A stretch of 64,000 nucleotides of DNA, taken from NCBI GenBank assembly GCA_017983635.1, contig JAGOBA010000004.1:372001-436000 (forward strand), in the 5' to 3' direction. The notes under the pieces were generated by a model, which was not told the origin of the DNA, searched no databases, and saw nothing but the letters and a program-made list of their open reading frames with translations. This DNA comes from Alphaproteobacteria bacterium (GTDB taxonomy: Bacteria > Pseudomonadota > Alphaproteobacteria > Micropepsales > Micropepsaceae). A program made the position numbers and the translations under genes. Positions 1 to 64,000 of this stretch are shown here, in pieces (within the stretch, counting starts at the first letter, position 1; every line of letters starts with the position of its first letter).

Positions 1-989
1 TCGCGATCGGCGGCTTGTTGTTCAATTTCATTGGTGACGGTCCACTTGCTGCGCTCGGCTGGCCGCTCGTCATCGGCGGCGTGCTCTTCACGATCGTCAT
101 TGGCGCCTTCATCGCGACGGTCGCCGGTTACATGGCGGGACTGATCGGTGCTTCGAATAGCCCCGTATCCGGCATCGGCATTCTGGCGATCGTCTCCGGC
201 TCCCTCATGCTGGCGCAGTTCGTGCAGCCGCTCGTCGGACCTGATGCGACGAACGCTCTGATCGCGTTCGCGCTCTTCACAGTCGCTATCGTTTTTTCGA
301 TCGCGACGATATCGAACGACAATCTGCAGGACCTCAAGACCGGACTGCTCGTCGGCGCCTCGCCCTGGAAGCAGCAATTGGCACTCATCGTCGGAGTCAT
401 CGCGGGGGCGATCGTCATCGGCCCTGTGCTCGATCTGCTGAACCAAGCCTATGGCTTCCCCGGTGATCCGAACCGGAATGCGATCGCGGAGCAACCGCTC
501 GGCGCGCCGCAAGCAGCGTTGATCTCCACGCTCGCACGCGGCGTTCTGAACGCGGAGCTGAACTGGGGCCTCATTGGAGCGGGTGTGTTGATCGGCCTCG
601 CCGTCATCGCCTGCGACGAAACGCTCGGCCGTTTCAAACTGATGCGCATACCGCCGATGGCGGTCGGCATCGGCATCTATCTGCCGATGGATTCGACGTC
701 GCCCGTCATCTTGGGCACGATCATCGCCTGGTTCTACGGCCGTGCCATCGCGCGCTCGCCCGATCAGCCCATGCTCAACCGCTTCGGTGTGCTCTTGGCG
801 TCGGGCTTCATTGTCGGCGAAAGCATGCTCGGCATCGTGAATGCGGGCCTGATCGTCTCGAGCGGGAGCGAAGCCCCGCTGGCGCTGGTTGGCACCGACT
901 TCGCACAGGCTCCGTTCATCGGCGCAGCTCTCTTCGCCGCGCTGATCTTGCTCAGCTACGCTTGGGTCAGCCGTCAGGCGAAGGCGTGA
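1..989 (+). CDS. OPT-family oligopeptide/metal-chelate transporter, C-terminal part (5' end outside window)
   Basis: The reading frame is open from the first bases of the window (codons in frame with position 3) and stops at 989, so the first in-frame TTG at 15 is probably not the start. The roughly 325 visible residues are mostly hydrophobic, with about eight membrane segments and Gly/Pro-rich turns. The conserved stretch around YLPMDST (encoded near 680) and the following long helices resemble the C-terminal half of bacterial OPT transporters, inner-membrane proton-coupled carriers of peptides or metal chelates. Substrate cannot be told from sequence. It converges on speE with only 4 bases between the stops. 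Confidence 0.8.
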   Translation, partial: AIGGLLFNFIGDGPLAALGWPLVIGGVLFTIVIGAFIATVAGYMAGLIGASNSPVSGIGILAIVSGSLMLAQFVQPLVGPDATNALIAFALFTVAIVFSIATISNDNLQDLKTGLLVGASPWKQQLALIVGVIAGAIVIGPVLDLLNQAYGFPGDPNRNAIAEQPLGAPQAALISTLARGVLNAELNWGLIGAGVLIGLAVIACDETLGRFKLMRIPPMAVGIGIYLPMDSTSPVILGTIIAWFYGRAIARSPDQPMLNRFGVLLASGFIVGESMLGIVNAGLIVSSGSEAPLALVGTDFAQAPFIGAALFAALILLSYAWVSRQAKA

Positions 990-1003
990 GGCGCTACGCC
1001 TTC
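980..1003. terminator. Palindrome across the convergent OPT and speE stops
   Basis: A perfect 8-base stem (GAAGGCGT/ACGCCTTC) with an 8-base loop spans both stop codons. It could act as a bidirectional terminator, but neither side has a T tract and the arms are coding, so this is tentative. Confidence 0.35.
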
Positions 1004-1857
1004 ACCAAGCGTTCGATCCACGCCGGCAACGCGAACGCGGCGCGGTGGACGGCGGGCGTGTAGTAGTCCGTCCTCAGACGCGCGGCGGCGAATGAAGCGT
1101 CGAGGCCTGTCCACTTCGCGGGGTCGCCCAAGATCGCGTCGTTCGAAACCCACGTCAGCGCCATGAAGCCGCCGATGTAGCTCGGGACCACCGCGAGGTA
1201 GACGCCGCAGTAGCGGAACGTGCGCTGCATTTGCTTCAGCGTGTCGACGAGTTCCTCCGGCTGGAAGAATGGCACGCCGTTCTGGAACACGGCAAAGCCG
1301 CCGGGCGCAAGCGCCTTGGCGATGCGCTCGTAGAACGTGTCGCCGAACAGTACTTCGGCGGGGCCCACCGGGTCCGGCCGGTCGGCGATGATCAGGTCGA
1401 AGCGGCCGTGACTCGCCTTGTCGGCGAGGAAGACGAACGCGTCCTCGATCTGGATCTTGAGGCGCGGATCGGCGAAGGCGGCGGCGTTAACCTCGCTCAA
1501 GTGACGGCGCGACAAATCGACCACCTTCTCGTCGATTTCTACGTTGAAGACCGTGTTGACGCCGCGGTGTTTGAGCGCCTCTTCGGCGATTGCGATGTCG
1601 CCGCCGCCAACGATCATGACCTCCTTCACGGCGCCGTGTTCGAGCATCGGTACATGCGTCAGCATCTCGGAGTAACCGCACTCGTCGCGCGTCGTCAGCT
1701 GCACGATATCGTCGAGCACGAGCACGCGCCCGTTGCGCTTCGAGTCGAAGATCTTGATGTCCTGAAAACGGCTCTTTTCCGACACAATCGGCTTGCCTTC
1801 GATCTCGATCGTCTGAGCGAAACCGGGATGAAGTTTCTCCAGAAAAGTGTTCGTCAT
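994..1857 (-). CDS. speE: Polyamine aminopropyltransferase (spermidine synthase)
   Basis: Transfers an aminopropyl group from decarboxylated SAM to putrescine (or a related diamine), releasing methylthioadenosine. The protein (287 aa) aligns along its length with SpeE: N-terminal beta domain, GGGD nucleotide motif, IDEKVVDLSRRHL, and a DRPDP segment where most SpeE proteins have D-S/C-T-D-P. Both aspartates are kept, so activity is expected. The GGGDGG motif reads GGGDIA, a modest deviation that might affect substrate choice. An upstream ATG at 1863 lies only 3 bases from the AGGAG site; the ATG at 1857 has a 9-base spacing and is preferred. It is transcribed divergently from speD, which supplies its co-substrate. 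Confidence 0.92.
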   Translation of the reverse strand: MTNTFLEKLHPGFAQTIEIEGKPIVSEKSRFQDIKIFDSKRNGRVLVLDDIVQLTTRDECGYSEMLTHVPMLEHGAVKEVMIVGGGDIAIAEEALKHRGVNTVFNVEIDEKVVDLSRRHLSEVNAAAFADPRLKIQIEDAFVFLADKASHGRFDLIIADRPDPVGPAEVLFGDTFYERIAKALAPGGFAVFQNGVPFFQPEELVDTLKQMQRTFRYCGVYLAVVPSYIGGFMALTWVSNDAILGDPAKWTGLDASFAAARLRTDYYTPAVHRAAFALPAWIERLVKA

Positions 1858-1946
1858 CGGCATCGACTCCTGTGCGGTAAGCGGGATCGGAGAGAGGCAA
1901 GTTCGAAGCGTTCGAGTGGTGCTGTGCGGCGCTTCGGAGGCGCGCT

Positions 1947-1975
1947 CATATACGGCTGGTGAGTCGCTCGCGCAA
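1947..1975 (-). promoter_or_regulatory. Predicted sigma70 promoter of speE
   Basis: On the minus strand TTGCGC (1975-1970) is followed after 17 bases by TATATG (1952-1947), about 90 bases upstream of the speE start. Spacing and hexamers fit a housekeeping promoter; not experimentally supported. Confidence 0.5.
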
Positions 1976-2048
1976 CGCCTGCAGCTGTCGCTCGTTATCC
2001 CTCACGCATCAGTTCAAGAAAAAATTAGGGAGATTGGTCCAAAAAATC

Positions 2049-2076
2049 TTGCATGGGGGGCAAGCGTCCCTATATT
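2049..2076 (+). promoter_or_regulatory. Predicted sigma70 promoter of speD
   Basis: TTGCAT (2049-2054), a 16-base spacer and TATATT (2071-2076) lie in an AT-rich patch about 117 bases before the speD ATG. The implied transcript start near 2083 leaves a leader of about 110 bases that is rich in short inverted repeats. Confidence 0.5.
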
Positions 2077-2096
2077 CCGCCCCCTTCCGCAGTTCG

Positions 2097-2162
2097 GGTG
2101 GAATCACCAAGAGGCGGGCTTTGGCGGCGTGAGTTCCACGCCACTTGGTCACCTTAGGGTGC
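2097..2162 (+). promoter_or_regulatory. Structured 5' leader of speD (candidate regulatory RNA)
   Basis: Between the predicted promoter and speD several pairings can be drawn: GGTG/CACC (2097-2100 with 2105-2108, GAAT loop); an outer ACCAAG/CTTGGT stem (2106-2111 with 2144-2149) enclosing a perfect GGCGTG-AGTTC-CACGCC hairpin (2126-2142); and CACC/GGTG around 2150-2161. The first and second share bases 2106-2108, so they are mutually exclusive. I do not recognise a named riboswitch class. This may be regulatory or simply GC-rich chance pairing. Confidence 0.35.
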
Positions 2163-2192
2163 AACTGTTCTTCTGTTTTCGAGAGGTGCCTC

Positions 2193-2684
2193 ATGGCTCT
2201 TCCTGCACGCAAAAGAGCGGCTGTCGAAGTAACGCAGTTCCCGGTGAACCGCGCCAGAACGAAGTCCGTTCCGGTTCAGGCTCCAAATCCCGTTGTGGAA
2301 GCGGACGAAGATCGCAAAGACTATTTCATCACCCGCAACGGCGTGACGTTCGCGGGCAGCCATTTGATCCTCGACCTGTGGGACGCCCACGACTTGGACG
2401 ACGAAGCCAAGATCGAAAAGGCGCTCAAAGACGCGGTGACGGCTGCCGGAGCCACGCTCTTGCACATCCACCTGCACAAGTTCGAACCGAACGGCGGCGT
2501 GTCCGGCGTTGCGGTTCTGTCCGAGAGCCACATCTCGGTCCACACCTGGCCGGAAAAAGGCTTCGCGGCATTTGACGTGTTCATGTGCGGCGCGGCGCAA
2601 CCGACGAAGACGATCGCGGTTCTCGAGGCGGCGTTCCGCCCGAAGCGCGTGGTGGTCGGCGAGCACAAGCGCGGGATCATCTAA
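2193..2684 (+). CDS. speD: S-adenosylmethionine decarboxylase proenzyme (class 1B type)
   Basis: Makes decarboxylated SAM, the aminopropyl donor for SpeE. The 163-aa proenzyme has the self-cleavage motif SESHISVHTWPE with the pyruvoyl-forming Ser at residue 112 (cleaved after Glu111), the processing His117 and the catalytic Cys132 in FMCGA. About 40 residues of basic, Pro-rich sequence precede the core, longer than the usual roughly 120-residue bacterial form. The ATG at 2193 follows GAGAGG at suitable distance; an in-frame upstream start at 2145 adds a non-conserved leader and is not preferred. It is followed by a strong terminator and then by a decayed copy of its own 3' part. Confidence 0.95.
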   Translation: MALPARKRAAVEVTQFPVNRARTKSVPVQAPNPVVEADEDRKDYFITRNGVTFAGSHLILDLWDAHDLDDEAKIEKALKDAVTAAGATLLHIHLHKFEPNGGVSGVAVLSESHISVHTWPEKGFAAFDVFMCGAAQPTKTIAVLEAAFRPKRVVVGEHKRGII

Positions 2685-2712
2685 GCCCCGCATTTGGTGG
2701 AAACGCCTCTGA

Positions 2713-2743
2713 GCCGCCCGGTGAACGAGCCGGGCGGCTTTTT
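2713..2743 (+). terminator. Intrinsic terminator after speD
   Basis: A perfect 9-base GC stem GCCGCCCGG/CCGGGCGGC (2713-2721 and 2730-2738) with an 8-base loop is followed directly by TTTTT. Confidence 0.9.
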
Positions 2744-2947
2744 CGTTTGGGCCGAGGGCTGCAGTGCCATCCAGCACAGGCAGGGGAGGGGACACCCCCG
2801 CGCATTTTTGAACGAACAACCCCATGTACCCGGGACTTGGCGCGCGGAAACCGGCTTTTGCGCCCTGCGGACGGCGCGGCGCCGTTTGGAGCCGTGAGAT
2901 CACAGAGGGAATGTCCGTTTCCTTCGTGCGGTGCATGCGCCAAGGCC

Positions 2948-2987
2948 TTGCCATTGGGAAAAAACGACTATAGAACATATCAAGAAC
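2948..2987 (+). promoter_or_regulatory. Putative SOS promoter with alphaproteobacterial-type LexA box
   Basis: TTGCCA (2948-2953) is followed after 17 bases by TAGAAC (2971-2976), which overlaps GAAC-ATATCAA-GAAC at 2973-2987. GAAC-N7-GAAC is the inverted form of the GTTC-N7-GTTC LexA operator known from Rhodobacter and Rhizobium. The box overlaps the -10 region, as expected for repression. The only thing immediately downstream is a speD remnant; the next intact gene starts at 3312. The remaining sequence between 2745 and 2947 shows no gene I can support. Confidence 0.5.
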
Positions 2988-3012
2988 GATGACAAGGGTG
3001 AAAAAGCCGGCA

Positions 3013-3231
3013 CGGCGAATCCACCTGCGCAAGTTCGAAGGGCGGCGTGTTCGGAGTTGCGGTTCTCTTTGAGCCTGATCTCTGTCCCAACCTAACCGGA
3101 AGGGGGCTTCGCGGCATTTGACGTGTTCATGGACGGCGCAGCGCAACCGACGAAGACGATCGCGGTTCTCAAGGCGGCGTTCCCGCCCGAAGCGCGTCGT
3201 GGTCGGCGAGCACAAGCGCGGCCTTGTGTAA
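3013..3231 (+). pseudogene. speD: Decayed partial copy of speD (3' portion)
   Basis: From about 3017 the sequence matches the 3' half of speD (2467-2684) almost base for base in long runs, for example the segments ending TTTGACGTGTTCATG and GTCGGCGAGCACAAGCGCGG. It starts at the residue-92 equivalent, has lost 5 bases near 3038, has a scrambled stretch where the SESHIS cleavage site should be, changes the Cys132 codon TGC to GAC, and carries one extra C near 3183. No continuous frame exists. It ends at a stop (3229-3231) equivalent to that of speD. It looks like a tandem duplication scar, non-functional as protein. Confidence 0.85.
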
Positions 3232-3311
3232 GGGATTCCCTCGGAAACGATTGAGCCTAGTGAAGAGCCGGGAGGTCCTTTTGTGCTAAGCTCGATCTTG
3301 TTGGGGAGGCG

Positions 3312-5774
3312 GTGGTGCCAGGCAGCCTTGATCGCATGTTGCGCGCGCTCGCCGTGGCATTTGTTGTGGCCGCGGGGGGCTTCGTACTGTTGTCGCGAGG
3401 GCCGTCCGTGGAAAAGGCCCGATCTTCTCCGGTATCGCTTAACATGATCCAAGGATTCTTGGGGCAAACCAACAACTCATCCCCTTCCCGAAAATTCACG
3501 CGTTGGGAAGATCGTCTCGCGGAGGAATTGCGTGCTGCGCCCGACGTGAGGCATGCAGCTGAAAAGTTAGCACCGGAATTTGGTCTCACGGTTGCCCATG
3601 CGGAGCAGTTGATTGTCGCATGGGTGCGTTGGATGCATGCCGAGCATGCGATCGCCCCGCCGAGCTATCAAAGACCTGCGTCCGGAAACGTTGCCGCTGT
3701 TCTCTATGAATTGGTTCGTAAGTCTAGTTTCGATCCGCGTGTCATCAAACTGGCGGCGCCGATCGTTGAGAATCTCGACGGTTGTACGGCGGCGACGCTT
3801 GATCGTCTAACCAGTGGCGCGACCAGGAAGGGCGAAGCGGTGTGGGCGGCGGCAAACGCTAGCGAGTATTGCGCCGAGTGGTGGATCGCGCTCAACAAGC
3901 TGCAGCCGATGAACGACGCGGTGCTTTGGGGCACGGTCCGCGCCGTCGGGAGGCTTCGTCCATCGGCGGCGCTCTCGATTTTGGAGCACCTTGAGCGGAC
4001 GACGGCCAATGCCCAATTGATGGCCGTGCAGGCGAAGGTTTTCAAGACTTCGCTGTCGCAACATTACTTGCAGGCGCTGTTCGACGCCGGTCTCGTTCGC
4101 GAGGCCGCCGACTACTTCTTAGGGCTGCCGGAGAGCATCCGGCGTGCATTGCTGGACGAGGAGACACCGGAAGTCGTCGTCAAGCTGGGTGGTCACGACG
4201 TGGCGCTCAACGAGAATGCAGACATCTTGACGTTCTCATACATGCAGCGACCGGCCTTTCGGCTGGAGATATCGGCAGTGCTCTATCTCAGCGGTCGCAT
4301 TGATGAGGCACGTGCGATTTTCAAAACCGTACTCCCTCCAGGCAGCAAAAGAGCTTTCCAAAGATGCGGTCACCTGATCGGCAAGCCCCGAGAGACCGTT
4401 TGTGTGGACGATGCGACAGGAGGGCCAATTCGGTGGCGTCTCCTCGAATTCGCGCTGGAGAAGCCTCAGGAAGATCCCTACGAATTGGTCGAGTCGGAGT
4501 ATGGCAGTGCCACGGGCGCCGACGCGCTCGGGACCGGATTGTGGCACCTGGTTTCGCTTCGCAGGCTGGTGGAATACCGAACACCGGTCGCGGAGTTTGC
4601 ATCACGCTGGGATGGCGACCGGGTGCTCGGTATCGACAACATGCCGGTCTCAGACCTGCTTGCAGCGACGTTCGAACCGTCACTGGTGGCGCGCGCCAAA
4701 GAGATCGCGCGGAGTATTGCCCTGGTTCGGAAACAGTTTCCGCCAGCCGCGGATCGAGGCGGTACGAGACGTGGCGATCGCTCACTGCGTGATGCAGAGC
4801 GCCCGTCGCGCTTTCGCCAAGTCGAGTTGCCGGAGGATTGTCCGGCGCCAAAGGTCGATCCTAACTGGAAGGCGCCAACCGTTCCGGCGACCATAAATCG
4901 CATCAGTGAGATCGAGCAGTTTTGGCGCGTCGAGAGCGCCGGCTCGCTTGTCGTCGTTGTGGGACAAATGTGGTCAGGCGGGATTTGGGAAGAAGAGGGG
5001 CTTGGCGGCGTTTGGATTCACATATCACAAGACGGCGGCAGAACTTGGGAGATGCCGCTGTACACCGACCTTGAATTTAACGAGCGCTTCATGGTGAGCG
5101 CAGGCTCTTGCGTCTCGCGCCTCGATGGCGATCACCTCATTCTCGAATCTTGGCTCGAGCCTTTTGGTAGCGCCGGCCAGCAGGCCAAAGCTCCCGGATC
5201 GGTGGACGCTCGCCTTGCAATTGACATTCCCCTGTCGACGCTAAAGCGCGATAGCGACCGTGACGGGTTGACCGATATCGTTGAAGAGGCTCTGCGGCTC
5301 AATCCGCGCAATCGCGACAGCGATAGTGACGGCATTGCGGACGGTGAAGATTCGTTTCCAAATTTGGGCAACGAGGCGGCGAACGAGATCGCCGGACCAA
5401 TGGCCACGGTTTTGTCCGGTGTCGTCAATGGTGCTGGGCAGCCGCACAAGCCTGCGATGATTGCCGCAAAAGCCGGCACGGAAATTGTTCCTCTGCGCTT
5501 CAAGGAAAGACCCCTTATTCTGTTCGCAGATCCGCGCATTTTTGGGGGCATTTCGGCCGATCGAATGGTGCTAGTGTTCGCGGCCCAAGACTTGCGTCGG
5601 CTGGCGTGGCGACGCAGCCGGATTTCCGGTACGCAGTTCAAAGAGCCGGTGCTGAACAGGGCGCGTAATCGCGGCTACGTCAAATTCGACAACGGCCTGA
5701 CTGGCGGCACGTTTGCATGGCGGCGTGAGGGGGCTGGTTGGAAAGTCGAGCAAGTGAGGAGTTTCATTCGTTGA
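3312..5774 (+). CDS. Membrane-anchored or exported large hypothetical protein with Asp-box and TSP3-like calcium motifs
   Basis: An 820-aa protein of unknown function. An N-terminal hydrophobic segment (about residues 9-28) would anchor or export it. A long helical region follows (about 60-480). Near residue 575 the sequence SQDGGRTW matches the Asp-box (S-x-D-x-G-x-T-W) of BNR/sialidase-type propellers. Around 647-685 there are two thrombospondin type 3-like calcium loops (DSDRDGLTD and DSDSDGIADGED). Start is GTG at 3312 or 3315, just after GGGGAGG; the ATG at 3336 would have no ribosome site. Base composition looks less GC-rich than the neighbours, so acquisition by transfer is possible. 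No operon partner is visible. Confidence 0.75.
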   Translation: MVPGSLDRMLRALAVAFVVAAGGFVLLSRGPSVEKARSSPVSLNMIQGFLGQTNNSSPSRKFTRWEDRLAEELRAAPDVRHAAEKLAPEFGLTVAHAEQLIVAWVRWMHAEHAIAPPSYQRPASGNVAAVLYELVRKSSFDPRVIKLAAPIVENLDGCTAATLDRLTSGATRKGEAVWAAANASEYCAEWWIALNKLQPMNDAVLWGTVRAVGRLRPSAALSILEHLERTTANAQLMAVQAKVFKTSLSQHYLQALFDAGLVREAADYFLGLPESIRRALLDEETPEVVVKLGGHDVALNENADILTFSYMQRPAFRLEISAVLYLSGRIDEARAIFKTVLPPGSKRAFQRCGHLIGKPRETVCVDDATGGPIRWRLLEFALEKPQEDPYELVESEYGSATGADALGTGLWHLVSLRRLVEYRTPVAEFASRWDGDRVLGIDNMPVSDLLAATFEPSLVARAKEIARSIALVRKQFPPAADRGGTRRGDRSLRDAERPSRFRQVELPEDCPAPKVDPNWKAPTVPATINRISEIEQFWRVESAGSLVVVVGQMWSGGIWEEEGLGGVWIHISQDGGRTWEMPLYTDLEFNERFMVSAGSCVSRLDGDHLILESWLEPFGSAGQQAKAPGSVDARLAIDIPLSTLKRDSDRDGLTDIVEEALRLNPRNRDSDSDGIADGEDSFPNLGNEAANEIAGPMATVLSGVVNGAGQPHKPAMIAAKAGTEIVPLRFKERPLILFADPRIFGGISADRMVLVFAAQDLRRLAWRRSRISGTQFKEPVLNRARNRGYVKFDNGLTGGTFAWRREGAGWKVEQVRSFIR

Positions 5775-6009
5775 GACGCAGCGCCGGCCCGGTGATTGAG
5801 CTCGGATGAAGACTGTGGGTCTGCTTCTGTCACTCCTAATGGGCCAGTGTTTGCGGGCTACCCTTGGGGCGTAGGCTCTGCGTGAACCGCAATTAAGCAT
5901 GCCGCCATCTTCCCTCGGGTGAGGCGCTTGGGCTTTACTCGTTCTGCCGTAGGTTGACGGCCGAACCCTCACTTTACCCCCCGGGTCGACACAATGAGCC
6001 GAGTTCAGC

Positions 6010-7461
6010 ATGGCGCTTGATCGCCTGGATGCCGTTGTCATTGGCGCGGGCGTCGAAGGGCTCGTCGCCGCGGCAGCCTTGGCGGTCGCCGGCCGTTCGG
6101 TGGCCGTCGTCGAGCGCCAAGCTGAGAACGCGCCGATAGGTGAAGGTGGCGACGCCGTTGTCAGCCTGGCCCTTGCGCACGACCTCGATCTGACAGCTCA
6201 CGGTTTGCGCTTTGCCGCAGCGCCGCCAATCGTCGGCGTGACGAGCGACCGTGCATTTGTGCTCTGGCCGGAGTTGCGCGCGGCGCAGGCGAGTGTGGCC
6301 GCATTCTCGCCACGCGACGCGGAGGCGCTGGAGGGCTTCTACGCCCGCATTGCCCGTTCGAGCGCCGGCAACGGCGCGACATCGTCGGTGGCGTGGCTGA
6401 CCTCCAATGCCGGCGCGCCCAGCGACGGCACAGCCTTCGCGCTCTCCTCGGTCGCTCGAATCCTCGACGAGGCGTTCGACAGCGATCTTCTGAAAGGTCT
6501 GCTGGCGCAAGGGGCGATTATGGGCACGGGTGCCTCGCCGCTCGCGCCGGGTTCCGCCGCTCTGCTGTCGCGCCAGGCGCTGTTGGCTCAAGCCGCTCCG
6601 GACAACGGATATCGGTTCGTCGCTGGTGGCGCGCGCAAATTGCGCCAGGCGCTGTTGGCTCTGCTCAAGTTCTACAACAACGCAGACGTCCTCTTCCGAA
6701 CCGAGGCCAAGGCGCTTGCCACCGAGCGCGATGCGGTCCAATCGGTCGTGCTAGCCGACGGCACGTCGCTGCAGTCGCCGCTGGTCGTGTCGACGCTAAG
6801 CGCTGAGGCGAGCCGCGCCATGCTTACCGGCCTTCGGCGAGCGGCGCCGCCAGCAATAAGCGCAGGAGGGGTTGTAAAGCCCGCACAGGTCAAATTGACA
6901 ATTTCGGCTCTCCCAAAGCTTGCCGGTGTCGACGCGGCCACGCTGGCATCTGGGGCCATTCTGCGCCTTATGCCGTCGATCGGCCGTTTGGCAAAAGCAC
7001 ACGGCGCGTTCCGAAGTCACGCGCTGGGTGCCGATCCGTGTCTCGACCTTCGGCTTGCCGCGCGTGACGGCAAGCGTTGGGAACTGCTGGCGACGATGCC
7101 CTATGTTCCCGCGACCACGGCCGAAGGGCCTTGGACAGGCAACCGCCGCGACAAGATTCGCACGCTTTGCGTCCGGGCGATCGATTCGTTGGCGCCGGGC
7201 TTCGGCGCCTCGATCGAAGGTGCTGAAGTCCTTCACCCGCCGGAGTCCGGAACGGTGATGGACACACATGGTGCAGCCGCGTTGATGGCGCAGGCGGCCC
7301 TCGATGTCAGCGCTATCCCCGAAATGCGCGCGGCTGCAGCGACAACGTTGGTCAAAGGCCTGGCCGTGCTAGAGCCCAGCATCTTCTCGGGGCAGGGCGA
7401 CGCGGGTCTCGCCGCCGCGGATGCGGCCGCCCCTCGTGCGAAGGTGCGCGCCGATGCGTAA
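6010..7461 (+). CDS. FAD/NAD(P)-binding oxidoreductase, phytoene-dehydrogenase-like, with degenerate C-terminus
   Basis: First gene of a three-gene operon. The N-terminus has the Rossmann dinucleotide motif VIGAGVEGL (residues 7-15) followed by a basic helix and VVER, typical of the CrtI/amine-oxidase superfamily. At 483 aa it is about 40 residues shorter than the next gene's product. It lacks the C-terminal GAGTHPCGG-type FAD motif that its partner has, ending instead in a low-complexity Ala-rich tail. Possibly it works only with its partner or has lost one cofactor contact. Reading overlaps the next gene by 8 bases. Substrate unknown; there is no carotenoid gene nearby. Confidence 0.8.
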   Translation: MALDRLDAVVIGAGVEGLVAAAALAVAGRSVAVVERQAENAPIGEGGDAVVSLALAHDLDLTAHGLRFAAAPPIVGVTSDRAFVLWPELRAAQASVAAFSPRDAEALEGFYARIARSSAGNGATSSVAWLTSNAGAPSDGTAFALSSVARILDEAFDSDLLKGLLAQGAIMGTGASPLAPGSAALLSRQALLAQAAPDNGYRFVAGGARKLRQALLALLKFYNNADVLFRTEAKALATERDAVQSVVLADGTSLQSPLVVSTLSAEASRAMLTGLRRAAPPAISAGGVVKPAQVKLTISALPKLAGVDAATLASGAILRLMPSIGRLAKAHGAFRSHALGADPCLDLRLAARDGKRWELLATMPYVPATTAEGPWTGNRRDKIRTLCVRAIDSLAPGFGASIEGAEVLHPPESGTVMDTHGAAALMAQAALDVSAIPEMRAAAATTLVKGLAVLEPSIFSGQGDAGLAAADAAAPRAKVRADA

Positions 7462-9025
7462 CGACATCGATGTGATTGTCATTGGCGCCGGCGTGAACGG
7501 TCTCATCTGCGCGACCTTGCTCGCGCAGATGAAGCGCCGCGTCGTCGTCGTCGACGCGCAAGCCCAAGCCGGCGGCGCGTGCACGACGAAGGAACTCGTC
7601 GCAGGGCATCGTGTCTCCACATTTGCGCACTTGGTCGGGCCGCTCGACGCCGGTGTGCTGAAGGCGCTGCGCCTCAATCGCTATGGATTGCAGCTTACCG
7701 CAAAGCAGATGGCTACCGTCGCGCTCTCACCCGATGGCCGCCACATCGTGCTCGACGGCGACTTGCGCCACACCGCGGCGTCGCTGGGCCAAAACTCCGC
7801 CGCTGACGCTAAAGCTTGGCCGCTCTACGACGGCCGCATGCGTAAGGCGGCGCAGCAACTCGAACGTTGGGTCCAATCGCCACCGGGGGGCGCGTTCGAG
7901 CAAACGCCGCGCGGCGGCATATTCGCTACCCGCACCGCGACAAAGGCCGCGACGCTCGACCCGGAATCTGCGGCGTTCCTCGACGGTGCGATCGGCGACC
8001 AACTTGATGCGCATTTCGAAACGCCATTGCTGAAGGGCGTCATGGCGCTTGACGCGGTGCTGGGCAGCGCGCTCGGCCCCCGCCTTGACGGCACCGCGTT
8101 CCTTGCCGGTCTGCGCCGCGCCCTCAACGCCGAAACGACGGAAGGTCTGGTTCACCCGCAGGGCGGTGCCGGCGCGTTCGCCGGCGCTCTGGCGAAGGCC
8201 GCCGAAGCGGCGGGCGTGCGCATACGGCTGAACGCCAGCGTCGCGAAACTTCTCTTCGATGGTGCCCGCGTGACCGGCGTGACGCTCGCCAGCGGCGAAA
8301 CGCTGTTTGCGCCCGTTATCGTCTCGAGCCTCGACCCGAAGACGACGCTTCTGACCCTCGGCGGCGAGCGCCACCTGCCGCTTGCCATGAAGCGCCGCCT
8401 CGCCGGCTTGCGAAGCGATGGCTGCGTCGCCAAAGTCAACCTCGCGCTTGCGGGGCTGCCCACATTCAAGGGCATCGACAAGAAGCTGCTGCGCGACCGG
8501 CTCGTGATCTGTCCGAGCATCGAGTATCTCGACCGAGCGTTCGCGGCCTATGAGCAGGGGATGTACGCCCCCGATCCCGCGCTTGAGATCACAATCCCCT
8601 CGGTTCACGACACAACGCTCGCCGTCGCCGGTCAGCATGTTCTGTCAGCAAACGTGCTCTACGTTCCCAAAACGTTGGCCGCCGGCGGTTGGGAGAAGGC
8701 GAAAGCCGACCTTATGGGCCGCGTCGGTGCGATCCTGCGCCAATACGCGCCCGAGCTCCCCGATATGATCCTCGCCGCCGACGTCTTTACGCCGGGCGAC
8801 ATCGAGGCGACGGCTGGGAGCGCCGGCGGCCATTGGCACGGCGGTGACTTGACGCTCGACCAGCTTGGTCCTTTGCGCCCGGCGTTTGGCTTGAGCCGCC
8901 ACGACACGCCCATCGCCGGGCTCTTTCTGTGCGGCGCAGGTACCCATCCCTGCGGCGGCATCACCGGCATCAACGGCCGCAACGCCGCTGAAGCGGTCCT
9001 CTCCGCCGCGACGGTGAGTGCATGA
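7454..9025 (+). CDS. FAD/NAD(P)-binding oxidoreductase, phytoene-dehydrogenase-like (complete)
   Basis: The 523-aa product starts with VIVIGAGVNGL, and ends with the family's second FAD motif (LCGAGTHPCGG at about residue 498 followed by GINGRNAA). The start at 7454 overlaps the upstream stop by 8 bases and removes a non-conserved extension beginning at 7421; its own stop overlaps the next ATG by 4 bases (ATGA). Translational coupling on both sides indicates that the two flavoproteins and the GcvT-like protein act together. The CrtI-like fold is used for carotenoid desaturation but also for many unknown amine or alcohol oxidations, so the substrate is open. Confidence 0.85.
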   Translation: MRNDIDVIVIGAGVNGLICATLLAQMKRRVVVVDAQAQAGGACTTKELVAGHRVSTFAHLVGPLDAGVLKALRLNRYGLQLTAKQMATVALSPDGRHIVLDGDLRHTAASLGQNSAADAKAWPLYDGRMRKAAQQLERWVQSPPGGAFEQTPRGGIFATRTATKAATLDPESAAFLDGAIGDQLDAHFETPLLKGVMALDAVLGSALGPRLDGTAFLAGLRRALNAETTEGLVHPQGGAGAFAGALAKAAEAAGVRIRLNASVAKLLFDGARVTGVTLASGETLFAPVIVSSLDPKTTLLTLGGERHLPLAMKRRLAGLRSDGCVAKVNLALAGLPTFKGIDKKLLRDRLVICPSIEYLDRAFAAYEQGMYAPDPALEITIPSVHDTTLAVAGQHVLSANVLYVPKTLAAGGWEKAKADLMGRVGAILRQYAPELPDMILAADVFTPGDIEATAGSAGGHWHGGDLTLDQLGPLRPAFGLSRHDTPIAGLFLCGAGTHPCGGITGINGRNAAEAVLSAATVSA

Positions 9026-10098
9026 CCGATCTTGGCTCCCGCGCGCTGTCGGTCACGCCGCTGCATGCGCGCACCGCCGAACTTTGCGCCACGAACAATT
9101 GGACCGAGCAACAGGGCTTCACTGTCCCCGCGCTTTACGCGTCGCTGCGCGAAGAACACGAGGCGCTGAGCGAGCGCGTTGCGTTGAGTGATCTTTCTGC
9201 CCGTCAATGCTGGGTCTTCGACGGACCGGATGCGGCGGCGTTCTTGAGCTTTGCCACGCTCGCGGACGTGACCCGGCTTGAGATCGGCCAGACCGCGCAC
9301 ACACTTTGGTGCGATGACCAAGGCTTCGTCCGCGGCGAAGGCGTCATCGCGCGCTTCGCACCGGCGCAGTTCGAACTCTCGACCATCGTGCGCGACCTGG
9401 CCTGGATGATCGACGCGGTGAAGGGCTTCGATTTGAAACTCACGAACGTCACCGGGACACGCGCCATCATCGGTGTGCGCGGCCCGTTCGCGTCGATGCT
9501 GTTAGCCGTTGCAGGCTTCGCAGGCGAACCAGGTGGCGCCGGTTCCGTTACGCGACCCGCGTGGCGCCCTGCGCAAGTTGCGCTCACCCGCAACGCCGAC
9601 GGATTGGAACTCTCAAGCCAGGCGGACGACGGTGCCGTCGTTTGGGACCGTCTCTGGCGCGCCGGTGCCGGCCTTGGCATCGCTGCCGTCGGTGCCACCG
9701 CGCTGGAAACGTTTCGGATCGAGATGGCGACGCCAAGACCGGGAATCGATTGGCGCCCCGCCCAACTGGCGAAGGACGCGGCAGACTTGCGTCTCCCCAC
9801 CGACCTTGGCCAATTCCCCGACCTGACACGCCGCTTCAATGGCGCCGATGCGCTGCGCCGGATCACCACGCAAGGTCGCCAGGTGCTGGTCCACTTCACC
9901 GCCGACGAGCCGCTGAGCCCCGGCCCCCTCACCGCGCGCAACACCGCAATCGGGCGCCTAACATCTTGTACCTGGTCGGAGTCCCAAGCGAGCGCGTTCG
10001 CGCTTGGCTGGCTCGATGCCGACTCCGTCAAGCCGGGCACAAAACTCCAAGCCCAGGGCGGTCGGGCGGAAATCCTGAAAACGGTGTTTGCAGTCTAA
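9022..10098 (+). CDS. GcvT/aminomethyltransferase-family protein, folate-binding type
   Basis: The 358-aa product matches the GcvT fold: an N-terminal LYASLREEHEAL...VALSDLSARQ segment equivalent to the E-x-x-A-x-x-x-x-x-x-x-D-L-S region of glycine cleavage T protein, a central folate-type domain and a C-terminal barrel with ...LSPGPLTARNTAIGRLTS. Relatives demethylate glycine, sarcosine, dimethylglycine or DMSP using tetrahydrofolate. Since it is coupled to two flavin oxidases, an oxidative demethylation that passes a one-carbon unit to folate is a reasonable guess, not shown. Its stop overlaps that of mtnC by 4 bases, in convergent orientation. Confidence 0.8.
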   Translation: MTDLGSRALSVTPLHARTAELCATNNWTEQQGFTVPALYASLREEHEALSERVALSDLSARQCWVFDGPDAAAFLSFATLADVTRLEIGQTAHTLWCDDQGFVRGEGVIARFAPAQFELSTIVRDLAWMIDAVKGFDLKLTNVTGTRAIIGVRGPFASMLLAVAGFAGEPGGAGSVTRPAWRPAQVALTRNADGLELSSQADDGAVVWDRLWRAGAGLGIAAVGATALETFRIEMATPRPGIDWRPAQLAKDAADLRLPTDLGQFPDLTRRFNGADALRRITTQGRQVLVHFTADEPLSPGPLTARNTAIGRLTSCTWSESQASAFALGWLDADSVKPGTKLQAQGGRAEILKTVFAV

Positions 10099-10787
10099 GC
10101 GACGCGATCCATCACCGCCGTAAACGAGCCAATCACGGTCGTCGTACCATCACGCCCTTCGAACGCTACCGCCTTGGCGCGGTCCACGCGATAGACGTTG
10201 AGCCCCGCCGCCAGCGCGGCATCGGTCTCTGCGGGTGCGTCGGAGAAGAATGTGATCTTGTTGGCTTGCAAGCCGATGGCCGCTGCAATCTTCTTGTAAG
10301 ACGCAGGCTCGCCCTTCGGCCCCGTTGTCGTATCGAAGTAGCCGCCAATCAACGGCGTCAGATTGCCGGCGACGCTGTACTGCGCATAAAGCTTTTGCGC
10401 CTCGATCGATCCGGAGGAGTAGATGTAGACTCCGACGCTGCGCGCGGCCCAGGCGCGGATCGCTTCGATCGCATCCGGATAGAGATGCGCTTTCAGTTCG
10501 CCCGACGCATAGCCCTCGCGCCAGATGATGCCCTGCAGCGCTTTCAACGGCGTGATCTTCTTGTCCTCATCCATCCAGGCGAGAAACTGCGCGGTCGCGT
10601 CACGAGCATCGCCCAGGGCCCGACCCGAAGCTTCCCGGGCGCCCGCAACGCAGGTCGCGACCTCCGCATCGCTCCAGCGCGCCTTCAGCACGTCGGCGAC
10701 CCTCGCCCGCGCAAACGGGAACAAGACCTCGCGCACGAACGCGATGTCGCCGATCGTGCCTTCGATATCGAGCAGGACAGCGCTCAC
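10095..10787 (-). CDS. mtnC: Enolase-phosphatase E1 (2,3-diketo-5-methylthio-1-phosphopentane phosphatase)
   Basis: Carries out enolisation and dephosphorylation in the methionine salvage pathway, giving the acireductone used by MtnD. It is a HAD-superfamily protein with motif I DIEGTIGD at residues 7-14, a YSSGS motif II, and TFFSDAPAE motif IV near the C-terminus. GTG at 10787 overlaps the mtnD stop (GTGA) and gives 230 aa, the normal family length; the longer open frame up to 10925 is overlap with mtnD. It is the last gene of mtnB-mtnD-mtnC. Confidence 0.92.
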   Translation of the reverse strand: MSAVLLDIEGTIGDIAFVREVLFPFARARVADVLKARWSDAEVATCVAGAREASGRALGDARDATAQFLAWMDEDKKITPLKALQGIIWREGYASGELKAHLYPDAIEAIRAWAARSVGVYIYSSGSIEAQKLYAQYSVAGNLTPLIGGYFDTTTGPKGEPASYKKIAAAIGLQANKITFFSDAPAETDAALAAGLNVYRVDRAKAVAFEGRDGTTTVIGSFTAVMDRVA

Positions 10788-11347
10788 GCCGCTTTCGTTT
10801 CCGAAGAGTCGTAACCGGGGATCGTGTCGGCGATCTTGTCGCCGGTGAACGTCGCAACCCAACCGTCCGGCGTTGTGAACAAGCGGATCGCGGCAAAGAA
10901 CGGCCGCGGTCCCATATCGAACCAATGCCGTGTTTCCTTCGGCACGGACAACAGATCACCCTGCTCGCATACGACCTTCAGCACGTGATTGTCGTTGCGC
11001 AGATAAAATGCGCCCGCGCCTTCGACGAAGAAGCGCACTTCGTCGTCAGCGTGCTTGTGCTCCGACAAAAACTTCTGCCGCATCGCATCGCGGTCCGGAT
11101 GTTCCGGGTGCAAGCGCACCACGTCAACGGATTGATAGCCGCCGATCTTCTTCAAACGATCGATATCGCGCGCGTAGGCCTCCAGCACGGCCTCTTGGCC
11201 GGCGCCCGGCGGTAGCGGCTTCGTTGCCTCCCAGCGTTCGTAGCGGACGTCGAACGGCACCAGTGCCTTCATGATCTCGCGCGGGTCGCGCGTGGCCGCT
11301 TGCGGCGCCTTGCCCTTGTGCAGGTCATAGACCGTCAGAATGGTCAT
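10784..11347 (-). CDS. mtnD: Acireductone dioxygenase
   Basis: Oxidises acireductone to formate and 2-keto-4-methylthiobutyrate (Fe form), the penultimate step of methionine salvage. The 187-aa cupin shows the metal-binding set HKHADDEVRFFVEG (H-x-H and E) and ETRHWFD. Its start overlaps the mtnB stop by 4 bases and its stop overlaps the mtnC start, so the three are translationally coupled. Placing methionine salvage beside speE/speD makes sense because SpeE releases methylthioadenosine. Confidence 0.95.
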   Translation of the reverse strand: MTILTVYDLHKGKAPQAATRDPREIMKALVPFDVRYERWEATKPLPPGAGQEAVLEAYARDIDRLKKIGGYQSVDVVRLHPEHPDRDAMRQKFLSEHKHADDEVRFFVEGAGAFYLRNDNHVLKVVCEQGDLLSVPKETRHWFDMGPRPFFAAIRLFTTPDGWVATFTGDKIADTIPGYDSSETKAA

Positions 11348-11973
11348 GCCGGAATTCCTCTTAGCTTCAGCATCAATGTGAAAAGATAATCGAATGCGTC
11401 GAGATGTCGAAGGGCCTCCGTCGCGTCGCGGCCCCAGGCATAGAGGCCGTGCCCGGCCAGCAGAAAGCCGAAGCCAAGCCCATCGGCCTTGAGCTTCTTT
11501 TCGACACGGTGAGCCAGCGCGTCCATGTCCTGGTCGTTGTCGAAGATCGGGACGTCCAGATGCGTGTCGTGCGTTTTGATGCCGTTGAACGCCTTGAGCA
11601 GCTCCAACCCTTCGATCCTGACCTGTCGCTGCGGCATGTGAATCAGCGACGCCAGCACCGACGGCTGCGTGTGCACATGCGCGACGGCGCCGATGTCCGG
11701 CGACAGCCGGTACATCAAATAGTGCAGCGGTGCTTCGGCCGATTGGCGCACATGCGCGCCAGCGATCGGTGCACGGATGACGCCGTCCCGGGTCAGCTTA
11801 CCCTTGTCGCCGCCCGACGCCGTGATCGCGCAGTCGGTCGCGTCGATGCGCACGGAGAAGTTTCCGCTCGTTGCCGGGACCCAATCCTTCGCGCCTGCAT
11901 GATGTGCCATGGCCATCACGCCCAGCACCGCGTCTTCGGGAATGCTTTTTAGAGTCTGAGCGGCCACCTTCAT
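11344..11973 (-). CDS. mtnB: Methylthioribulose-1-phosphate dehydratase
   Basis: Dehydrates methylthioribulose-1-phosphate. This class II aldolase-fold zinc enzyme has the substrate loop TSGNFSVR, the AHVHTQ zinc histidines and a third histidine in LAGHGLYAWG. ATG at 11973 follows GAAGG with 7-base spacing and gives 209 aa; the upstream ATG at 11997 is less well supported. First gene of the mtnBDC operon; mtnA, mtnP or mtnK are not in the window. Confidence 0.93.
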   Translation of the reverse strand: MKVAAQTLKSIPEDAVLGVMAMAHHAGAKDWVPATSGNFSVRIDATDCAITASGGDKGKLTRDGVIRAPIAGAHVRQSAEAPLHYLMYRLSPDIGAVAHVHTQPSVLASLIHMPQRQVRIEGLELLKAFNGIKTHDTHLDVPIFDNDQDMDALAHRVEKKLKADGLGFGFLLAGHGLYAWGRDATEALRHLDAFDYLFTLMLKLRGIPA

Positions 11974-12016
11974 TCGCTTACCTTCACGCGGGGCCAAGTC
12001 AGCCCGGATGAGCGCG

Positions 12017-12046
12017 TTAATATGGGAAGCAGACCGGCCATGTCAC
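12017..12046 (-). promoter_or_regulatory. Predicted promoter of mtnBDC
   Basis: On the minus strand GTGACA (12046-12041), an 18-base spacer and TATTAA (12022-12017) lie about 45 bases before the mtnB start. Hexamer quality is moderate. Confidence 0.4.
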
Positions 12047-12163
12047 CCCTGGGCGCAAGAATTGGTGCCTCGACCGCAGATTTCTGCCGCCGCGACGGAG
12101 TTTCGTTCATCTGGCGTTCAATTTGATAGCGATGGGGCGAACGGGACATGACGGCTGAAGACG

Positions 12164-12808
12164 ATGGAACTGGCGATCACGATCCGCCCTGGACAATATC
12201 GGCCCGACTCAGAGGTTAAACGTGAGCCGAGCCGCGTGATCGATGACCCGGATGGCGAACTGGTGGCACGGGTGGCCAAGGGCGACCGCATGGCCGCGCG
12301 CGCCATTATGGCCCGCCACCTGCCCAAGGTCTTGAACCTCGGGCGCCGGATGCTGGGCGACCACACCGAAGCTGAAGACGTGGCGCAGGAGGTTTTCGTT
12401 CGCGTGTGGACGCACGCAGCCCGCTGGCAGCCCGGCCAAGCGAAGTTCGAAACTTGGCTGCACCGGGTCGCCATCAACCTCTGCTACGACCGCTTGCGCA
12501 AGCGGCCCGCGTCGGCTTTGGACGATGTTCCCGATCCGGTCGACGAGGCGCCGGGGCCGGCGAAGCAGCTTTACCGCAAGCAAGTCGCCGGGGCCGTGAA
12601 TGGCGCCCTGCAGAAGCTGCCGGACAGGCAGCGCGAAGCCCTCGTGCTCTGTCACTATCAAGGCCTGACCAACATCGTGGCGGCAGAGGTGATGGGCGTG
12701 AGCGTGGAGGCGATGGAGAGTTTGCTCTCGCGCGGACGGCGGGCGCTCAAGACGATGCTGAGAGCCCTAAGCGAAGATGTTTTTGAGAAGAGCGACAATG
12801 AGACGTGA
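12164..12808 (+). CDS. ECF-type RNA polymerase sigma factor
   Basis: The 214-aa protein has sigma70 region 2 (about residues 30-100, with AEDVAQEVFVRVW) and region 4 (about 145-200, with LPDRQREALVLCHYQGLTNIVAAEVMGVS), joined by an acidic linker and without regions 1 and 3, as in ECF factors. It probably directs transcription of its own operon in response to envelope or metal stress, because the two following genes encode a membrane protein and a periplasmic sensor. The next gene's ATG overlaps its 3' end by 11 bases. Confidence 0.9.
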   Translation: MELAITIRPGQYRPDSEVKREPSRVIDDPDGELVARVAKGDRMAARAIMARHLPKVLNLGRRMLGDHTEAEDVAQEVFVRVWTHAARWQPGQAKFETWLHRVAINLCYDRLRKRPASALDDVPDPVDEAPGPAKQLYRKQVAGAVNGALQKLPDRQREALVLCHYQGLTNIVAAEVMGVSVEAMESLLSRGRRALKTMLRALSEDVFEKSDNET

Positions 12809-13235
12809 CGACATGACCCTGGAACGCTTCAAGGCCCTGATCGAAGCCTACGGCGCCGACGCTAAGCGTTGGCCGGAGGCTGAGCGAGAAGCGGCGCAAG
12901 CCTTTGCCGAATCCTCTGCCGAGGCCCATCGCCTTCTTGCCGGGGCGCGGGCTATCGACCGCTTTCTCGACGGCGCCGATACGGCGGCGGCAACGCGCGC
13001 GCTCGAGGATCGCATCATGGCAGGCTTCCCCGCACGAGGCGGCTCCGCCCGGGGTTCGAGCGGCCGCTGGATTCCAGCGGCCGCGATCGCGGCCTCTCTT
13101 GCGCTCGGCCTTGTCACTGGTGCCGCGCTGCCGGGCATCGCAGGGATCAAGGCGCAAGACGCGAAGGATCCGGCGCTCCTGGCGCTGAGCGACATTGAGA
13201 ACGACCTTTGGGACGACATCGAGGACGGCATATGA
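12798..13235 (+). CDS. Membrane protein, probable anti-sigma factor of the ECF operon
   Basis: A 145-aa protein with an acidic helical N-terminal cytoplasmic part (about 1-85), one membrane segment (about 90-110, AAAIAASLALGLVTGAALPG) and a short acidic periplasmic tail. No zinc-binding anti-sigma motif (H-x3-C-x2-C) is seen, so the anti-sigma role rests on position between an ECF gene and a periplasmic sensor gene. ATG at 12798 overlaps the sigma stop; ATG 12777 and 12813 are alternatives. The stop forms ATGA with the next gene. Confidence 0.75.
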   Translation: MRRDDMTLERFKALIEAYGADAKRWPEAEREAAQAFAESSAEAHRLLAGARAIDRFLDGADTAAATRALEDRIMAGFPARGGSARGSSGRWIPAAAIAASLALGLVTGAALPGIAGIKAQDAKDPALLALSDIENDLWDDIEDGI

Positions 13236-13798
13236 GCGATGCTCCCGCACGCGAGCGCGGCCGTTGGAGTCTGTGGTTCATCGTTTCGCTGTGCCTGAAC
13301 TTCTTCCTGATCGGCGTGATCGTCACGGGCCTCGTCGTCGCGCGCAATCGCATGATCCACGGCGCGATGACCGGTGGAGGAGGGGGAGGGCTTGCCCCCG
13401 AAGTGGTCCTGCAAATGCTGCCGCGATCGGGCGCTGTGAAAATGTGCGATGCTCTCGCGGGGCGTATAGAGACCTACCGTCGCCTCGGCCGCGCCGCCAT
13501 CGATGCCCGTCGCGAAGTGTTCAGGGCGTTCCGCGCCGAGCCGTTCGATCAAGCTGGGTTTCGCGCCGCCCTCGCGCGCCAAACCGAGGCGCAAGTCGCG
13601 ACGCTCAAGGAGCGCGAGGCGACGATCGCCGAAGTCGTCGAACGGCTGACCCCGGAGGAGCGCAAATTGTTCACGCGCGAAATCATTCGCCGGCTCATGT
13701 CGCTCGCCCGGCCGTCGAACCAACGGACAGCAGGAGGCACGATCCGCACGATGTGCCAGAACGCCGGCGCAGCCAGCGCCCGCGACCTACCGCAATGA
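13232..13798 (+). CDS. Periplasmic heavy-metal sensor-like protein (Spy/CpxP/CnrX-like, membrane-anchored)
   Basis: The 188-aa protein has one N-terminal membrane segment (about residues 15-38, WFIVSLCLNFFLIGVIVTGLVV cut here into its hydrophobic core) and a periplasmic helical hairpin with RREVFRAFRAEPFDQAGFRAAL and LTPEERKLF, the pattern of the metal-resistance/periplasmic sensor family related to Spy and CnrX. Overlap ATGA with the upstream gene and the sigma factor suggests a three-part signalling chain: sensor, anti-sigma, sigma. The inducing signal cannot be read from the sequence. Confidence 0.8.
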   Translation: MSDAPARERGRWSLWFIVSLCLNFFLIGVIVTGLVVARNRMIHGAMTGGGGGGLAPEVVLQMLPRSGAVKMCDALAGRIETYRRLGRAAIDARREVFRAFRAEPFDQAGFRAALARQTEAQVATLKEREATIAEVVERLTPEERKLFTREIIRRLMSLARPSNQRTAGGTIRTMCQNAGAASARDLPQ

Positions 13799-13829
13799 AA
13801 AACCCCGGACGCTTGGTCAGCGTCCGGGG
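13798..13829 (-). terminator. Intrinsic terminator for the PotD-like gene
   Basis: A perfect 10-base stem CCCCGGACGC/GCGTCCGGGG (13803-13812 and 13820-13829) is followed, on the minus strand only, by five T residues. On the plus strand there is no T tract, so it mainly serves the minus-strand gene ending at 13857. Confidence 0.8.
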
Positions 13830-13856
13830 CGCTACACTCGGCGAAACTGCAGCGGC

Positions 13857-14972
13857 CTAACCGCCGCCGCGGGTTTCGGTCCAGAACTTCACGATTTCTT
13901 CCTTGTTCTTGAGCCGCACTTGGAAGGTGCCGGATTCCAGGAAGCCCTTCACGTCGCGAACGAAGCCCATTTCTTTCAACTGCTCGTCCGTGTAGTCGGC
14001 GAAAACGCTCATGTTCGCCGGACCGTTGTGCAGTTCTTCAAGTTGATACTTCATCGCCTCCGGCGAAATGCCGGAATCGATGAGTGCCAGCGCTTTGTCC
14101 ATCTTCTTTGTCTCCGCGTGGAGCACCATTCCGCACACATACGTGAACATGCCGCCGGGCGGGTTCATGTAAGCGACGGGCTTGCCTTCCTTCTTGAGTG
14201 CGGCATGCGTTTGGTTCCAGGTGATGGCGGCAACCACTTCGCCAGACGCGAGCCCTTGGCTCAACGACGTCTCGTCGCTGGAGATGAAGCGGGCGTTCGC
14301 TACGAACTCGCGCAACTTGCCCTTCACCGTTTCCCACTGCTCCGGCGTCATGTTGTAGGGATCGACGTCCCAGGTCTTTGCGATCAGCGTGACCGTGTCG
14401 TCGACGCCGTCCAAGCCCGCGACCTTGCCCTTGTATTTCGGGTCGAAGAGAATCTTCCAGCTCTCCTTGCCGACATATTCCGGTGCGAGGTCGGTGCGAT
14501 ACGTCACCGATGTGTTCGCCCAATACTGCGGAATGAACCAAGCCTCGGTCTCCGACTTCATCATGCCGGGGATGTTCTTGAGATAGTCGGGGATGTCCTT
14601 CCAGTGCTTCAGCTTGGTCACGTCGATCGGCTGAATGAGACCGGCTTCCTGCCAACGGCCAAATTCGTAAGAGCAGGGCGCCATAACGTCGGGTTTGTAG
14701 CCCGTGCGCATTTTCGCAAAGGCTTCGTCTTCGTCCGCCCAGATCTGCGTCTGCGGCGGCGCGCCGTACTGCGCCTTGTACTCCGCAACGAAGGGCGGAT
14801 CGGCCCAGTTCTCCCACGTGAAGAGCAGCGCTTCGCCTTCAGCCTGGTTGTCGGCGGGATCGGTGACGGCGGTTGTCGTATCGCCGGCCGGCTTTTTCGA
14901 CTGCATGAAGAAGTAATAACCGCCCGCGCCCAGCACGATGATGGCTAGGAGGGCGATCAGGGATCTGTTCAT
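13857..14972 (-). CDS. Extracellular solute-binding protein, PotD/polyamine type, membrane-anchored
   Basis: The 371-aa protein has a single N-terminal hydrophobic helix (about 3-24) with no lipobox, then a linker rich in Thr/Asp and a periplasmic-binding fold beginning LFTWENWADPPFVAEY, as in PotD-type spermidine/putrescine binding proteins. No permease or ATPase gene is adjacent, so it may be an orphan: either it feeds a transporter encoded elsewhere or it acts as a polyamine sensor. The location beside speE/speD and a PuuA-like gene supports a polyamine ligand, but ligand residues were not verified. The N-terminus resembles that of the neighbouring repeat protein (both begin MNR and a helix followed by Tyr-Tyr/Tyr-Trp). 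Confidence 0.8.
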   Translation of the reverse strand: MNRSLIALLAIIVLGAGGYYFFMQSKKPAGDTTTAVTDPADNQAEGEALLFTWENWADPPFVAEYKAQYGAPPQTQIWADEDEAFAKMRTGYKPDVMAPCSYEFGRWQEAGLIQPIDVTKLKHWKDIPDYLKNIPGMMKSETEAWFIPQYWANTSVTYRTDLAPEYVGKESWKILFDPKYKGKVAGLDGVDDTVTLIAKTWDVDPYNMTPEQWETVKGKLREFVANARFISSDETSLSQGLASGEVVAAITWNQTHAALKKEGKPVAYMNPPGGMFTYVCGMVLHAETKKMDKALALIDSGISPEAMKYQLEELHNGPANMSVFADYTDEQLKEMGFVRDVKGFLESGTFQVRLKNKEEIVKFWTETRGGG

Positions 14973-15011
14973 GGAAGGACTCCCATTAATCGTTGAGGGT
15001 CATGCACGCAC

Positions 15012-15048
15012 AAAAAAAACATGCGGTCCGCAATTAGCGGACCGCATG
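15012..15048 (-). terminator. Intrinsic terminator for the Pro/Ala-rich repeat protein gene
   Basis: A 12-base perfect stem CATGCGGTCCGC/GCGGACCGCATG (15020-15031 and 15037-15048) is followed on the minus strand by eight T residues. Confidence 0.9.
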
Positions 15049-15085
15049 CCCAATCACGTCAAGCGGATTGTTTTGCGCTGCAAGC

Positions 15086-15406
15086 TTATTGAGCAGGCGG
15101 CGTCGCAGGCGCTGCCGGGTCGGCCGGAGCCGCCGCCGGGTCAGCCGGAGCTGCTGCCGGGTCAACCGGGGCCGCCGCCGGGTCAGCCGGAGCCGCGCCG
15201 TCAACCGGAGCCGCCGGGTCAACCGGAGCCGCCGCCGGGTCAGCCGGAGCCGCGCCGTCAACCGGAGCTGCGTCAGGCGCTACCGCACCTTCAACAGCCG
15301 TGCCTTCGCCTTCCGGCGCCTTCGCCATTTTGTTCGTGTAGTACCAGTACGCTGCGACCGCCAGGATGACGACCGCGATAAAGAGAAACAGACCAGTTCT
15401 ATTCAT
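15086..15406 (-). CDS. Membrane-anchored Ala/Pro/Asp-rich repeat protein
   Basis: A 106-aa protein: an N-terminal membrane helix (residues 4-24, ending YWYYTNK), a short acidic linker, then a tail made of repeats of PVDPAAAPADPAA type (units PADPAAA, PVDPAAA, PVDGAA) to the end. The tail should project into the periplasm as an extended acidic rod. A GGAGAG ribosome site precedes the ATG. Function unknown; similar anchored Pro/Ala tails serve as envelope spacers. Its N-terminus resembles that of the PotD-like protein downstream on the same strand, suggesting the two go to the same place. Confidence 0.75.
   Translation of the reverse strand: MNRTGLFLFIAVVILAVAAYWYYTNKMAKAPEGEGTAVEGAVAPDAAPVDGAAPADPAAAPVDPAAPVDGAAPADPAAAPVDPAAAPADPAAAPADPAAPATPPAQ
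15108..15285. repeat. In-frame DNA tandem repeats encoding the Pro/Ala tail
   Basis: Units of about 15-18 bases of the form GTCAACCGGAGCCGCCGCCGG and variants (GGGTCAGCCGGAGC) recur at least eight times. Such a tract is expected to vary in length by slippage. Confidence 0.85.
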
Positions 15407-15759
15407 TTTTCTCTCCGTTAATGGCCGTCATGGTGGCCATGAATCCCCTAGTCCCGCGGAGGTCGACGTACCTGGTCCTCTTTTGCAGAAAAGACGGCAC
15501 GCCGAAGCTGCCGCCTGTGCAAAAGTCCCCTCAGTACGTCCGAGCGCGACCTGGGTTACCAGATTAGTCCATTCCTAATTCCCAACAAGCGCGGCAGGTT
15601 CGCACACCCAAAGGGTCTTTTGCCGCAGGAATGCGGCTTGAACGCAGCGGAATCGTTGAGGTTTCCGACAATCGGCGGTTGCCGTCCGCGGGGTCCGACT
15701 CGTATGCTGGGTGTGCTTGGGACGCGGGCCTGTGGGGCGCTCGCGAGGGGCATGATTCG
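15407..15759. other. 353-base intergenic region between divergent genes
   Basis: Contains the upstream regions of the repeat protein (minus) and of the glutamine synthetase-like gene (plus). GAGGGG at 15745-15750 is a likely ribosome site for the latter. I see no gene, clear promoter or repeat otherwise. Confidence 0.5.
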
Positions 15760-17079
15760 ATGAATGTTCACGCCAGCACGCGCATCGACGCGGACGCCGC
15801 ATCGCCTATCGGTGCGGCGGAGGCGGAGGCGTTTCTCAAACAAAATCCACAGGTTCAATACATCGACTGCGTTTTCGCGGACATCTGCGGGAACGTTCGC
15901 GGCAAGCGCATCGCACGGAGCGAGCTCGAGGCGGTCTACCGCAAGGGCTTGCCCGTTCCGGCAACGATCTACTTCCTCGACGCGCGCGGCGAGGTGGCGG
16001 GGCCGTCTACCACACCCGGCGTCGCGTGGCCGGTGCCGGCAAGCCTGACGACTGTCAATTGGTCGCAGCGTCCGCATGGGCAGGCGTTGATGAGCCTGCA
16101 CGACGCGAATGGCGGTCCCTACTTCGGCGAGCCGCGCAACGTGCTCGCCCGCGCGCTTGACCGCTTCGAGGACATGAATCTGATCCCCGTCGTTGGAACG
16201 TCGTTGCAGTTCCATTTGCTCGAACGATCGAAAGGTCCACCGCAAAAACCGGCGGGCCTCGACGCCGGGCGCCTTGAAGACGTTATGGCCGCTATCGCGG
16301 AGGCCGCCGAAGCGCAACATTTGCCGAAGTTCAAGTGGTCGAGCGCAACGCCCGGGCAATTCACGCTGACCTCGACGCCGCAAGCGGACGTTTGCCGTGC
16401 CGGTGATCACGCAGTTTTCTTGCGCCAGATCGTGCGCGCCGTTGCGCGTCAGCATGAGATTGATGCGACGTTCATGGCCAAGCCCTTTTCGAACATCGCG
16501 GGGAATGGGTTGCAGGTGAGCGTCGGGTTACAGCATCCAACCGGCGAGACGGTCTTCGATGTCGCGAGCGCCGAAGGGGCGACCCTGCTGCGCGCGGCGG
16601 TCGGCGGTCTGCAAGCATTGCTCGCGGAATCGATTGCGTTCTTCGCGCCGAACGTCAACGCGTACCGGCGCTTTACGTCGGAAGCATCGGCGCCGCGCAA
16701 CAAACGCTGGGGTTTTGCCAATCGAACCGCAAACCTCTCGCTGCCGGGTACGGCCGACGAACCACAGATGATCAACCATCGTGTCGCCGGCGCCGACGCG
16801 AACCCCTATTTGGTTCTGGCTGCAATCTTAGCCGGGGTGCATCACGGCATCGCGCAACAGCTTGATCCCGGCGCCGCGTTCGACGGCGATGCGGCTGGTT
16901 TCGTGGACGAGACGTTGCCGTTCACGATCGACGGCGCGCTACTTACGCTTGAGAACGGATCGATAATGCGCGGGTATCTTGGTCCCGCGTATGTCGATCT
17001 CTACTGCGCGACGAAGCGCACGGAACTAGAGCGCTTCCGCGCCTTCATTCCGCCGCACGAATTTGATTGGTATCTGTAA
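15760..17079 (+). CDS. PuuA-like glutamine synthetase-fold protein lacking the metal ligands (predicted pseudoenzyme)
   Basis: The 439-aa protein aligns end to end with gamma-glutamylputrescine synthetase PuuA: N-terminal beta-grasp (YIDCVFADICGNVRGKRI), then ATFMAKPF, APNVNAYRRF and GADANPYL scaffold motifs. The catalytic residues of the family are replaced: the E-L-E-F ligands read SLQF (Ser148, Gln150); the E-x-x-PGQFE pair reads SATPGQFT (Ser195, Thr202); the G-S/N-G-x-H ligand reads GNGLQ (Gln252); the Arg of NRTxxLR is Ser327; and the R-V-E-x-R glutamate is Asn339. Without these no metal-dependent ligase chemistry is expected. The frame is intact and the fold conserved, so it is probably expressed as a binding or regulatory protein. 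Its 3' end overlaps the histidine kinase gene by 35 bases, convergently. Confidence 0.88.
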   Translation: MNVHASTRIDADAASPIGAAEAEAFLKQNPQVQYIDCVFADICGNVRGKRIARSELEAVYRKGLPVPATIYFLDARGEVAGPSTTPGVAWPVPASLTTVNWSQRPHGQALMSLHDANGGPYFGEPRNVLARALDRFEDMNLIPVVGTSLQFHLLERSKGPPQKPAGLDAGRLEDVMAAIAEAAEAQHLPKFKWSSATPGQFTLTSTPQADVCRAGDHAVFLRQIVRAVARQHEIDATFMAKPFSNIAGNGLQVSVGLQHPTGETVFDVASAEGATLLRAAVGGLQALLAESIAFFAPNVNAYRRFTSEASAPRNKRWGFANRTANLSLPGTADEPQMINHRVAGADANPYLVLAAILAGVHHGIAQQLDPGAAFDGDAAGFVDETLPFTIDGALLTLENGSIMRGYLGPAYVDLYCATKRTELERFRAFIPPHEFDWYL

Positions 17080-19561
17080 GCGCGAGCGTTTGTTCCTGCG
17101 GCGCCAGCGGTAGGCTGAACGTCACGCTCGTGCCGATGTCGAGTTCGCTTTCGATCTCGATCTTGCTGCCGTGCAGTTCGACCAACGCGCTCGAAACGGC
17201 AAGTCCAAGACCCATGCCGCCGTTGTTTTGCTTCGCCGCCGCCTCGACCTTTTCGAAGGGCTTTACGATCCGCGGGATGTCCGCTTCGTCGATGCCGATG
17301 CCGGTGTCATGTATCCAGATTGCGACCCGGTCGCCCTCGCGCCGCGTTTCGACGGTGATGTAGCCGTCGGAGTTGTTGAACTTGATCGCGTTCGACAACA
17401 GGTTCAGCAGCACCTGCTTGATGGCGCGCTTGTCGGCGAGAACCGGCGGCAGATCGGGCGTGTTTACCCGCAGTTGCAGCCCCGCTTCTTTGGCGCGCGG
17501 CTCAACCGTCGTGATGACGTCGTTGAGCAGGGCGGAAGCCTCCACCGGCACCATATCGAGCTCGAACTTGCCTGCTTCGATCCGCGCCATATTGAGCACG
17601 TCGTTGATCAGGTCGAGCAGGTGCTGACCGCTGCGATGGATGTCGGCCGCGTATTCGACGTAGCGCGGGGGCAGGGCGCCCAGCATCTCGTTCCGCATGA
17701 CGTCCGAGAAGCCGATGATCGCGTTCAGCGGCGTGCGCAGCTCGTGGCTGACATTGGCCAGGAACTCCGACTTCGAACGGCTTCCCTCTTCGGCGCGTTC
17801 TTTCTCGGATTCGAGCCGCATCGCAAGTTCGGCGAGTTCGTTGCGTGACGCCTGCAGTTCGTCCTCGTGTGCTTTGAGCGCCGTGATATCGGTCGCCACC
17901 GCAATCTTACCGCCATCGAGCGCGCGCCGTTCGCTGACCAGCAGCCAGCGGCTGCCCGCACGTTGCAGTTCGATCGTGCCCGTGTTGCCGCTGGAGTCGA
18001 ACATTTCGAGCGGTTGCGTGGACGCGTCCGCGCTTTCGCCCGGCGCCTTGGCGCGGCCAAAAATTGCGTGCCGGCTTTCGCCCGCTTTCGCATCCGAGAC
18101 GCCATAGAATTCCTGGAATCGTTTGTTGCAGACGATCAACCGTTCGTCGCGATCCCACAGAGCGAATGCCTCAGCCGCGTTCTCGAACGCCGCTTCGAGC
18201 ACACGCTCCGCCACATCGACACGCGCATCGGCGGTCTTTTGATCCGAAACGTCGAGGACGATGCCGGACAAGCGACCGCCCTCCGACCTTACCGTGCGAT
18301 AGTGTTGCCCCTTCGCGCGCAACCAAACCCAATGCCCGTCGGCGTGCTGCGCCCGGAAGGTTTGATCGTACGACGTCGCGCCGGTTTGCACCGATCCTTC
18401 GATCGCGCTCAACACGTAGCGGTCGTCCGGATGGATCAGCTCCTCGGCTTCCTCAAGCGTGAGCAAGCGCGGCTGCCGGCCTTGTCCGAGCAACGCGTTC
18501 ATTGCGCCCGACCAATAGAGCCGCTTGTTCGCAACGTCCCAATCCCAGATGCCGCATTTGGCGCCGCTGACCGCGAGTTCGAAGCGCTCCTCCGTCCGTC
18601 GCAACGTGTTGTCGACGCGCGTTGTCTGTTCCATCTGCATGAGCAATGCCCATGCGAGCCCCGCGCCCAACAGGCTCGGTCCGAAGATCATGATCGAATA
18701 GAGCGGCAGCGACTCGTACCACTGCCCAAGCGCCTCTGCCGCGCGCGTCACCGTGACAAGGCGCAGGTCATAGCCCGGCACCAGCCGCGCTGTCGCCAGA
18801 TAGTTCACTCCACTGTCGGTGACATAGCGCAATGACGGGGTGGTGGTGACTGTCGCCGGGATAGCCGCCGCCACTTGCGCATAGAGCGCCTCGTCGATGG
18901 AGGTGCCGGCAACGACGTTGGTTCGCGCGTCCGACAACAGCACGTTCATGCTGCGGCCGCCGCGGACGTTCTCCAACATGCGCGTGAGGTAGGCCGGGCT
19001 CAAGATTGCAACGAGGTACTCGCCGGGCGTGTCGCTGCGCATCGCCAGTGCAACGGGACTCTTGCCGAACTCACGGTCGTCGATCGGTCCGGCGAGGTAA
19101 CGCACGCTCTCTTGCGACGAGCGCAGCTGCCCGAGCAGGTTCATATCGCTGAGCCGGCGCGGCTCACCGGGGGTGCCGTCTTTGTCCCAGGCGACGTTGC
19201 CAAGCGTGTCGGTTGCAACGACGTTCAATAGCGCGGGATCGGTCGCGACGATCGAGGCGCCGGAGGCGACGCGCGATGCGCGCGATACCATCACCTGCGT
19301 CCGGTCCAACGCCGCGCCGACGATCGTTCCGGAAACGGCAATGAACGAACGCGACTCCCGCTCGACCTGCGCCAAAGCGATCGCGTGGTCTTTGCGCATT
19401 TGAATGGCGCCAGCGGCCGCCACCGAGAGGACGGTCGCGAGCGTCCCCAAAATGATCCAGAGCGACATGCGTCGCTTAGCTGCCGGCCGGATTTGCGCCG
19501 CAACGCGTTCGCGCGATCCACCAGTTACCGTTGTCGTGGCTATTGCCATTGTCGATTGCAC
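17045..19561 (-). CDS. PAS-domain sensor histidine kinase, PleC/DivJ-like
   Basis: An 838-aa inner-membrane kinase. Two membrane segments (about 34-54 and 285-308) flank a periplasmic sensor domain; two PAS domains follow (about 325-445, starting FELAVSGAKCGIWDWD, and 455-575), a short coiled coil, a HisKA domain with phosphorylated His606 in NVSHELRTPLNA, and an HATPase domain with N (LLSNAIKFNN), G1 (DTGIGID) and G2 (GMGLGLAV) boxes. The SRSKSEFLANVSHELRTP context is characteristic of alphaproteobacterial PleC/DivJ/PdhS-type kinases. No response regulator is adjacent. Alternative start at Met5. Confidence 0.9.
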   Translation of the reverse strand: MQSTMAIATTTVTGGSRERVAAQIRPAAKRRMSLWIILGTLATVLSVAAAGAIQMRKDHAIALAQVERESRSFIAVSGTIVGAALDRTQVMVSRASRVASGASIVATDPALLNVVATDTLGNVAWDKDGTPGEPRRLSDMNLLGQLRSSQESVRYLAGPIDDREFGKSPVALAMRSDTPGEYLVAILSPAYLTRMLENVRGGRSMNVLLSDARTNVVAGTSIDEALYAQVAAAIPATVTTTPSLRYVTDSGVNYLATARLVPGYDLRLVTVTRAAEALGQWYESLPLYSIMIFGPSLLGAGLAWALLMQMEQTTRVDNTLRRTEERFELAVSGAKCGIWDWDVANKRLYWSGAMNALLGQGRQPRLLTLEEAEELIHPDDRYVLSAIEGSVQTGATSYDQTFRAQHADGHWVWLRAKGQHYRTVRSEGGRLSGIVLDVSDQKTADARVDVAERVLEAAFENAAEAFALWDRDERLIVCNKRFQEFYGVSDAKAGESRHAIFGRAKAPGESADASTQPLEMFDSSGNTGTIELQRAGSRWLLVSERRALDGGKIAVATDITALKAHEDELQASRNELAELAMRLESEKERAEEGSRSKSEFLANVSHELRTPLNAIIGFSDVMRNEMLGALPPRYVEYAADIHRSGQHLLDLINDVLNMARIEAGKFELDMVPVEASALLNDVITTVEPRAKEAGLQLRVNTPDLPPVLADKRAIKQVLLNLLSNAIKFNNSDGYITVETRREGDRVAIWIHDTGIGIDEADIPRIVKPFEKVEAAAKQNNGGMGLGLAVSSALVELHGSKIEIESELDIGTSVTFSLPLAPQEQTLALTDTNQIRAAE

Positions 19562-19595
19562 ACTCGAATCACATCCCCAGACGCGATTATGTGGG

Positions 19596-19622
19596 GCACT
19601 GGGACCCTGTCATCCCCAGTGC
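19596..19622. repeat. Inverted repeat between pepN and the kinase gene
   Basis: GCACTGGG/CCCAGTGC (19596-19603, 19615-19622) with an 11-base loop lies just upstream of the kinase start. No T tract follows on either strand; it could be an operator or weak terminator. Confidence 0.3.
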
Positions 19623-19666
19623 GTGCAATCTGCAACACATCCCCCGTGATTCGTGGCAGCTGAGAC

Positions 19667-22303
19667 TCAGCCCAGGGTCTTCTCGGTGATCTCCAACACA
19701 TTGCGCGAGAGGCCGCCGGTATCCTTGATCCGGGTCAGCTGCTCGCGCATCAGCGTCTGCCGCCGGCCGTCGAAGCGGCGCCAGGTTTCAAACGCCCCGC
19801 ACAGTCGCGCAGCAACCTGCGGATTGAGCTTGTCGAGCGTGATCACGTTGTCAGCCAGGAAGCGATAACCGCTGCCGTCGACGGCGTGGAACCGAAGTTG
19901 ATTGTTCATGACAAAAGCGCCAATCAATGCACGGACGCGATTGGGATTTTCGATGTTGAAGGCTGCATGTTTCGTGAGATCTCGGACCTGGGCCAGCGTG
20001 TCGGGCCGGCACGAACTCGCTTGCAAGCTCATCCACTTGTCGATGACCAGCGGGTTTGCCTTCCACTGGTCGTAAAACTGCGACAGCGCCTTCGTTCGCT
20101 CCTCGCCGTCCATGTCGGTCAGGGGGGCCATGCCGCCGATCTTGTCGGTCATGTTGTCGGCCGCCCGGAACTGCTCGAACGCCAGGCCGCGAGTCTCTTT
20201 CGTGTCCTCCGCGCTGAGATAGCGCAGGCAAAGATTTCTGAGCGCCCGCCGTCCGGCCGACACGGAATCGGGCGAGTAGGGCTCATTGCTCTTCAGCGCT
20301 TGATAGATCTCGCGCATTTGACCCTTGTGCGCGGCGGTCAGCGTGTTGCGCAGCGTCTCGCGCGCCGCATGGATCGCATCGGGGTCAGCATCGTCGATGA
20401 TCTGCGCCAACTCCATCTCGGTCGGCAGCTGGGTCGCCATTGCCGTGAACGCCGGGTCCTTCCGCGCGTCGCGCAAGATTTCGCCGAACGCGTCGACGAA
20501 CAGTGCGTCCACCTTCGGCGTTTTGCCGGCCCGGACCTCGGCCGTCATGCGCACGAGTAGCTCTGTCGCGAGTTTCTGCCCCGACTCCCAACGATTGAAG
20601 GAGTCTGAGTCCTTTGCCATCAAGAACGCGCGGTCTTCGCCGGTGAGATCGGCATCGAAGCGAACCGGCGCCGAGAACCCGCGCCCAATTGACGGCACGA
20701 CGGCCTCACTCACGCCTTTCAGTTTGAACGTCTGTTTCGCCTCGCGCAGGTTCAGGACTTGCGTTGCAGCGGGCTTCCCGCTGTCGAGCGAGATGGAAAG
20801 GTCTCGCCCGCTGTTGCGTCCGATCAGCCCGACTGCGACCGGAATGTGCATTGGCTTCGTCGCATCCTGGCCCGGTGTCGCGGCGAGGTTCTGTTCCAAC
20901 GTGAGTTCATAGGTTTTCGATGCCGCGTCATAGCGGCCGTGCGCCTTCACCTGCGGCGTACCCGCCTGGCTGTACCAGAGCTTGAACTGCGAAAGGTCGG
21001 CGCCGTTCGCGTCCTCCATCGCCTTGATGAAGTCGTCGCACGTGGCCGCCGTCCCGTCATGGCGCGCGAAATAGAGGTCGGAGCCCTTGCGAAAAGCCTC
21101 CGTGCCTAGGATCGTGCGCACCATACGGCAGAGCTCGGCGCCCTTTTCGTAGACGGTGGCCGTATAGAAATTGTCGATCGTCAAATAGGAATCCGGCCGC
21201 ACCGGGTGGGCGAGGGGGCCTGCATCCTCTTGGAATTGCCGCATCCGCAGCGCCCTCACGTCGCCGATGCGCTCGACGGCGGCAGAGCGCATGTCGGCCG
21301 AGAACGACTGATCGCGGAAGACCGTGAAGCCTTCCTTCAGCGACAGCTGAAACCAATCGCGGCAGGTTACGCGATTGCCGGACCAGTTGTGAAAATACTC
21401 GTGCGCCACGACAGCTTCGATCAAATCGTAGTCCGTGTCCGTCGCGGTATCAGGGCGCGCCAGCACAAGTTTATCGTTGAAGATGTTGAGGCCCTTGTTC
21501 TCCATTGCGCCGAAGTTGAACGCGCTGACCGCCACGATGTTGAACACGTCGAGATCGTACTCGCGGCCGTAGGTGTCTTCGTCCCATTTCATGGAGCGCT
21601 TCAACGCGCCCATCGCGAAGTCGACCTTGTCCTCGTTGCCGTGCGTCACATAGATGCCAAGCTTCACCCGCCGGCCCGAGGCCGTTACGAAGTGGTCTTC
21701 CACATGCGCGAGGTCGCCCGCGACCAACGCGAACAGATAGGATGGCTTGGGGAACGGATCGTCCCACTCAGCCATATGTCTCCCGCCGGGGAGGGTGACG
21801 TAAGCCGACGGATTGCCGTTCGACAGCAGCACTGGAAACCGCGCCCGATCCGCAATCATGCACACGCGGTAGGCCGACATGTTGTCCGGCCGATCGTAGG
21901 AATAGGTAATCCGGCGAAATCCTTCCGCCTCGCACTGCGTGCAGAACATTCCGTCGGACATGTAGAGACCGGAGAGCGCGGTGTTCGCCTTCGGATTGAT
22001 TTCGACCGTCGTATCCAGCCGGAACCGCGTCATCGGTGGATGCTTGATCGTCAACTTGTCCGCCGTCACCTCGTATGCGTCAGAGCTAAGCGGTCGTCCA
22101 TCGAGCTTGATATCGAGAAGTTTCAAGTGCTCGCCGTCGAGTACCAGCGCGCCACCCGCATCCCCCTGCCGCTCGACGTGCAGCGCCGCATGGACGCGGG
22201 TCGCCGTCTCGTCGAGATGAAACTCAAGCTCGGTCCGTGCCACCCGATAGGGCGACGGGCGATAGTCCTGGCGGCGAATCGGGATCGGTTGGTCGGTTTT
22301 CAT
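19667..22303 (-). CDS. pepN: Aminopeptidase N (M1 family zinc metallopeptidase)
   Basis: An 878-aa cytosolic aminopeptidase that removes N-terminal residues during peptide turnover. The exopeptidase motif GAMEN is at residues 265-269, the zinc site HEYFHN at 301-306 with the third ligand Glu324 (SLKEGF), and the C-terminal helical domain follows the usual length for the Proteobacterial PepN (about 870 aa). It lies 105 bases upstream of the kinase gene on the same strand and is divergent from the MocR-type regulator. Confidence 0.97.
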   Translation of the reverse strand: MKTDQPIPIRRQDYRPSPYRVARTELEFHLDETATRVHAALHVERQGDAGGALVLDGEHLKLLDIKLDGRPLSSDAYEVTADKLTIKHPPMTRFRLDTTVEINPKANTALSGLYMSDGMFCTQCEAEGFRRITYSYDRPDNMSAYRVCMIADRARFPVLLSNGNPSAYVTLPGGRHMAEWDDPFPKPSYLFALVAGDLAHVEDHFVTASGRRVKLGIYVTHGNEDKVDFAMGALKRSMKWDEDTYGREYDLDVFNIVAVSAFNFGAMENKGLNIFNDKLVLARPDTATDTDYDLIEAVVAHEYFHNWSGNRVTCRDWFQLSLKEGFTVFRDQSFSADMRSAAVERIGDVRALRMRQFQEDAGPLAHPVRPDSYLTIDNFYTATVYEKGAELCRMVRTILGTEAFRKGSDLYFARHDGTAATCDDFIKAMEDANGADLSQFKLWYSQAGTPQVKAHGRYDAASKTYELTLEQNLAATPGQDATKPMHIPVAVGLIGRNSGRDLSISLDSGKPAATQVLNLREAKQTFKLKGVSEAVVPSIGRGFSAPVRFDADLTGEDRAFLMAKDSDSFNRWESGQKLATELLVRMTAEVRAGKTPKVDALFVDAFGEILRDARKDPAFTAMATQLPTEMELAQIIDDADPDAIHAARETLRNTLTAAHKGQMREIYQALKSNEPYSPDSVSAGRRALRNLCLRYLSAEDTKETRGLAFEQFRAADNMTDKIGGMAPLTDMDGEERTKALSQFYDQWKANPLVIDKWMSLQASSCRPDTLAQVRDLTKHAAFNIENPNRVRALIGAFVMNNQLRFHAVDGSGYRFLADNVITLDKLNPQVAARLCGAFETWRRFDGRRQTLMREQLTRIKDTGGLSRNVLEITEKTLG

Positions 22304-22531
22304 CGGGGTACTCGTTGATCGTGAATCGGCGCAGCCGAACGAACTCGTCGGCCTTTTAGGGGATCACATGGGCGAAGACGAGAGCCTGACCATGGCCCTA
22401 TGGCCAAATTTGCCGGGAATGTGATTTGCAGATAGCGGGGACGACAAGGCGACGTGCTGAATCACGCGCATTTGAGTTCCGGCCATCTGGTCGATGATGT
22501 TCTGTGCTCCGGGCGACAAAGGGGGCACGAA

Positions 22532-23968
22532 ATGCACCGTCACGCGGCGGGCGCCGTGGGTCTAACGCAACAGGGCAGCGATCTGGCTCTGGTTCAACGG
22601 CTGTTCGATCAATTGCGGAATCGTATTCTTGATGGCGTTTGGCGGCACGGCGAGAAGATTCCAGGGTCCCGAAACATCGCAAAAGAAGCGGGTGTCTCGC
22701 GCTGGACGGCGGTTACGGCCGTTGAAATGTTGCTCGCCGAAGGTCTAGTCCAAACTCGAAAACGCTCCGGCACCTACGTCGCGTGGGAGGGCAATGGTGC
22801 GGACTTTCGCCCCGCTGCAACAGCAAGCTCTCGGAGCAATACGGCGCACTCGCTCCTCCCGTTCGCTGTCGGTGATCCCGGACTCGATCTCTTTCCCATG
22901 GAGACGTGGCGCCGCCTGCAGGCACGCTGTTGGAAGGTCATGCCCGTTGAGGCGCTTCGTGCCGGCAGCGATGGCGGCTGGCCGGACCTTCGCGCCGCCA
23001 TTGCGGCTCACGTAGGTGTAACCCGGGCGATTACGTGCAAGCCTTCGCAAGTCTTCATCTCGACGAGCGCGCACGCGGCCGTGCATCTAGCCGGCGAGAT
23101 ACTTTGCCGGCCGGGTACCGTCGTATGGGTTGAGGAGCCGGGCTATTTCCGCACGCGGGCCGCGCTGCAAGCCGCGGGTCTTTTCCCTGTCGGTGTCGGG
23201 GTCGACGAACAGGGGCTCGACGTTTCCGACGGGTTGCGGTTAGCGCCGAAGGCTTCAATGGCGGTGACGACCTCGTCCATGCAGTTTCCAACCGGCGCCA
23301 TCCTCTCCGAAACGCGTAAGAAGGCGCTGCTTGATTGGTCGGCGCGGGTTGGCTCGTTCATTCTTGAAGACGACTACGCCTGCGAATTTGGCGACGCGGA
23401 GATGGCGTCGCCGCCGCTTGCCGCGATGCCCAACGCCCAGCGCGTGGTCTACATGAACACGTTCTCGACCACGATTTTCCCCTCGCTTCGCCTATCGTAT
23501 CTGATTGTGCCCGTGGCGATCGCCGACCGCTTTGCCGAAGCACTGCGCCGTACCGAGCGCTATGCGACGATTCCAAACCAAATCGTCCTTGCCGAGTTCA
23601 TGTCGTCGGGGGAATTCGCCAAGCATCTACGCGTGTGCCGCGAGGCTTACGCGGAACGTCGTGAGGCATTGGTGGCTGCGCTTCGAGACGAGTGCGCCGG
23701 CGTTTTTGCCGCCGATCCAGCCGCGGGCGGCATGCATCTTTGCGCTAAGTTCAAAAGGCCGACCGACGATATCGCCGTCGGCGCGGCTGCCGCCGAAGCC
23801 GGCCTCATTGTCGAGCCGCTGAGCCGCTTCTATGGTTCCACGCCTGGCGCGTCAGGGCTGTTGTTGGGATTTTCCGGCCACCCTCCTTTCATTCTGCGCG
23901 AGTCTGCGCGGCAGCTGGCGCGTACGCTTGCCGCGCAAGTCGAAGACTGCAAAGGTATTCCGGCCTAA
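22532..23968 (+). CDS. MocR/GntR-family transcriptional regulator with aminotransferase-like domain lacking the PLP lysine
   Basis: The 478-aa product has an N-terminal GntR winged helix (about 15-85, with PGSRNIAKEAGVSRWTAVTAVEML), a linker, and a fold-type I aminotransferase-like domain to the end. In functional MocR proteins the PLP Schiff-base lysine sits in GTFSK-x-x-x-P-x-LRxGY. Here the segment is NTFSTTIFPSLRLSY: the lysine is Thr (ACC at 23468-23470). The preceding H-Q-F-P-S/T-G motif reads MQFPTG. EDDYACEF keeps the aspartate. Covalent PLP binding is therefore not possible, and the domain may bind another ligand or free PLP only. ATG at 22532 is preferred over 22454 because the GntR domain starts shortly after. 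Divergent from pepN. Confidence 0.85.
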   Translation: MHRHAAGAVGLTQQGSDLALVQRLFDQLRNRILDGVWRHGEKIPGSRNIAKEAGVSRWTAVTAVEMLLAEGLVQTRKRSGTYVAWEGNGADFRPAATASSRSNTAHSLLPFAVGDPGLDLFPMETWRRLQARCWKVMPVEALRAGSDGGWPDLRAAIAAHVGVTRAITCKPSQVFISTSAHAAVHLAGEILCRPGTVVWVEEPGYFRTRAALQAAGLFPVGVGVDEQGLDVSDGLRLAPKASMAVTTSSMQFPTGAILSETRKKALLDWSARVGSFILEDDYACEFGDAEMASPPLAAMPNAQRVVYMNTFSTTIFPSLRLSYLIVPVAIADRFAEALRRTERYATIPNQIVLAEFMSSGEFAKHLRVCREAYAERREALVAALRDECAGVFAADPAAGGMHLCAKFKRPTDDIAVGAAAAEAGLIVEPLSRFYGSTPGASGLLLGFSGHPPFILRESARQLARTLAAQVEDCKGIPA

Positions 23969-24767
23969 CCGCGATCACCGAAAAGCTTGTTGAAGTCGAT
24001 CCGCGGCCCGACCGGTGCGGGGAACGTGCCTTGTCTGGCGATCTCTTCCGCGGCCACTGCGAAGCCGCGCCAAGCGGCGCCGGCGAGCGATCCACCGACA
24101 CTGATACGACGCACGCCGAGGGCTGCACTCTCCGCGACAGTGACCCACGGTCCGCCAATCAAGTTCACCGGCTTCGGTGCAACTGCCCGAACGATGGCAG
24201 CGACATCGTCCTTCTTGTTCAGGCCCGGGGCGAACAGACAGTCGGCGCCCGCTTCGGCATAGGCCTGTAGACGTTTGATCGTCGCCGCTAGATCGGGCTG
24301 GCCGACCAGGTAGCCCTCGCAACGCGCCGTGAGCATCACACCGGTGCCTGACTTGTCGATTGCGGCGCGTGCTGCCTTGATGCGCTCAACCGCCGCGCCG
24401 ACTTCATAGAGCGGTTCGCCGCCGTCGCGGGTGGAGTCTTCGATCGATAGTCCCGCGATCCCGGTCGCGACCGCGCGCGTCACGTTTGCCGCGACGCCTT
24501 CGGGTTTGACCGCCAGACCATCCTCGAAGTCGGCGTTGACAGGAATGTTCACCGCCTCGGCTAGGGCTGCAAGGTGCGCGAGCAATTGCTCCAGCGTGAC
24601 CTTATTGTCGGGGCGGCCCTGCGACCAAGCGAAACCGGCGCTGGTGCTTGCGATTGCCTTGAAGCCAACTTCTCCAGATAGATCGCGCTGCCTCGATCCC
24701 ACGGGTTGGGGATCACGAAGCAACCTTGCTCGTGCAGTTTGCGGAATGCGGCGATCTTGGGTGACAT
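23965..24767 (-). pseudogene. Isocitrate lyase/PEP mutase-family gene with a single-base frameshift
   Basis: Two frames together encode one protein. From the ATG at 24767 (preceded by GGAG) the first 34 residues run MSPKIAAFRKLHEQ...SAIYLEKL; the rest continues in another frame from GFKAIASTSAGFAWS to the stop at 23965. Restoring one G in the TTGG run near 24669-24671 (AAG TTG GGC TTC) joins them into about 267 aa, the normal family length. Motifs of the remainder (NADFEDG, GLSIEDS, TARCEG, GGPW) are intact, so the break is recent or a sequencing error. Related enzymes are lyases of 2-methylisocitrate, oxaloacetate or phosphonopyruvate type; the reaction here is unknown. The stop overlaps that of the MocR gene. 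Confidence 0.8.
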
Positions 24768-24790
24768 GTGAGGCTCCGGATAAGACGACT

Positions 24791-24821
24791 TCGGGCGCCG
24801 TGCAGTTAGCAAGGCGCCCGA
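24791..24821 (-). terminator. Hairpin between two minus-strand genes
   Basis: A perfect 9-base stem TCGGGCGCC/GGCGCCCGA (24791-24799, 24813-24821) lies downstream of the gene ending at 24854. It lacks a T tract, so termination is uncertain. Confidence 0.4.
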
Positions 24822-24853
24822 GGTGGTAACGTCCCGAAAGCTGATGTCAACAG

Positions 24854-25396
24854 CTACTGCTGCAAATCCTGTTCGATGTAGCGCAAGATCGCGGCGGCTT
24901 CTTGCGCCAGTGTCGCGACCTCGTCCGGCACATTTTCCGGCTCGTCCCGCGTTTGCTCAATCAGCACGCGCAGCAGCGCGGCCATCTTTGGTGCAGTCAC
25001 GATCATGCGCGCCTGACGCTCGACCTTTTCCGGATAGAGATCGTACTCCGCGCCCGGCACTCGCCAGCCGCCCCAGTCCGCCTCGCCCGTGATCACCTGC
25101 GGATGCGTCCCGGGATAGGGGTGGTGCGAGCACTCCTCGACCGGCTTCCACTTGTTGCGCCCACGCGTGATCCGCCATTCCTCGGCGCCGGCGGCTGCCG
25201 AGATTTGGTTGCTCTGGACCGCGTCCGACTGCAGTTCCTCGGCAGCGAATTCGCGGCCGAGACCCACGTCGTAGAAGACGCGCAGAGGCTCGTCCAAGCC
25301 CTTCGCCCACTGCGGCGAGACTTTTTCGATATGTGCCCACGTGCCAAGCGTCTTCACATAGACGCGTTGGTTCTTGTGGAATTGAACTTTGGCCAT
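24854..25396 (-). CDS. Conserved hypothetical protein
   Basis: A soluble 180-aa protein with no signal peptide. The N-terminal part (MAKVQFHKNQRVYVKTLGTW to about residue 60) looks like a small beta domain; a middle Trp/Pro-rich segment (WRITRGRNKWKPVEEC, HHPYPGTHPQVITGEADWGGWR) is probably a binding surface; the last 60 residues are helical (TAPKMAALLRVLIEQT...LAQEAAAILRYIEQDL). ATG at 25396 is chosen because the extra upstream residues are not part of the folded start. I do not recognise a characterised family. It is followed by the frameshifted PEP mutase-like gene. Confidence 0.7.
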   Translation of the reverse strand: MAKVQFHKNQRVYVKTLGTWAHIEKVSPQWAKGLDEPLRVFYDVGLGREFAAEELQSDAVQSNQISAAAGAEEWRITRGRNKWKPVEECSHHPYPGTHPQVITGEADWGGWRVPGAEYDLYPEKVERQARMIVTAPKMAALLRVLIEQTRDEPENVPDEVATLAQEAAAILRYIEQDLQQ

Positions 25397-25473
25397 GCCG
25401 CACCCCAGGCGCAATTTTGCGCTTCTCGAGATGCGATCCTGCCGCAGCCGCCTTAAGGGCTAGTAAAGGGTCG

Positions 25474-28400
25474 CTATTCCGCCGGTGCGGTGCCGGGTCT
25501 GCGGCGGAACGGAAGCCGCGCCTGGAGCCGACCAAACCAAATGTACGCATCGGCCATTAACGTGTAAGCAACCGGCACGATGAAAAGCGTCAGTAGGGTC
25601 GACGATAGAATGCCGCCGATCATCAGCACGCCCATCCCGTTGCGGAACTCCGCGCCCTGGCTGGTGGAGATCGCAACGGGGATCATACCGAACACGGTCG
25701 CAAGCTGCGTCATCAGCACCGGTCGCATACGGCGGGGCCCGGCTTCTTCCATGGCCGCACGGGCGGCAAGCCCACGCGTCTCGCGCGCGACGTTGGCGTA
25801 GTCGACCAGCAGAATGCCGTTCTTCATGACCAGACCCATCAGCGCGATCATCCCAATCTGCGCGAACATCGTCATCGTCATGCCTGTAAACGAGAGCGCG
25901 GCAAATGCGCCGACGAACGACAACGGCGCCGTCAGCATGATGATTGCCGGCTGCGAGAAGCTGTTGAACTGGCTGGCCAGGATCATATAAAGCGCGACCA
26001 GCGCCAGAATGAACGCGAACCCGATCGCGTCCGCGGACTCTTTCATGCGCTCCGCCTGCCCGATGAATGTGCCGGAATAGCCTTGCGGCAAACCGATCTC
26101 GGCGATGATCTTCTGCATCTTGTCCGTCGCCGTGCCGAGCGCCACGCCCGGCGGATTGTTGGCCAGGATCGTGATCGTCCGCGCGCGGTTGCGCCGGTCG
26201 ACCTGCGCCGGACCTTCTTCAACTTTGAACGCCGCGAGACTCGCCAGATCGACCAAATTGCCGTTCGTGCTGCGCACCTGAATCTGATCGAGCTTCGTTG
26301 GGTCGTTGCGTTGCGCCTCTTCCAATCGCACCCGCACGTCGTAGCGGTTGCCGAGTTCCTCGTAGGTTCCGGCATCGACGCCGCCGACCAGCGCTCGGAC
26401 CGTGGTTGCGAGCGGGCGGATCGCGACGCCAAGGTCGGCCGCGCGTCCGCGATCGACGTGAATCTGTACCTCGGGCTTGCCCGCCTCGTAGGACGATCGC
26501 ACGTCGGCGAAGGTCGCCTTGTCAGTTCTCATTTCCGAGACGATCGCGTCGGCCTTTTCGCGCAGAACCTCGAGCGAGCGCCCTTGCAGCGAATAGGTGA
26601 TTGCCGTGTTGAAGCTCGAATTGCCGCCTATCCATGGCACTTCGACCGCTTCGATGTGCTTTGCTTCGGGCACTGTCTTGGCTAGCAGCACGCGTGCATT
26701 CTGCATGATCGCGAACTGGTTATCGGCGAATGAACGCTCCTTCTTTGGTGTCAGACCGACATAGAGGCTGATCTTGTTAATCCGCCCCTGCGTACCCCCG
26801 CCGATCGTGGCAAAGACCGTTTTCATGTGCGGTGCTTGTTGAAGTGCGGCGCTCACGCGCGCCGCGACCTCCTTTGCCTCCGTGATCCCCGTGCCATAAG
26901 GCAGGTCGACGGTTGCCAAGAACTCCGACCGATCGGTCTTCGCCTGAAAGTCAAACGGAATGCCACGCGCGAGCATCACACCGAACACGATCGTTAGGAG
27001 ACCGGTTGCGAGAACGACCACGCGGTGATCAAGCCGCACGTCAAGTTGGCGTCCCCAGAATCGTACTGTGCCGAGAAACGTGCTTTCCAAGCACCAATGC
27101 AGCGAGCGTTGGTAGCTCGTCTCCATCCAGTGATGGAAACGCTCGATGCGCTGCGCGAACGGCCCGAGGTGCAGTTTACTCAGAAACTTCGAGCACAAAG
27201 CCGGTGTCAGCGTCAGCGACACCAGCAACGAAACCAGCACGGAGAAGACGATTGCCAGGCCGTATTGATAGAAGAAGCGCCCTACGACGCCGTCCATGAA
27301 CGCGATTGGCACGAATACCGCGACGACCGCCCACGTACCCGCCATGACTGCGACACCAACCTGAGACGTCCCCTGAGAAGCGGCTTCGGCGGGTGACAAA
27401 CCCTCCTCGAGCTTGCGGTGCACGCTTTCCAGAACGACGATGGCATCGTCAACGAGCAAGCCAACTGCCACCGAGAACGCCATCAAAGTCAAATTGTTCA
27501 GCGTAAACCCTGCGATATAGAAAGCCAGAAATGTTGCGATCAGGGACGTCGGCATTGCTATGGCGACAATGATCGTGGCGCGGAAGTCGAGCAGGAACGC
27601 CATGGTGATCATGATCACCAGAAAGACGCCCAAGACGATGTCGAAGCCGACGTCGTTGACCGAATCTTCGATGAACAGCGAGATGTCTCGCGCGATCACG
27701 AGGTTCACTCCCGCCGGCACCAGCCCCCTGAGCGCCTCGATCTCGGCCTTGACGGCCTTTGCGACCTCGACCGTGTTCTGCCCCGATTGACGGCGAACCT
27801 CGAGCGAAACGCCGGGCTTGCCATTCAAGGTCGCGAAGGTTCGCTCGTCTTCCGCACCGTCCTCAACCCGCGCCACATCGCCCAGCAACGTCGGCAATGC
27901 CAGTTGGCGGAACGAGATGGCGATGTTCTTGAAGTCGTCGACATTTCTGACTTCGCCTTTGGTCTTGACGCTGAATTCGGCGCGTTCGCCGGAAAGTTCC
28001 AGATTGCCGCCCGGGATGTCGGCGTTCTCGCGCCGCAGTGCGCTGATCACGTCGTCGGCGGTGACGTTCAGCGCGCGCATCTTGTCGGCGTCGAGCCAAA
28101 TGCGAACCTGCCGCTTGCGCCCGCCCAGGATCGTGACCTGGCCCACGCCGGCCACGCGCTGCAGTCGTTCCTTGATCGTCTTATCGGCGAATTCGGTCAG
28201 ATCGCGCGTCGGCATGTCGCCCGACAACATTACGGACAGAATGGGCTCCGCATCCGGGTCGATCTTTTGAATGATCGGCTGCTCCGCATCTTGCGGAAGG
28301 TCGCGGATGGCAAGGTTCACCTTGTCGCGCACGTCTTGCGCTTTAACGTCCCCGTTCTCGCTCAAGCCGAATTCGATGATGATCTGCGAGACGCCTTCAT

Positions 28401-28653
28401 AGCTCTGCGACGACAGCGACTTGATGCCGGAGATCGTGTTGACCTGCGCTTCGATCGTGTCGGTGATGTCGGTCTCGACGGCATCCGGGCTCGCGCCTTC
28501 AAGGACGGTCTGGACGTTCACATAGGGAAACTCGACGCGCGGGAACAGGTCGACGCCGATGCGCTGCAGCGACACCCAGCCGAGCGCGACCAGCGCGCCG
28601 ATCACCATCGTGGCAAGGACGGGCCTGCGAATAGAGAGATCTGAAATCCACAT
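25474..28653 (-). CDS. RND-family efflux transporter permease (HAE-1/AcrB-like)
   Basis: The 1059-aa inner-membrane proton-driven pump has the 12-helix RND layout: helix 1 near residues 12-30, two large periplasmic loops, and the TM4 proton-relay motif AVGLLVDDAIVVLE near residue 405. GTSQVGVAVMAGT and PVAISTSQGAEFRNGMG repeats match the hydrophobe/amphiphile efflux family. It is the second gene after the adaptor with a 3-base gap, so the two are one operon; the outer-membrane channel must be encoded elsewhere. Probably exports drugs, solvents or fatty acids under control of the divergent MarR protein. Confidence 0.95.
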   Translation of the reverse strand: MWISDLSIRRPVLATMVIGALVALGWVSLQRIGVDLFPRVEFPYVNVQTVLEGASPDAVETDITDTIEAQVNTISGIKSLSSQSYEGVSQIIIEFGLSENGDVKAQDVRDKVNLAIRDLPQDAEQPIIQKIDPDAEPILSVMLSGDMPTRDLTEFADKTIKERLQRVAGVGQVTILGGRKRQVRIWLDADKMRALNVTADDVISALRRENADIPGGNLELSGERAEFSVKTKGEVRNVDDFKNIAISFRQLALPTLLGDVARVEDGAEDERTFATLNGKPGVSLEVRRQSGQNTVEVAKAVKAEIEALRGLVPAGVNLVIARDISLFIEDSVNDVGFDIVLGVFLVIMITMAFLLDFRATIIVAIAMPTSLIATFLAFYIAGFTLNNLTLMAFSVAVGLLVDDAIVVLESVHRKLEEGLSPAEAASQGTSQVGVAVMAGTWAVVAVFVPIAFMDGVVGRFFYQYGLAIVFSVLVSLLVSLTLTPALCSKFLSKLHLGPFAQRIERFHHWMETSYQRSLHWCLESTFLGTVRFWGRQLDVRLDHRVVVLATGLLTIVFGVMLARGIPFDFQAKTDRSEFLATVDLPYGTGITEAKEVAARVSAALQQAPHMKTVFATIGGGTQGRINKISLYVGLTPKKERSFADNQFAIMQNARVLLAKTVPEAKHIEAVEVPWIGGNSSFNTAITYSLQGRSLEVLREKADAIVSEMRTDKATFADVRSSYEAGKPEVQIHVDRGRAADLGVAIRPLATTVRALVGGVDAGTYEELGNRYDVRVRLEEAQRNDPTKLDQIQVRSTNGNLVDLASLAAFKVEEGPAQVDRRNRARTITILANNPPGVALGTATDKMQKIIAEIGLPQGYSGTFIGQAERMKESADAIGFAFILALVALYMILASQFNSFSQPAIIMLTAPLSFVGAFAALSFTGMTMTMFAQIGMIALMGLVMKNGILLVDYANVARETRGLAARAAMEEAGPRRMRPVLMTQLATVFGMIPVAISTSQGAEFRNGMGVLMIGGILSSTLLTLFIVPVAYTLMADAYIWFGRLQARLPFRRRPGTAPAE

Positions 28654-28656
28654 GAT

Positions 28657-29802
28657 CTAGAGTTTCGCCTGCGTCGAGGGTTTCGCCGCCGGCGCCGACG
28701 TCTCGACCGTCACGGCAACGCCGTCCGCCAGTTGCGAGAGATTCGGGCCCGCCAGCAATTCGGTGCCCTCAGGCACGTTGCTCAAAATTTCGACGCGCTC
28801 GCCGTCAACCTCGCGCGTCGAAACGGCGATCTTCTTTGCCCTGCCGTTCTGCGCGATGAACGCATAACGCGAGCCGTCCGGGCCCAAAATGGCCTTTCGG
28901 TCCGCGACCAGGGCGTTCCGCGCCTCCGGCATCAGTTCGATCCGACAATAGAGGCCGGGCAAAATCTTGTAGTCGGGGTTCGGTACCGCTAAACGCACTT
29001 CCACGCTGCGGGCTTTGTAGTCGACGCCGTAGTTGATGACCGCGAGCTTCGCTTCGACCGGCTTCTCAATCCCGTCGATGAAGATCTTGCCCGTCATACC
29101 GAGCTTCAGTTGGCTAAAATAGGTTGCCGGTGCGACCGCGATTGCAGCCAGCGGATCGATTCCCATGATTTGCACCACGCCACTCGCACCTCCCGGCATG
29201 CCGCCGAAGCGCGTGGCCATGAAGCGGCCCTCGTAGACATCCTTGCGCGAGATCACGCCGTCATAAGGTGCCCGTACGACGGTATCCTTGAGCATCTGCC
29301 GCGCCTGCGCGAGCCGCGCCTCCCATACGCCGAGCTGCGCGTTTGCGACGTCGGCATTCGTGCGCGTTGTGTCCATGCGCGACTGGCTGACCCATCCGCC
29401 GCCCTTCAGCGCGTCCTGGCGACGTTGTTCGTTCTTCGCGTTTGCAAGCTGTGCCCTGGCCAACGCGACCTGTTTGTCGAGTTCCTGCACCTGTAGCTTG
29501 ATGTCGATGTCGCGCGTGCGGAACAGTACGTCGCCTTTCTTCACCCGCGATCCCACGCCGACCATCACCTCCTCGATGATGCCGTCAACAGAAGGTCCGA
29601 TATCGGTTTGGCGCGACGGGGTCAGCGAACCGGTTGCAATGATAGGCACCGCGACATCGGCTTTCGTCACTTTGACCGCCGACACGACAATCGCCTCGAC
29701 TTTGGCCGGTTGCGCGGCTTGGGCGGATGGCTTGCCGCACCCGGCGAGGCCAAGCGCGAGAATGGCGGAAAGAGCAAGAATTGCGGGCCGAACGGGGCGC
29801 AT
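28657..29802 (-). CDS. RND efflux periplasmic adaptor (membrane-fusion lipoprotein)
   Basis: The 381-aa protein has a lipoprotein signal ending LGLAGC (Cys22), then the membrane-fusion order: beta-barrel/lipoyl half (VGSRVKKGDVLF), a coiled-coil hairpin (about 95-165, LDKQVALARAQLANAKNEQRR), the second lipoyl half (TVVRAPYDGVISRK) and the C-terminal beta-barrel and membrane-proximal domains (LPGLYCRIEL). Bridges the RND permease and an outer-membrane channel. First gene of the pump operon; the start lies 66 bases from the divergent regulator's ATG. Confidence 0.93.
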   Translation of the reverse strand: MRPVRPAILALSAILALGLAGCGKPSAQAAQPAKVEAIVVSAVKVTKADVAVPIIATGSLTPSRQTDIGPSVDGIIEEVMVGVGSRVKKGDVLFRTRDIDIKLQVQELDKQVALARAQLANAKNEQRRQDALKGGGWVSQSRMDTTRTNADVANAQLGVWEARLAQARQMLKDTVVRAPYDGVISRKDVYEGRFMATRFGGMPGGASGVVQIMGIDPLAAIAVAPATYFSQLKLGMTGKIFIDGIEKPVEAKLAVINYGVDYKARSVEVRLAVPNPDYKILPGLYCRIELMPEARNALVADRKAILGPDGSRYAFIAQNGRAKKIAVSTREVDGERVEILSNVPEGTELLAGPNLSQLADGVAVTVETSAPAAKPSTQAKL

Positions 29803-29817
29803 GGATCAGAATTCCGA

Positions 29818-29865
29818 TTGACAGAAGGAATTGGTATACCTGATTACTATATACACCTATACCAA
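29818..29865. promoter_or_regulatory. Divergent promoter region with palindromic operator for the MarR regulator and RND pump
   Basis: An inverted repeat TTGGTATA (29831-29838) and TATACCAA (29858-29865) with a 19-base AT-rich centre lies in the short divergent gap. The left arm contains the smaller palindrome GGTATACC. A consensus -35 TTGACA occurs at 29818-29823 on the plus strand with a poor -10 after it. MarR dimers bind such palindromes, so this is the likely operator controlling both genes. Confidence 0.65.
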
Positions 29866-29868
29866 TTG

Positions 29869-30423
29869 ATGAAAGCAGGTAGTGTCACTGTGGTGACTGA
29901 GGTCTTTCCGGCTGGCGAACGGCGCAAATCTGCGGGGCGCAAGGCACCCGCGGTGCGTCCGCGCGCCCTTGACGCGCTGCGCGAAAGCCTCGCCATCGAA
30001 AACACGCTGAGTTGGCTGTTCGTCGACATTCACCGCTTGTTTTCAAAGGACTTCGAAACCCGGGTGAAGGAGCTCGGCTTGACCCGGATGCAGTGGCGTG
30101 TCCTCTTTTCGTTGGAGCGCCAACGCGACGGCATGACCCAAACCCAACTCGCCGACATGGTCGAGATCGAGAAGGCACCGCTCGGCAAAATGCTCGACCG
30201 GTTGGAGGAGGGCGGATGGATTATCCGCAAGGCCCACCCGACCGACCGCCGCGCCCGCCTGGTTTACGCTACGTCAAAAATCGAGAAGTACGCCGACCGG
30301 CTCGCTGCGGCCGCGAAGGGAACATTTGCACGTATGCTGAAAGATGTGCGACAGAGTGACGTGAAGGATTTGATCGCTCAGCTTGAAAAGCTGAAGCGCA
30401 ATCTTGGCGGCGCCGACGACTAG
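29869..30423 (+). CDS. MarR-family transcriptional regulator
   Basis: About 184 aa: a basic N-terminal tail, then the MarR winged-helix fold with ...LGLTRMQWRVLFSLERQ, MTQTQLADMVEIEKAPLGKMLDRLEEGGWI (helix-turn-helix) and the wing AHPTDRRARLVY, which matches the typical D-x-R-A-K/R wing. Likely represses the divergent RND pump and itself until a phenolic or lipophilic ligand binds. The start is uncertain: ATG 29869 directly follows the operator, while in-frame GTG codons at 29890 and 29893 have an AGG upstream. Confidence 0.88.
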   Translation: MKAGSVTVVTEVFPAGERRKSAGRKAPAVRPRALDALRESLAIENTLSWLFVDIHRLFSKDFETRVKELGLTRMQWRVLFSLERQRDGMTQTQLADMVEIEKAPLGKMLDRLEEGGWIIRKAHPTDRRARLVYATSKIEKYADRLAAAAKGTFARMLKDVRQSDVKDLIAQLEKLKRNLGGADD

Positions 30424-30465
30424 GTGCCAAGCGCCGCCCGGCTGTTTCCAAAACTGAGGGCGACG

Positions 30466-31593
30466 ATGAATTTCGATTTCTCCGACGATCAAAAGATGTT
30501 GAAGGATCAGGCGCGCAAGTTCCTGACCGAAAAGTGCCCGACGAAGGTCGTGCGCAAGATTCTCGAAGGCACTGAGCCGTACGACAAGGCGCTCTGGAAA
30601 CAGATCGCGGAAATGGGCTGGCTCGGCACAGCGATCCCTGAGGCGTTCGGCGGCCTAGGCCTCGGCCACCTTGAACTTTGCGTGATTGCCGAAGAACTTG
30701 GCCGGGTCGTGGCGCCCGTGCCGTTCGCGTCGTCCGTTTATCTCGCGACCGAGGCGATCCTGCTTGCCGGCACGGATGCGCAGAAGACAAAATATCTACC
30801 GAAGCTCGCGTCCGGCGAATGGATCGGCACCTTCGCCATTGCCGAAGGTCCGCAACCGCCGAGCCCGAAAACAATCAAAGCCACATTGAAGGGCGGCAAG
30901 CTCGACGGCGTAAAGGCCCCGGTGCCGGATGGCGACGTCGCCGACTTCGCGGTCGTGATCGCGCGCTCCGCCGAGGGGCAGGGCGAGCGCTCGCTCTCGC
31001 TCGCCATCGTCGATCTGAAGGGTGCGGGCGTCTCGCGTCGCGAAGTGAAGACGGTCGATCCGTCGCGCAGCCAAGCGGAGGTCACCTTTAAGGGCGCGAC
31101 GGCAGAAGCGCTCGGCGCAGCCGGTGACGGTTGGGATCTCGCCAAGCGCGTGCTCGATCGCGCTGCGATCCTGATGGCGTTTGAACAAGTCGGCGGTGCC
31201 GACGCTTGCCTCGTGATGGCGAAGGACTATGCGCTGAACCGTTATGCGTTCGGCCGTACGATCGCATCGTTCCAAGCGATTAAGCACAAGCTTGCCGATA
31301 TGTACGTGCTGAACGAACTGGCGCGCTCGAACGCCTACTTCGGTGCCTGGGCGCTCTCGACGAACGCCGCCGATCTTCCCGAAGCGGCTGCCGGCGCGCG
31401 CATCAGCGCCACCGACGCGTTTCACAACGCTTCGAAGGAGAACATCCAAACCCATGGCGGCATGGGCTTCACCTGGGAGCTCGACTGCCACCTCTACTAC
31501 AGACGTTCAAAAACGCTGAGCCTCGCCCTTGGCGCCTCGCGTGTGTGGAAAGACCGCTTGGTCACGCACCTTGAGAAGAAGAACGTCGCTTAA
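30466..31593 (+). CDS. Acyl-CoA dehydrogenase, small-subunit type (PimD/FadE-like)
   Basis: The 375-aa flavoprotein of the acyl-CoA dehydrogenase family has the N-terminal helical domain (MNFDFSDDQKMLKDQARKFL), the middle beta domain and the C-terminal helical bundle with RYAFGRTIASFQAIKHKLAD and THGGMGFTWE. It is followed 30 bases later by a second, different acyl-CoA dehydrogenase. Adjacent unequal pairs form heterotetramers in pimeloyl-CoA (PimC/PimD) and steroid side-chain (ChsE1/ChsE2) oxidation; the same is likely here. Substrate unknown. Confidence 0.88.
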   Translation: MNFDFSDDQKMLKDQARKFLTEKCPTKVVRKILEGTEPYDKALWKQIAEMGWLGTAIPEAFGGLGLGHLELCVIAEELGRVVAPVPFASSVYLATEAILLAGTDAQKTKYLPKLASGEWIGTFAIAEGPQPPSPKTIKATLKGGKLDGVKAPVPDGDVADFAVVIARSAEGQGERSLSLAIVDLKGAGVSRREVKTVDPSRSQAEVTFKGATAEALGAAGDGWDLAKRVLDRAAILMAFEQVGGADACLVMAKDYALNRYAFGRTIASFQAIKHKLADMYVLNELARSNAYFGAWALSTNAADLPEAAAGARISATDAFHNASKENIQTHGGMGFTWELDCHLYYRRSKTLSLALGASRVWKDRLVTHLEKKNVA

Positions 31594-31623
31594 ACGCCAT
31601 TCATCATCGAAAGAACCGCACCA

Positions 31624-32868
31624 ATGGATTTCAACGACACCCCGCAGGAAGCCGCCTTCCGCGCCGAAGTGCGCAGCTGGCTTGAAGCAAACGCGAAGCC
31701 GAAATCGGCGCTCGGCTTCTCGGCCGAGAACCCGCGCTTCCAACGTAACGAGCAAGAAGCGCTGAAAGTCGCCAAAGCTTGGCAGGCGAAGAAGGCTGCG
31801 AAGGGTTACGCCCGCATCACCTGGCCGAAAGAGAATGGCGGCCTGGGCGGTACGCCGATGCAGCAGGTCGTTTACAGTCAGGAAGAGGCGAAATTCGACG
31901 TGCCTTCGGGCTTCTTCGAAATCGGCCTCGGCATGTGCATCCCGACGGTCACGCATTACGCGTCAAAGGAAACCGCCGCGCGCTTCGTGAAGCCTGCGCT
32001 CTACGGCGAAGAAATCTGGTGCCAGCTCTTTTCCGAACCGTCCGCGGGCTCCGACGTCGCGGGTCTGAAGACGCGCGCAGAGAGGGACGGCGACGACTGG
32101 GTGATCAACGGCCAGAAGGTTTGGACCTCCGGCGCGCATTACTCCGACTTCGGCATCTTGCTCACCCGCACCGACCCGAACGTGCCCAAGCACAAGGGTC
32201 TGACGATGTTCCACCTCTCGATGAAATCGCCTGGCGTTGAAGTCCGTCCGATCAAGCAAATGTCGGGCGGCGCGAATTTCAACGAGGTCTTCTTCAACAA
32301 TGTCCGCATCCCGGATAGCCAGCGTCTCGGCAATGTCGGTGACGGCTGGTCGGTGGCGCTGACCACGCTGATGCACGAGCGCCTTGCCGTCGGTGGCGGG
32401 CAGGGCGGCTCCGGCCCCGATATCAAAGAGATGATCGCTCTCGCCCGCGAGACAGAGCTCGAAGACGGCGCCGCGATCAAGAACGCCGCCGTGCGCGAGC
32501 GTATCGCGGAATGGTACGTCCGCGGCCAGGGCTTGAAGTACACGACCTACCGCACGCTGACGGCGCTTAGCCAAGGCCGCGTTCCGGGTCCTGAGGCTTC
32601 TATCGCAAAGATCGTCGTGGCGCCGAAGATGCAGGACCTCTCGTCCTTCGCGATGGACATGGAAGACATGGGCGGGGTTATGGTCGGTGAAGATTCTCCG
32701 ATGATGGGCGCCTTTCAACAAAGCTTCATGTGGGCGCCGGGCCTGCGCATCGCGGGCGGTACGGATGAGATCCTAAAGAACATCATCGCCGAGCGCGTGC
32801 TGGGCCTTCCGGCCGATATCCGCGTCGACAAGGACATCCCGTACAACAAACTACCGACGGGTCGGTGA
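31624..32868 (+). CDS. Acyl-CoA dehydrogenase, large-subunit type (PimC/FadE-like)
   Basis: A 414-aa acyl-CoA dehydrogenase with LFSEPSAGSDVAGLKTRAERDGDDW FAD/substrate-domain signatures and the C-terminal RIAGGTDEILKNIIAERVLGLP. At the position of the catalytic Glu of medium-chain enzymes (YEGT) it reads AGGT, common in large subunits of paired enzymes, so the base may be supplied elsewhere in the complex. Together with the preceding gene it probably forms a heteromeric dehydrogenase for a branched or cyclic acyl-CoA. Confidence 0.88.
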   Translation: MDFNDTPQEAAFRAEVRSWLEANAKPKSALGFSAENPRFQRNEQEALKVAKAWQAKKAAKGYARITWPKENGGLGGTPMQQVVYSQEEAKFDVPSGFFEIGLGMCIPTVTHYASKETAARFVKPALYGEEIWCQLFSEPSAGSDVAGLKTRAERDGDDWVINGQKVWTSGAHYSDFGILLTRTDPNVPKHKGLTMFHLSMKSPGVEVRPIKQMSGGANFNEVFFNNVRIPDSQRLGNVGDGWSVALTTLMHERLAVGGGQGGSGPDIKEMIALARETELEDGAAIKNAAVRERIAEWYVRGQGLKYTTYRTLTALSQGRVPGPEASIAKIVVAPKMQDLSSFAMDMEDMGGVMVGEDSPMMGAFQQSFMWAPGLRIAGGTDEILKNIIAERVLGLPADIRVDKDIPYNKLPTGR

Positions 32869-32882
32869 GAACAGGAGACTGA

Positions 32883-33311
32883 ATGGCTGCGATTGACAAA
32901 AGCCAAACCGCCCTTCGAATTATTGGCGACGATCTCGATCCGGACGAAATATCGCGGATATTGGGAAAGGCGCCAACAAATGCGGAGCGGAAGGGGCACG
33001 TCATTCGCAGCCAATCGAGGGGTCGAGAGCGAACAGCAATGACCGGCGGCTGGCGGCTTAGAGCAGAAAACTGTTGTCCCGAAGACGTCAACGGACAAGT
33101 AGCCCAGATACTATCCGGAATGACGGCGGACACCGACATATGGCGTGAGTTAACGTCGAAGTATCGTGTCGATATGTTCTGCGGGCTGTTCATGCGAGTC
33201 TCGAACGAAGGTCTGGCATTGTCGCCGGACACGATGCTGGAACTTGGGCGACGTGGCATCAAGATCGACTTCGACATATACGCCCCTTTCACCGAGAAGG
33301 CTGCCGACTAG
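32883..33311 (+). CDS. DUF4279-family hypothetical protein
   Basis: The 142-aa protein carries the DUF4279 pattern: ALRIIGDDLDPDEISRILG at the start, a GGWRL segment, WRELTSKYRVDMFCGLFM, and a C-terminal ALSPDTMLELGRRGIKIDFDIY. Function unknown; relatives are scattered, often near mobile or defence genes. Its lower GC content than the neighbours, including the AT-rich third positions, suggests a later insertion into this catabolic block. It sits only 14 bases after the acyl-CoA dehydrogenase and may be cotranscribed. Confidence 0.8.
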   Translation: MAAIDKSQTALRIIGDDLDPDEISRILGKAPTNAERKGHVIRSQSRGRERTAMTGGWRLRAENCCPEDVNGQVAQILSGMTADTDIWRELTSKYRVDMFCGLFMRVSNEGLALSPDTMLELGRRGIKIDFDIYAPFTEKAAD

Positions 33312-33388
33312 GGCTCACTCCACGCCTTCCGGGCGAAGAGCGCGCGTCTGCGGAGTGCACTATACTGGATGAGTACTGGAGATCGCTC

Positions 33389-34561
33389 ATGCATCTGGCG
33401 CGCATCGTCATCGCCTTCGCAAGCCTCATCGCCGCATCGTTCACCGCGTGCGCTGACTCATGGCTCCCGCCGCAGGTCAAGACCTATCTGTCAGCCAACA
33501 AACGCGTCCGCTTCACGGTAACGCCGCGCGATCTGGAGGGTCCGCTTCCCTACTTTGAAGGCAAGCAGCGTGGCGATGACAAACCGGGCCAACTGCCAGG
33601 CAGCAATGCGACCGCGCCCCGCGGCCTTCTTGAGCACGCGTTGGGCAATGGAGGTTGGCAAACCGTGTGGGCGCGCGATCTCGTCAACGACGTGGCGCCG
33701 GTCAGCGCACTTGTATCGAACACCGGCGCCTATGTCGTCACATTCGACAATTGGCACTCCAAGGGCTTTGGCAAAGACGCCGTCGTGATCTATGGGCCGC
33801 AAGCCAAACTCGTCCGAGCCTTCGCGCTCAACGACATTCTGCCAGACTACTACGTTGACGCGCTGCCGCGCTCGGTCAGTTCGCTCCAATGGAACGGTAA
33901 GCACACAATCGACCAACCCGTCGGCATGCTCAAACTGAAGATCATCGTGCCGACCCAGAGCTCGGCCGAGGCCGAAAGCTACATCGAAGTTGGGATCGAA
34001 CTGGCAACCGGCGTCGTTCGGCCACCAAAAGACGGTTCGTGGGAGCGCGCACTCGCTCAGGCCGCCCGCGCGCGGAAAGCGCAGCAAGCGGCGGAGGCGG
34101 CTGACGACGCTCGCTTTCGGGCGCCACTCATTGGCCCAACAAGCGTGGACGAGGGCGATTGGCACCAGTATTTGGTGGAAGCTTTTTTCCGACTCGACCC
34201 CTGTTGGGACGACCACTATCCGGCGGTGAAGATTCTGCGCGACCCGAGAGCTGCAGATTATGCGCCCTCCGAGGTTTGGCTTCGTGAGGAGTTTGCCGAC
34301 CCGAATGCGGCGGAGGAACGCGTGATCGTGATCGCCTCGCCCGCTTCTCCCGACAATCTGGTGAAGGTGCTGACGGCAATCATTGGCACCCAGAAGCCCA
34401 ACGCACTTAAAGGCAGCCGGTTCTATGCTGCCGTCCCGGCGAGCCACCGCGCACGCGTGGCTGCCGCAATCGCACCGACCGCCGCTATATTCGTCCATAT
34501 CGAGCCAACCGTACCCATCCCCCAACGCCCGGAACGCCTAGTTCGCCGCTTCGGCAAGTAG
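33389..34561 (+). CDS. Exported hypothetical protein
   Basis: A 390-aa protein with a clear signal peptide (residues 1-22, cleavage after about ACA; the TAC before it could alternatively be a weak lipobox). The mature part is a mix of beta strands with an early Trp/His-rich region (TFDNWHSKGFGKDAVVIYGPQ), repeated Trp residues, and a long helix near 220-245 (LAQAARARKAQQAAEAADD). No known domain is recognised. GATCGCTC spacing before the ATG leaves the ribosome site weak. It lies between DUF4279 and the monooxygenase genes, same strand, with gaps of 77 and 107 bases. Confidence 0.7.
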   Translation: MHLARIVIAFASLIAASFTACADSWLPPQVKTYLSANKRVRFTVTPRDLEGPLPYFEGKQRGDDKPGQLPGSNATAPRGLLEHALGNGGWQTVWARDLVNDVAPVSALVSNTGAYVVTFDNWHSKGFGKDAVVIYGPQAKLVRAFALNDILPDYYVDALPRSVSSLQWNGKHTIDQPVGMLKLKIIVPTQSSAEAESYIEVGIELATGVVRPPKDGSWERALAQAARARKAQQAAEAADDARFRAPLIGPTSVDEGDWHQYLVEAFFRLDPCWDDHYPAVKILRDPRAADYAPSEVWLREEFADPNAAEERVIVIASPASPDNLVKVLTAIIGTQKPNALKGSRFYAAVPASHRARVAAAIAPTAAIFVHIEPTVPIPQRPERLVRRFGK

Positions 34562-34668
34562 ATGGCGCCCGGTAGCTGAGCAAATCCAGAGTGCAAAAGT
34601 CTATGGCCCTCTCGCCGATCTCGTGAGACGATCCTCGAAACAGAGAATTGTCTTGGGAGGATCGCGCC

Positions 34669-35931
34669 GTGAAATTCACCTGGTTCAATTTGATGCCGTG
34701 GCCCTATCTCCCGGATGATTTCCGCGAGAAGCACCGCTCCGTTTGGGTCGACATCGACTCGCGCCTGTTCGACGCCGAGAAGAGCCACGAGGTCTACAAC
34801 ACCTACATGGACCTGCTCGAATACGCGGGCACCGTCGGATTCGATGCCATCGGCGTGAACGAGCATCACCAGAACGGCTACGGCATCATGCCGTCCCCGA
34901 ATATCATTGCCGCCGGTCTGGCCCGCCGCACGAAGGACGTTGGCCTCGTCGTCCTCGGCAACTCGATTGCGCTCTACAATCCGCCTGTTCGCGTCGCGGA
35001 AGAATTCGCGATGCTCGATTGCATTTCCGGCGGCCGCCTGATCGCGGGCTTTCCGGTCGGCACATCGATGGACACGAACTACTGCTACGGCCAGATTCCC
35101 GCACTCACGCGCGAGAAGTACCAGGAGGCGCACGACCTCATCATCAAAGCGTGGCGGGATCCCGATCCGTTTGCCTGGAACGGCCGCTACAACAAGCTGC
35201 GCCATGTCAACATCTGGCCGCGCCCCATTCAAAAGCCGAACCCGCCTATCCATATCCCCGGCGGCGGCTCTGTCGAGACTTACGACTTCTGCATCGACAA
35301 CACTTATTCGTATTCGTATCTCAGCTTCTCCGGCTACATCCGCGGCAAGGCGCTGATGCAGGGTTACTGGGACCGCGTCGCGCAGCGCAACGCGCCCGAC
35401 ACGTCGCCGCATCGCGCGGGCTTTGCGCAAACGATCTGCGTCGCCGAAACCGATGCCGAGGCTGAGCGTCTCTACTCGAAGCACGTCAGCTATTTCTACA
35501 ACCGCTGTCTCCACGTCCACGCGGGCTTCGCCGACGCGCCGGGCTACCGCACGATCAAGACGATCCAAACGGGCGCGCTCTCGCAATACGCCCCGCCGAT
35601 CGACGGCTATGCGAGCCTGACCTGGAAGGATCTGACCGAAGGCGGTCACGTCATTGCCGGCTCACCCGAAACCGTACGCCAACGTATGGAGGAACTGATC
35701 AAGGGTCTGCGCGTCGGCAACATCTTCTGCCTCATGCACGTCGGCGATATGCCGAAGGAAAAGGCGATGTACTCGACGCAACTCTTCGCAGAAAAAGTGA
35801 TGCCAAAGCTGCGCCACCTTTATCCCGAATACGCGGACGACAACCGCTTCTGGTGCAAGCCGATCAAAGCACAAGCGAAACCCGGAAGCCTGCCGCGTGC
35901 CGAAGATGCGGCGCGCATGGCGCGGGCGTAG
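34669..35931 (+). CDS. LLM-class flavin-dependent oxidoreductase (luciferase-like monooxygenase)
   Basis: The 420-aa TIM-barrel flavoprotein of the bacterial luciferase/F420 family has GFDAIGVNEHHQ near residue 65, DCISGGRLIAGFPVG, and GSPETVRQRMEEL near residue 345. It oxidises organic substrates with reduced FMN, for example terpenes, cyclic ketones or sulfonates. The GTG at 34669 preceded by GGGAGGATC is preferred over ATG 34648. It is followed 14 bases later by an alpha/beta hydrolase, a pairing seen in ring or ester degradation where the hydrolase cleaves the monooxygenase product. Confidence 0.88.
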   Translation: MKFTWFNLMPWPYLPDDFREKHRSVWVDIDSRLFDAEKSHEVYNTYMDLLEYAGTVGFDAIGVNEHHQNGYGIMPSPNIIAAGLARRTKDVGLVVLGNSIALYNPPVRVAEEFAMLDCISGGRLIAGFPVGTSMDTNYCYGQIPALTREKYQEAHDLIIKAWRDPDPFAWNGRYNKLRHVNIWPRPIQKPNPPIHIPGGGSVETYDFCIDNTYSYSYLSFSGYIRGKALMQGYWDRVAQRNAPDTSPHRAGFAQTICVAETDAEAERLYSKHVSYFYNRCLHVHAGFADAPGYRTIKTIQTGALSQYAPPIDGYASLTWKDLTEGGHVIAGSPETVRQRMEELIKGLRVGNIFCLMHVGDMPKEKAMYSTQLFAEKVMPKLRHLYPEYADDNRFWCKPIKAQAKPGSLPRAEDAARMARA

Positions 35932-35945
35932 GGGAGGGCAAGGCT

Positions 35946-36722
35946 ATGGAACTCAAGACGATCGCCACGCCGCACGTTCCCGTTCGCTACTATGAAGGTG
36001 GCAGCGGCAAACCGCTGGTTTTTCTGCATGGCGCCGGCGGCATCATGCCGGCGGATCCGTTCCTCGATAAATTGTCGAGAAAATTCCACGTCTATGCGCC
36101 GCTGCTGCCCGGTTACGGTGACAGCCAAGAATGCGCAACGTTGCGCGATATGCTGGACTTCACGCTGCACACGATCGACGTCGTCGAAGCGTTGGGTTTG
36201 AAGGCGCCCGTCCTCGCCGGACACTCCATGGGCGGCATGATCGCTGCCGAAATGGCCGCGATCGCGCCGAACGACTTCCCGAAGCTGGCGCTCATCGCGG
36301 CGGCGGGTCTGTGGCTGGAGAAGCACCCGATCCCCGACCTGTTCGCGATGCTGCCGTACGAGATGCCGCCTTATCTCTTCCACGACGTGGAGGCGGGAAC
36401 CAAGCTCATGACCGCAGGCGTCGCCCTCAACGATCCCGAGTGGCTCAAGGGGTTCTTGGTCATGAACGCGCGCCAGATGGGCATGGCCGGAAAGATCCTC
36501 TTCCCGATCCCCGAGCGGGGCTTGAACGAACGCCTCTATCGCGTGAAAGCCAAGACGCTCCTCGTTTGGGGCGCCAGCGACAAGTTGATCCCGCCGGTCT
36601 ACGGCGAGGCGTTCCGAAAAGCGATCAAGGGAGCTGAACTCGCTATCGTTCCAAAGGCGGGCCACATGATCACGCTGGAACAGCCCGACGAGCTAGTGAC
36701 GGCGCTAGCGAGTTTGGGTTGA
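35946..36722 (+). CDS. Alpha/beta hydrolase
   Basis: A 258-aa hydrolase with oxyanion-hole motif LHGAGG (residues 28-32), nucleophile Ser94 in GHSMGG, an acid Asp in WGASDKLIP and the catalytic His in AGHMITLEQP, so the triad is complete. It starts 14 bases after the LLM monooxygenase stop with an AGGGCAAGG-like ribosome site and is likely cotranscribed. Substrate may be a lactone or ester produced by the monooxygenase, by context only. Confidence 0.9.
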   Translation: MELKTIATPHVPVRYYEGGSGKPLVFLHGAGGIMPADPFLDKLSRKFHVYAPLLPGYGDSQECATLRDMLDFTLHTIDVVEALGLKAPVLAGHSMGGMIAAEMAAIAPNDFPKLALIAAAGLWLEKHPIPDLFAMLPYEMPPYLFHDVEAGTKLMTAGVALNDPEWLKGFLVMNARQMGMAGKILFPIPERGLNERLYRVKAKTLLVWGASDKLIPPVYGEAFRKAIKGAELAIVPKAGHMITLEQPDELVTALASLG

Positions 36723-36730
36723 TCAGCAAA

Positions 36731-36969
36731 GGAAGAGTCTCACCACGAAGGCTCGAAGGTGCGCGAAGGTTCATGAAGAAGTGTCTCACACGATGGCACG
36801 ACGAAGCGATGGATCGTAGTTCGTGCGCGTTAGCGCGCTGTTAGAGCCTGATTAACGCTTCGTGCCGACGAGTGATCCGGTCATCGATTCATCGTGCCAT
36901 CGTGTGATACACCCTTCTCTTTGTGATCCTTCGCGCACCTTTCAGCCTCTGTGGTGAAACTCTTCTTCT
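36731..36969. repeat. Long imperfect inverted repeat element (ACCACGAAG family)
   Basis: The 239-base intergenic stretch folds into two arms of about 85-95 bases. The left arm beginning at 36731 (GGAAGAGTCTCACCACGAAGG...) pairs with the complement of the right arm ending at 36967, with the best section GTGTCTCACACGATGGCACGA matching TCGTGCCATCGTGTGATACAC near 36891-36912. The loop around 36820-36870 contains further short repeats. It shares the ACCACGAAG core with the element at 53112-53266, so both seem to be copies of one non-coding repeat family. It has no open reading frame or target-site duplication that I can define. Confidence 0.75.
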
Positions 36970-36975
36970 GCGTCC

Positions 36976-37578
36976 TTACCGCCCGAAGATCCAACCCTTT
37001 CGTCCGCCGTCGATCTCGACCACAAAGTTGTTGTTCTTCAATTCGCAGTCGCCGAATTGCCCGTTGACGATCTGCTCGCTCAGCTCGCCGTATTTGATTG
37101 AAAGCGTGTAGATGCGGTGAAATTTTCCCTTGTTCATGTCAGCGGCCGGTGCTTCGAACAGAAAGCGCGCCGCGACACCGCTCCGCGGTTCGATCCGATC
37201 GAACGGAAACGAGGCAACGACGCGTCCCTTTTTGCCCGCGGCCACGTCGTCCTCCGTGACGACAACGCTCTGCTTGCCGGGCTTGCCGACGAAAGGTTTG
37301 TCGCCGATGTTGCGGATGCGCATGACGAACGGCCAGTGAAAGACGCCGTCTTCGGTGGTCCAACCGCTGATCTTCTGCACGCGGGCAGCACCGGGAGGCG
37401 GGCGTTGCGAAATGTCGATCTCCAACCAATGATCCGCTGCCGGATCCGAACAGGTGGAAATCAACGGCTTCAGTTCCGGCATCTGAACATGACCGGGAAT
37501 GGTGACCTCGGGCGGCGCGGCCGCGGCGAGGCCCAATGCACCCGCGGTCCCAAGGAAAATACCGATGACGGTCCTCAT
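36976..37578 (-). CDS. Exported hypothetical protein
   Basis: A 200-aa protein with a signal peptide (residues 1-20, MRTVIGIFLGTAGALGLAAA). The mature part is a beta-rich domain containing two Cys (STCSDPAAD, FGDCELKNN) that could pair in the periplasm. ATG 37578 overlaps the stop of the preceding pyroglutamyl peptidase gene (ATGA) and is preceded by GGAG, so the two are translationally coupled. The open frame reading further upstream to 37788 is overlap. Function unknown. Confidence 0.78.
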   Translation of the reverse strand: MRTVIGIFLGTAGALGLAAAAPPEVTIPGHVQMPELKPLISTCSDPAADHWLEIDISQRPPPGAARVQKISGWTTEDGVFHWPFVMRIRNIGDKPFVGKPGKQSVVVTEDDVAAGKKGRVVASFPFDRIEPRSGVAARFLFEAPAADMNKGKFHRIYTLSIKYGELSEQIVNGQFGDCELKNNNFVVEIDGGRKGWIFGR

Positions 37579-38222
37579 GCCTTCGCTCCTTCGCGCAGCG
37601 CGCGTACACAACACTCGATGATTGTTTTCACCGCAGTCAGCAGCTGCGCCTCGCTCAGCGTCGACGCCGCGTTCAGCGTATGCCCTGCCGCGGTGAGCCG
37701 CGCAACCTGCGTATCCAAATAGGGCACGTGCACGAACCCTGCAATGCGCGGTCCCTCGTGCATCAGCCGGTAAAACAACAGATTGCAAAGATAGTCGCCC
37801 GCGTCGTCCGACCAGCCCAGGGGAACGCCGGCCGCCCGCAGCGCCGTCGATATTTCGCTAAGCGGCAGTCGTGTCGGATGCACGTGCGCTCCGCCATCGG
37901 CGACGCAGTCGTTCAACGAACACGCGCCCGTATGGTCTGGTCGGTCCAGCGCCACCTTGTTGCGCGCCGTGGACTCGAGCGTGACCCCCAACGCCTTCGC
38001 ACTCAACCCAAACGCCACAACCGCATCCGGCTTCGTCTCGGCCAGCAGCGGCTGATACGTCCGCGCCCAAAGGTCGTATTGCACCGACACCGTCCGTGTA
38101 ATCAGTCGCGCGCCTTCCGGTTGCCAGCGTGTGCGCTCAAGCTCCGCCATTGCCCATGCCGTTGGGTTCTCTGGCGCGTTCGGGAATACGGAAAAGCCAG
38201 TGGCGAGTATGGTTCGGCTCAT
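37575..38222 (-). CDS. pcp: Pyroglutamyl-peptidase I (pyrrolidone carboxylate peptidase)
   Basis: Removes N-terminal pyroglutamate from peptides. The 215-aa product has the cysteine peptidase features of the C15 family: ATGFSVFPNAPENP at the N-terminus, FGLSAKALGVTLE with the catalytic Glu, the nucleophile in DDAGDYLCN (Cys around residue 146) and a His in GFVHVPYL. ATG at 38222 gives family length; upstream residues to 38459 are in another gene's leader. Divergent from the methyltransferase-like membrane protein at 38305. Confidence 0.85.
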   Translation of the reverse strand: MSRTILATGFSVFPNAPENPTAWAMAELERTRWQPEGARLITRTVSVQYDLWARTYQPLLAETKPDAVVAFGLSAKALGVTLESTARNKVALDRPDHTGACSLNDCVADGGAHVHPTRLPLSEISTALRAAGVPLGWSDDAGDYLCNLLFYRLMHEGPRIAGFVHVPYLDTQVARLTAAGHTLNAASTLSEAQLLTAVKTIIECCVRALREGAKA

Positions 38223-38304
38223 GTCGGTTACGCATCGATCAACATCGGCTATAGTCAAGCACGATTGGTGTTCCCTTGGCGACAATGGAAATGTGGGCAA
38301 TCCG

Positions 38305-38811
38305 ATGCCAAAGCTGAGAGCAATCCTCGGTTCCGTGCTTTTCTTTATTGTGGCGCCCGGGACTGTTGCGGGTTTGGCGCCGTGGTTGATTTCGGGCTGG
38401 TTGGTGAACCCACCGTTCCTCGGATTGGAACCCCTGCGTGCAGTTGGCATCGCGCTCATCGCGGCGGGGCTCGTTCCCCTGATCGACTCATTTCGCCGCT
38501 TCGCCGTGGAAGGCTTGGGGACGCCCGCACCGATCGCCCCGACAGAGCACCTGATCGTGACCGGGTTCTATCGTCATGTTCGCAACCCGATGTATGTCGG
38601 CGTCGTGTCGACGGCCTTGGGCCAAAGCCTTTTGTTCGGGAACACGCTCCTGCTGGCTTACGCGGCCGCCGTTTGGTTGGGCTTTCACGCCTTCGTCACC
38701 GTCTACGAGGAGCCGACGCTCGGTCGTCAATTCGGCGCAAGTTACGTTGAGTTCTGCAAGCACGTTCCGCGTTGGCTGCCGCGCCTCACGCCCTGGCGCG
38801 CTTCTTCTTAG
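38305..38811 (+). CDS. Isoprenylcysteine/phospholipid methyltransferase-family membrane protein
   Basis: The 168-aa membrane protein has four to five helices and the C-terminal ICMT/PEMT signature: GFYRHVRNPMYVGVV near residue 88 and YEEPTLGRQFGASYVEFCKHVPRWLP at the end. Members methylate lipids, isoprenoids or small thiols using SAM at the membrane. No partner gene identifies the substrate. The last 26 bases overlap the convergent YjbR-like gene. Confidence 0.85.
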   Translation: MPKLRAILGSVLFFIVAPGTVAGLAPWLISGWLVNPPFLGLEPLRAVGIALIAAGLVPLIDSFRRFAVEGLGTPAPIAPTEHLIVTGFYRHVRNPMYVGVVSTALGQSLLFGNTLLLAYAAAVWLGFHAFVTVYEEPTLGRQFGASYVEFCKHVPRWLPRLTPWRASS

Positions 38812-39118
38812 GTGCGACATTCGCATGCGCCGCCTTCAGCGCACTCAGCACCGTGGCCTTGTCCGCGGCTTTCAGGTGCATCCACGTCGCACCCTTGTCG
38901 CCCCATGCGTTTGGAATCCGCTCGAACACTTTCGGTTCCGCCGCAGTCATCATCTCCTGCTGCTCCGGCGTTAGCTTCACCATCGCGCGAGCGTCCTTCT
39001 CGGACAGCGTGGAGAAAATCTTGCCATTGGCCCGGAACGAGGCGAGCTCGAAATGCGGCGCCTCGGTTGAATCCGGCATGGCGAGCGCCAGGGCACGAAA
39101 CGCCGCGACTGTCACCAT
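38786..39118 (-). CDS. MmcQ/YjbR-family protein
   Basis: The 110-aa product matches the small YjbR/MmcQ fold: VAAFRALALAMPDSTEAPHFELASFRANGKIFSTL, then KLTPEQQEMMTAAEPKVFERIPNAWGDKGATWMHL, with a Lys/Arg-rich tail. Relatives are annotated as DNA-binding but the function is not established. Last gene of a minus-strand run with a 1-base gap to the lipoprotein gene. Confidence 0.85.
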   Translation of the reverse strand: MVTVAAFRALALAMPDSTEAPHFELASFRANGKIFSTLSEKDARAMVKLTPEQQEMMTAAEPKVFERIPNAWGDKGATWMHLKAADKATVLSALKAAHANVAPKKKRARA

Positions 39119-39119
39119 G

Positions 39120-39587
39120 CTACTGCCGCTCCAACCAATAGATCATGTTGTCGAGCGCGAAGGCAGCGTGATCGTGGTCGCGGAACACATAGTCGATCTC
39201 TGCCTCGCACCCCGTCTCGAGCGCTTCAATCTGGCCGCGCTTGAACCCAAGTTTCGTTGCGTCGGCGTCAGCCGACGCTTCCGGATTGGAACCGACAGCC
39301 AATCCACCTTGAAAGAGATAGCCAGGCTTCACCTTCTTCAACACATAAACGGGTGCGGGGCAGGCAAGCAGTCCCGGCCCTTCGATCCGCTTGCCGATCG
39401 TGACCGATCCGCCGAGATAGGTCGCGACCTCGGCCGCATCCGGCTGAAATGCCGCGTCATTCCAGGGTGCGCGATCCGCTCGAACGATCTTGTAGGTCCC
39501 CAAGTACCAAGCGTCCGATGCGCCGCAGCCTGCCGCGGAGACAACCACAAGAGTGAGAACGGCAGTCAGGCGCAACGTGGCGTCCAT
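39120..39587 (-). CDS. Small lipoprotein, hypothetical
   Basis: 155 aa with a lipoprotein signal peptide ending SAAGC (Cys20-21), so probably anchored in an envelope membrane. The mature part has Cys pairs (LLACPAP, ETGCEAE) and an aromatic beta-rich sequence; no known domain. It lies 7 bases after the alkyl-sulfatase-like gene and 1 base before the YjbR-like gene, so all three are one transcript. Confidence 0.78.
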   Translation of the reverse strand: MDATLRLTAVLTLVVVSAAGCGASDAWYLGTYKIVRADRAPWNDAAFQPDAAEVATYLGGSVTIGKRIEGPGLLACPAPVYVLKKVKPGYLFQGGLAVGSNPEASADADATKLGFKRGQIEALETGCEAEIDYVFRDHDHAAFALDNMIYWLERQ

Positions 39588-39594
39588 GGCTGGC

Positions 39595-41613
39595 CTACGG
39601 CGTCACGACATTGAAGTTCGGTTGCGTTGGATCGATCAACCCGACAAGTTCCGCGTAGGCGTCGCTCTTGCCGGTGACTTTCACCGCGCCGGTCGCCGTC
39701 TTCAGCGTCAGCGGCACCCCTGCCAGGAGCGTCTCGAGCAGATCCGACCTCTTCATCGTCGCGGTCGCATCAGCCTTTTCGTCGACGATGCCTTCTTCGT
39801 GGATCAGCACGCCGTTCTCGACGGTAAGCAAATGCTTCTCGTTTACGTCGCTGAGCACGAGATTGATCCTAAATGCCTTGCCGGTTGCGCGCTCCGAATT
39901 GAATCGAACCGCCGCAAGGTCCAGCATCATCGTCGTCGGCGTCGCGCGAACCAGCGCGGCACTGAAGCGTTGAATGCCCGCATCGATTACGCCGTGCCGA
40001 AGCTCCTGCGCGCCTGTCAGGTAGATGTTGCGCCAGGTGCCCGCTTCCGCGCGATAGCCGAGCTGCGTGTAAACGTCCGCCAACATCTCCTTGGCCTTGA
40101 TGTTGCCCGCATCCGCAAACACGACGTGATTGAGCAGCATCGCCGCCCAGCGATACTCGCCCGCCTTCAAAGCCGCATCGGCTTTCGCGAGCACGGCATC
40201 GGTGCCGCCCATTGCTTCCAAATAGTGCGTCCCCGCCGCCACCGGCGGCAGCGCGTGCAGCGATGCCGGATTGGCATCGTACCAACCCATGTAGCGCTGA
40301 TACACCGCCTTCGAGTTATGGCTCATTGTGCCGTAGTAGCCGCGATTGTACCATTCGTGCGCCAAGACGTCGGGCAGCTGCAGCTGTTCGGCGATCTCGA
40401 GGCCGGTCAGCCCGTTGTTCATCAGCCGCACGGTTTGATCATGCAAGTACTTGTAGGCGTCGCGATGTTTGGACAGAAAATCCTTGATCACGTCGGTGCC
40501 GAAGCGCGGAATCCCGTGCGCGGCAAAGATCACGTCGCTCTTATCGCCGTAAAGCCGGATCGCCTGCGTGAGATAGTCGGCCCAGTCCTTCGCGTTGCGC
40601 ACCAAGGCGCCGCGTGCGGGCAGCAGATTGTGCATCGTCGCATTCGCGTTCTCCGCCATGAACAACGCGCGCATCTGCGGCAGATGGAAGTTCATTTCCG
40701 CGGGCGCCTCGGTGCCTGGCGTCACCTGAAACACCATCGTCACGCCATCGACCGTCATTTCCTGGCCGGTCTTGGAGATGATGTCCGTCGGTGCGATCAA
40801 GGAGATGGCGCCTGTCGAAATGCCGGGCCCGAGACCAGACGTCATTTCGCCTTCGACGCCACGCGGCAGCGTCGTGCCGAACTGGAATCGTGCGCGGCGC
40901 GTCATCGCAGGTCCCGCGATTACGTTCTCCGAGATCGAGTGCTCCATAAAGCCTTCGGGCGCGATGATCTTCACGCGGCCGGCTTTGACGTCGTCCTCGG
41001 TCGTGACGCCGCCGACGCCGCCAAAGTGGTCCGCGTGGCTGTGCGAGTAGACGACGGCGACAACCGGTTTGTCGCCCACGTGCTTTTTGACCAGCGCCAA
41101 GGCCGCTCTTGCGACCTCAACCGTGGTCAACGGATCGACGACGATGTAGCCCTTGTCGGTTTGGATGAACGAAACCGTCGACACGTCGAACCCGCGGACC
41201 TGGTAGATGCGTTCGGCTACCTTGAAGAGGCCGCTCTTCGTGATCAGCTGCGCTTGCCGCCAAAGGCTTGGGTTGGCGCTCTCCGGCGCATCGCCCTTCA
41301 GGAAGTCGTACGATGCCAAATCGAACACGAGCTTGCCGCTCTCGTCCTTGATCTTGGGATCGTCAAGCGTCGCCACAAATCCACGCGCCGCGAAGTCAAA
41401 GTCCTGGCGGTTCGAAAATGGCAGCTCCTTGAGAACCGTCTCGCGCGCCTCTTTAGTCGATGTAGTCGCTTCCGCCACCACGTCTTTCGGAATGGAAGGT
41501 GCCGGCGCCCCCAAGATCATCGGCAACACGCCGCGGAACATGTAGGCGAAGCCGCCCAACACCAACGCGGTCGCTACGACGCCGATACCGAGTCCGCGCA
41601 AGAAAGAGCTCAT
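39595..41613 (-). CDS. MBL-fold alkyl/aryl-sulfatase-type hydrolase (SdsA1-like)
   Basis: The 672-aa protein starts with a membrane/signal helix (about 8-27) for export, then the metallo-beta-lactamase domain with the zinc motif SHSHADHFGG near residues 187-196, and a C-terminal alkyl-sulfatase dimerisation and SCP2-like substrate-binding part (about 430-672). This domain order is that of SdsA1/BDS1-type enzymes that hydrolyse alkyl sulfates such as SDS in the periplasm. First gene of a three-gene minus-strand run. Confidence 0.9.
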   Translation of the reverse strand: MSSFLRGLGIGVVATALVLGGFAYMFRGVLPMILGAPAPSIPKDVVAEATTSTKEARETVLKELPFSNRQDFDFAARGFVATLDDPKIKDESGKLVFDLASYDFLKGDAPESANPSLWRQAQLITKSGLFKVAERIYQVRGFDVSTVSFIQTDKGYIVVDPLTTVEVARAALALVKKHVGDKPVVAVVYSHSHADHFGGVGGVTTEDDVKAGRVKIIAPEGFMEHSISENVIAGPAMTRRARFQFGTTLPRGVEGEMTSGLGPGISTGAISLIAPTDIISKTGQEMTVDGVTMVFQVTPGTEAPAEMNFHLPQMRALFMAENANATMHNLLPARGALVRNAKDWADYLTQAIRLYGDKSDVIFAAHGIPRFGTDVIKDFLSKHRDAYKYLHDQTVRLMNNGLTGLEIAEQLQLPDVLAHEWYNRGYYGTMSHNSKAVYQRYMGWYDANPASLHALPPVAAGTHYLEAMGGTDAVLAKADAALKAGEYRWAAMLLNHVVFADAGNIKAKEMLADVYTQLGYRAEAGTWRNIYLTGAQELRHGVIDAGIQRFSAALVRATPTTMMLDLAAVRFNSERATGKAFRINLVLSDVNEKHLLTVENGVLIHEEGIVDEKADATATMKRSDLLETLLAGVPLTLKTATGAVKVTGKSDAYAELVGLIDPTQPNFNVVTP

Positions 41614-41704
41614 GGCATTTCCCCGTTCAAAGTGTTCTTGGCAGCGAGGTTATCCGACCGGGCGACGATTGTGTAGCGAGCGACCAGGCCGCAATTGCGC
41701 GATT

Positions 41705-42733
41705 TCAGCGCACGCGCTTGGCCAGCCGACCCGGCCGCTTCGCACGGGCGATAGCGGTGGAGTTTTGCCGTTCTTCGGCCTGGAGCTTCTGGAACCGCCT
41801 GAGTCGCGGCTCATCGAGCGTCCCCGCAATGACCGCCGCCTGAACCGCACAGCCGGGTTCGCTCAGATGCGTGCAGTTGCTGAAGCGGCAGGTGGCGGCG
41901 AGTTGGGCGATGTCGTCGAAGACGTCATCGACGCCCTGCGCGGCTTCGATCAGCTGTAGCTCGCGGATGCCGGGTGTATCGATCAGCCACGCCCCGTTCG
42001 CCAGTCGATGCAACGAGCGCGCGGAGGTCGTGTGCCGTCCCTTATCGTCATCGCCGCGCACGGCTTGCGTTTCTTGCAGCAACCGGCCCATCAGGCTGTT
42101 GACCAGCGTCGACTTGCCGACGCCGGAGGAACCCAACAGCACCAATGTTTTTCCCGACATGAACCAGGGCTGCAATTGTTCGGCCGCGCCGGCACTGCGC
42201 GCATCGAATGCGGCAACCGCGATCCCGGGCATCAAGCCCTGGACCGAAGCTACATAGGTTGCCACGTCTTCGGCCAGATCGGCCTTGGTAATCAGCACGA
42301 CCGGTTCGACATGCGCCTCCGCCGCCAGTGCCAAGAACCGCTCCAGCCGCGCCAGATTGAAGTCCTGATTGGCTGACGTCAGCAGCAACATCGTGTCGAT
42401 ATTGGCTGCGAGCAGCTGCACGCGGCGTCCCGTGCCGGCACTCTTGCGCGTAAAGACACTGCGCCGCTTGAGCAATCGCACCGCGCGGTGTGTCGCGTCG
42501 ATCAAGAGCCAGTCGCCAATGGTGGCCATCTGGCCGTCGTCGCGTTGCGTAAGGCCCGCTATGCGGCCTTCGAATCCCGGCCCCGCGACGTCCAGCGCAT
42601 CGCGGTGCACTGCAACGACTCTGACGGGAAGGGTGCCGGTATCGCTCGCGCTTAGCTGCTGCGCAAAATGCGGTCCCCAGCCGAAGTCTTCCAGCGTCAA
42701 TCCGTCGAGCGCCGAAGCGTTCGTGCTTGCCAA
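41705..42733 (-). CDS. rsgA: Ribosome small-subunit GTPase, RsgA (copy 1)
   Basis: Late-stage 30S maturation GTPase. The 342-aa protein has the N-terminal OB fold, circularly permuted G domain (G4 TKAD, G1 GSSGVGKST, G3 DTPGIREL order) and a C-terminal zinc knuckle CRFSNCTHLSEPGC. It lies 63 bases after a second rsgA-like gene on the same strand, so the pair is a tandem duplication. Which one does the housekeeping role is unclear. Confidence 0.95.
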   Translation of the reverse strand: MASTNASALDGLTLEDFGWGPHFAQQLSASDTGTLPVRVVAVHRDALDVAGPGFEGRIAGLTQRDDGQMATIGDWLLIDATHRAVRLLKRRSVFTRKSAGTGRRVQLLAANIDTMLLLTSANQDFNLARLERFLALAAEAHVEPVVLITKADLAEDVATYVASVQGLMPGIAVAAFDARSAGAAEQLQPWFMSGKTLVLLGSSGVGKSTLVNSLMGRLLQETQAVRGDDDKGRHTTSARSLHRLANGAWLIDTPGIRELQLIEAAQGVDDVFDDIAQLAATCRFSNCTHLSEPGCAVQAAVIAGTLDEPRLRRFQKLQAEERQNSTAIARAKRPGRLAKRVR

Positions 42734-42796
42734 TCGAGGTGTGTCCTTTGAGGCGGGCGAGGCTAGGCTTCGCCGCGCGCCGGGTCAACGACAACG

Positions 42797-43870
42797 CTAG
42801 AATCCGCGCTGTCGCAGCTTCTCCGCAAACACGCCCTTTGCCATCTTGCCGAATTTGCGCGATCGCGCACGCGACTCGGCGATGCTTTCGGAATTGTGTC
42901 GCTCTTCGCGAAGCAGTTTCCGATAGCGCTTCAACCGATCCGCATCGAGCGCACCCGAGCTCAGCGCCCCTTGCACGGCACAACCTGGCTCATTGCCATG
43001 CGTGCAATCGCTGAAGCGGCATTGCGTCATCAACTGTGCGACATCCTCGAACACTTCATCGATGCCGCTGGCCGCGTCGATCAGTTGCAACTCTCGCATT
43101 CCCGGCGTGTCCATTAGCCACGCGCCGGAGGCGAGCCGGTGCAGCGACCGTCCGGTCGTGGTGTGACGGCCCTTCGCATCGTCCTCGCGAATGCCGTGCG
43201 TCGCCTGCAACGTGTGGCCCGACAGACTGTTGACCAACGTCGATTTCCCCACGCCGGAAGATCCAAGCAGCGCCAGCGTCTGCCCGCGCCCAATCCAGGG
43301 CGCCAACACCCGCGCGGCCTCGCCGCTCCGCGCGTCGAGAGCCTCGACCAACAAGCCCGGCATCAGCTTCCGCGCCGCCACGGCATAGTCCGCCGCATCC
43401 GCCGCCATGTCGGCCTTGGTGATCACGACGACGGGCGTAACCTCCGCCTCCGCTGCCAGCGCGAGATAGCGCTCCAACCGCGCGGGGTTGAAGTCCTGGT
43501 TTGCCGAAGTGACCAGCAACAGTGTGTCGACGTTCGCCGCGATCAACTGCACCCGCCGTCCGGTGCCCGCGCTCTTGCGTTTGAAGACGCTCCGCGGCTC
43601 CAGCACGCGTAGAGCTCGCGGCGCGTGCCTTTCGATCAGGAACCAGTCGCCGACTGTTGCGAGCGCCTCCTCATCCTCAATCAGCGGTGGCACGCGCCCC
43701 TCAAACGAGGGGCCCGCCACCTCCAACGCGTCGCGATGCACCGCCATCACGCGCACGGCCCGCGCCTCGACACGCTCCGTCTCGCTGAGTTGCGCCTCGA
43801 AATGCGGATGCCAACCAAGATCTTTCAACGTCATTTGCTCCGACGACGGAGCATCGTGTCTGTGCTTCAC
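42797..43870 (-). CDS. rsgA: Ribosome small-subunit GTPase, RsgA (copy 2)
   Basis: A paralogue of the next gene, about 357 aa: OB fold (LGWHPHFEAQL), permuted GTPase with TKAD, GSSGVGKST and DTPGMREL, and zinc knuckle CRFSDCTHGNEPGC. The two share most of their sequence, for example TSANQDFN and LLGSSGVGKSTLVNSL, but differ enough to be old duplicates. Start is uncertain: GTG 43870 aligns best in length with the other copy; GTG 43924 and ATG 43834 are alternatives without good ribosome sites. A small open frame with a strong ribosome site lies upstream at 44028. Confidence 0.92.
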   Translation of the reverse strand: MKHRHDAPSSEQMTLKDLGWHPHFEAQLSETERVEARAVRVMAVHRDALEVAGPSFEGRVPPLIEDEEALATVGDWFLIERHAPRALRVLEPRSVFKRKSAGTGRRVQLIAANVDTLLLVTSANQDFNPARLERYLALAAEAEVTPVVVITKADMAADAADYAVAARKLMPGLLVEALDARSGEAARVLAPWIGRGQTLALLGSSGVGKSTLVNSLSGHTLQATHGIREDDAKGRHTTTGRSLHRLASGAWLMDTPGMRELQLIDAASGIDEVFEDVAQLMTQCRFSDCTHGNEPGCAVQGALSSGALDADRLKRYRKLLREERHNSESIAESRARSRKFGKMAKGVFAEKLRQRGF

Positions 43871-43977
43871 AGCCAATCTCGTTCCAACAAAGGGAATCAA
43901 AGCCCGCAAACGGCACAAGCGCACCGGCGGTTTACGAAAGGGCTGGAGGCGAGAGAATGGGGTAGGGGAAAGAGCCC

Positions 43978-44028
43978 CTAGACGCGCACCTGCGCGCGGC
44001 CAGCCCGCGGGGACATAGCGACAATCAT
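43978..44028 (-). CDS. Possible 16-residue leader peptide upstream of rsgA copy 2
   Basis: ATG at 44028 follows a strong Shine-Dalgarno AGGAGGA with about 7 bases spacing, better than most genes here, and encodes a 16-residue basic peptide ending at TAG (43980-43978). TTGACC (44094-44089) upstream resembles a -35. Just downstream AGGGG-CTCTTT-CCCCT could form a small hairpin. Function unknown; it may be a leader that tunes the rsgA pair, or chance. The rest of the intergenic stretch 43871-44178 shows nothing else I can name. Confidence 0.3.
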   Translation of the reverse strand: MIVAMSPRAGRAQVRV

Positions 44029-44178
44029 CTGAATCCTCCTCGGTTGGCGTTTCGACTGAAACAAGGTACGCGGCCGATCCATTTCGGTCAAGTCAGTTTG
44101 AGCTTCCCAACGGCGATCATTGCGGCTCCATCCGTCGGTCGGGCTTCCGAACTGGCGCCGGCGGCCAACGCGCTCCAT

Positions 44179-45507
44179 CTAGCGCGCCTTCGCCTTCAAC
44201 CAGTCGCCGATGATGGAAGCCAGCCGCGGGTGCAGTCCGCCCGCGCCCCCGCTCTGAACGCGTTGCAGGCTGGCAGCTTGGTTGGCGGTCTCGACGAGAT
44301 AGTGATCCATGTCGGGAATCTCGATGTAAGTGCCGCCGCCAGCGCGGGCTGCGTTGACGGCGTCGACCACGGCCTTGCTCTCGTCGACGCCGGTCACGAA
44401 ATCGGCGGCGCCGTAGATGACCGCGACGTCGGCCTTCTTCGACTTCTCCCATAGTGCCGGCAGGTTCTGCGCCGCGGCTTGCTGGACGTAGATGTCGGAG
44501 GCGGGATACTCCATGTGATCGGCACAATCCGGCTTGGCTTTGAGAATGTCCGCACGGGGTGTGCGCTCGATAAGCAAGCGGTGCATGCACCACTCTTTCA
44601 ACATCAGTTGCGCGCCGATCTCGATGGGCGACGCGCCGCCGAGCTTGAGCTGTCGCCGGGTGTTGATCAGTTCGTATTCGAACCAGGTCATGCCGAGCGT
44701 CTCCATCACCACGAGCCCGCGCACCGGTTCCTTCGCGGCGACCATCGGCCCGACAACTCCGCCGATGCTGTGCCCCAAGATGAAACTGCGGCGCGCGTCT
44801 ACATAGGTCAAGCTCTTGAGCATCTTAAGACCTGCCCGATACCCGGAAGCTTCGATCTCCAGATCGACGTCCGAACACGGCGTGCCGGTGCTGTCGCCCA
44901 TGCCGCTCTTCTCGACGCGCATGGTCACGAGGCCTTGCCGGGTCAACGCGTAAAGCAGCGAGCGGTAGACATCCTTGTCGTTCAGCGGCGCGTCGAAGCT
45001 GTAGCATCCGATGCCGCCGACCAGGAGGACGGCAGGGAATCGCCCCGACCCGCGGGGTCTGGTGATGATCACGCGCCGCGTGGCGGCTCCCACCGCGACG
45101 GCATCATAGACGACATCGAGATCGCCGGCCGTTTCGAATTGTAACCCTTTCAAGAGCAACGATCCGGTTTTCCGTGCGCCATTGCGAACGTAGCCGACGG
45201 GAATCGTGTCCCCGACGCTGTGCGCGCGTGTCACCGTGATGATGTCCGCGACGACGGAAATCTTGCGACCGTCCAGCGCCACGACGATATCGCCGGCCGT
45301 CATGCCCGCCGCTTCGGCGCTGAGCCCAGGCAGCACGGCTACGATCAGCAACCCTTCGCCGGCCGAGAGCTTCTGCGCCGACCGCGTCGCATCGGGTATG
45401 TTGGCCGTAAGCGAAGCGCCGAAGCTCGGCCTACGCGGTAGATCAGCCGCATTGGATTGTACCAATGCCAGGGAAAACGCCAACACCGCAACGATTGCTC
45501 GGTACAT
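44179..45507 (-). CDS. Exported PDZ-domain alpha/beta hydrolase
   Basis: The 442-aa protein has a signal peptide (about 1-20), a PDZ-like domain (about 30-115, with GLSAEAAGMTAGDIVVALDG) and an alpha/beta hydrolase domain (about 130-442) with oxyanion region VGGIGCYSFD, nucleophile Ser in GHSIGG and IYGAADFV with a terminal His in DMDHYLVE. The hydrolase should act outside the cytoplasm on an ester or peptide. The PDZ arrangement suggests recognition of protein C-termini. It starts 15 bases after the PDZ aspartic protease gene, so the two form an operon. Confidence 0.85.
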   Translation of the reverse strand: MYRAIVAVLAFSLALVQSNAADLPRRPSFGASLTANIPDATRSAQKLSAGEGLLIVAVLPGLSAEAAGMTAGDIVVALDGRKISVVADIITVTRAHSVGDTIPVGYVRNGARKTGSLLLKGLQFETAGDLDVVYDAVAVGAATRRVIITRPRGSGRFPAVLLVGGIGCYSFDAPLNDKDVYRSLLYALTRQGLVTMRVEKSGMGDSTGTPCSDVDLEIEASGYRAGLKMLKSLTYVDARRSFILGHSIGGVVGPMVAAKEPVRGLVVMETLGMTWFEYELINTRRQLKLGGASPIEIGAQLMLKEWCMHRLLIERTPRADILKAKPDCADHMEYPASDIYVQQAAAQNLPALWEKSKKADVAVIYGAADFVTGVDESKAVVDAVNAARAGGGTYIEIPDMDHYLVETANQAASLQRVQSGGAGGLHPRLASIIGDWLKAKAR

Positions 45508-45522
45508 CGAGCGTCCCTCGGT

Positions 45523-46746
45523 TCAAATCAAATCGCGCAGAGTCAGTACGACCTGGCGCTCGCCATTGATTGTTTTCAACTTCAAGCGGACGCTTGAGCC
45601 CGCTTCGCTCGTCTTCAATCGCTCGCGCAACGTCACCAGAAACAAATCTACTGCGGCAACGCCGTCCACGGCCGTCACAATATCGTCAACGCGAATGCCG
45701 CTGACGGCGGCGGGGCTGCCATCCACGACCGACATCACTCTGAAGCCACCGTCGGCCAGGGAAAGCCATAGCCCGCTGCGATCGGCGGGGTCTGGGGCCC
45801 GGTATGCCGCGTTCGGTGCGAGCAACATCCGCTTGCTGCGATAGTCGAAGACGACATGGAAGCGCTTTAGGATTCCGGTGCCGATGCTCCCCGCCGCCTC
45901 CGACATCGCGAACCCGCCCGTTTCAAGTGTCGGCATGCGCGTCACCGGCTGGCGAACTTCGTACGCGCCGAACGAGAAATTCGTCACACGCGTCACATCA
46001 GCGGGGATTGGCCCACCGACGCCCCAGCCCGTCACGGCGTGCACGCTGCGTTGATAGCGCTCGCGAAGCATGTGGCGTTTGACGAAGGGGCCGAAGAGCG
46101 TGAGCGAGGAACGATCGCCGGTATCAATGATGAAAGTGCCGCTTATGCCGTCAAGGGTCGCCTGCACCGCGGGAATGCCATCGACAAAAGTGAGCGGCAA
46201 TGCTCCCCTCCACGCTGGCGATGGCGTCCATCGGGTGCGGTCGATAAATTGCAATGTCGAGCTGCCGTAATCGATGTCGACCACGAACCGGTCGATGAGT
46301 TCTCGGCCGACGATGCCGTCCAGCCGGTCAAACCCGATCGCGCGGCGAATGGCCTCCAGCGAGAGCACCCTGAACGTCTGCGATCTCATCTCAACGGGCC
46401 CCACCGTTGCGTGGACGACCGACGTGGTCCAGGCCTGCTGGGAGGCGGCGCCTGCGCCTTGCGCTGCGCTCGCACCTTCAAGCGCAAGCCCGAGCTCACG
46501 CGCGACGCCGAGGTCGAGAATATTGCTTCCGCCGGTATCGAAGACGAACTGATAGGGCCCGCGGTCGTTGACGGTCACCGGCACGATGATCCGGTTATCG
46601 GTCAGAGAGAACGGTAGAGCGTCCCCCCGTGTAAGCTCGATCGCTGTCGCGTGGACGGCTACCGGTGCAAGCAAAATCCAAGTCACCAACGCAAACAATT
46701 TTCCGTTACGCAAAGCGAGCCGCCTCCTGCCGTCACCATCGTCCAT
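45523..46746 (-). CDS. Exported retropepsin-like aspartic protease with PDZ domain
   Basis: The roughly 407-aa protein has a signal sequence (about 14-33), two pepsin/retropepsin-like domains each with a catalytic Asp (FVFDTGGSN near residue 70 and FIIDTGDRS near 207), and a C-terminal PDZ domain (about 330-400, GSPAAVSGIRVDDIVTAVDG). Two DTG motifs in one chain give a complete active site. Start chosen at ATG 46746 in front of the signal peptide; ATG 46779 is possible. It is divergent from an AraC-type regulator at 46783. Confidence 0.88.
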   Translation of the reverse strand: MDDGDGRRRLALRNGKLFALVTWILLAPVAVHATAIELTRGDALPFSLTDNRIIVPVTVNDRGPYQFVFDTGGSNILDLGVARELGLALEGASAAQGAGAASQQAWTTSVVHATVGPVEMRSQTFRVLSLEAIRRAIGFDRLDGIVGRELIDRFVVDIDYGSSTLQFIDRTRWTPSPAWRGALPLTFVDGIPAVQATLDGISGTFIIDTGDRSSLTLFGPFVKRHMLRERYQRSVHAVTGWGVGGPIPADVTRVTNFSFGAYEVRQPVTRMPTLETGGFAMSEAAGSIGTGILKRFHVVFDYRSKRMLLAPNAAYRAPDPADRSGLWLSLADGGFRVMSVVDGSPAAVSGIRVDDIVTAVDGVAAVDLFLVTLRERLKTSEAGSSVRLKLKTINGERQVVLTLRDLI

Positions 46747-46782
46747 TGCAAGGCCCGCGATATAGAACCAGAATTGCATTCG

Positions 46783-47589
46783 ATGCCGCGACGCAGACTA
46801 AGACTTGGAGCCCACTATGCGACCACGACGCTCTATCGTCAGATCGGTCCGTTGCGGGTATGGGAATTCATGCATCCGCCGGGCTGCCGGATCCCCGAAC
46901 ACCGCCACGAACGCGCCCATCTCGTCATCATGCTTGCCGGCGGCGTCGCGGAGCGAGAGACGGACGGCTCGACGACGGTGTTCGAGGAGGGTGACGCGGT
47001 CCTCTACCCGCGCGGTGCGACGCACGCCAACACCTTCGGTGGGGTCGGCGCGAGGAGCCTGGGCGTCGAGTTTGAAGCCGATTATCTTCCCAACCTGATG
47101 CCGCACGATCTGCCCCGGCTCGGTCGCAACCTCGCGCTTGGCCGCTCCGCGAAACGCGCCGGGTTGAAAATTGCCCACGCAGCCCGTGCCGGTGCCGCTT
47201 CACGACTGGAGCGCGCCGTGCGCTCGTTGGTGCTTGAGTTTGCCAGGGCCGCCGTCCCAGAGCCGGATTGGGTCAGCTTGATCAAGGACGAGCTCCGCGA
47301 GCGAGCGGTTCTTGAGCCTGACATCCGCGAACTGGCTCGCCGTGCACGGCGCCACCCCGCGCACGTGATGCGCGAGTTCCGCCGCCACGTGGGCGTAACG
47401 GTGGGCGAGTACGTTCGCGCCTTGCGTGTCGCCCAGGCGTGCAGAGAGTTGCGCACGCCGCGGGCGCGCCTCTCCGATGTCGCGCTTGCGCACGGCTTTG
47501 CCGACCAAAGTCACTTCGTACGAACGTTTCAGCGTTTCATGAACATGACGCCGGACGAGTACCGAAAGATGCACGCCCATAGCGCGTGA
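46783..47589 (+). CDS. AraC-family transcriptional regulator with cupin domain
   Basis: The 268-aa protein has an N-terminal cupin-like sensor (PPGCRIPEHRHERAHLVIMLAGG, GDAVLYPRGATHANTFGG) and a C-terminal AraC double helix-turn-helix domain (from about residue 180, ending LSDVALAHGFADQSHFVRTFQRFMNMTPDEYR). It likely controls the divergent operon of the PDZ protease and PDZ hydrolase, whose start lies within about 40 bases. The inducing ligand is unknown. Confidence 0.9.
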   Translation: MPRRRLRLGAHYATTTLYRQIGPLRVWEFMHPPGCRIPEHRHERAHLVIMLAGGVAERETDGSTTVFEEGDAVLYPRGATHANTFGGVGARSLGVEFEADYLPNLMPHDLPRLGRNLALGRSAKRAGLKIAHAARAGAASRLERAVRSLVLEFARAAVPEPDWVSLIKDELRERAVLEPDIRELARRARRHPAHVMREFRRHVGVTVGEYVRALRVAQACRELRTPRARLSDVALAHGFADQSHFVRTFQRFMNMTPDEYRKMHAHSA

Positions 47590-47722
47590 AGAAGATGCAC
47601 ATCGTGCGGGAATAAATCAGCAGCAGCAAATAGAGCCGAAGTCACGGCAACTCAGCGGAATATCGCCGAGCGCTCATCGTTGTCGTTCTGTTGGGGCGAC
47701 ATTGTGAGCACAGGAGGTATTC

Positions 47723-48076
47723 ATGCTCTTTCGTACAGTACTGCTTTCGACAGCGATGGTAATGGGCTTATTGTTTGTGACGGCCGACGTCGCCTTTGCG
47801 CGTAAGGGCGCCGATGACGCGGCGGACCACGTCCGCCAGGGTCGCGGCGCTGATGACCCTGCCGGCGATGTCCGCCAAGGCCGGGGGGCCGATGACCCGG
47901 TCGGTCACGACGCTAACGATGATCGAGGCGGTAACCGCGCCGCTGGAGCTTCGGGCCGTAACGGCGCTGACGACCCGGCTGACCACGACGCCAACGACGA
48001 CCATGGGGTCCACAACCCGCCGGAAGTCGAGAACGAGCCCGCGGGTGATCGCCAACGCGGGCGTGGCAGACACTGA
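47723..48076 (+). CDS. Secreted Asp/Gly/Arg-rich repeat protein
   Basis: A 117-aa protein with a strong ribosome site (AGGAGG, 5-base spacing), a signal peptide (residues 1-26, ending AFA) and a mature part made of repeats of GADDPAGDVRQGRGADDPVGHDANDD character. The composition (many Asp with His and Arg) suggests an unfolded, cation-binding or polyelectrolyte protein. It is followed by a hairpin terminator and then by a second acidic secreted protein. No known domain. Confidence 0.75.
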   Translation: MLFRTVLLSTAMVMGLLFVTADVAFARKGADDAADHVRQGRGADDPAGDVRQGRGADDPVGHDANDDRGGNRAAGASGRNGADDPADHDANDDHGVHNPPEVENEPAGDRQRGRGRH

Positions 48077-48127
48077 AAGCCCTTCGATTGCTACGAATTT
48101 TCGGGAATTTTTGAGAATTCGTCCCCT

Positions 48128-48160
48128 GAGGGAGGGCTAAACCCCTCCCTCCAACTTTTT
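48128..48160 (+). terminator. Probable terminator after the first Asp-rich protein gene
   Basis: Stem GAGGGAGGG/CCCTCCCTC (48128-48136, 48143-48151) followed by CAAC and TTTTT (48156-48160). Confidence 0.7.
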
Positions 48161-48259
48161 GTGATGCTTTGCACAGGATGTCTCCGGAATAAGCGCGTGC
48201 GCCACACGTTGTAGCGATGTCTCCCGCGGCCAAAGTCGGCCAGCCGGACAGTTAATCTC

Positions 48260-48787
48260 ATGGAGTCCAAAAGAAAAATGACCCTCGCCCTTCGCCTTCG
48301 CAACGGAGCGTCCACACTGGCGCTTGCCGTCGCCTTCTCGGCTCTGTGCCTTGCCATGCCGGCAAATGCCGCCTCGACCTCGTCGGATGACGACGATGAT
48401 AGCTGCTCGACGTCAAGCAGCGCGTCGTCCAGCACGTGCGAGGCCGAGCACCAAAACGGCCACGAAGACGCGGACGACGACAACGGCGGCCATCACGACG
48501 GCGCCGACGATGACGACGACGCCGATGAGGACGATCACAGCGGGGGCGACGACGACGCGGATACCGACGAAGACAACCATAGCGGCGGCGACGATGACGC
48601 GGATACCGACGAAGACGACCACAGCGGCGGCGACGACGACGTAGACACCGACGAAGACGATCATGGCGGTCACGGCGACGACGATGCCCCGGACACGGAC
48701 GAAGACGATCACGGTGGCCATGGCGATGACGACGCGCCGGATACCGACGACGATCACGGCGGTAACAGCGGACAAGGTGGCGGCTAG
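48260..48787 (+). CDS. Secreted Asp/His-rich tandem-repeat protein
   Basis: 175 aa with a signal peptide (about residues 8-38, ending PANA) and a mature part that is almost entirely Asp, Gly, His, Thr and Ser. After two Cys-containing segments, units of about 14-17 residues such as DDDADTDEDDHSGG and DDDAPDTDEDDHGGHG recur about six times. Such acidic, His-containing repeats bind Ca or other divalent metals. Start at Met1 (48260) or Met7 (48278), the latter with GGAG upstream. The tandem DNA repeats may vary in number. Function unknown; position ahead of the phosphate uptake pair may be relevant. Confidence 0.8.
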   Translation: MESKRKMTLALRLRNGASTLALAVAFSALCLAMPANAASTSSDDDDDSCSTSSSASSSTCEAEHQNGHEDADDDNGGHHDGADDDDDADEDDHSGGDDDADTDEDNHSGGDDDADTDEDDHSGGDDDVDTDEDDHGGHGDDDAPDTDEDDHGGHGDDDAPDTDDDHGGNSGQGGG

Positions 48788-48818
48788 CGTCCTCGGAACC
48801 AACTGAGCCTTCTCTCGC

Positions 48819-48853
48819 GGCGCATCTGGACCCATCCAGGTGCGCCTTTTTTT
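48819..48853 (+). terminator. Strong intrinsic terminator after the Asp/His-rich gene
   Basis: A 12-base near-perfect stem GGCGCATCTGGA/TCCAGGTGCGCC (48819-48830, 48835-48846) is followed by seven T residues. Confidence 0.92.
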
Positions 48854-48961
48854 GTTCCGGACCACAGAATCCCCATCCAAGGGCGAGGCTGTGGTCGATG
48901 CCGGATGACCTTTGGCGCCCGGCTCGGCTAGATAGCCCCTCCAAGAATGAGGGAATGTCCG

Positions 48962-49606
48962 ATGCTGGGCTGGTTCCAGAGGATCATGCCGCGCGAAGAG
49001 CGCTTTTTCGACATGTTCGACCGGCACGTGCAATGCCTCATCGGCGGGTCGCGTGCACTGCGCCAGATGCTCGATGGCGGACCGGCGGTCAAAGAGTTTT
49101 GCGACAAAGTCGCGGCGCACGAGCACGAGGCCGACCTGATCACCGCGGAAGTTTTCCAGGCGATCCGGCGGAGCTTCATCACCCCCTTCGATCGTGGCGA
49201 CATTCGTGGTTTGATCACTTCGATGGACGACGCCATCGACCAAATGAACAAGACGGCGAAGGCTGTCCAACTGTTCGAGGTCGATCGCTTCGAAAAGCCG
49301 ATGCGCGACACCGGCGACCTCATTGTCAGGACAGCAGCGCTTGCGGGCGAGGCCATTCCGCTGCTGCGATCGATCGGCAGGAATGCTCCGCGGCTCAACG
49401 TGATCTCGGAGGAGATCGGCCGGCTCGAGGAGCAATCGGATCAGCTCTACCTCGACGGTCTGAAGGCGTTGCTGCATGGCCCCGCCAAGCAGGACGCAAT
49501 GGCCTACATCAAAGGCGCCGAGATATACGATCACTTGGAGAAAGTCGTCGACTGCTTCCAAGACGTCGCCAACCGCGTCAGCGGTCTCGTCATCGAACAC
49601 CTCTAG
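48962..49606 (+). CDS. PhoU/DUF47-family phosphate transport regulator
   Basis: A 214-aa cytoplasmic helical protein of the DUF47 family, which partners PiT phosphate transporters: PREERFFDMFDRHVQ, ITAEVFQAIRRSFITPFDRGDIRGLITSMDDAID and LYLDGLKALLHG...EIYDHLEKVVDCFQDVANRV. ATG at 48962 has GAGGG upstream at 8-base spacing and is preferred over 48947. The downstream gene is a PiT transporter, 12 bases away, confirming the partnership: it probably inhibits or tunes the transporter. Confidence 0.92.
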   Translation: MLGWFQRIMPREERFFDMFDRHVQCLIGGSRALRQMLDGGPAVKEFCDKVAAHEHEADLITAEVFQAIRRSFITPFDRGDIRGLITSMDDAIDQMNKTAKAVQLFEVDRFEKPMRDTGDLIVRTAALAGEAIPLLRSIGRNAPRLNVISEEIGRLEEQSDQLYLDGLKALLHGPAKQDAMAYIKGAEIYDHLEKVVDCFQDVANRVSGLVIEHL

Positions 49607-49618
49607 GCGACGGTCCCC

Positions 49619-50623
49619 ATGGATATCGGCGGGATCGCCCCATCACTTATTTTTCTGATCGCCGTCGCGTTGCTCTTCGACTTTTTGAACGGCTTGCACG
49701 ATGCCGCCAATTCGATTGCCACAATCGTCTCGACGCGTGTGCTCAAGCCACACTACGCCGTTATCTGGGCGGCTTTCTTTAATGTGATCGCTTACTTTTT
49801 CTTCGGCGTTGCCGTGGCCAAGACCGTAGGCTCAGGCATTATTTCACCGACGCTGATCGACGACGGCGTGATCTTCGGCGCTCTTTCTGGCGCGATCGTT
49901 TGGAACATCGTGACATGGCTCGGCGGTATTCCGTCGTCAAGTTCGCACGCGCTCATCGGCGGCATCGTTGGCGCGGGTGTCGCCAAAGGCGGCTTCGGCG
50001 CCATCGTGTGGGCGGGCTTGACGAAGACGGTAGTCGCCATCGCAGGTTCGCCGTTGACCGGCGTGATCCTGGCGCTGCTGCTCGTTCTGATCGTGTCATG
50101 GAGCTTTGTGCGGACGACACCGACCTTCGCCGACGCAACCTTCAGGCGATTGCAGTTCCTCTCGGCCTCGCTTTATTCGCTGGGCCACGGCGGCAACGAC
50201 GCCCAGAAAACGATGGGCATCATCACGGCGCTGCTCTATTCCCATGGCCAAATCAGCGGCGAGTTCCACGTGCCGCTCTGGGTGGCTCTGGTGTGCTATG
50301 CCGCCATGGGCCTGGGCACGCTGTTCGGCGGCTGGCGCATCGTCCACACGATGGGCTCGAAGATCACCCGCCTGACGCCAATGCAGGGTTTCTGCGCCGA
50401 GACCGCCGGCGCCGCGACATTGTTCGGCGCCAGCTACCTCGGCATCCCGGTCTCCACCACGCACACGATCACCGGCGCCATCATTGGCGTTGGCGCCGCC
50501 CGCCGCGCCTCGGCCGTCCGATGGGGCATCGCCAGGGGTATCGTCGTCGCCTGGATCATCACGATCCCAGCGTCCGCCTTGATCGCAGCGCTCGGGTATT
50601 GGTTGTCGTCGTTCGTGCTCTAA
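49619..50623 (+). CDS. pit: Inorganic phosphate transporter, PiT family
   Basis: The 334-aa protein with about ten membrane helices has both internal PiT repeats: DFLNGLHDAANSIATI near residue 20 and the second, GHGGNDAQKTMGI near residue 190, and PSSSSHALIGG/PVSTTHTITGA signatures. Imports phosphate (as metal-phosphate) by proton symport. Cotranscribed with the DUF47 regulator. Confidence 0.95.
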   Translation: MDIGGIAPSLIFLIAVALLFDFLNGLHDAANSIATIVSTRVLKPHYAVIWAAFFNVIAYFFFGVAVAKTVGSGIISPTLIDDGVIFGALSGAIVWNIVTWLGGIPSSSSHALIGGIVGAGVAKGGFGAIVWAGLTKTVVAIAGSPLTGVILALLLVLIVSWSFVRTTPTFADATFRRLQFLSASLYSLGHGGNDAQKTMGIITALLYSHGQISGEFHVPLWVALVCYAAMGLGTLFGGWRIVHTMGSKITRLTPMQGFCAETAGAATLFGASYLGIPVSTTHTITGAIIGVGAARRASAVRWGIARGIVVAWIITIPASALIAALGYWLSSFVL

Positions 50624-50794
50624 GTCTTCACGCCTGTACGACAATCCGGTAGCGCAAGTGACGGCCGCCGCACGGCACCATCGTTCCGCCGCAATCGCTG
50701 CAACAAGGCCCAAATCGCATCGCAATCGCGTCGTCATCGGCGCGCATCTCTAGTCCCACGAGCGGCACTGGACCGTCGCTCAGGGGATTTCACC

Positions 50795-53017
50795 ATGACA
50801 TCGTTAGCTTACCTCCGCGGAGGGCCCTTCGGCTCGCCGCACGTATTGTTGCGCGGCGCGCTGATGGCGGCCGTCGCCTCCTTAACCTTCGCTGCCGGCT
50901 CCGTCACACGGGCCGACACCGTACCGACACTCACGCCCGAACCGGCCGTGCTCGTCACGCCCGACGACATGAACAGCGGTGCGCTCCTCCTCAAGACGAC
51001 CGAAGCCGGCAAGTACCTGGAGGCCCCACGCCTTAAGACCGACGTCGCGATCACCGTAACCGGCCCGACGGCGCGCGCCGTGATCACCCAGCGCTTCGAG
51101 AACCCGTCCGACAAATGGGTCGAGGGCATCTACGTCTACCCTATGTCCCAGAACGCCGCCGTCGACACGATGAAAATGCAGGTCGGCGACCGCTTCCTGG
51201 AAGGCCAAGTGAAAGAGCGCGTCGAGGCGCGTCAGATCTACGAGAAGGCCGCCGCCGAGGGTTATAAGGCCAGCCTGATCGAACAACAGCGTCCGAACAT
51301 GTTCACGAATTCGGTCGCCAATATCGGCCCGCATGAAACCATCGTCGTCCAGATCGAATACCAGGAAGCCGTTCGCCTCGACGGCGACAAGTTCGAACTC
51401 CGCTTACCCTTGGTCGTCGGCCCTCGCTACATCCCGGCGGGTGACCCGCAGCTCGTCGCCTACACCGACGACGACGCGATCATCTCCGTGAACTCGCCGG
51501 TCAAGGACGCCGACAAGATCACGCCGCCGGTTCTTCATCCGAAATTCGGCAAGATCAACCCGGTCTCGCTCAGCGTCAAACTGAAGGCTGGCGTCTCGCT
51601 TGCTGCGGTCAATAGCCTTTACCACCCGGCCAAGATCGAACGTCCCGACGCCCAATCCGCAAACGTCACCGTCGACGGGCCCGTGCCCGCGGACCGCGAC
51701 TTCGTCTTGAATTGGCGCGTGGCCGCGACCGGCAAGCCGCAGGCGACGCTGTTCCGCGAGACGATCGGCTCGGACAACTACTACCTAGCGATGATCGTGC
51801 CGCCCCAAGGCGCGGCGAAACGGCGCCAGCCGCGCGAGGCGGTCTTCGTGATCGACAACTCCGGCTCGATGGCCGGGGAGTCAATGCGCCAGGCGAAGGC
51901 GGCATTGTTGAGCGCGCTGACGAAGTTGAAGCCGGAAGACAAGTTCAACGTCATCCGCTTCGACGACACTTTCGACGTCTTGTTCAAGACGGCCGTGACA
52001 GCAGATGCCGCGAACTTGAAGATCGCGGAGAACTTCGTCAGCAAGCTTGACGCGAACGGCGGTACGGAAATCTATGCCGCCCTGCAGCAGGCCTTGTTCG
52101 ACGCCACGCCGAAAGATACGACCCACCTGCGTCAGGTGATCTTCCTGACCGACGGTGCTGTCGGCAACGAAGATCAGGTGTTGCAGGAGATCGGCAAATC
52201 GCTCGGCCGCTCGCGCCTTTTCACAGTCGGTATCGGCTCCGCGCCGAACACGTTCCTGATGAATCACATCGCCACGTTGGGCCGTGGCACGTTCACCCAC
52301 ATTGGCGCCGAATCCGAAGTGGACGCCCGCGTGACGGAGCTCTTCAACAAACTCGAAAGCCCCGTCATGACGGACCTGCGCGTGGCCGACGGTGTGAAGT
52401 TGGAGACTTGGCCGAACCCGATCCCGGACCTCTATGCGGGCGAACCGATCGTGCTGACTGCCGTTACGGGCGCACAGTCTGGTCAGGTCAACCTCGTCGG
52501 CCGCATCGGGCAGACCCCGTGGACCGCGACGCTTGACCTCGCGACCGCGGTGAAAGGTAGCGGCGTCTCCAAGCTCTGGGCTCGTTCAAAAATCTCGGCG
52601 ATCGAAGCGCTGCGCTATAAGGGTGCCAACGAAGGCGACGTCGACGCGGAAGTCCTGCGCGTGGCGCTCGCCCACCACTTGGTCTCGCGCTTGACGAGCC
52701 TGGTTGCGGTTGACGTCACGCCGAGCCGCCCGGTTGGCGAAGTCTTGAACAGCCAAGAGATGCCGACGAACTTGCCGCACGGCTGGAACTTCGAGAAAGT
52801 CTTTGGCGAAGACCCATCGAACCCGATGATCAAAGCCTCGGTCGACGAAAGTCTGATGCTGAAACTTGCCATGTCCGACAAGCCCGCAACGGCGGCGGAC
52901 GGGCAGGGCGTCAATCTCCCGCAAACGGACGCCGGCACCGCATTGCAACTTCTGCTCGGCGTTCTAGCTCTGACCGCCGGCACTGTCCTCCTCTTAGCCT
53001 TCCGTACACGGACTTAA
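50795..53017 (+). CDS. VIT and von Willebrand A domain surface protein with C-terminal sorting signal (marine-type sortase target)
   Basis: The 740-aa exported protein has an N-terminal signal segment, a VIT domain (about 60-190, VAITVTGPTARAVITQRFENPS...), a vWA domain with a MIDAS motif DNSGSMAG (about residue 354) and a C-terminal sorting signal: LPQTD at 708-712, hydrophobic stretch and RTRT tail. This matches the described proteobacterial sortase target type. The paired sortase is encoded next on the same strand, 268 bases further. Role at the cell surface unknown. Confidence 0.9.
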   Translation: MTSLAYLRGGPFGSPHVLLRGALMAAVASLTFAAGSVTRADTVPTLTPEPAVLVTPDDMNSGALLLKTTEAGKYLEAPRLKTDVAITVTGPTARAVITQRFENPSDKWVEGIYVYPMSQNAAVDTMKMQVGDRFLEGQVKERVEARQIYEKAAAEGYKASLIEQQRPNMFTNSVANIGPHETIVVQIEYQEAVRLDGDKFELRLPLVVGPRYIPAGDPQLVAYTDDDAIISVNSPVKDADKITPPVLHPKFGKINPVSLSVKLKAGVSLAAVNSLYHPAKIERPDAQSANVTVDGPVPADRDFVLNWRVAATGKPQATLFRETIGSDNYYLAMIVPPQGAAKRRQPREAVFVIDNSGSMAGESMRQAKAALLSALTKLKPEDKFNVIRFDDTFDVLFKTAVTADAANLKIAENFVSKLDANGGTEIYAALQQALFDATPKDTTHLRQVIFLTDGAVGNEDQVLQEIGKSLGRSRLFTVGIGSAPNTFLMNHIATLGRGTFTHIGAESEVDARVTELFNKLESPVMTDLRVADGVKLETWPNPIPDLYAGEPIVLTAVTGAQSGQVNLVGRIGQTPWTATLDLATAVKGSGVSKLWARSKISAIEALRYKGANEGDVDAEVLRVALAHHLVSRLTSLVAVDVTPSRPVGEVLNSQEMPTNLPHGWNFEKVFGEDPSNPMIKASVDESLMLKLAMSDKPATAADGQGVNLPQTDAGTALQLLLGVLALTAGTVLLLAFRTRT

Positions 53018-53027
53018 TCCACCACCA

Positions 53028-53059
53028 CCCCTCTCCCTTCACTCTAGAAGGGAGAGGGG
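53028..53059. repeat. Intergenic hairpin repeat (CCCCTCTCCCTT type)
   Basis: A perfect 12-base stem CCCCTCTCCCTT/AAGGGAGAGGGG with an 8-base loop, followed by a CCGGGGGTGAGGG-like G-rich tail. The sequence type recurs as dispersed hairpins in many proteobacterial genomes. It could terminate or stabilise the upstream transcript. Confidence 0.7.
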
Positions 53060-53111
53060 CCGGGGGTGAGGGATCCTCGCCATGCTAGCCCCAGCCGAAT
53101 TCCTGCAGATG

Positions 53112-53266
53112 GAAGAAGAGATTGAACCACGAAGCACACCAAGCTGCTCGCGGCGAATCGCAAAGGTTTGCTCCGCGCGTAGCGCCATCATGTTGAGCTA
53201 CGTGCGCGGCGGCGCAGCCATCCAGGCAGAGAGGCTTGGCGTGCTTCGTGGTTCAATTTCTTCTTC
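53112..53266. repeat. Inverted repeat element, second copy of the ACCACGAAG family
   Basis: Arms of 33 bases (53112-53144 and 53234-53266) match in 31 positions as inverted repeats; each contains ATTGAACCACGAAGCAC. Inside, a second, imperfect inverted pair CCGCGCGTAGC/GCTACGTGCGCGG occurs. It shares ACCACGAAG with the element at 36731-36969. It lies between the vWA gene and the sortase gene, where an intact operon would be expected to have little spacer. Confidence 0.75.
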
Positions 53267-53285
53267 GCGATCTTCGTGCGTTCGT

Positions 53286-53852
53286 GTGACTCCCGTAACT
53301 TTCCTCGCCGCCGCCCTCATCCTCGTCGGCGGTTACCTGACCGCTCACGCGATCTACATCCAAGCAAAAGCGGTCGTCGCCCAGGTCCTGCTCGAGCGCG
53401 CCTGGGACTCGACAATCGCCACCGGCCAACCCGTGAAAGCCTGGGCTTGGGCCGACACCTGGCCCGTCGCCCGCATCACCTTCCCGCGCCTGAACGAATC
53501 CGCGATCATCCTCGAAGACGCCGGCGGCGAGGCGCTCGCCTTCGGCCCCGCTCATGTCGCGGGCACGCCGAAGCTCGGCGCAAACGGAACCAGCGTCGTC
53601 GGCGGCCACCGCGACACCCACTTCACCTTCATCAAAGCGTTAAAGCCCGGCGACACGATCAACGTCGCCACGCCGGACGGCAAGACCATCCGTTACAAGA
53701 TGACCGGCTCCACCATCGTCCACGCCCGCGCCTCCGGCATCACGACGACCGGCGCGAAACCGCGCCTGGCGCTGGTCACCTGCTATCCCTTCGACGGCCT
53801 ACAACGCGGCCCGTTGCGGTATGTGGTGTTCGCAGAAACCGAGAACCGCTAG
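53286..53852 (+). CDS. Class GN (marine proteobacterial type) sortase
   Basis: A transpeptidase that attaches the LPQTD-tailed protein. The 188-aa product has an N-terminal membrane helix (about 4-24) and the sortase barrel with catalytic His108 in GGHRD, Cys166 in LVTCYPF and Arg178 in PLRYVV, all present. The open frame extends up to 53082 but that stretch is the inverted repeat; GTG 53286 restores family length. No obvious ribosome site is visible, so expression may be affected by the inserted repeats. The stop overlaps the convergent DUF188 gene by 4 bases. Confidence 0.9.
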   Translation: MTPVTFLAAALILVGGYLTAHAIYIQAKAVVAQVLLERAWDSTIATGQPVKAWAWADTWPVARITFPRLNESAIILEDAGGEALAFGPAHVAGTPKLGANGTSVVGGHRDTHFTFIKALKPGDTINVATPDGKTIRYKMTGSTIVHARASGITTTGAKPRLALVTCYPFDGLQRGPLRYVVFAETENR

Positions 53853-54313
53853 GGCCCGCGCGAGCGTTTAGACCGGTTGACCGCCTCATCCAACGCTTGC
53901 AGAAAGCGCGAGCGATCGCCGGCCGCAAACGGCTTCGGCCCGCCCGTGATCTCGCCGGTCGCGCGCAAGTGTTCCATCAATCCGCGCTGCGCCATTGCGG
54001 CACCGATCGAGGCCTGCGTGAACGGCCGCCCCGTCGGTCCAATCGCCTGCGCGCCGTTCTGCAGGCAGCGATGCGCCAGTGGAATGTCGGCTGTTACCAC
54101 GATGTCGCCAGTGGTTGCGCGGTCGACAATCCAATCGTCCGCAACATCAGGCCCCTGCGCCACGACGACCATTTCGATCAACGGCTCAATCGGCACGCGT
54201 ACGCCGCCGTTCGAAATCACATAGACCTTCAGCCCATACCGCCGCCCGACGCGATAGACCTCTTCCTTGACCGGACAGGCATCGGCGTCGACGAAAATCT
54301 CTATCGGTTTCAC
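53849..54313 (-). CDS. YaiI/YqxD (DUF188) family protein
   Basis: The 154-aa product shows the family pattern: FVDADACPVKEEVYRVGRRYGLKVYV at the start, VVAQGPDVADDWIVD, TADIPLAHRCL and TGGPKPFAAGDRSRFLQALDE. Cytosolic, PIN-like nuclease fold by family knowledge, function not settled. Its ATG overlaps the bioA stop by 4 bases, so it is cotranscribed after bioA. Confidence 0.92.
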   Translation of the reverse strand: MKPIEIFVDADACPVKEEVYRVGRRYGLKVYVISNGGVRVPIEPLIEMVVVAQGPDVADDWIVDRATTGDIVVTADIPLAHRCLQNGAQAIGPTGRPFTQASIGAAMAQRGLMEHLRATGEITGGPKPFAAGDRSRFLQALDEAVNRSKRSRGP

Positions 54314-55584
54314 GAGACTGTGATCTCTCTCACGACGTCAACCATCGCATCGGTGAGCGTCGTCAGTTCGGCGTCCGAGATAATCAGCGGTGGCGTCGTG
54401 TAGACGATGTTGCCGAACGGCCTGACCCAAACGCCGTGCTCGATTAGCCGCCGTCGCGCATCCGCTGTGTCGAGGCGATCGAGTTCGATCACACCGATCG
54501 CGCCCTTCACGCGCACGTCCTTAACGCCGGGCATCCCGCGGGCGGCTTCGAGCTCGCGCTTCAGAACGCCTTCGATCCGCGCCGCCTGCTCCAGCCGCGG
54601 TTCGCGCTCGAATAGATCGAGGGACGCGTTCGCCGACGCGCAGGCGAGGGCGTTGCCCATGTAGGTCGGCCCGTGCATCAGCGCGGCGCCGGAGGAGTCC
54701 GATAAGAATCCTTCGAACACCCACGCGCTGGCTACTGTTGCGGCCAGCGGCAGCGTCCCGCCGGTCAGCGCCTTGCCGAGGCAGACGATGTCCGGCACGA
54801 GCCCGGCCTCATCCATCGCGAACATGGATCCCGTGCGCGCGAAGCCGGTGAAAATCTCGTCCAAGATGAACAGCACCCCATGACGGCGCGCCGCGTCCGC
54901 GATCGCGCGCAGCGTTGCGGCCGAATGAAACTTCATGCCGCCGGCGCCTTGCACCAGCGGTTCCACGATCACGGCCGCAATGTCGCTACGATGTCGGGTC
55001 AGCACATCGTCCAGCGCCTGAGCGCGCGCGGCGTCGGTGGGCAGATCGACCACGAACTGCTCGGCCAGCACGCCTTTGAACAGGCTATGCATGCCTTCGT
55101 CGGGATCGCAGATCGCCATCGTGCCGAACGTGTCGCCGTGATAACCCTGTTTGAAGCTCACCACTTTCGTCCGACCAGGCTCGCCGCGATTGATCCAGAA
55201 TTGGATCGCCATTTTCAGCGCCACCTCGACCGCGACCGAACCCGAGTCCGTGAAGAACACGCGACTCAAATCGCCCGGCAACATCTTCGCCAGCCGGCTC
55301 GCCAACACATAAGCCTGCTCATGCGCCAGCCCGCCCAGCATCACATGCGGCAGTGTCGCCAACTGCCGCCCCACCACGTCGCGAATGTGCGGATGGTTGT
55401 AGCCGTGTGCGGCCGTCCACCACGACGCCACACCATCGAGCAACTCGCGCCCGTCCGCGAGCTTCAGCCGTGCGCCTTCCGCGCCGACTATGGCGAGCGG
55501 CAGCGGCGCCGTCTTCATTTGCGCATACGGAAGCCAGATATGTTCCCAACCGGCGGAAAGCCAAGCGGGTGCGCGCTGATCCAC
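54310..55584 (-). CDS. bioA: Adenosylmethionine-8-amino-7-oxononanoate aminotransferase
   Basis: Biotin synthesis: transfers an amino group from SAM to KAPA, giving DAPA. The 424-aa fold-type I PLP enzyme has WWTAAHGYNHP near residue 55, FFTDSGSVAVEVALKMA, an Asp in ILDEIFTGFARTG, and the PLP lysine in CLGKALTGGTLPLA. GTG 55584 is the start. It diverges from bioF-bioD across 93 bases; I see no BioR or BirA-type palindrome there. Uses SAM, linking to the SAM-using genes at the left end only in a general way. Confidence 0.95.
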   Translation of the reverse strand: MDQRAPAWLSAGWEHIWLPYAQMKTAPLPLAIVGAEGARLKLADGRELLDGVASWWTAAHGYNHPHIRDVVGRQLATLPHVMLGGLAHEQAYVLASRLAKMLPGDLSRVFFTDSGSVAVEVALKMAIQFWINRGEPGRTKVVSFKQGYHGDTFGTMAICDPDEGMHSLFKGVLAEQFVVDLPTDAARAQALDDVLTRHRSDIAAVIVEPLVQGAGGMKFHSAATLRAIADAARRHGVLFILDEIFTGFARTGSMFAMDEAGLVPDIVCLGKALTGGTLPLAATVASAWVFEGFLSDSSGAALMHGPTYMGNALACASANASLDLFEREPRLEQAARIEGVLKRELEAARGMPGVKDVRVKGAIGVIELDRLDTADARRRLIEHGVWVRPFGNIVYTTPPLIISDAELTTLTDAMVDVVREITVS

Positions 55585-55677
55585 GTGTTAACCCCAAGAA
55601 CTGCGCGGGCAACATAGGTGAGGCCCGGCGCGCGTCAAGCGGTTGGCCGGCGGCTCTCATCCCTGTACATAGAGCCG

Positions 55678-56793
55678 ATGAGATCGTTGGACGACTTCGC
55701 CCGCCACAAACTTGACCAGCTCGCGTCGGAATCGCTCGGCCGCGCGCTGCGGACGGTCGCGGCGAATGTCGGGCCACTCAATTTCTGTTCGAATGACTAT
55801 CTGGGCCTGTCGCAAGATACGCGCTTGAAAGCAGCCGCCGCAACCGCCGCGCAAGAGTTCGGCGCCGGTGCAGGTGCCTCGCGCCTCGTCACCGGTAACC
55901 ACCCGCTTTACGAGAGGCTGGAGCGCAAACTTGCCACGTTGAAGGCGACCGACGCCGCGATCGTCTTCGGCTCCGGCTATCTCGCCAATGTTGGCACGAT
56001 CCCCGTGTTCGCGAGCGAGGGTGATTTGATCCTAGTCGATGAACTCGCGCATGCCTGCATGCTGTCCGGCGCAAAGCTTTCCGGCGCGACGGTCGTGCTC
56101 TTCCGCCACAACGACATCGCCCACCTGCGCGAACTGCTGAGTGCACACCGTACGAGTGCCCGCCACTGCCTGATCCTCACCGAGGGCGTCTTCAGCATGG
56201 ACGGCGACCTCGCGCCGTTGCCGGAGATTTTCGCCGCCGCGCGTGCGCATCACGCGTGGCTGATGACCGATGACGCGCACGGCCTCGGCGTGATCGGTGA
56301 CGGCAGGGGCGCCGCGGCGCATTGGGGTGTCGCGCCCGACATCCAAATGGGAACGCTCTCGAAGGCGGCCGGTGCCTACGGCGGTTACGTCGCGGCGAGC
56401 AAGCCGGTGATCAATCTCCTGATCAACCGCGCCCGCTCGTTTGTCTACGCGACGGGTCTGCCGCCTGCTGTGATCGCTGCCGCAACGGCCGGCATCGACG
56501 TCATCGCAACGGACAAATCGCTCTGCGCTAAGCCGCTCGCACTCGCCAAGCAGTTCTGCGCGCTGCTGAACCTGCCCGCGCCGCAGTCGGCGATCGTGCC
56601 GTTGATCCTCGGCCCCTCAGCCGCGGCGCTGGAAGCGTCGGCGGCGCTCGAGGCCCAAGGCTTCCTCGTCACGGCGATCCGCCCGCCCACGGTCCCGCAC
56701 GGCACCGCGCGACTGCGCATCACCTTCACCGCCGCGCATCGTGAAGCCGACGTCGCGCGCCTCGTCGAAGCGGTCCGTCCATTCGTCCGATGA
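55678..56793 (+). CDS. bioF: 8-amino-7-oxononanoate synthase
   Basis: Condenses pimeloyl-ACP and alanine. The 371-aa PLP enzyme has FCSNDYLGLSQD, the G-S-G-Y motif (FGSGYLANVG), DDAHGLGVIGDGRG and the PLP lysine in MGTLSKAAGAYGG. ATG 55678 starts the conserved MRSLDDFARHKLDQL region. The stop overlaps the bioD ATG by 4 bases. Confidence 0.95.
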   Translation: MRSLDDFARHKLDQLASESLGRALRTVAANVGPLNFCSNDYLGLSQDTRLKAAAATAAQEFGAGAGASRLVTGNHPLYERLERKLATLKATDAAIVFGSGYLANVGTIPVFASEGDLILVDELAHACMLSGAKLSGATVVLFRHNDIAHLRELLSAHRTSARHCLILTEGVFSMDGDLAPLPEIFAAARAHHAWLMTDDAHGLGVIGDGRGAAAHWGVAPDIQMGTLSKAAGAYGGYVAASKPVINLLINRARSFVYATGLPPAVIAAATAGIDVIATDKSLCAKPLALAKQFCALLNLPAPQSAIVPLILGPSAAALEASAALEAQGFLVTAIRPPTVPHGTARLRITFTAAHREADVARLVEAVRPFVR

Positions 56794-57428
56794 CCCTGAC
56801 CTTTATCACCGCCACCGGCACGGAGCTCGGCAAGACCTATGTCGCCTGCCGTCTGATCGAAGCGTTACGCGCGCGCGGGACCGCCGTTGACGCGATCAAG
56901 CCCGTGCTCAGCGGTTTCGACCCCGCCGACGCCGCCGCAAGCGACAGCGGCCTTATCTTGCAAGCACTCGGCCGTCCGGCGAATGCCAACGAGATCGACA
57001 CGATCTCCCCTTGGCGCTTCAAAGCCCCGCTTTCCCCCGACATGGCCGCCGAGCGTGAAGGCGCTCGGCTCGCCCTGGATCAGGTCGCCGCCTTCTGCCG
57101 CAAGCCCCGCGCAGGCATCACGCTGATCGAAGGCGCCGGCGGCATCATGTCCCCGCTCGGCCACGACTTTACGAATCTCGACCTTATCAAGGCGCTCGAC
57201 GTCCGCACGATCCTGATCGCAGGCACCTATCTCGGCACGATCAGCCACACGCTGACTGCCTGCGCCGTCCGCCCGCACGCCGCCATCGTACTTAGCGAAT
57301 CGACGGCGAGCCCGGTTGACGCTGAGGAAACGGCGGCCACGATGGCACGCTTCACAGCGGCGCCGATTGTTGTCGTGCGCCGCGGCGCAAGGGTTCCGCA
57401 GCGTCTGGTGGACTTGATAACCGGCTAG
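56790..57428 (+). CDS. bioD: Dethiobiotin synthetase
   Basis: ATP-dependent ring closure of DAPA to dethiobiotin. The 212-aa P-loop enzyme has TATGTELGKTYV (P-loop) at residues 6-18, KPVLSG with a substrate lysine, and IEGAGGIMSPL. Overlaps bioF by 4 bases. bioB and the pimeloyl genes are not in the window. Confidence 0.93.
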   Translation: MTLTFITATGTELGKTYVACRLIEALRARGTAVDAIKPVLSGFDPADAAASDSGLILQALGRPANANEIDTISPWRFKAPLSPDMAAEREGARLALDQVAAFCRKPRAGITLIEGAGGIMSPLGHDFTNLDLIKALDVRTILIAGTYLGTISHTLTACAVRPHAAIVLSESTASPVDAEETAATMARFTAAPIVVVRRGARVPQRLVDLITG

Positions 57429-57468
57429 GTTATCGACAACCGCGGCGCGCCATGCCATTTCGCACCGC

Positions 57469-58281
57469 ATGAGCGAACACCCCCTCGACCAAGCCACGAC
57501 ACTCGAACGCCAATCGGCCGAGCGACTCACCGGCCGCACCAGCCCCTTCTATTCGAACTTCGGCGGCCCGTTCGGCGGCTTCACGGCGGCGGCGCTTCTG
57601 CGCGCTGTACTCGAAGATCCGCGCCGGCAAGGCACGCCGGTTGCGCTCACCGTCAACTACTGCGCGGCGATCACTGAGGGTGCGTTCGAGATCGAGTGCC
57701 GCGAGCGCCGCACCGGCAAGTCGACGCAACACTGGTCGCTCGAGCTCCGCCAAGGCGAGACGGTCGCCGCGACCGCCAGCGTCGTCTGCGGCCACCGCCG
57801 CGAAGTCTGGTCGCATCACGCCGCCAAGCCGCCCGAGATGCCGCCACCGGAGCAAGTGCCGGTGTTCGACAAGTTTCGCCCCGGCGGCTGGACCAGCCGC
57901 TACGAGATGCGCTTCGCCGAGGGCGAGCCGGACTTTACCCCGCGCGACGGCTCGGAGGTGCGCTCCGCCTTCTCGAAGCTCTGGATGCGCGACGCGCCCA
58001 CGCGCCCGCTCGACTATCTCTCGCTCGGCTGTATGAGCGACGCCTTCATCATCCGCGCCTTCCTCGCCCGCCCGAAGTTCGTGCCCGTCGGCACGATCAC
58101 GCTGACGACATTCTTCCATGCGGGTGAAGAAGCCATGCGCGCGCAAGGCACCACCCCGCTCCTCTGCACCGCCGACGCCCACCTCTTCGCCGACGGTTTC
58201 GCCGATCAGATCGCGCACCTGTGGGGCAAGGACAGCCGCCTGCTTGCAACCAGCACGCAGATCGTTTGGTATAAGGAGTAG
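57469..58281 (+). CDS. Acyl-CoA thioesterase-like double-hotdog protein
   Basis: The 270-aa protein has two hotdog halves: the first with SPFYSNFGGPFGGFTAAALLRAVL (about residues 25-48) and a VALTVNYCAAI strand, the second with LDYLSLGCMSDAFIIRAFL and LTTFFHA near 205. This is the TesB-like/thioesterase-family pattern. Substrate unknown. Starts 40 bases after bioD on the same strand and may use readthrough. Ends directly against the convergent gene at 58282. Confidence 0.85.
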   Translation: MSEHPLDQATTLERQSAERLTGRTSPFYSNFGGPFGGFTAAALLRAVLEDPRRQGTPVALTVNYCAAITEGAFEIECRERRTGKSTQHWSLELRQGETVAATASVVCGHRREVWSHHAAKPPEMPPPEQVPVFDKFRPGGWTSRYEMRFAEGEPDFTPRDGSEVRSAFSKLWMRDAPTRPLDYLSLGCMSDAFIIRAFLARPKFVPVGTITLTTFFHAGEEAMRAQGTTPLLCTADAHLFADGFADQIAHLWGKDSRLLATSTQIVWYKE

Positions 58282-58770
58282 CTACCTTTCCGAGGGCAAC
58301 GCGAGCGACGCCTGACCGAACGCATAGCGCCAGCCGGTGGGCGTGCGAACGTAGGTGTCGCTGAACCAGAGTTTCGTTTCGACCGTCTTGCCGCCGGTGG
58401 TCGCCTTCAGCAGCAGCTTCGCGGTCACGATCGCTGTGTCGCCGTACATGCGCACCGCTTGGGTGCCCGCCTCTTCGTCCTGCAGTTCGTAGACATATTT
58501 CTTGTCGCGCGCGTTCTTGAGCAGATGTGCCTTGTTGTACGCGTCGCCGGTGCCGAGCACGAGGATGAAGTCGTCGTGCAGGATGCGGTCCATCGTTTCC
58601 GCGTCGTTTCGCTTCACGGCCAACTGATACTGGGTATCGAGCGCCGCGACGACCTTCGCGTCCTGTAAGGGATCTGCAAATGTCGGCGCCGCGAAGCCGA
58701 CGAGTGCAAACAGGCTTAACAGAGTGCCAGCCATCGTGCCTGGCTTGCTGCGCCGAATGTCGGTATGCAT
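58282..58770 (-). CDS. Exported NTF2/SnoaL-like protein (DUF4440 type)
   Basis: A 162-aa protein with a signal peptide (about 12-32, LLSLFALVGFAAPTFADP) and a single NTF2-like domain: VVAALDTQYQLAVKRNDAETMDRILHDDFILVLGTGDAYNKAHLL, then AVRMYGDTAIVTAKL and WLFSDTYVRTPTGWRYAF-type end. Such domains bind small ligands in a cone-shaped pocket; specific role unknown. Single gene, divergent from the flavoprotein gene at 58803. Confidence 0.85.
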   Translation of the reverse strand: MHTDIRRSKPGTMAGTLLSLFALVGFAAPTFADPLQDAKVVAALDTQYQLAVKRNDAETMDRILHDDFILVLGTGDAYNKAHLLKNARDKKYVYELQDEEAGTQAVRMYGDTAIVTAKLLLKATTGGKTVETKLWFSDTYVRTPTGWRYAFGQASLALPSER

Positions 58771-58802
58771 CGGGTTCTCCTCAATGAATTTGAGCCAACG
58801 TA

Positions 58803-60029
58803 GTGGACCGCTCCGTGCCGGACTTGGGTAAAATTGCTGAAGTCGTCGTGATCGGTGCGGGTCCGGCGGGCCTGATGGCGGCGGAGCTTTTGAGCGCGGC
58901 GGGGCTTGCCGTCACTGTCTACGACCGGATGCCGTCGGTTGCGCGCAAGCTTCTGATAGCAGGCCGTGGCGGCCTGAACCTCACGCATTCCGAGCCGTTC
59001 GAAAAGTTCGTCGCACGCTACGGCACCGCGGCGCCGCAGTTGAAGCCGATCCTCGAAGCGTTCCCGCCGGGTGCGTTGGTCGCTTGGGCGGAGGCCCTCG
59101 GCCAGCCGACGTTCGTGGGCTCCAGCGGCCGCGTGTTCCCGAAGGCGATGAAGGCGTCGCCGTTGCTCCGGGTTTGGCTCGCGCGGTTGGCCGGCCAGCG
59201 CGTCGAAATCAAGACGCGGCACGATTGGCAAGGGTGGGACGACAGCGGGGCGCTTGTCTTCGCACATGGAAGCAAAACGGTCCTCGCACGGCCCGATGCG
59301 ACCATCCTCGCCCTTGGCGGTGCGAGTTGGCCGAAGCTCGGGTCCACGGGCGCCTGGGTTGAGATCCTCCGCCAGCGCGGTGTCGCGGTATCACCGCTGA
59401 GGCCCGCGAACATGGGCTTCACCGTCGCGTGGAGCGAAGTGTTCCGCCGCTTCGAGGGCGAGCCGCTGAAGAGCATTGCGCTCAGCTTCGCCGGCCAAAC
59501 CGTGCGCGGCGAAGCGATGGTCACGCGCGCCGGCCTTGAGGGCGGCGCGATTTACGCGCTCTCAGGGCCGCTGCGTGAGGCGATCGAGGCCGAGGGCAGG
59601 GCGGTCGTCGCGATAGACCTGCGCCCCGACATGAGCACTGCCGCACTCGCCGCGAAACTTTCTCGGCCGCGCGGGACGGAGTCGATGTCGAACCACTTGC
59701 GTAAGGCGCTGGCGCTAAGCCCCGCCGCAATCAACCTGCTGCGCGAGGCGCACGGCGTCAAGCTTGCCGAGGCGCCGGCCGCACTGGCGGCGCAGATCAA
59801 GGCTGCGCCAATCACGCTCACCGGCACGCAAGGCCTCGTCCGCGCGATCTCCACCGCCGGCGGCATCGCCCTCGACGCGCTTGCCGAAAACCTGATGCTC
59901 CGCGCGCAGCCCAGCGTCTACGCGGTCGGCGAGATGCTCGATTGGGAGGCGCCGACGGGCGGCTATCTCCTACAGGCAACGTTCGCGACGGCCGTAGCCG
60001 CCGCCCGCGCGATCCTCAAAAACCGCTAA
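58803..60029 (+). CDS. HI0933/BaiN-type flavoprotein (TIGR03862-like)
   Basis: A 408-aa FAD/NAD(P)-binding flavoprotein: VVIGAGPAGLMAAELLSAAG at residues 13-32, GRGGLNLTHSEP near 55, a middle domain, and TGGYLLQATFATAVAAARAI at the C-terminus for the second FAD contact. Matches the family of putative flavoproteins related to HI0933 and the TIGR03862 group. Reaction unknown. Its stop overlaps that of the convergent yghU gene by 4 bases. Confidence 0.88.
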   Translation: MDRSVPDLGKIAEVVVIGAGPAGLMAAELLSAAGLAVTVYDRMPSVARKLLIAGRGGLNLTHSEPFEKFVARYGTAAPQLKPILEAFPPGALVAWAEALGQPTFVGSSGRVFPKAMKASPLLRVWLARLAGQRVEIKTRHDWQGWDDSGALVFAHGSKTVLARPDATILALGGASWPKLGSTGAWVEILRQRGVAVSPLRPANMGFTVAWSEVFRRFEGEPLKSIALSFAGQTVRGEAMVTRAGLEGGAIYALSGPLREAIEAEGRAVVAIDLRPDMSTAALAAKLSRPRGTESMSNHLRKALALSPAAINLLREAHGVKLAEAPAALAAQIKAAPITLTGTQGLVRAISTAGGIALDALAENLMLRAQPSVYAVGEMLDWEAPTGGYLLQATFATAVAAARAILKNR

Positions 60030-60880
60030 TCCGCCTTGACCTTGTCGAAGTCGCTCGCATCGTGGCGCTCGTGCAGTTGGCTCGCGGGGTCGCCGAAGAC
60101 GCGATTGACCATGCGGCCACGTTTGGCGGCAGGGCGCGCACCGATGAGGTCGGCCCAACGGATGACGTTCTTGTATTCGTGCACGGCCAGAAACTCTGCC
60201 GCCCCATAGAGCAAGCCCTTCGCCATCGCGCCGTACCACGGCCAGATCGCCATGTCGGCGATCGTGTATTCGTCGCCGGCCATGTACTCGTTCTTCGCCA
60301 AGTGCCGGTCGAGCACGTCGAGCTGACGCTTCGTTTCCATAGCATAGCGGTCGATCGCATATTCGATTTTGATTGGCGCATAGGCATAGAAGTGCCCGAA
60401 GCCGCCGCCGAGAAACGGCGCGGAGCCCATCTGCCAGAACAGCCACGACAAGCACTCCGCGCGCTTCGCCGGGTCCTTGGGCAGGAACGCTCCGAATTTC
60501 TCTGCCAAGTGCAAGAGCATCGCGCCGGACTCGAAGATGCGAATGGGCTTTGAGCCCGACCGGTCGAGCAGTGCCGGAATCTTCGAGTTCGGATTGACCG
60601 CCACGAAGCCCGAGCCGAACTGCGACCCGTCGTTGATATTGATGAGCCAGGCGTCGTACTCCGCACCCTTGTGGCCGGCGGCCAGAAGTTCCTCGAACAT
60701 CACCGTGACCTTCACGCCGTTCGGCGTACCCAGCGAGTAGAGCTGAAACGGGTGTTTCCCGACCGGCAGTTCCTTCTCGTGCGTCGATCCCGCGATCGGC
60801 CGGTTGATGTTGGAGAAGCGTCCCCCGCTTTCTTTGTTCCAACTCCAAACCTTCGGCGGGGTGTAGGGGGTATCGGTCAT
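60026..60880 (-). CDS. yghU: Glutathione S-transferase family, disulfide-bond oxidoreductase YghU
   Basis: The 284-aa protein has the YghU-specific N-terminal extension (WSWNKESGGRFSNINRPIAG), the thioredoxin-like domain with PNGVKVTVMFEEL and NSKIPALLD, and the GST helical domain (SWLFWQMGSAPFLGGGFGHF, YTIADMAIWPWY). Reduces disulfides with glutathione. ATG 60880 is selected; the extra 20 residues up to 60940 are not family sequence. Confidence 0.93.
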   Translation of the reverse strand: MTDTPYTPPKVWSWNKESGGRFSNINRPIAGSTHEKELPVGKHPFQLYSLGTPNGVKVTVMFEELLAAGHKGAEYDAWLININDGSQFGSGFVAVNPNSKIPALLDRSGSKPIRIFESGAMLLHLAEKFGAFLPKDPAKRAECLSWLFWQMGSAPFLGGGFGHFYAYAPIKIEYAIDRYAMETKRQLDVLDRHLAKNEYMAGDEYTIADMAIWPWYGAMAKGLLYGAAEFLAVHEYKNVIRWADLIGARPAAKRGRMVNRVFGDPASQLHERHDASDFDKVKAD

Positions 60881-60945
60881 TGGCGGGCTCCGTGAGAATA
60901 GTGGTGGGCCTATTAGGGCCAGCGCGCACGCTTCCCGCAAGTGTC

Positions 60946-60993
60946 TTTCTTCCTGGGACCGCGAGCATTCCCGCCCGCGGTCCCAGGAAGAAA
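60946..60993. terminator. 18-base perfect palindrome, probable terminator for the NYN gene
   Basis: TTTCTTCCTGGGACCGCG (60946-60963) pairs perfectly with 60976-60993 around a 12-base loop, ending 2 bases from the stop of the minus-strand NYN gene. The TTT/AAA ends of the stem provide T residues for both strands. Confidence 0.75.
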
Positions 60994-60994
60994 C

Positions 60995-61654
60995 TCACTC
61001 CAGCGAATATGCGACCTTCCCCTCCTTGACCGCGATCAGCCCGCGCGCCTTCAGCGCGGCGACGATCGCGTCGACCTCGCTGTCGGTCATCCCCACGCCG
61101 CGGAAGTGTGATTTGATCGTGCTCGACAGCGCTTTCAGCGTCGACGGGCGCGCCTTCGCGCGCTTGACCAGGTTGTCGACAATCTCGTCCACCTGAGGTG
61201 AAGCAACCAGCGCCGGCTTCGCGACCACCTTCGGTTGCGGCTTCGCGCGCACGCGCGGAAGCGCGGCAACCTTCGGTGTTGCGATGCGCGCGTGCGGAAT
61301 GTCGCCGAACGAGCTCCAGCGGTGACAGTGAATCTTCTTGCCCTTGAGATGATCGATCAGCGGATCGTAGTCAGTGTCTTTGGAGACGATGTGAAAGACC
61401 GCGCCCGGCTCCTCCACCGCCAACCGCCCGATGTAGTAAGCGATATGGAGATCGAGCGCGTTGCGCCCGCTGCCCTCGATCTGCACGTATTCGACCGCAT
61501 TGCCCATCGGCTGTAGCGCGCTCGCCAGTCCCAGCGCCACCCGCGACTGCTTCGCGCCGACGAACACCTTGATCTTGAACGCGCCCGTGTCGAGCGCGCC
61601 GATCTTGTCCGGCTGCACGTTCTCGAAATCGATGAGGATGTAGGCGGGCTTCAT
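60995..61654 (-). CDS. NYN/PIN-like nuclease domain protein
   Basis: The 219-aa protein has an N-terminal NYN (PIN-like ribonuclease) domain: AYILIDFENVQPD with the first acidic ligand near residue 9, then VSKDTDYDPLIDHLK with further acidic residues. A basic, Pro-rich linker (about 125-150) follows and a C-terminal winged-helix-like part (STIKSHFRGVGMTDSEVDAIVAALKARGLIAVKE). May cut RNA; specific target unknown. Single gene with strong hairpin after it. Confidence 0.85.
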   Translation of the reverse strand: MKPAYILIDFENVQPDKIGALDTGAFKIKVFVGAKQSRVALGLASALQPMGNAVEYVQIEGSGRNALDLHIAYYIGRLAVEEPGAVFHIVSKDTDYDPLIDHLKGKKIHCHRWSSFGDIPHARIATPKVAALPRVRAKPQPKVVAKPALVASPQVDEIVDNLVKRAKARPSTLKALSSTIKSHFRGVGMTDSEVDAIVAALKARGLIAVKEGKVAYSLE

Positions 61655-61770
61655 GGGCGCATGTCCTTTCGGCGGTTGCCGGCACAGTAGCAGATTGAGC
61701 CGTGTACGCGCGAAAGCGAAACGCCGGGTGTTTCCACCCGGCGCTCGCGACGTGCAGTGCTGCTTTGGCG

Positions 61771-62322
61771 TTAGATATAGCGCTGATCCAACACACGCCC
61801 TGTGTAAGGGTTGATGCGGAGCATCACGGGCTGACCACGATAGTTGAACGCGAAGGCCCGGTAACCGAAGCCCCAGCGCGCCGGGCGCAAGCCGCGGACG
61901 CCATAGAAGCCTTGCGCTTCAAGCCGGCGGGTCAGGCGCCAGTAGTTCAGCGGTTGCTGCAACCGGAACTGGTCGTACCCGCCAGAACCCCAGCCACGCT
62001 CCCAACGGTCGAACCCGCGGTCATGCCGGCCGAAGTCGAACGTGATGTGGAAGTTGCCGTTCCGGTCGAAGCGATGATCGTCGAAGCCGCGGCCGCGGAA
62101 CCCGCGATCGCCGAAGCCACGATCTTCGAAGCCTCGATCTTCAAAGCCCTGGTCTTCGAACCGGCGGTCGTCGAACTTTGGGCCTGCATACGGATTGGCG
62201 GGGCCTTTGTAGGTCTGGTTGTAACCGGCTTGCGGCGCGGGGCTGTCCGCGAACGCAGGCGCCGCAAAGCCCATGACACCCAAGGTCACGGCGGTCGCAA
62301 CGGTCGTCACAAGTTTGCGCAT
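61771..62322 (-). CDS. Exported hypothetical protein with DRGF-type repeats
   Basis: 183 aa with a signal peptide (1-26, AFA then DS). The mature part begins with a Tyr/Pro/Gly segment, then short repeats FEDRGFEDRGFGDRGF (six or more units of about five residues) and a C-terminal PepSY-like domain-type stretch: RRLEAQGFYGVRGLRPARWGFGYRAFAFNYRGQPVMLRINPYTGRVLDQ, given here as key fragments. Role probably envelope-related, unknown. Confidence 0.72.
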   Translation of the reverse strand: MRKLVTTVATAVTLGVMGFAAPAFADSPAPQAGYNQTYKGPANPYAGPKFDDRRFEDQGFEDRGFEDRGFGDRGFRGRGFDDHRFDRNGNFHITFDFGRHDRGFDRWERGWGSGGYDQFRLQQPLNYWRLTRRLEAQGFYGVRGLRPARWGFGYRAFAFNYRGQPVMLRINPYTGRVLDQRYI

Positions 62323-62490
62323 GAAAACTGAACTCCATCTCGAGGGCGGGACATCCGACCCTTGAGACGAAAAGATAGGGGCGCGCTCCTGAACACTCAG
62401 CAGGGCACCCCGTTCAGCACGCGTTCACAACGGCGGAGATCGGCCATTTCTCAGATGAACGGCCGATCAACGGCAATCACGGCTTGGCGA

Positions 62491-63156
62491 TTAGCGCCGC
62501 GTCACCCGCCAACCGCCAGCCTTCGCAGACTCGATCGCCACGAATGGCGCGATCGTGCCCACATTCACCGGCGCGCGCGGGAAGCGATACGCGGCGACCG
62601 TCATGTCGGGCCGCGGCTCGAACGAGTTCATGATCGAAGAAATGTCCCCTTCTTCGCGGTCATAGGCCTCTGTGCGCGCCGTGCAGGTGATGGCGGCGGA
62701 TTGACCGGGCATCACATAGAGGTTCATCAGCTGCGTGACCGACAGCGTCGTGCCGCCCGCGTCGATCTCGGAGGTCGCCTTCACGTAGTGGACGTTGCGC
62801 CCGCGCTGCTCGCGCGTGCCCCAGTCGTCGATGTTGATGGATTTGAACATCTTGGCCTGACCGATCATCGTCTTCCAGAACTCGGCATTGATCACGCTCG
62901 CCAGCTGTTGATCGATCTCAGCCTGAGTCTGCCCCTTGAGCGGATTGTCCGCAAGGACCACGTTGCAGTTGCCGCCGGTCTCAGGTTTACGCGGCGACGC
63001 CACGACCAGCGCGACCGCCGGAGCCGGCGGTGCTTCACTCGTCCAACCGTCGGGCGCGGTGAGCGAGAAGCGATTGTTCAAGTCCCTGAACTCGCCTGCG
63101 TAAGCTGTACCCGCAAGCGTGAACGCCACCGCGGCGCTGGCAATGGTACGAAACAT
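62491..63156 (-). CDS. Exported hypothetical protein (221 aa)
   Basis: Has a signal peptide (about 1-20, ending TAYA) and a compact alpha/beta domain: FRDLNNRFSLTAPDGW at the start, ADNPLKGQTQAEIDQQL, and VMPGQSAAITCTARTEAYDREEGDISSIMNSFEPRP near the end. The last part fits a DUF1795/PsbP-like beta-sheet, but I cannot place it securely. ATG 63156 is preferred, since upstream residues are not part of a signal. No operon partner; gaps on both sides over 150 bases. Confidence 0.72.
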   Translation of the reverse strand: MFRTIASAAVAFTLAGTAYAGEFRDLNNRFSLTAPDGWTSEAPPAPAVALVVASPRKPETGGNCNVVLADNPLKGQTQAEIDQQLASVINAEFWKTMIGQAKMFKSINIDDWGTREQRGRNVHYVKATSEIDAGGTTLSVTQLMNLYVMPGQSAAITCTARTEAYDREEGDISSIMNSFEPRPDMTVAAYRFPRAPVNVGTIAPFVAIESAKAGGWRVTRR

Positions 63157-63335
63157 CTGGCTGTTCCTCTTGGCTGAAGCGTTGAACCACGCCGGTGAGC
63201 TAAGCCCTACCCCCACTCCCTTTCAAGCAAGCGCTACGGGTATCCACCGCAATCAGTCGCGCCGGAGAAGGCAAAGGATCGGCCGCAAGCGCTCGAAGAT
63301 CGCCTCGCAGGCGAATTTGCCCATGATCTTGTTGT

Positions 63336-64000
63336 TCAAGTGCCTTCGGCAAGCGCCGATGCCACGAATGCCGAAGGACCCGCGCAGAATTCGCGAAGCA
63401 ACTTGAAATGCTCCGTCTGTTCCAAACTCGCTGCCTCCAGCCCGCGCGGCGAAAGCAGAAGCAACTGCGCGCCTGGGTACGCCATCAACAACGGCGAATG
63501 CGTCGCCATGATGACTTGGCACTGACTGCGCTGTTCCATCCGCCGCAAGAGTTGCAGAAACATGATCTGGCGCGACGGCGACAGCGCCGATTCCGGCTCG
63601 TCAAAGATGAAGATGCCTTGCCGGTCGCAACGCTCTTCAAAGAAGCGCAGGAAGCCCTCACCATGCGAGTGAGACAGAAAGTTCGGCGGCGCCGCGTTGG
63701 CCTCGACGGCGGCTCGATCGAGGTACCGCGCCACCGAGAAGAAACTCTCCGCCTTGAAGAACCAACCGCTTGTGATCTTCGGCAGCCAACTGGCGCGGAG
63801 CGCTTGGGCAAGGCGACCGCCTGTTGCCTCGACCGCGGCGGAATGATCGACGGCCGTGTATCCTTTGCCGCCGCCTGCATCGTCGTAGCCTGCCATTGCC
63901 GCGATCCCCTCAAGAAGGGTCGACTTGCCGGTGCCGTTCTCACCGACGATAATCGTGATCGGACGTTCGAAGGTGAGTTCGAACGCCGGGCGAAACAATG
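63336..64000 (-). CDS. AAA-family ATPase (RecF/ABC-like), 5' end outside window
   Basis: The frame is still open at the window edge, so the TTG at 63998 is probably internal. The roughly 220 visible residues have a Walker A motif GENGTGKST, a Walker B IFIFDEPESALS, a D-loop/His motif ATHSPLLMAY, and a short C-terminal helix region. This is a small SMC/ABC-like ATPase of the type found alone or next to nuclease partners. The missing N-terminus prevents assignment; no partner is visible downstream. Confidence 0.8.
   Translation of the reverse strand, partial: LFRPAFELTFERPITIIVGENGTGKSTLLEGIAAMAGYDDAGGGKGYTAVDHSAAVEATGGRLAQALRASWLPKITSGWFFKAESFFSVARYLDRAAVEANAAPPNFLSHSHGEGFLRFFEERCDRQGIFIFDEPESALSPSRQIMFLQLLRRMEQRSQCQVIMATHSPLLMAYPGAQLLLLSPRGLEAASLEQTEHFKLLREFCAGPSAFVASALAEGT

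Follow-up and report, generated by a model that had tools for sequence, protein, structure and literature searches.

In the window (the whole 64,000-nt stretch of DNA analysed), one gene most likely encodes a genuine pseudoenzyme, judging from its sequence and a predicted structure. The putative pseudoenzyme has the glutamine synthetase (GS) fold and the descent of a gamma-glutamylpolyamine synthetase, lacks every metal ligand, and appears to be retained for its fold or assembly. To the full reading, in which ligase activity was lost in the ancestor of eight sampled species of the genus and the protein has since been kept for its fold or assembly, in the service of polyamine balance, we give a probability of roughly 0.6. 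The gene and the altered sites, all placed by alignment, are as follows.

15760..17079 (+): putative GS-fold pseudoenzyme gene, SpuI/PuuA-type by descent (open frame, PF00120, AlphaFold2 model, same-locus orthologues in the genus)
16201..16209 (+): codons 148-150, S148 and Q150 in place of the E-x-E metal pair E129/E131
16342..16365 (+): codons 195-202, S195 and T202 in place of the second metal pair E212/E220
16513..16521 (+): codons 252-254, Q252 and S254 in place of H269 (metal) and H271
16738..16740 (+): S327 in place of catalytic R344 (R to S also in G010 and G003)
16774..16776 (+): N339 in place of the metal ligand E357

The GS fold and the lost active site

The reading frame is uninterrupted and specifies a protein of 439 aa that belongs to the GS superfamily. 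Residues 124-438 match PF00120 (E 8.9e-63; 212.9 bits against a Pfam cut-off of 24), and an AlphaFold2 model, for which an alignment of 21 orthologues served as input, displays a complete GS fold (pLDDT 83.7, pTM 0.88). Compared by VIA-align, the predicted model scores a Z of 47.4 against 5dm3 and above 40 against many solved synthetases. Several scaffold motifs and the fold are unbroken, and the motifs align with those in solved GS structures.

SpuI and PuuA are gamma-glutamylpolyamine synthetases (PMC9397018), and the initial annotation had related the window protein to such ligases from end to end. This relationship is borne out: homology to SpuI (PA0296) and PuuA runs the full length, with the same fold and motifs, and in a quick, midpoint-rooted tree the protein is nested among intact relatives, including those of Parvibaculum, and away from the paralogues L003 and L004. 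The difference from SpuI and PuuA lies in the loss of all metal ligands. The NCBIfam model GGputSyn gives the window protein 151.3 bits, below its curated cut-off of 650, and is non-discriminating here, E. coli PuuA itself scoring 198.7.

To map the ligand positions, the protein was aligned with the type I GlnA of the same organism and with its three further GS-family paralogues, each of them intact; the ligands carry Salmonella GS residue numbers, and the positions in the window protein come from the alignment. All six metal ligands are replaced (E129 by S148, E131 by Q150, E212 by S195, E220 by T202, H269 by Q252 and E357 by N339), as the initial annotation had read from the sequence, and the active-site arginine R344 is indeed lost (S327). 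H271 is also replaced (S254), and three arginines are kept in the window copy (R321, R339 and R359, equivalent to R304, R322 and R341). The true ligands do not sit at shifted positions: Asp and Glu are absent from residues 190-209 and from the E-x-E position, and there is no stand-in acid or His. In some alignments S195 slips by one to A196, owing to a one-residue deletion, and both residues are non-acidic. When 84 sequences were examined together, most of them database relatives from named genome contigs and a few of them reference sequences, the full set EEEEHHRRRER was found in 82, the exceptions being the window protein and one contig of the same genus; chance is far from explaining the loss.

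At the ligand positions of an active gamma-glutamylpolyamine synthetase (PuuA, SpuI or PauA), the window protein thus reads S, Q, S, T, Q, N. From what is known of how GS works, this protein, lacking its metal ligands, is very unlikely to catalyse ATP-dependent ligation. The combination of lost catalytic residues and a kept fold, seen in the alignment and in the predicted model, is that of a pseudoenzyme. It differs from GlnA2 of Streptomyces coelicolor, a characterised polyamine ligase that has conserved metal, ATP and glutamate sites and carries its substitutions in the ammonium site (PMC8998196).

Loss within the genus and constraint after the loss

An orthologue is present in 10 of the 11 genomes of the genus, the other nine being 53–61% identical to the window copy, and a match was found in 48 of 96 family genomes. 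Intact orthologues occur in the genus and the family (G009, G004, G018 and others), mostly at the same locus and with 42–54% identity. The ligands are intact in G009, in G018 of a neighbouring genus and in 36 further family orthologues that cover the sites; outside the genus, all 37 orthologues checked have an intact metal site. The copy of G004 has a single ligand change, E220 to Gln, and keeps the other five. The remaining eight copies are wrecked, with none of the six ligands left in the window copy and 1, 1, 3, 2, 2, 2 and 2 in the others, and the equivalent of E220 is lost in all eight. Since the lost sites occur in eight separate genomes, a sequencing or assembly error can be dismissed.

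The eight wrecked copies group in a single clade (SH-aLRT 100), whose sisters are G009 and G004; the sisters and outgroup in the tree are L011 (6/6 ligands), L012 (5/6) and L023 (6/6). The same split is recovered in a tree built from neighbouring genes, which places G007 on the wrecked side (branch support 94/96, with some rows sparsely filled). In this smaller genome the GS gene is cleanly absent between the histidine kinase and PotD genes (L182:9754-10603), so it is dispensable at least in G007. Derived active-site losses are common to subclades, namely R327S to the window copy, G010 and G003, and S256A and others to G001, G005 and G006, which dates the loss before the subclades split. The initial annotation had raised the possibility of a clade of homologues with the same substitutions. 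The clade stands, and the same substitutions do not: each species has lost a different set and the replacing residues differ between species, which excludes a single substitution set throughout. What the clade has in common is a missing metal site, not a new set of residues.

The claim that the intact frame speaks against simple gene decay is supported. All eight frames lack internal stops, where neutral simulation at similar amino-acid identity predicts 5–8 stops per gene and a probability of at most about 0.01 of having none. For the clade, M0 gives an omega of 0.10; a model with omega = 1 is worse by 533 log-likelihood units and is rejected. Two trios of members with common derived active-site losses, which hence diverged after the onset of the loss, give omega values of 0.055 and 0.082, compared with 0.04–0.05 for PepN and PotD. 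Synonymous sites are saturated, which biases the M0 estimates low, and the GS trees are several times longer than those of the neighbours. Scaling the dN of the GS gene by the dS of its neighbours gives an omega of approximately 0.2–0.25, by rough arithmetic; region-wise omega values were set aside because saturation inflates the branch lengths. Constraint on the GS gene is weaker yet far from neutral. The signs of a pseudogene (stops, frameshifts, omega near 1) are not seen among the eight copies, and the clade and trio estimates, together with the open frames, indicate purifying selection after the loss, to a precision limited by the saturation of dS.

This constraint is uneven along the chain, with two regions that retain the identity profile of intact relatives.

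15820..16179 (+): residues 21-140, N-terminal domain and first helix of the C-domain, conserved about as in intact relatives
16900..17076 (+): residues 381-439, C-terminal helices ending EFDWYL, identity profile as in intact relatives (column conservation 0.82)

Conservation of the active-site segments in the clade falls to 0.27–0.47 (residues 141-220), 0.36–0.39 (241-280) and 0.33 (321-340), against 0.55–0.85 in intact proteins. Each wrecked copy has lost 27–38 of the 105 residues that are invariant in 21 intact orthologues, and many of these losses fall at metal, amine and ATP sites; all eight copies still have 37 of the 105. Only seven positions look newly conserved in the wrecked clade, which gives little sign of a new function. 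The GS protein also evolves much faster than others, the path between the window and G010 copies measuring 0.96, compared with about 0.07 for a PuuA-like paralogue.

Upstream of the gene lies a short conserved element.

15669..15681 (+): 12-base element CAATCGNCGGTTG, an imperfect inverted repeat starting 91 bp before the ATG

The element is exact in seven of the eight clade members, 91–100 bp before the ATG; G002 and the intact sisters differ from it at two or more positions, and the genome holds three copies. It is not a coding N-terminal extension, as it stands in different frames relative to the start codon in different species, and a scan for sigma-70 promoters found none.

Genomic neighbourhood and polyamine metabolism

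The gene order around the GS gene is mtnC-mtnD-mtnB, an ECF sigma factor gene, two small genes, potD, an Ala/Pro-rich gene, the GS gene, a PAS histidine kinase gene and the gene for PepN. From mtnC to PepN it is largely conserved in the genus, and in the family it is conserved in part.

994..1863 (-): speE, spermidine synthase (TIGR00417, 256.1 bits, over cut-off)
2145..2684 (+): speD, S-adenosylmethionine decarboxylase (TIGR03330, 134.7 bits, over cut-off)
10095..11997 (-): mtnC, mtnD and mtnB, methylthioadenosine salvage (TIGR01691, PF03079, TIGR03328)
13857..14972 (-): PotD-like solute-binding protein, divergent neighbour (PF13416; NCBIfam PotD/PotF matches below cut-off; synteny)
15086..15406 (-): small Ala/Pro-rich protein with an N-terminal membrane segment, between the PotD and GS genes
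17045..19561 (-): PAS/HisKA histidine kinase, convergent, with a 35 bp tail-to-tail overlap with the GS gene (Pfam; synteny)

The polyamine context is stronger than the initial annotation saw, with speE, speD and mtnBCD in the same window; the proximity of these genes brings together spermidine synthesis and salvage of its by-product, methylthioadenosine. The PotD and histidine kinase genes adjoin the GS gene in most members of the genus. The PotD gene is missing in G009 and G004, the two members of the genus with an intact or near-intact GS (L047, L048), and the histidine kinase reading of G005 (L045:3602-6079) contains an internal stop that may be an assembly frameshift or mark a broken gene. 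To call PotD an orphan, as had been done, was too strong. A potB-potC-potA operon without a binding protein of its own lies about 18 kb upstream of potD, outside the window (contig C24, 364.7-367.5 kb; L187:8707-11545), so the window PotD is probably no true orphan and may be the binding protein of that operon.

The Ala/Pro-rich protein begins MNRTG(L/I)FLF(I/V)A and is found in the same place in six genomes; its membrane segment, MNRTGLFLFIAVVILAVAAYW, is near-identical in several genomes, and its tail is repetitive and variable. Near the start of this gene is an inverted repeat (ATGGCC-N8-GGCCAT, 15421-15440) present in most members of the genus, including G009, G004 and G007.

Elsewhere in this genome, on contig C21, genes for a PuuB-like oxidase and an aldehyde dehydrogenase occur together. 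A strong PuuB-like oxidase is encoded in all eight wrecked genomes and in G007 (L147-L155), and is absent from G009, G004 and G018. This is a correlation only. We draw no causal link from the oxidase to the GS loss, given that the pattern amounts to one clade-level difference and that G095 and G023, with moderate hits, keep an intact GS. At the Parvibaculum loci (L062, L063), a gene for a PuuB-like FAD oxidase immediately precedes the intact relative; on the other side of that relative, L063 has frames that, as read, resemble histidine kinase, PepN and CarD. An intact Pseudomonas relative (L065) shares 38% identity; the divergent block next to it looks, by our own reading of its frames and with gene names assigned by us, like spuB-spuC-spuD.

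Explanations for the retained protein

The history that we favour would begin with a SpuI/PuuA-type gamma-glutamyl-polyamine ligase at the same locus in the ancestor of the family. The alignment and tree show that metal and catalytic residues were lost in the common ancestor of the eight sampled species, after the split from G004 and G009, and with the metal site the activity presumably went too. Since then selection has continued to act on the N-terminal domain and on the outer and C-terminal helices while the active-site strands drift, so that the product has persisted as a folded pseudoenzyme. That these regions are retained suggests a function in assembly or in contacts at the protein surface. 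The protein would then act through shape and assembly and not through ligand chemistry in the old pocket, perhaps as a non-catalytic, GS-like ring subunit or scaffold that binds another protein, or that joins and tunes a competent GS-family paralogue. Polyamine balance is the process it would serve, as suggested by the neighbouring speE, speD, mtnBCD and potD and by potBCA outside the window.

Its genome encodes candidate intact GS-family partners. A SpuB-type paralogue (L003) is present, by score, in at least nine of the 11 genomes of the genus; a PuuA-like paralogue of the L017 type was not found in G006 or G007, and so is not a universal partner. In a more specific and rather unlikely form of the proposal, the protein would be a regulatory subunit in mixed rings with an intact paralogue such as L003, setting the capacity or substrate choice of polyamine glutamylation. 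Each active site of a GS ring is formed where two subunits meet, from the C-domain of one and the N-domain of the next, with participation of the Asp50 loop, which reaches across to the adjoining subunit (PMC10799026). A dead subunit whose N-domain is intact could, in a mixed ring, still supply its part of the adjacent subunit's active site, although it would have no working site itself. The corresponding region is:

15976-15990 (+): LDARG, residues 73-77, Asp50-loop region (profile alignment to Methanosarcina mazei GS; D74 and G77 kept in all eight copies)

An exact equivalence of D74 with Asp50 is ruled out, the profile alignment placing Asp50 two residues away, beside R76, so the match extends to the loop region only. 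Conservation of D74 and G77 would allow such completion of a neighbour's site and does not show it.

The clean deletion in G007 and the fast evolution of the protein keep alive a different explanation, that of a relic in slow decay: the ligase became unneeded, selection relaxed, and what constraint is left acts, for example, against toxic misfolding. The loss of different ligands in each species, the few newly conserved positions and a third-position GC of 0.72, against about 0.80 in the neighbours, would all fit. We consider it unlikely but a real contender, for the absence of stops in all eight frames where neutral drift predicts several, an omega far below 1 even when calibrated on the neighbours, an N-domain and C-terminal helices conserved over long branches as in intact enzymes, and the conserved upstream element all argue against decay.

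The initial annotation had suggested a sensor or regulator working with PotD. The old cleft would then still bind polyamine, glutamate or a nucleotide and signal, perhaps to the histidine kinase or PotD, an arrangement suggested by the polyamine neighbourhood, by the adjacency of both genes in most of the genus and by the retention of three of the four catalytic-site arginines in the window copy. A conserved sensor should keep its ligand site, however, and within the clade no part of the protein is less conserved than the old pocket. The retained arginines themselves vary (position 322 reads R, K, A, K, R, P, A, A), and PotD has a plausible ordinary partner in potBCA, so that idea is weakened and a conserved polyamine sensor in the old pocket is improbable. 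The same variability weighs on the idea that other residues of the cleft now carry out another reaction. The fold and several scaffold motifs are intact, as this would require, but there are no conserved new polar residues at the site and the substitutions differ from species to species, so that rebuilt chemistry seems very improbable.

Retention for fold or assembly, the reading we prefer, has a parallel in lengsin, a GS-I-type pseudo-glutamine synthetase of the vertebrate lens that is inactive, dodecameric and retained for another role (PMC2667176). The feature in common would be a catalytically inactive GS-type protein that has been kept. Lengsin, however, is eukaryotic and lens-specific, and is reported to keep the conserved GSI regions with a changed N-terminal region, whereas the window protein keeps its N-domain and loses the active-site strands. 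GS-type pseudoenzymes are thus already known; in the open papers searched, lengsin was the only one described, and none was of the bacterial polyamine-ligase type. A further comparison is with the intact orthologues of the genus and family (G009, G018 and, with its E220Q change, G004), which are the same gene with the ligand set kept.

As a rule, the conversion of an enzyme to a pseudoenzyme comes into view only when it is long past. In this genus, the same locus carries an enzyme that is still intact, a copy that is nearly so (E220Q), no fewer than eight dead copies that drift separately and, in one species, a clean deletion, and therefore the steps by which catalysis is lost while the protein is kept can be ordered and tested. 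If the idea of mixed rings is true, the dead subunit would bring a further level of regulation to polyamine metabolism in bacteria.
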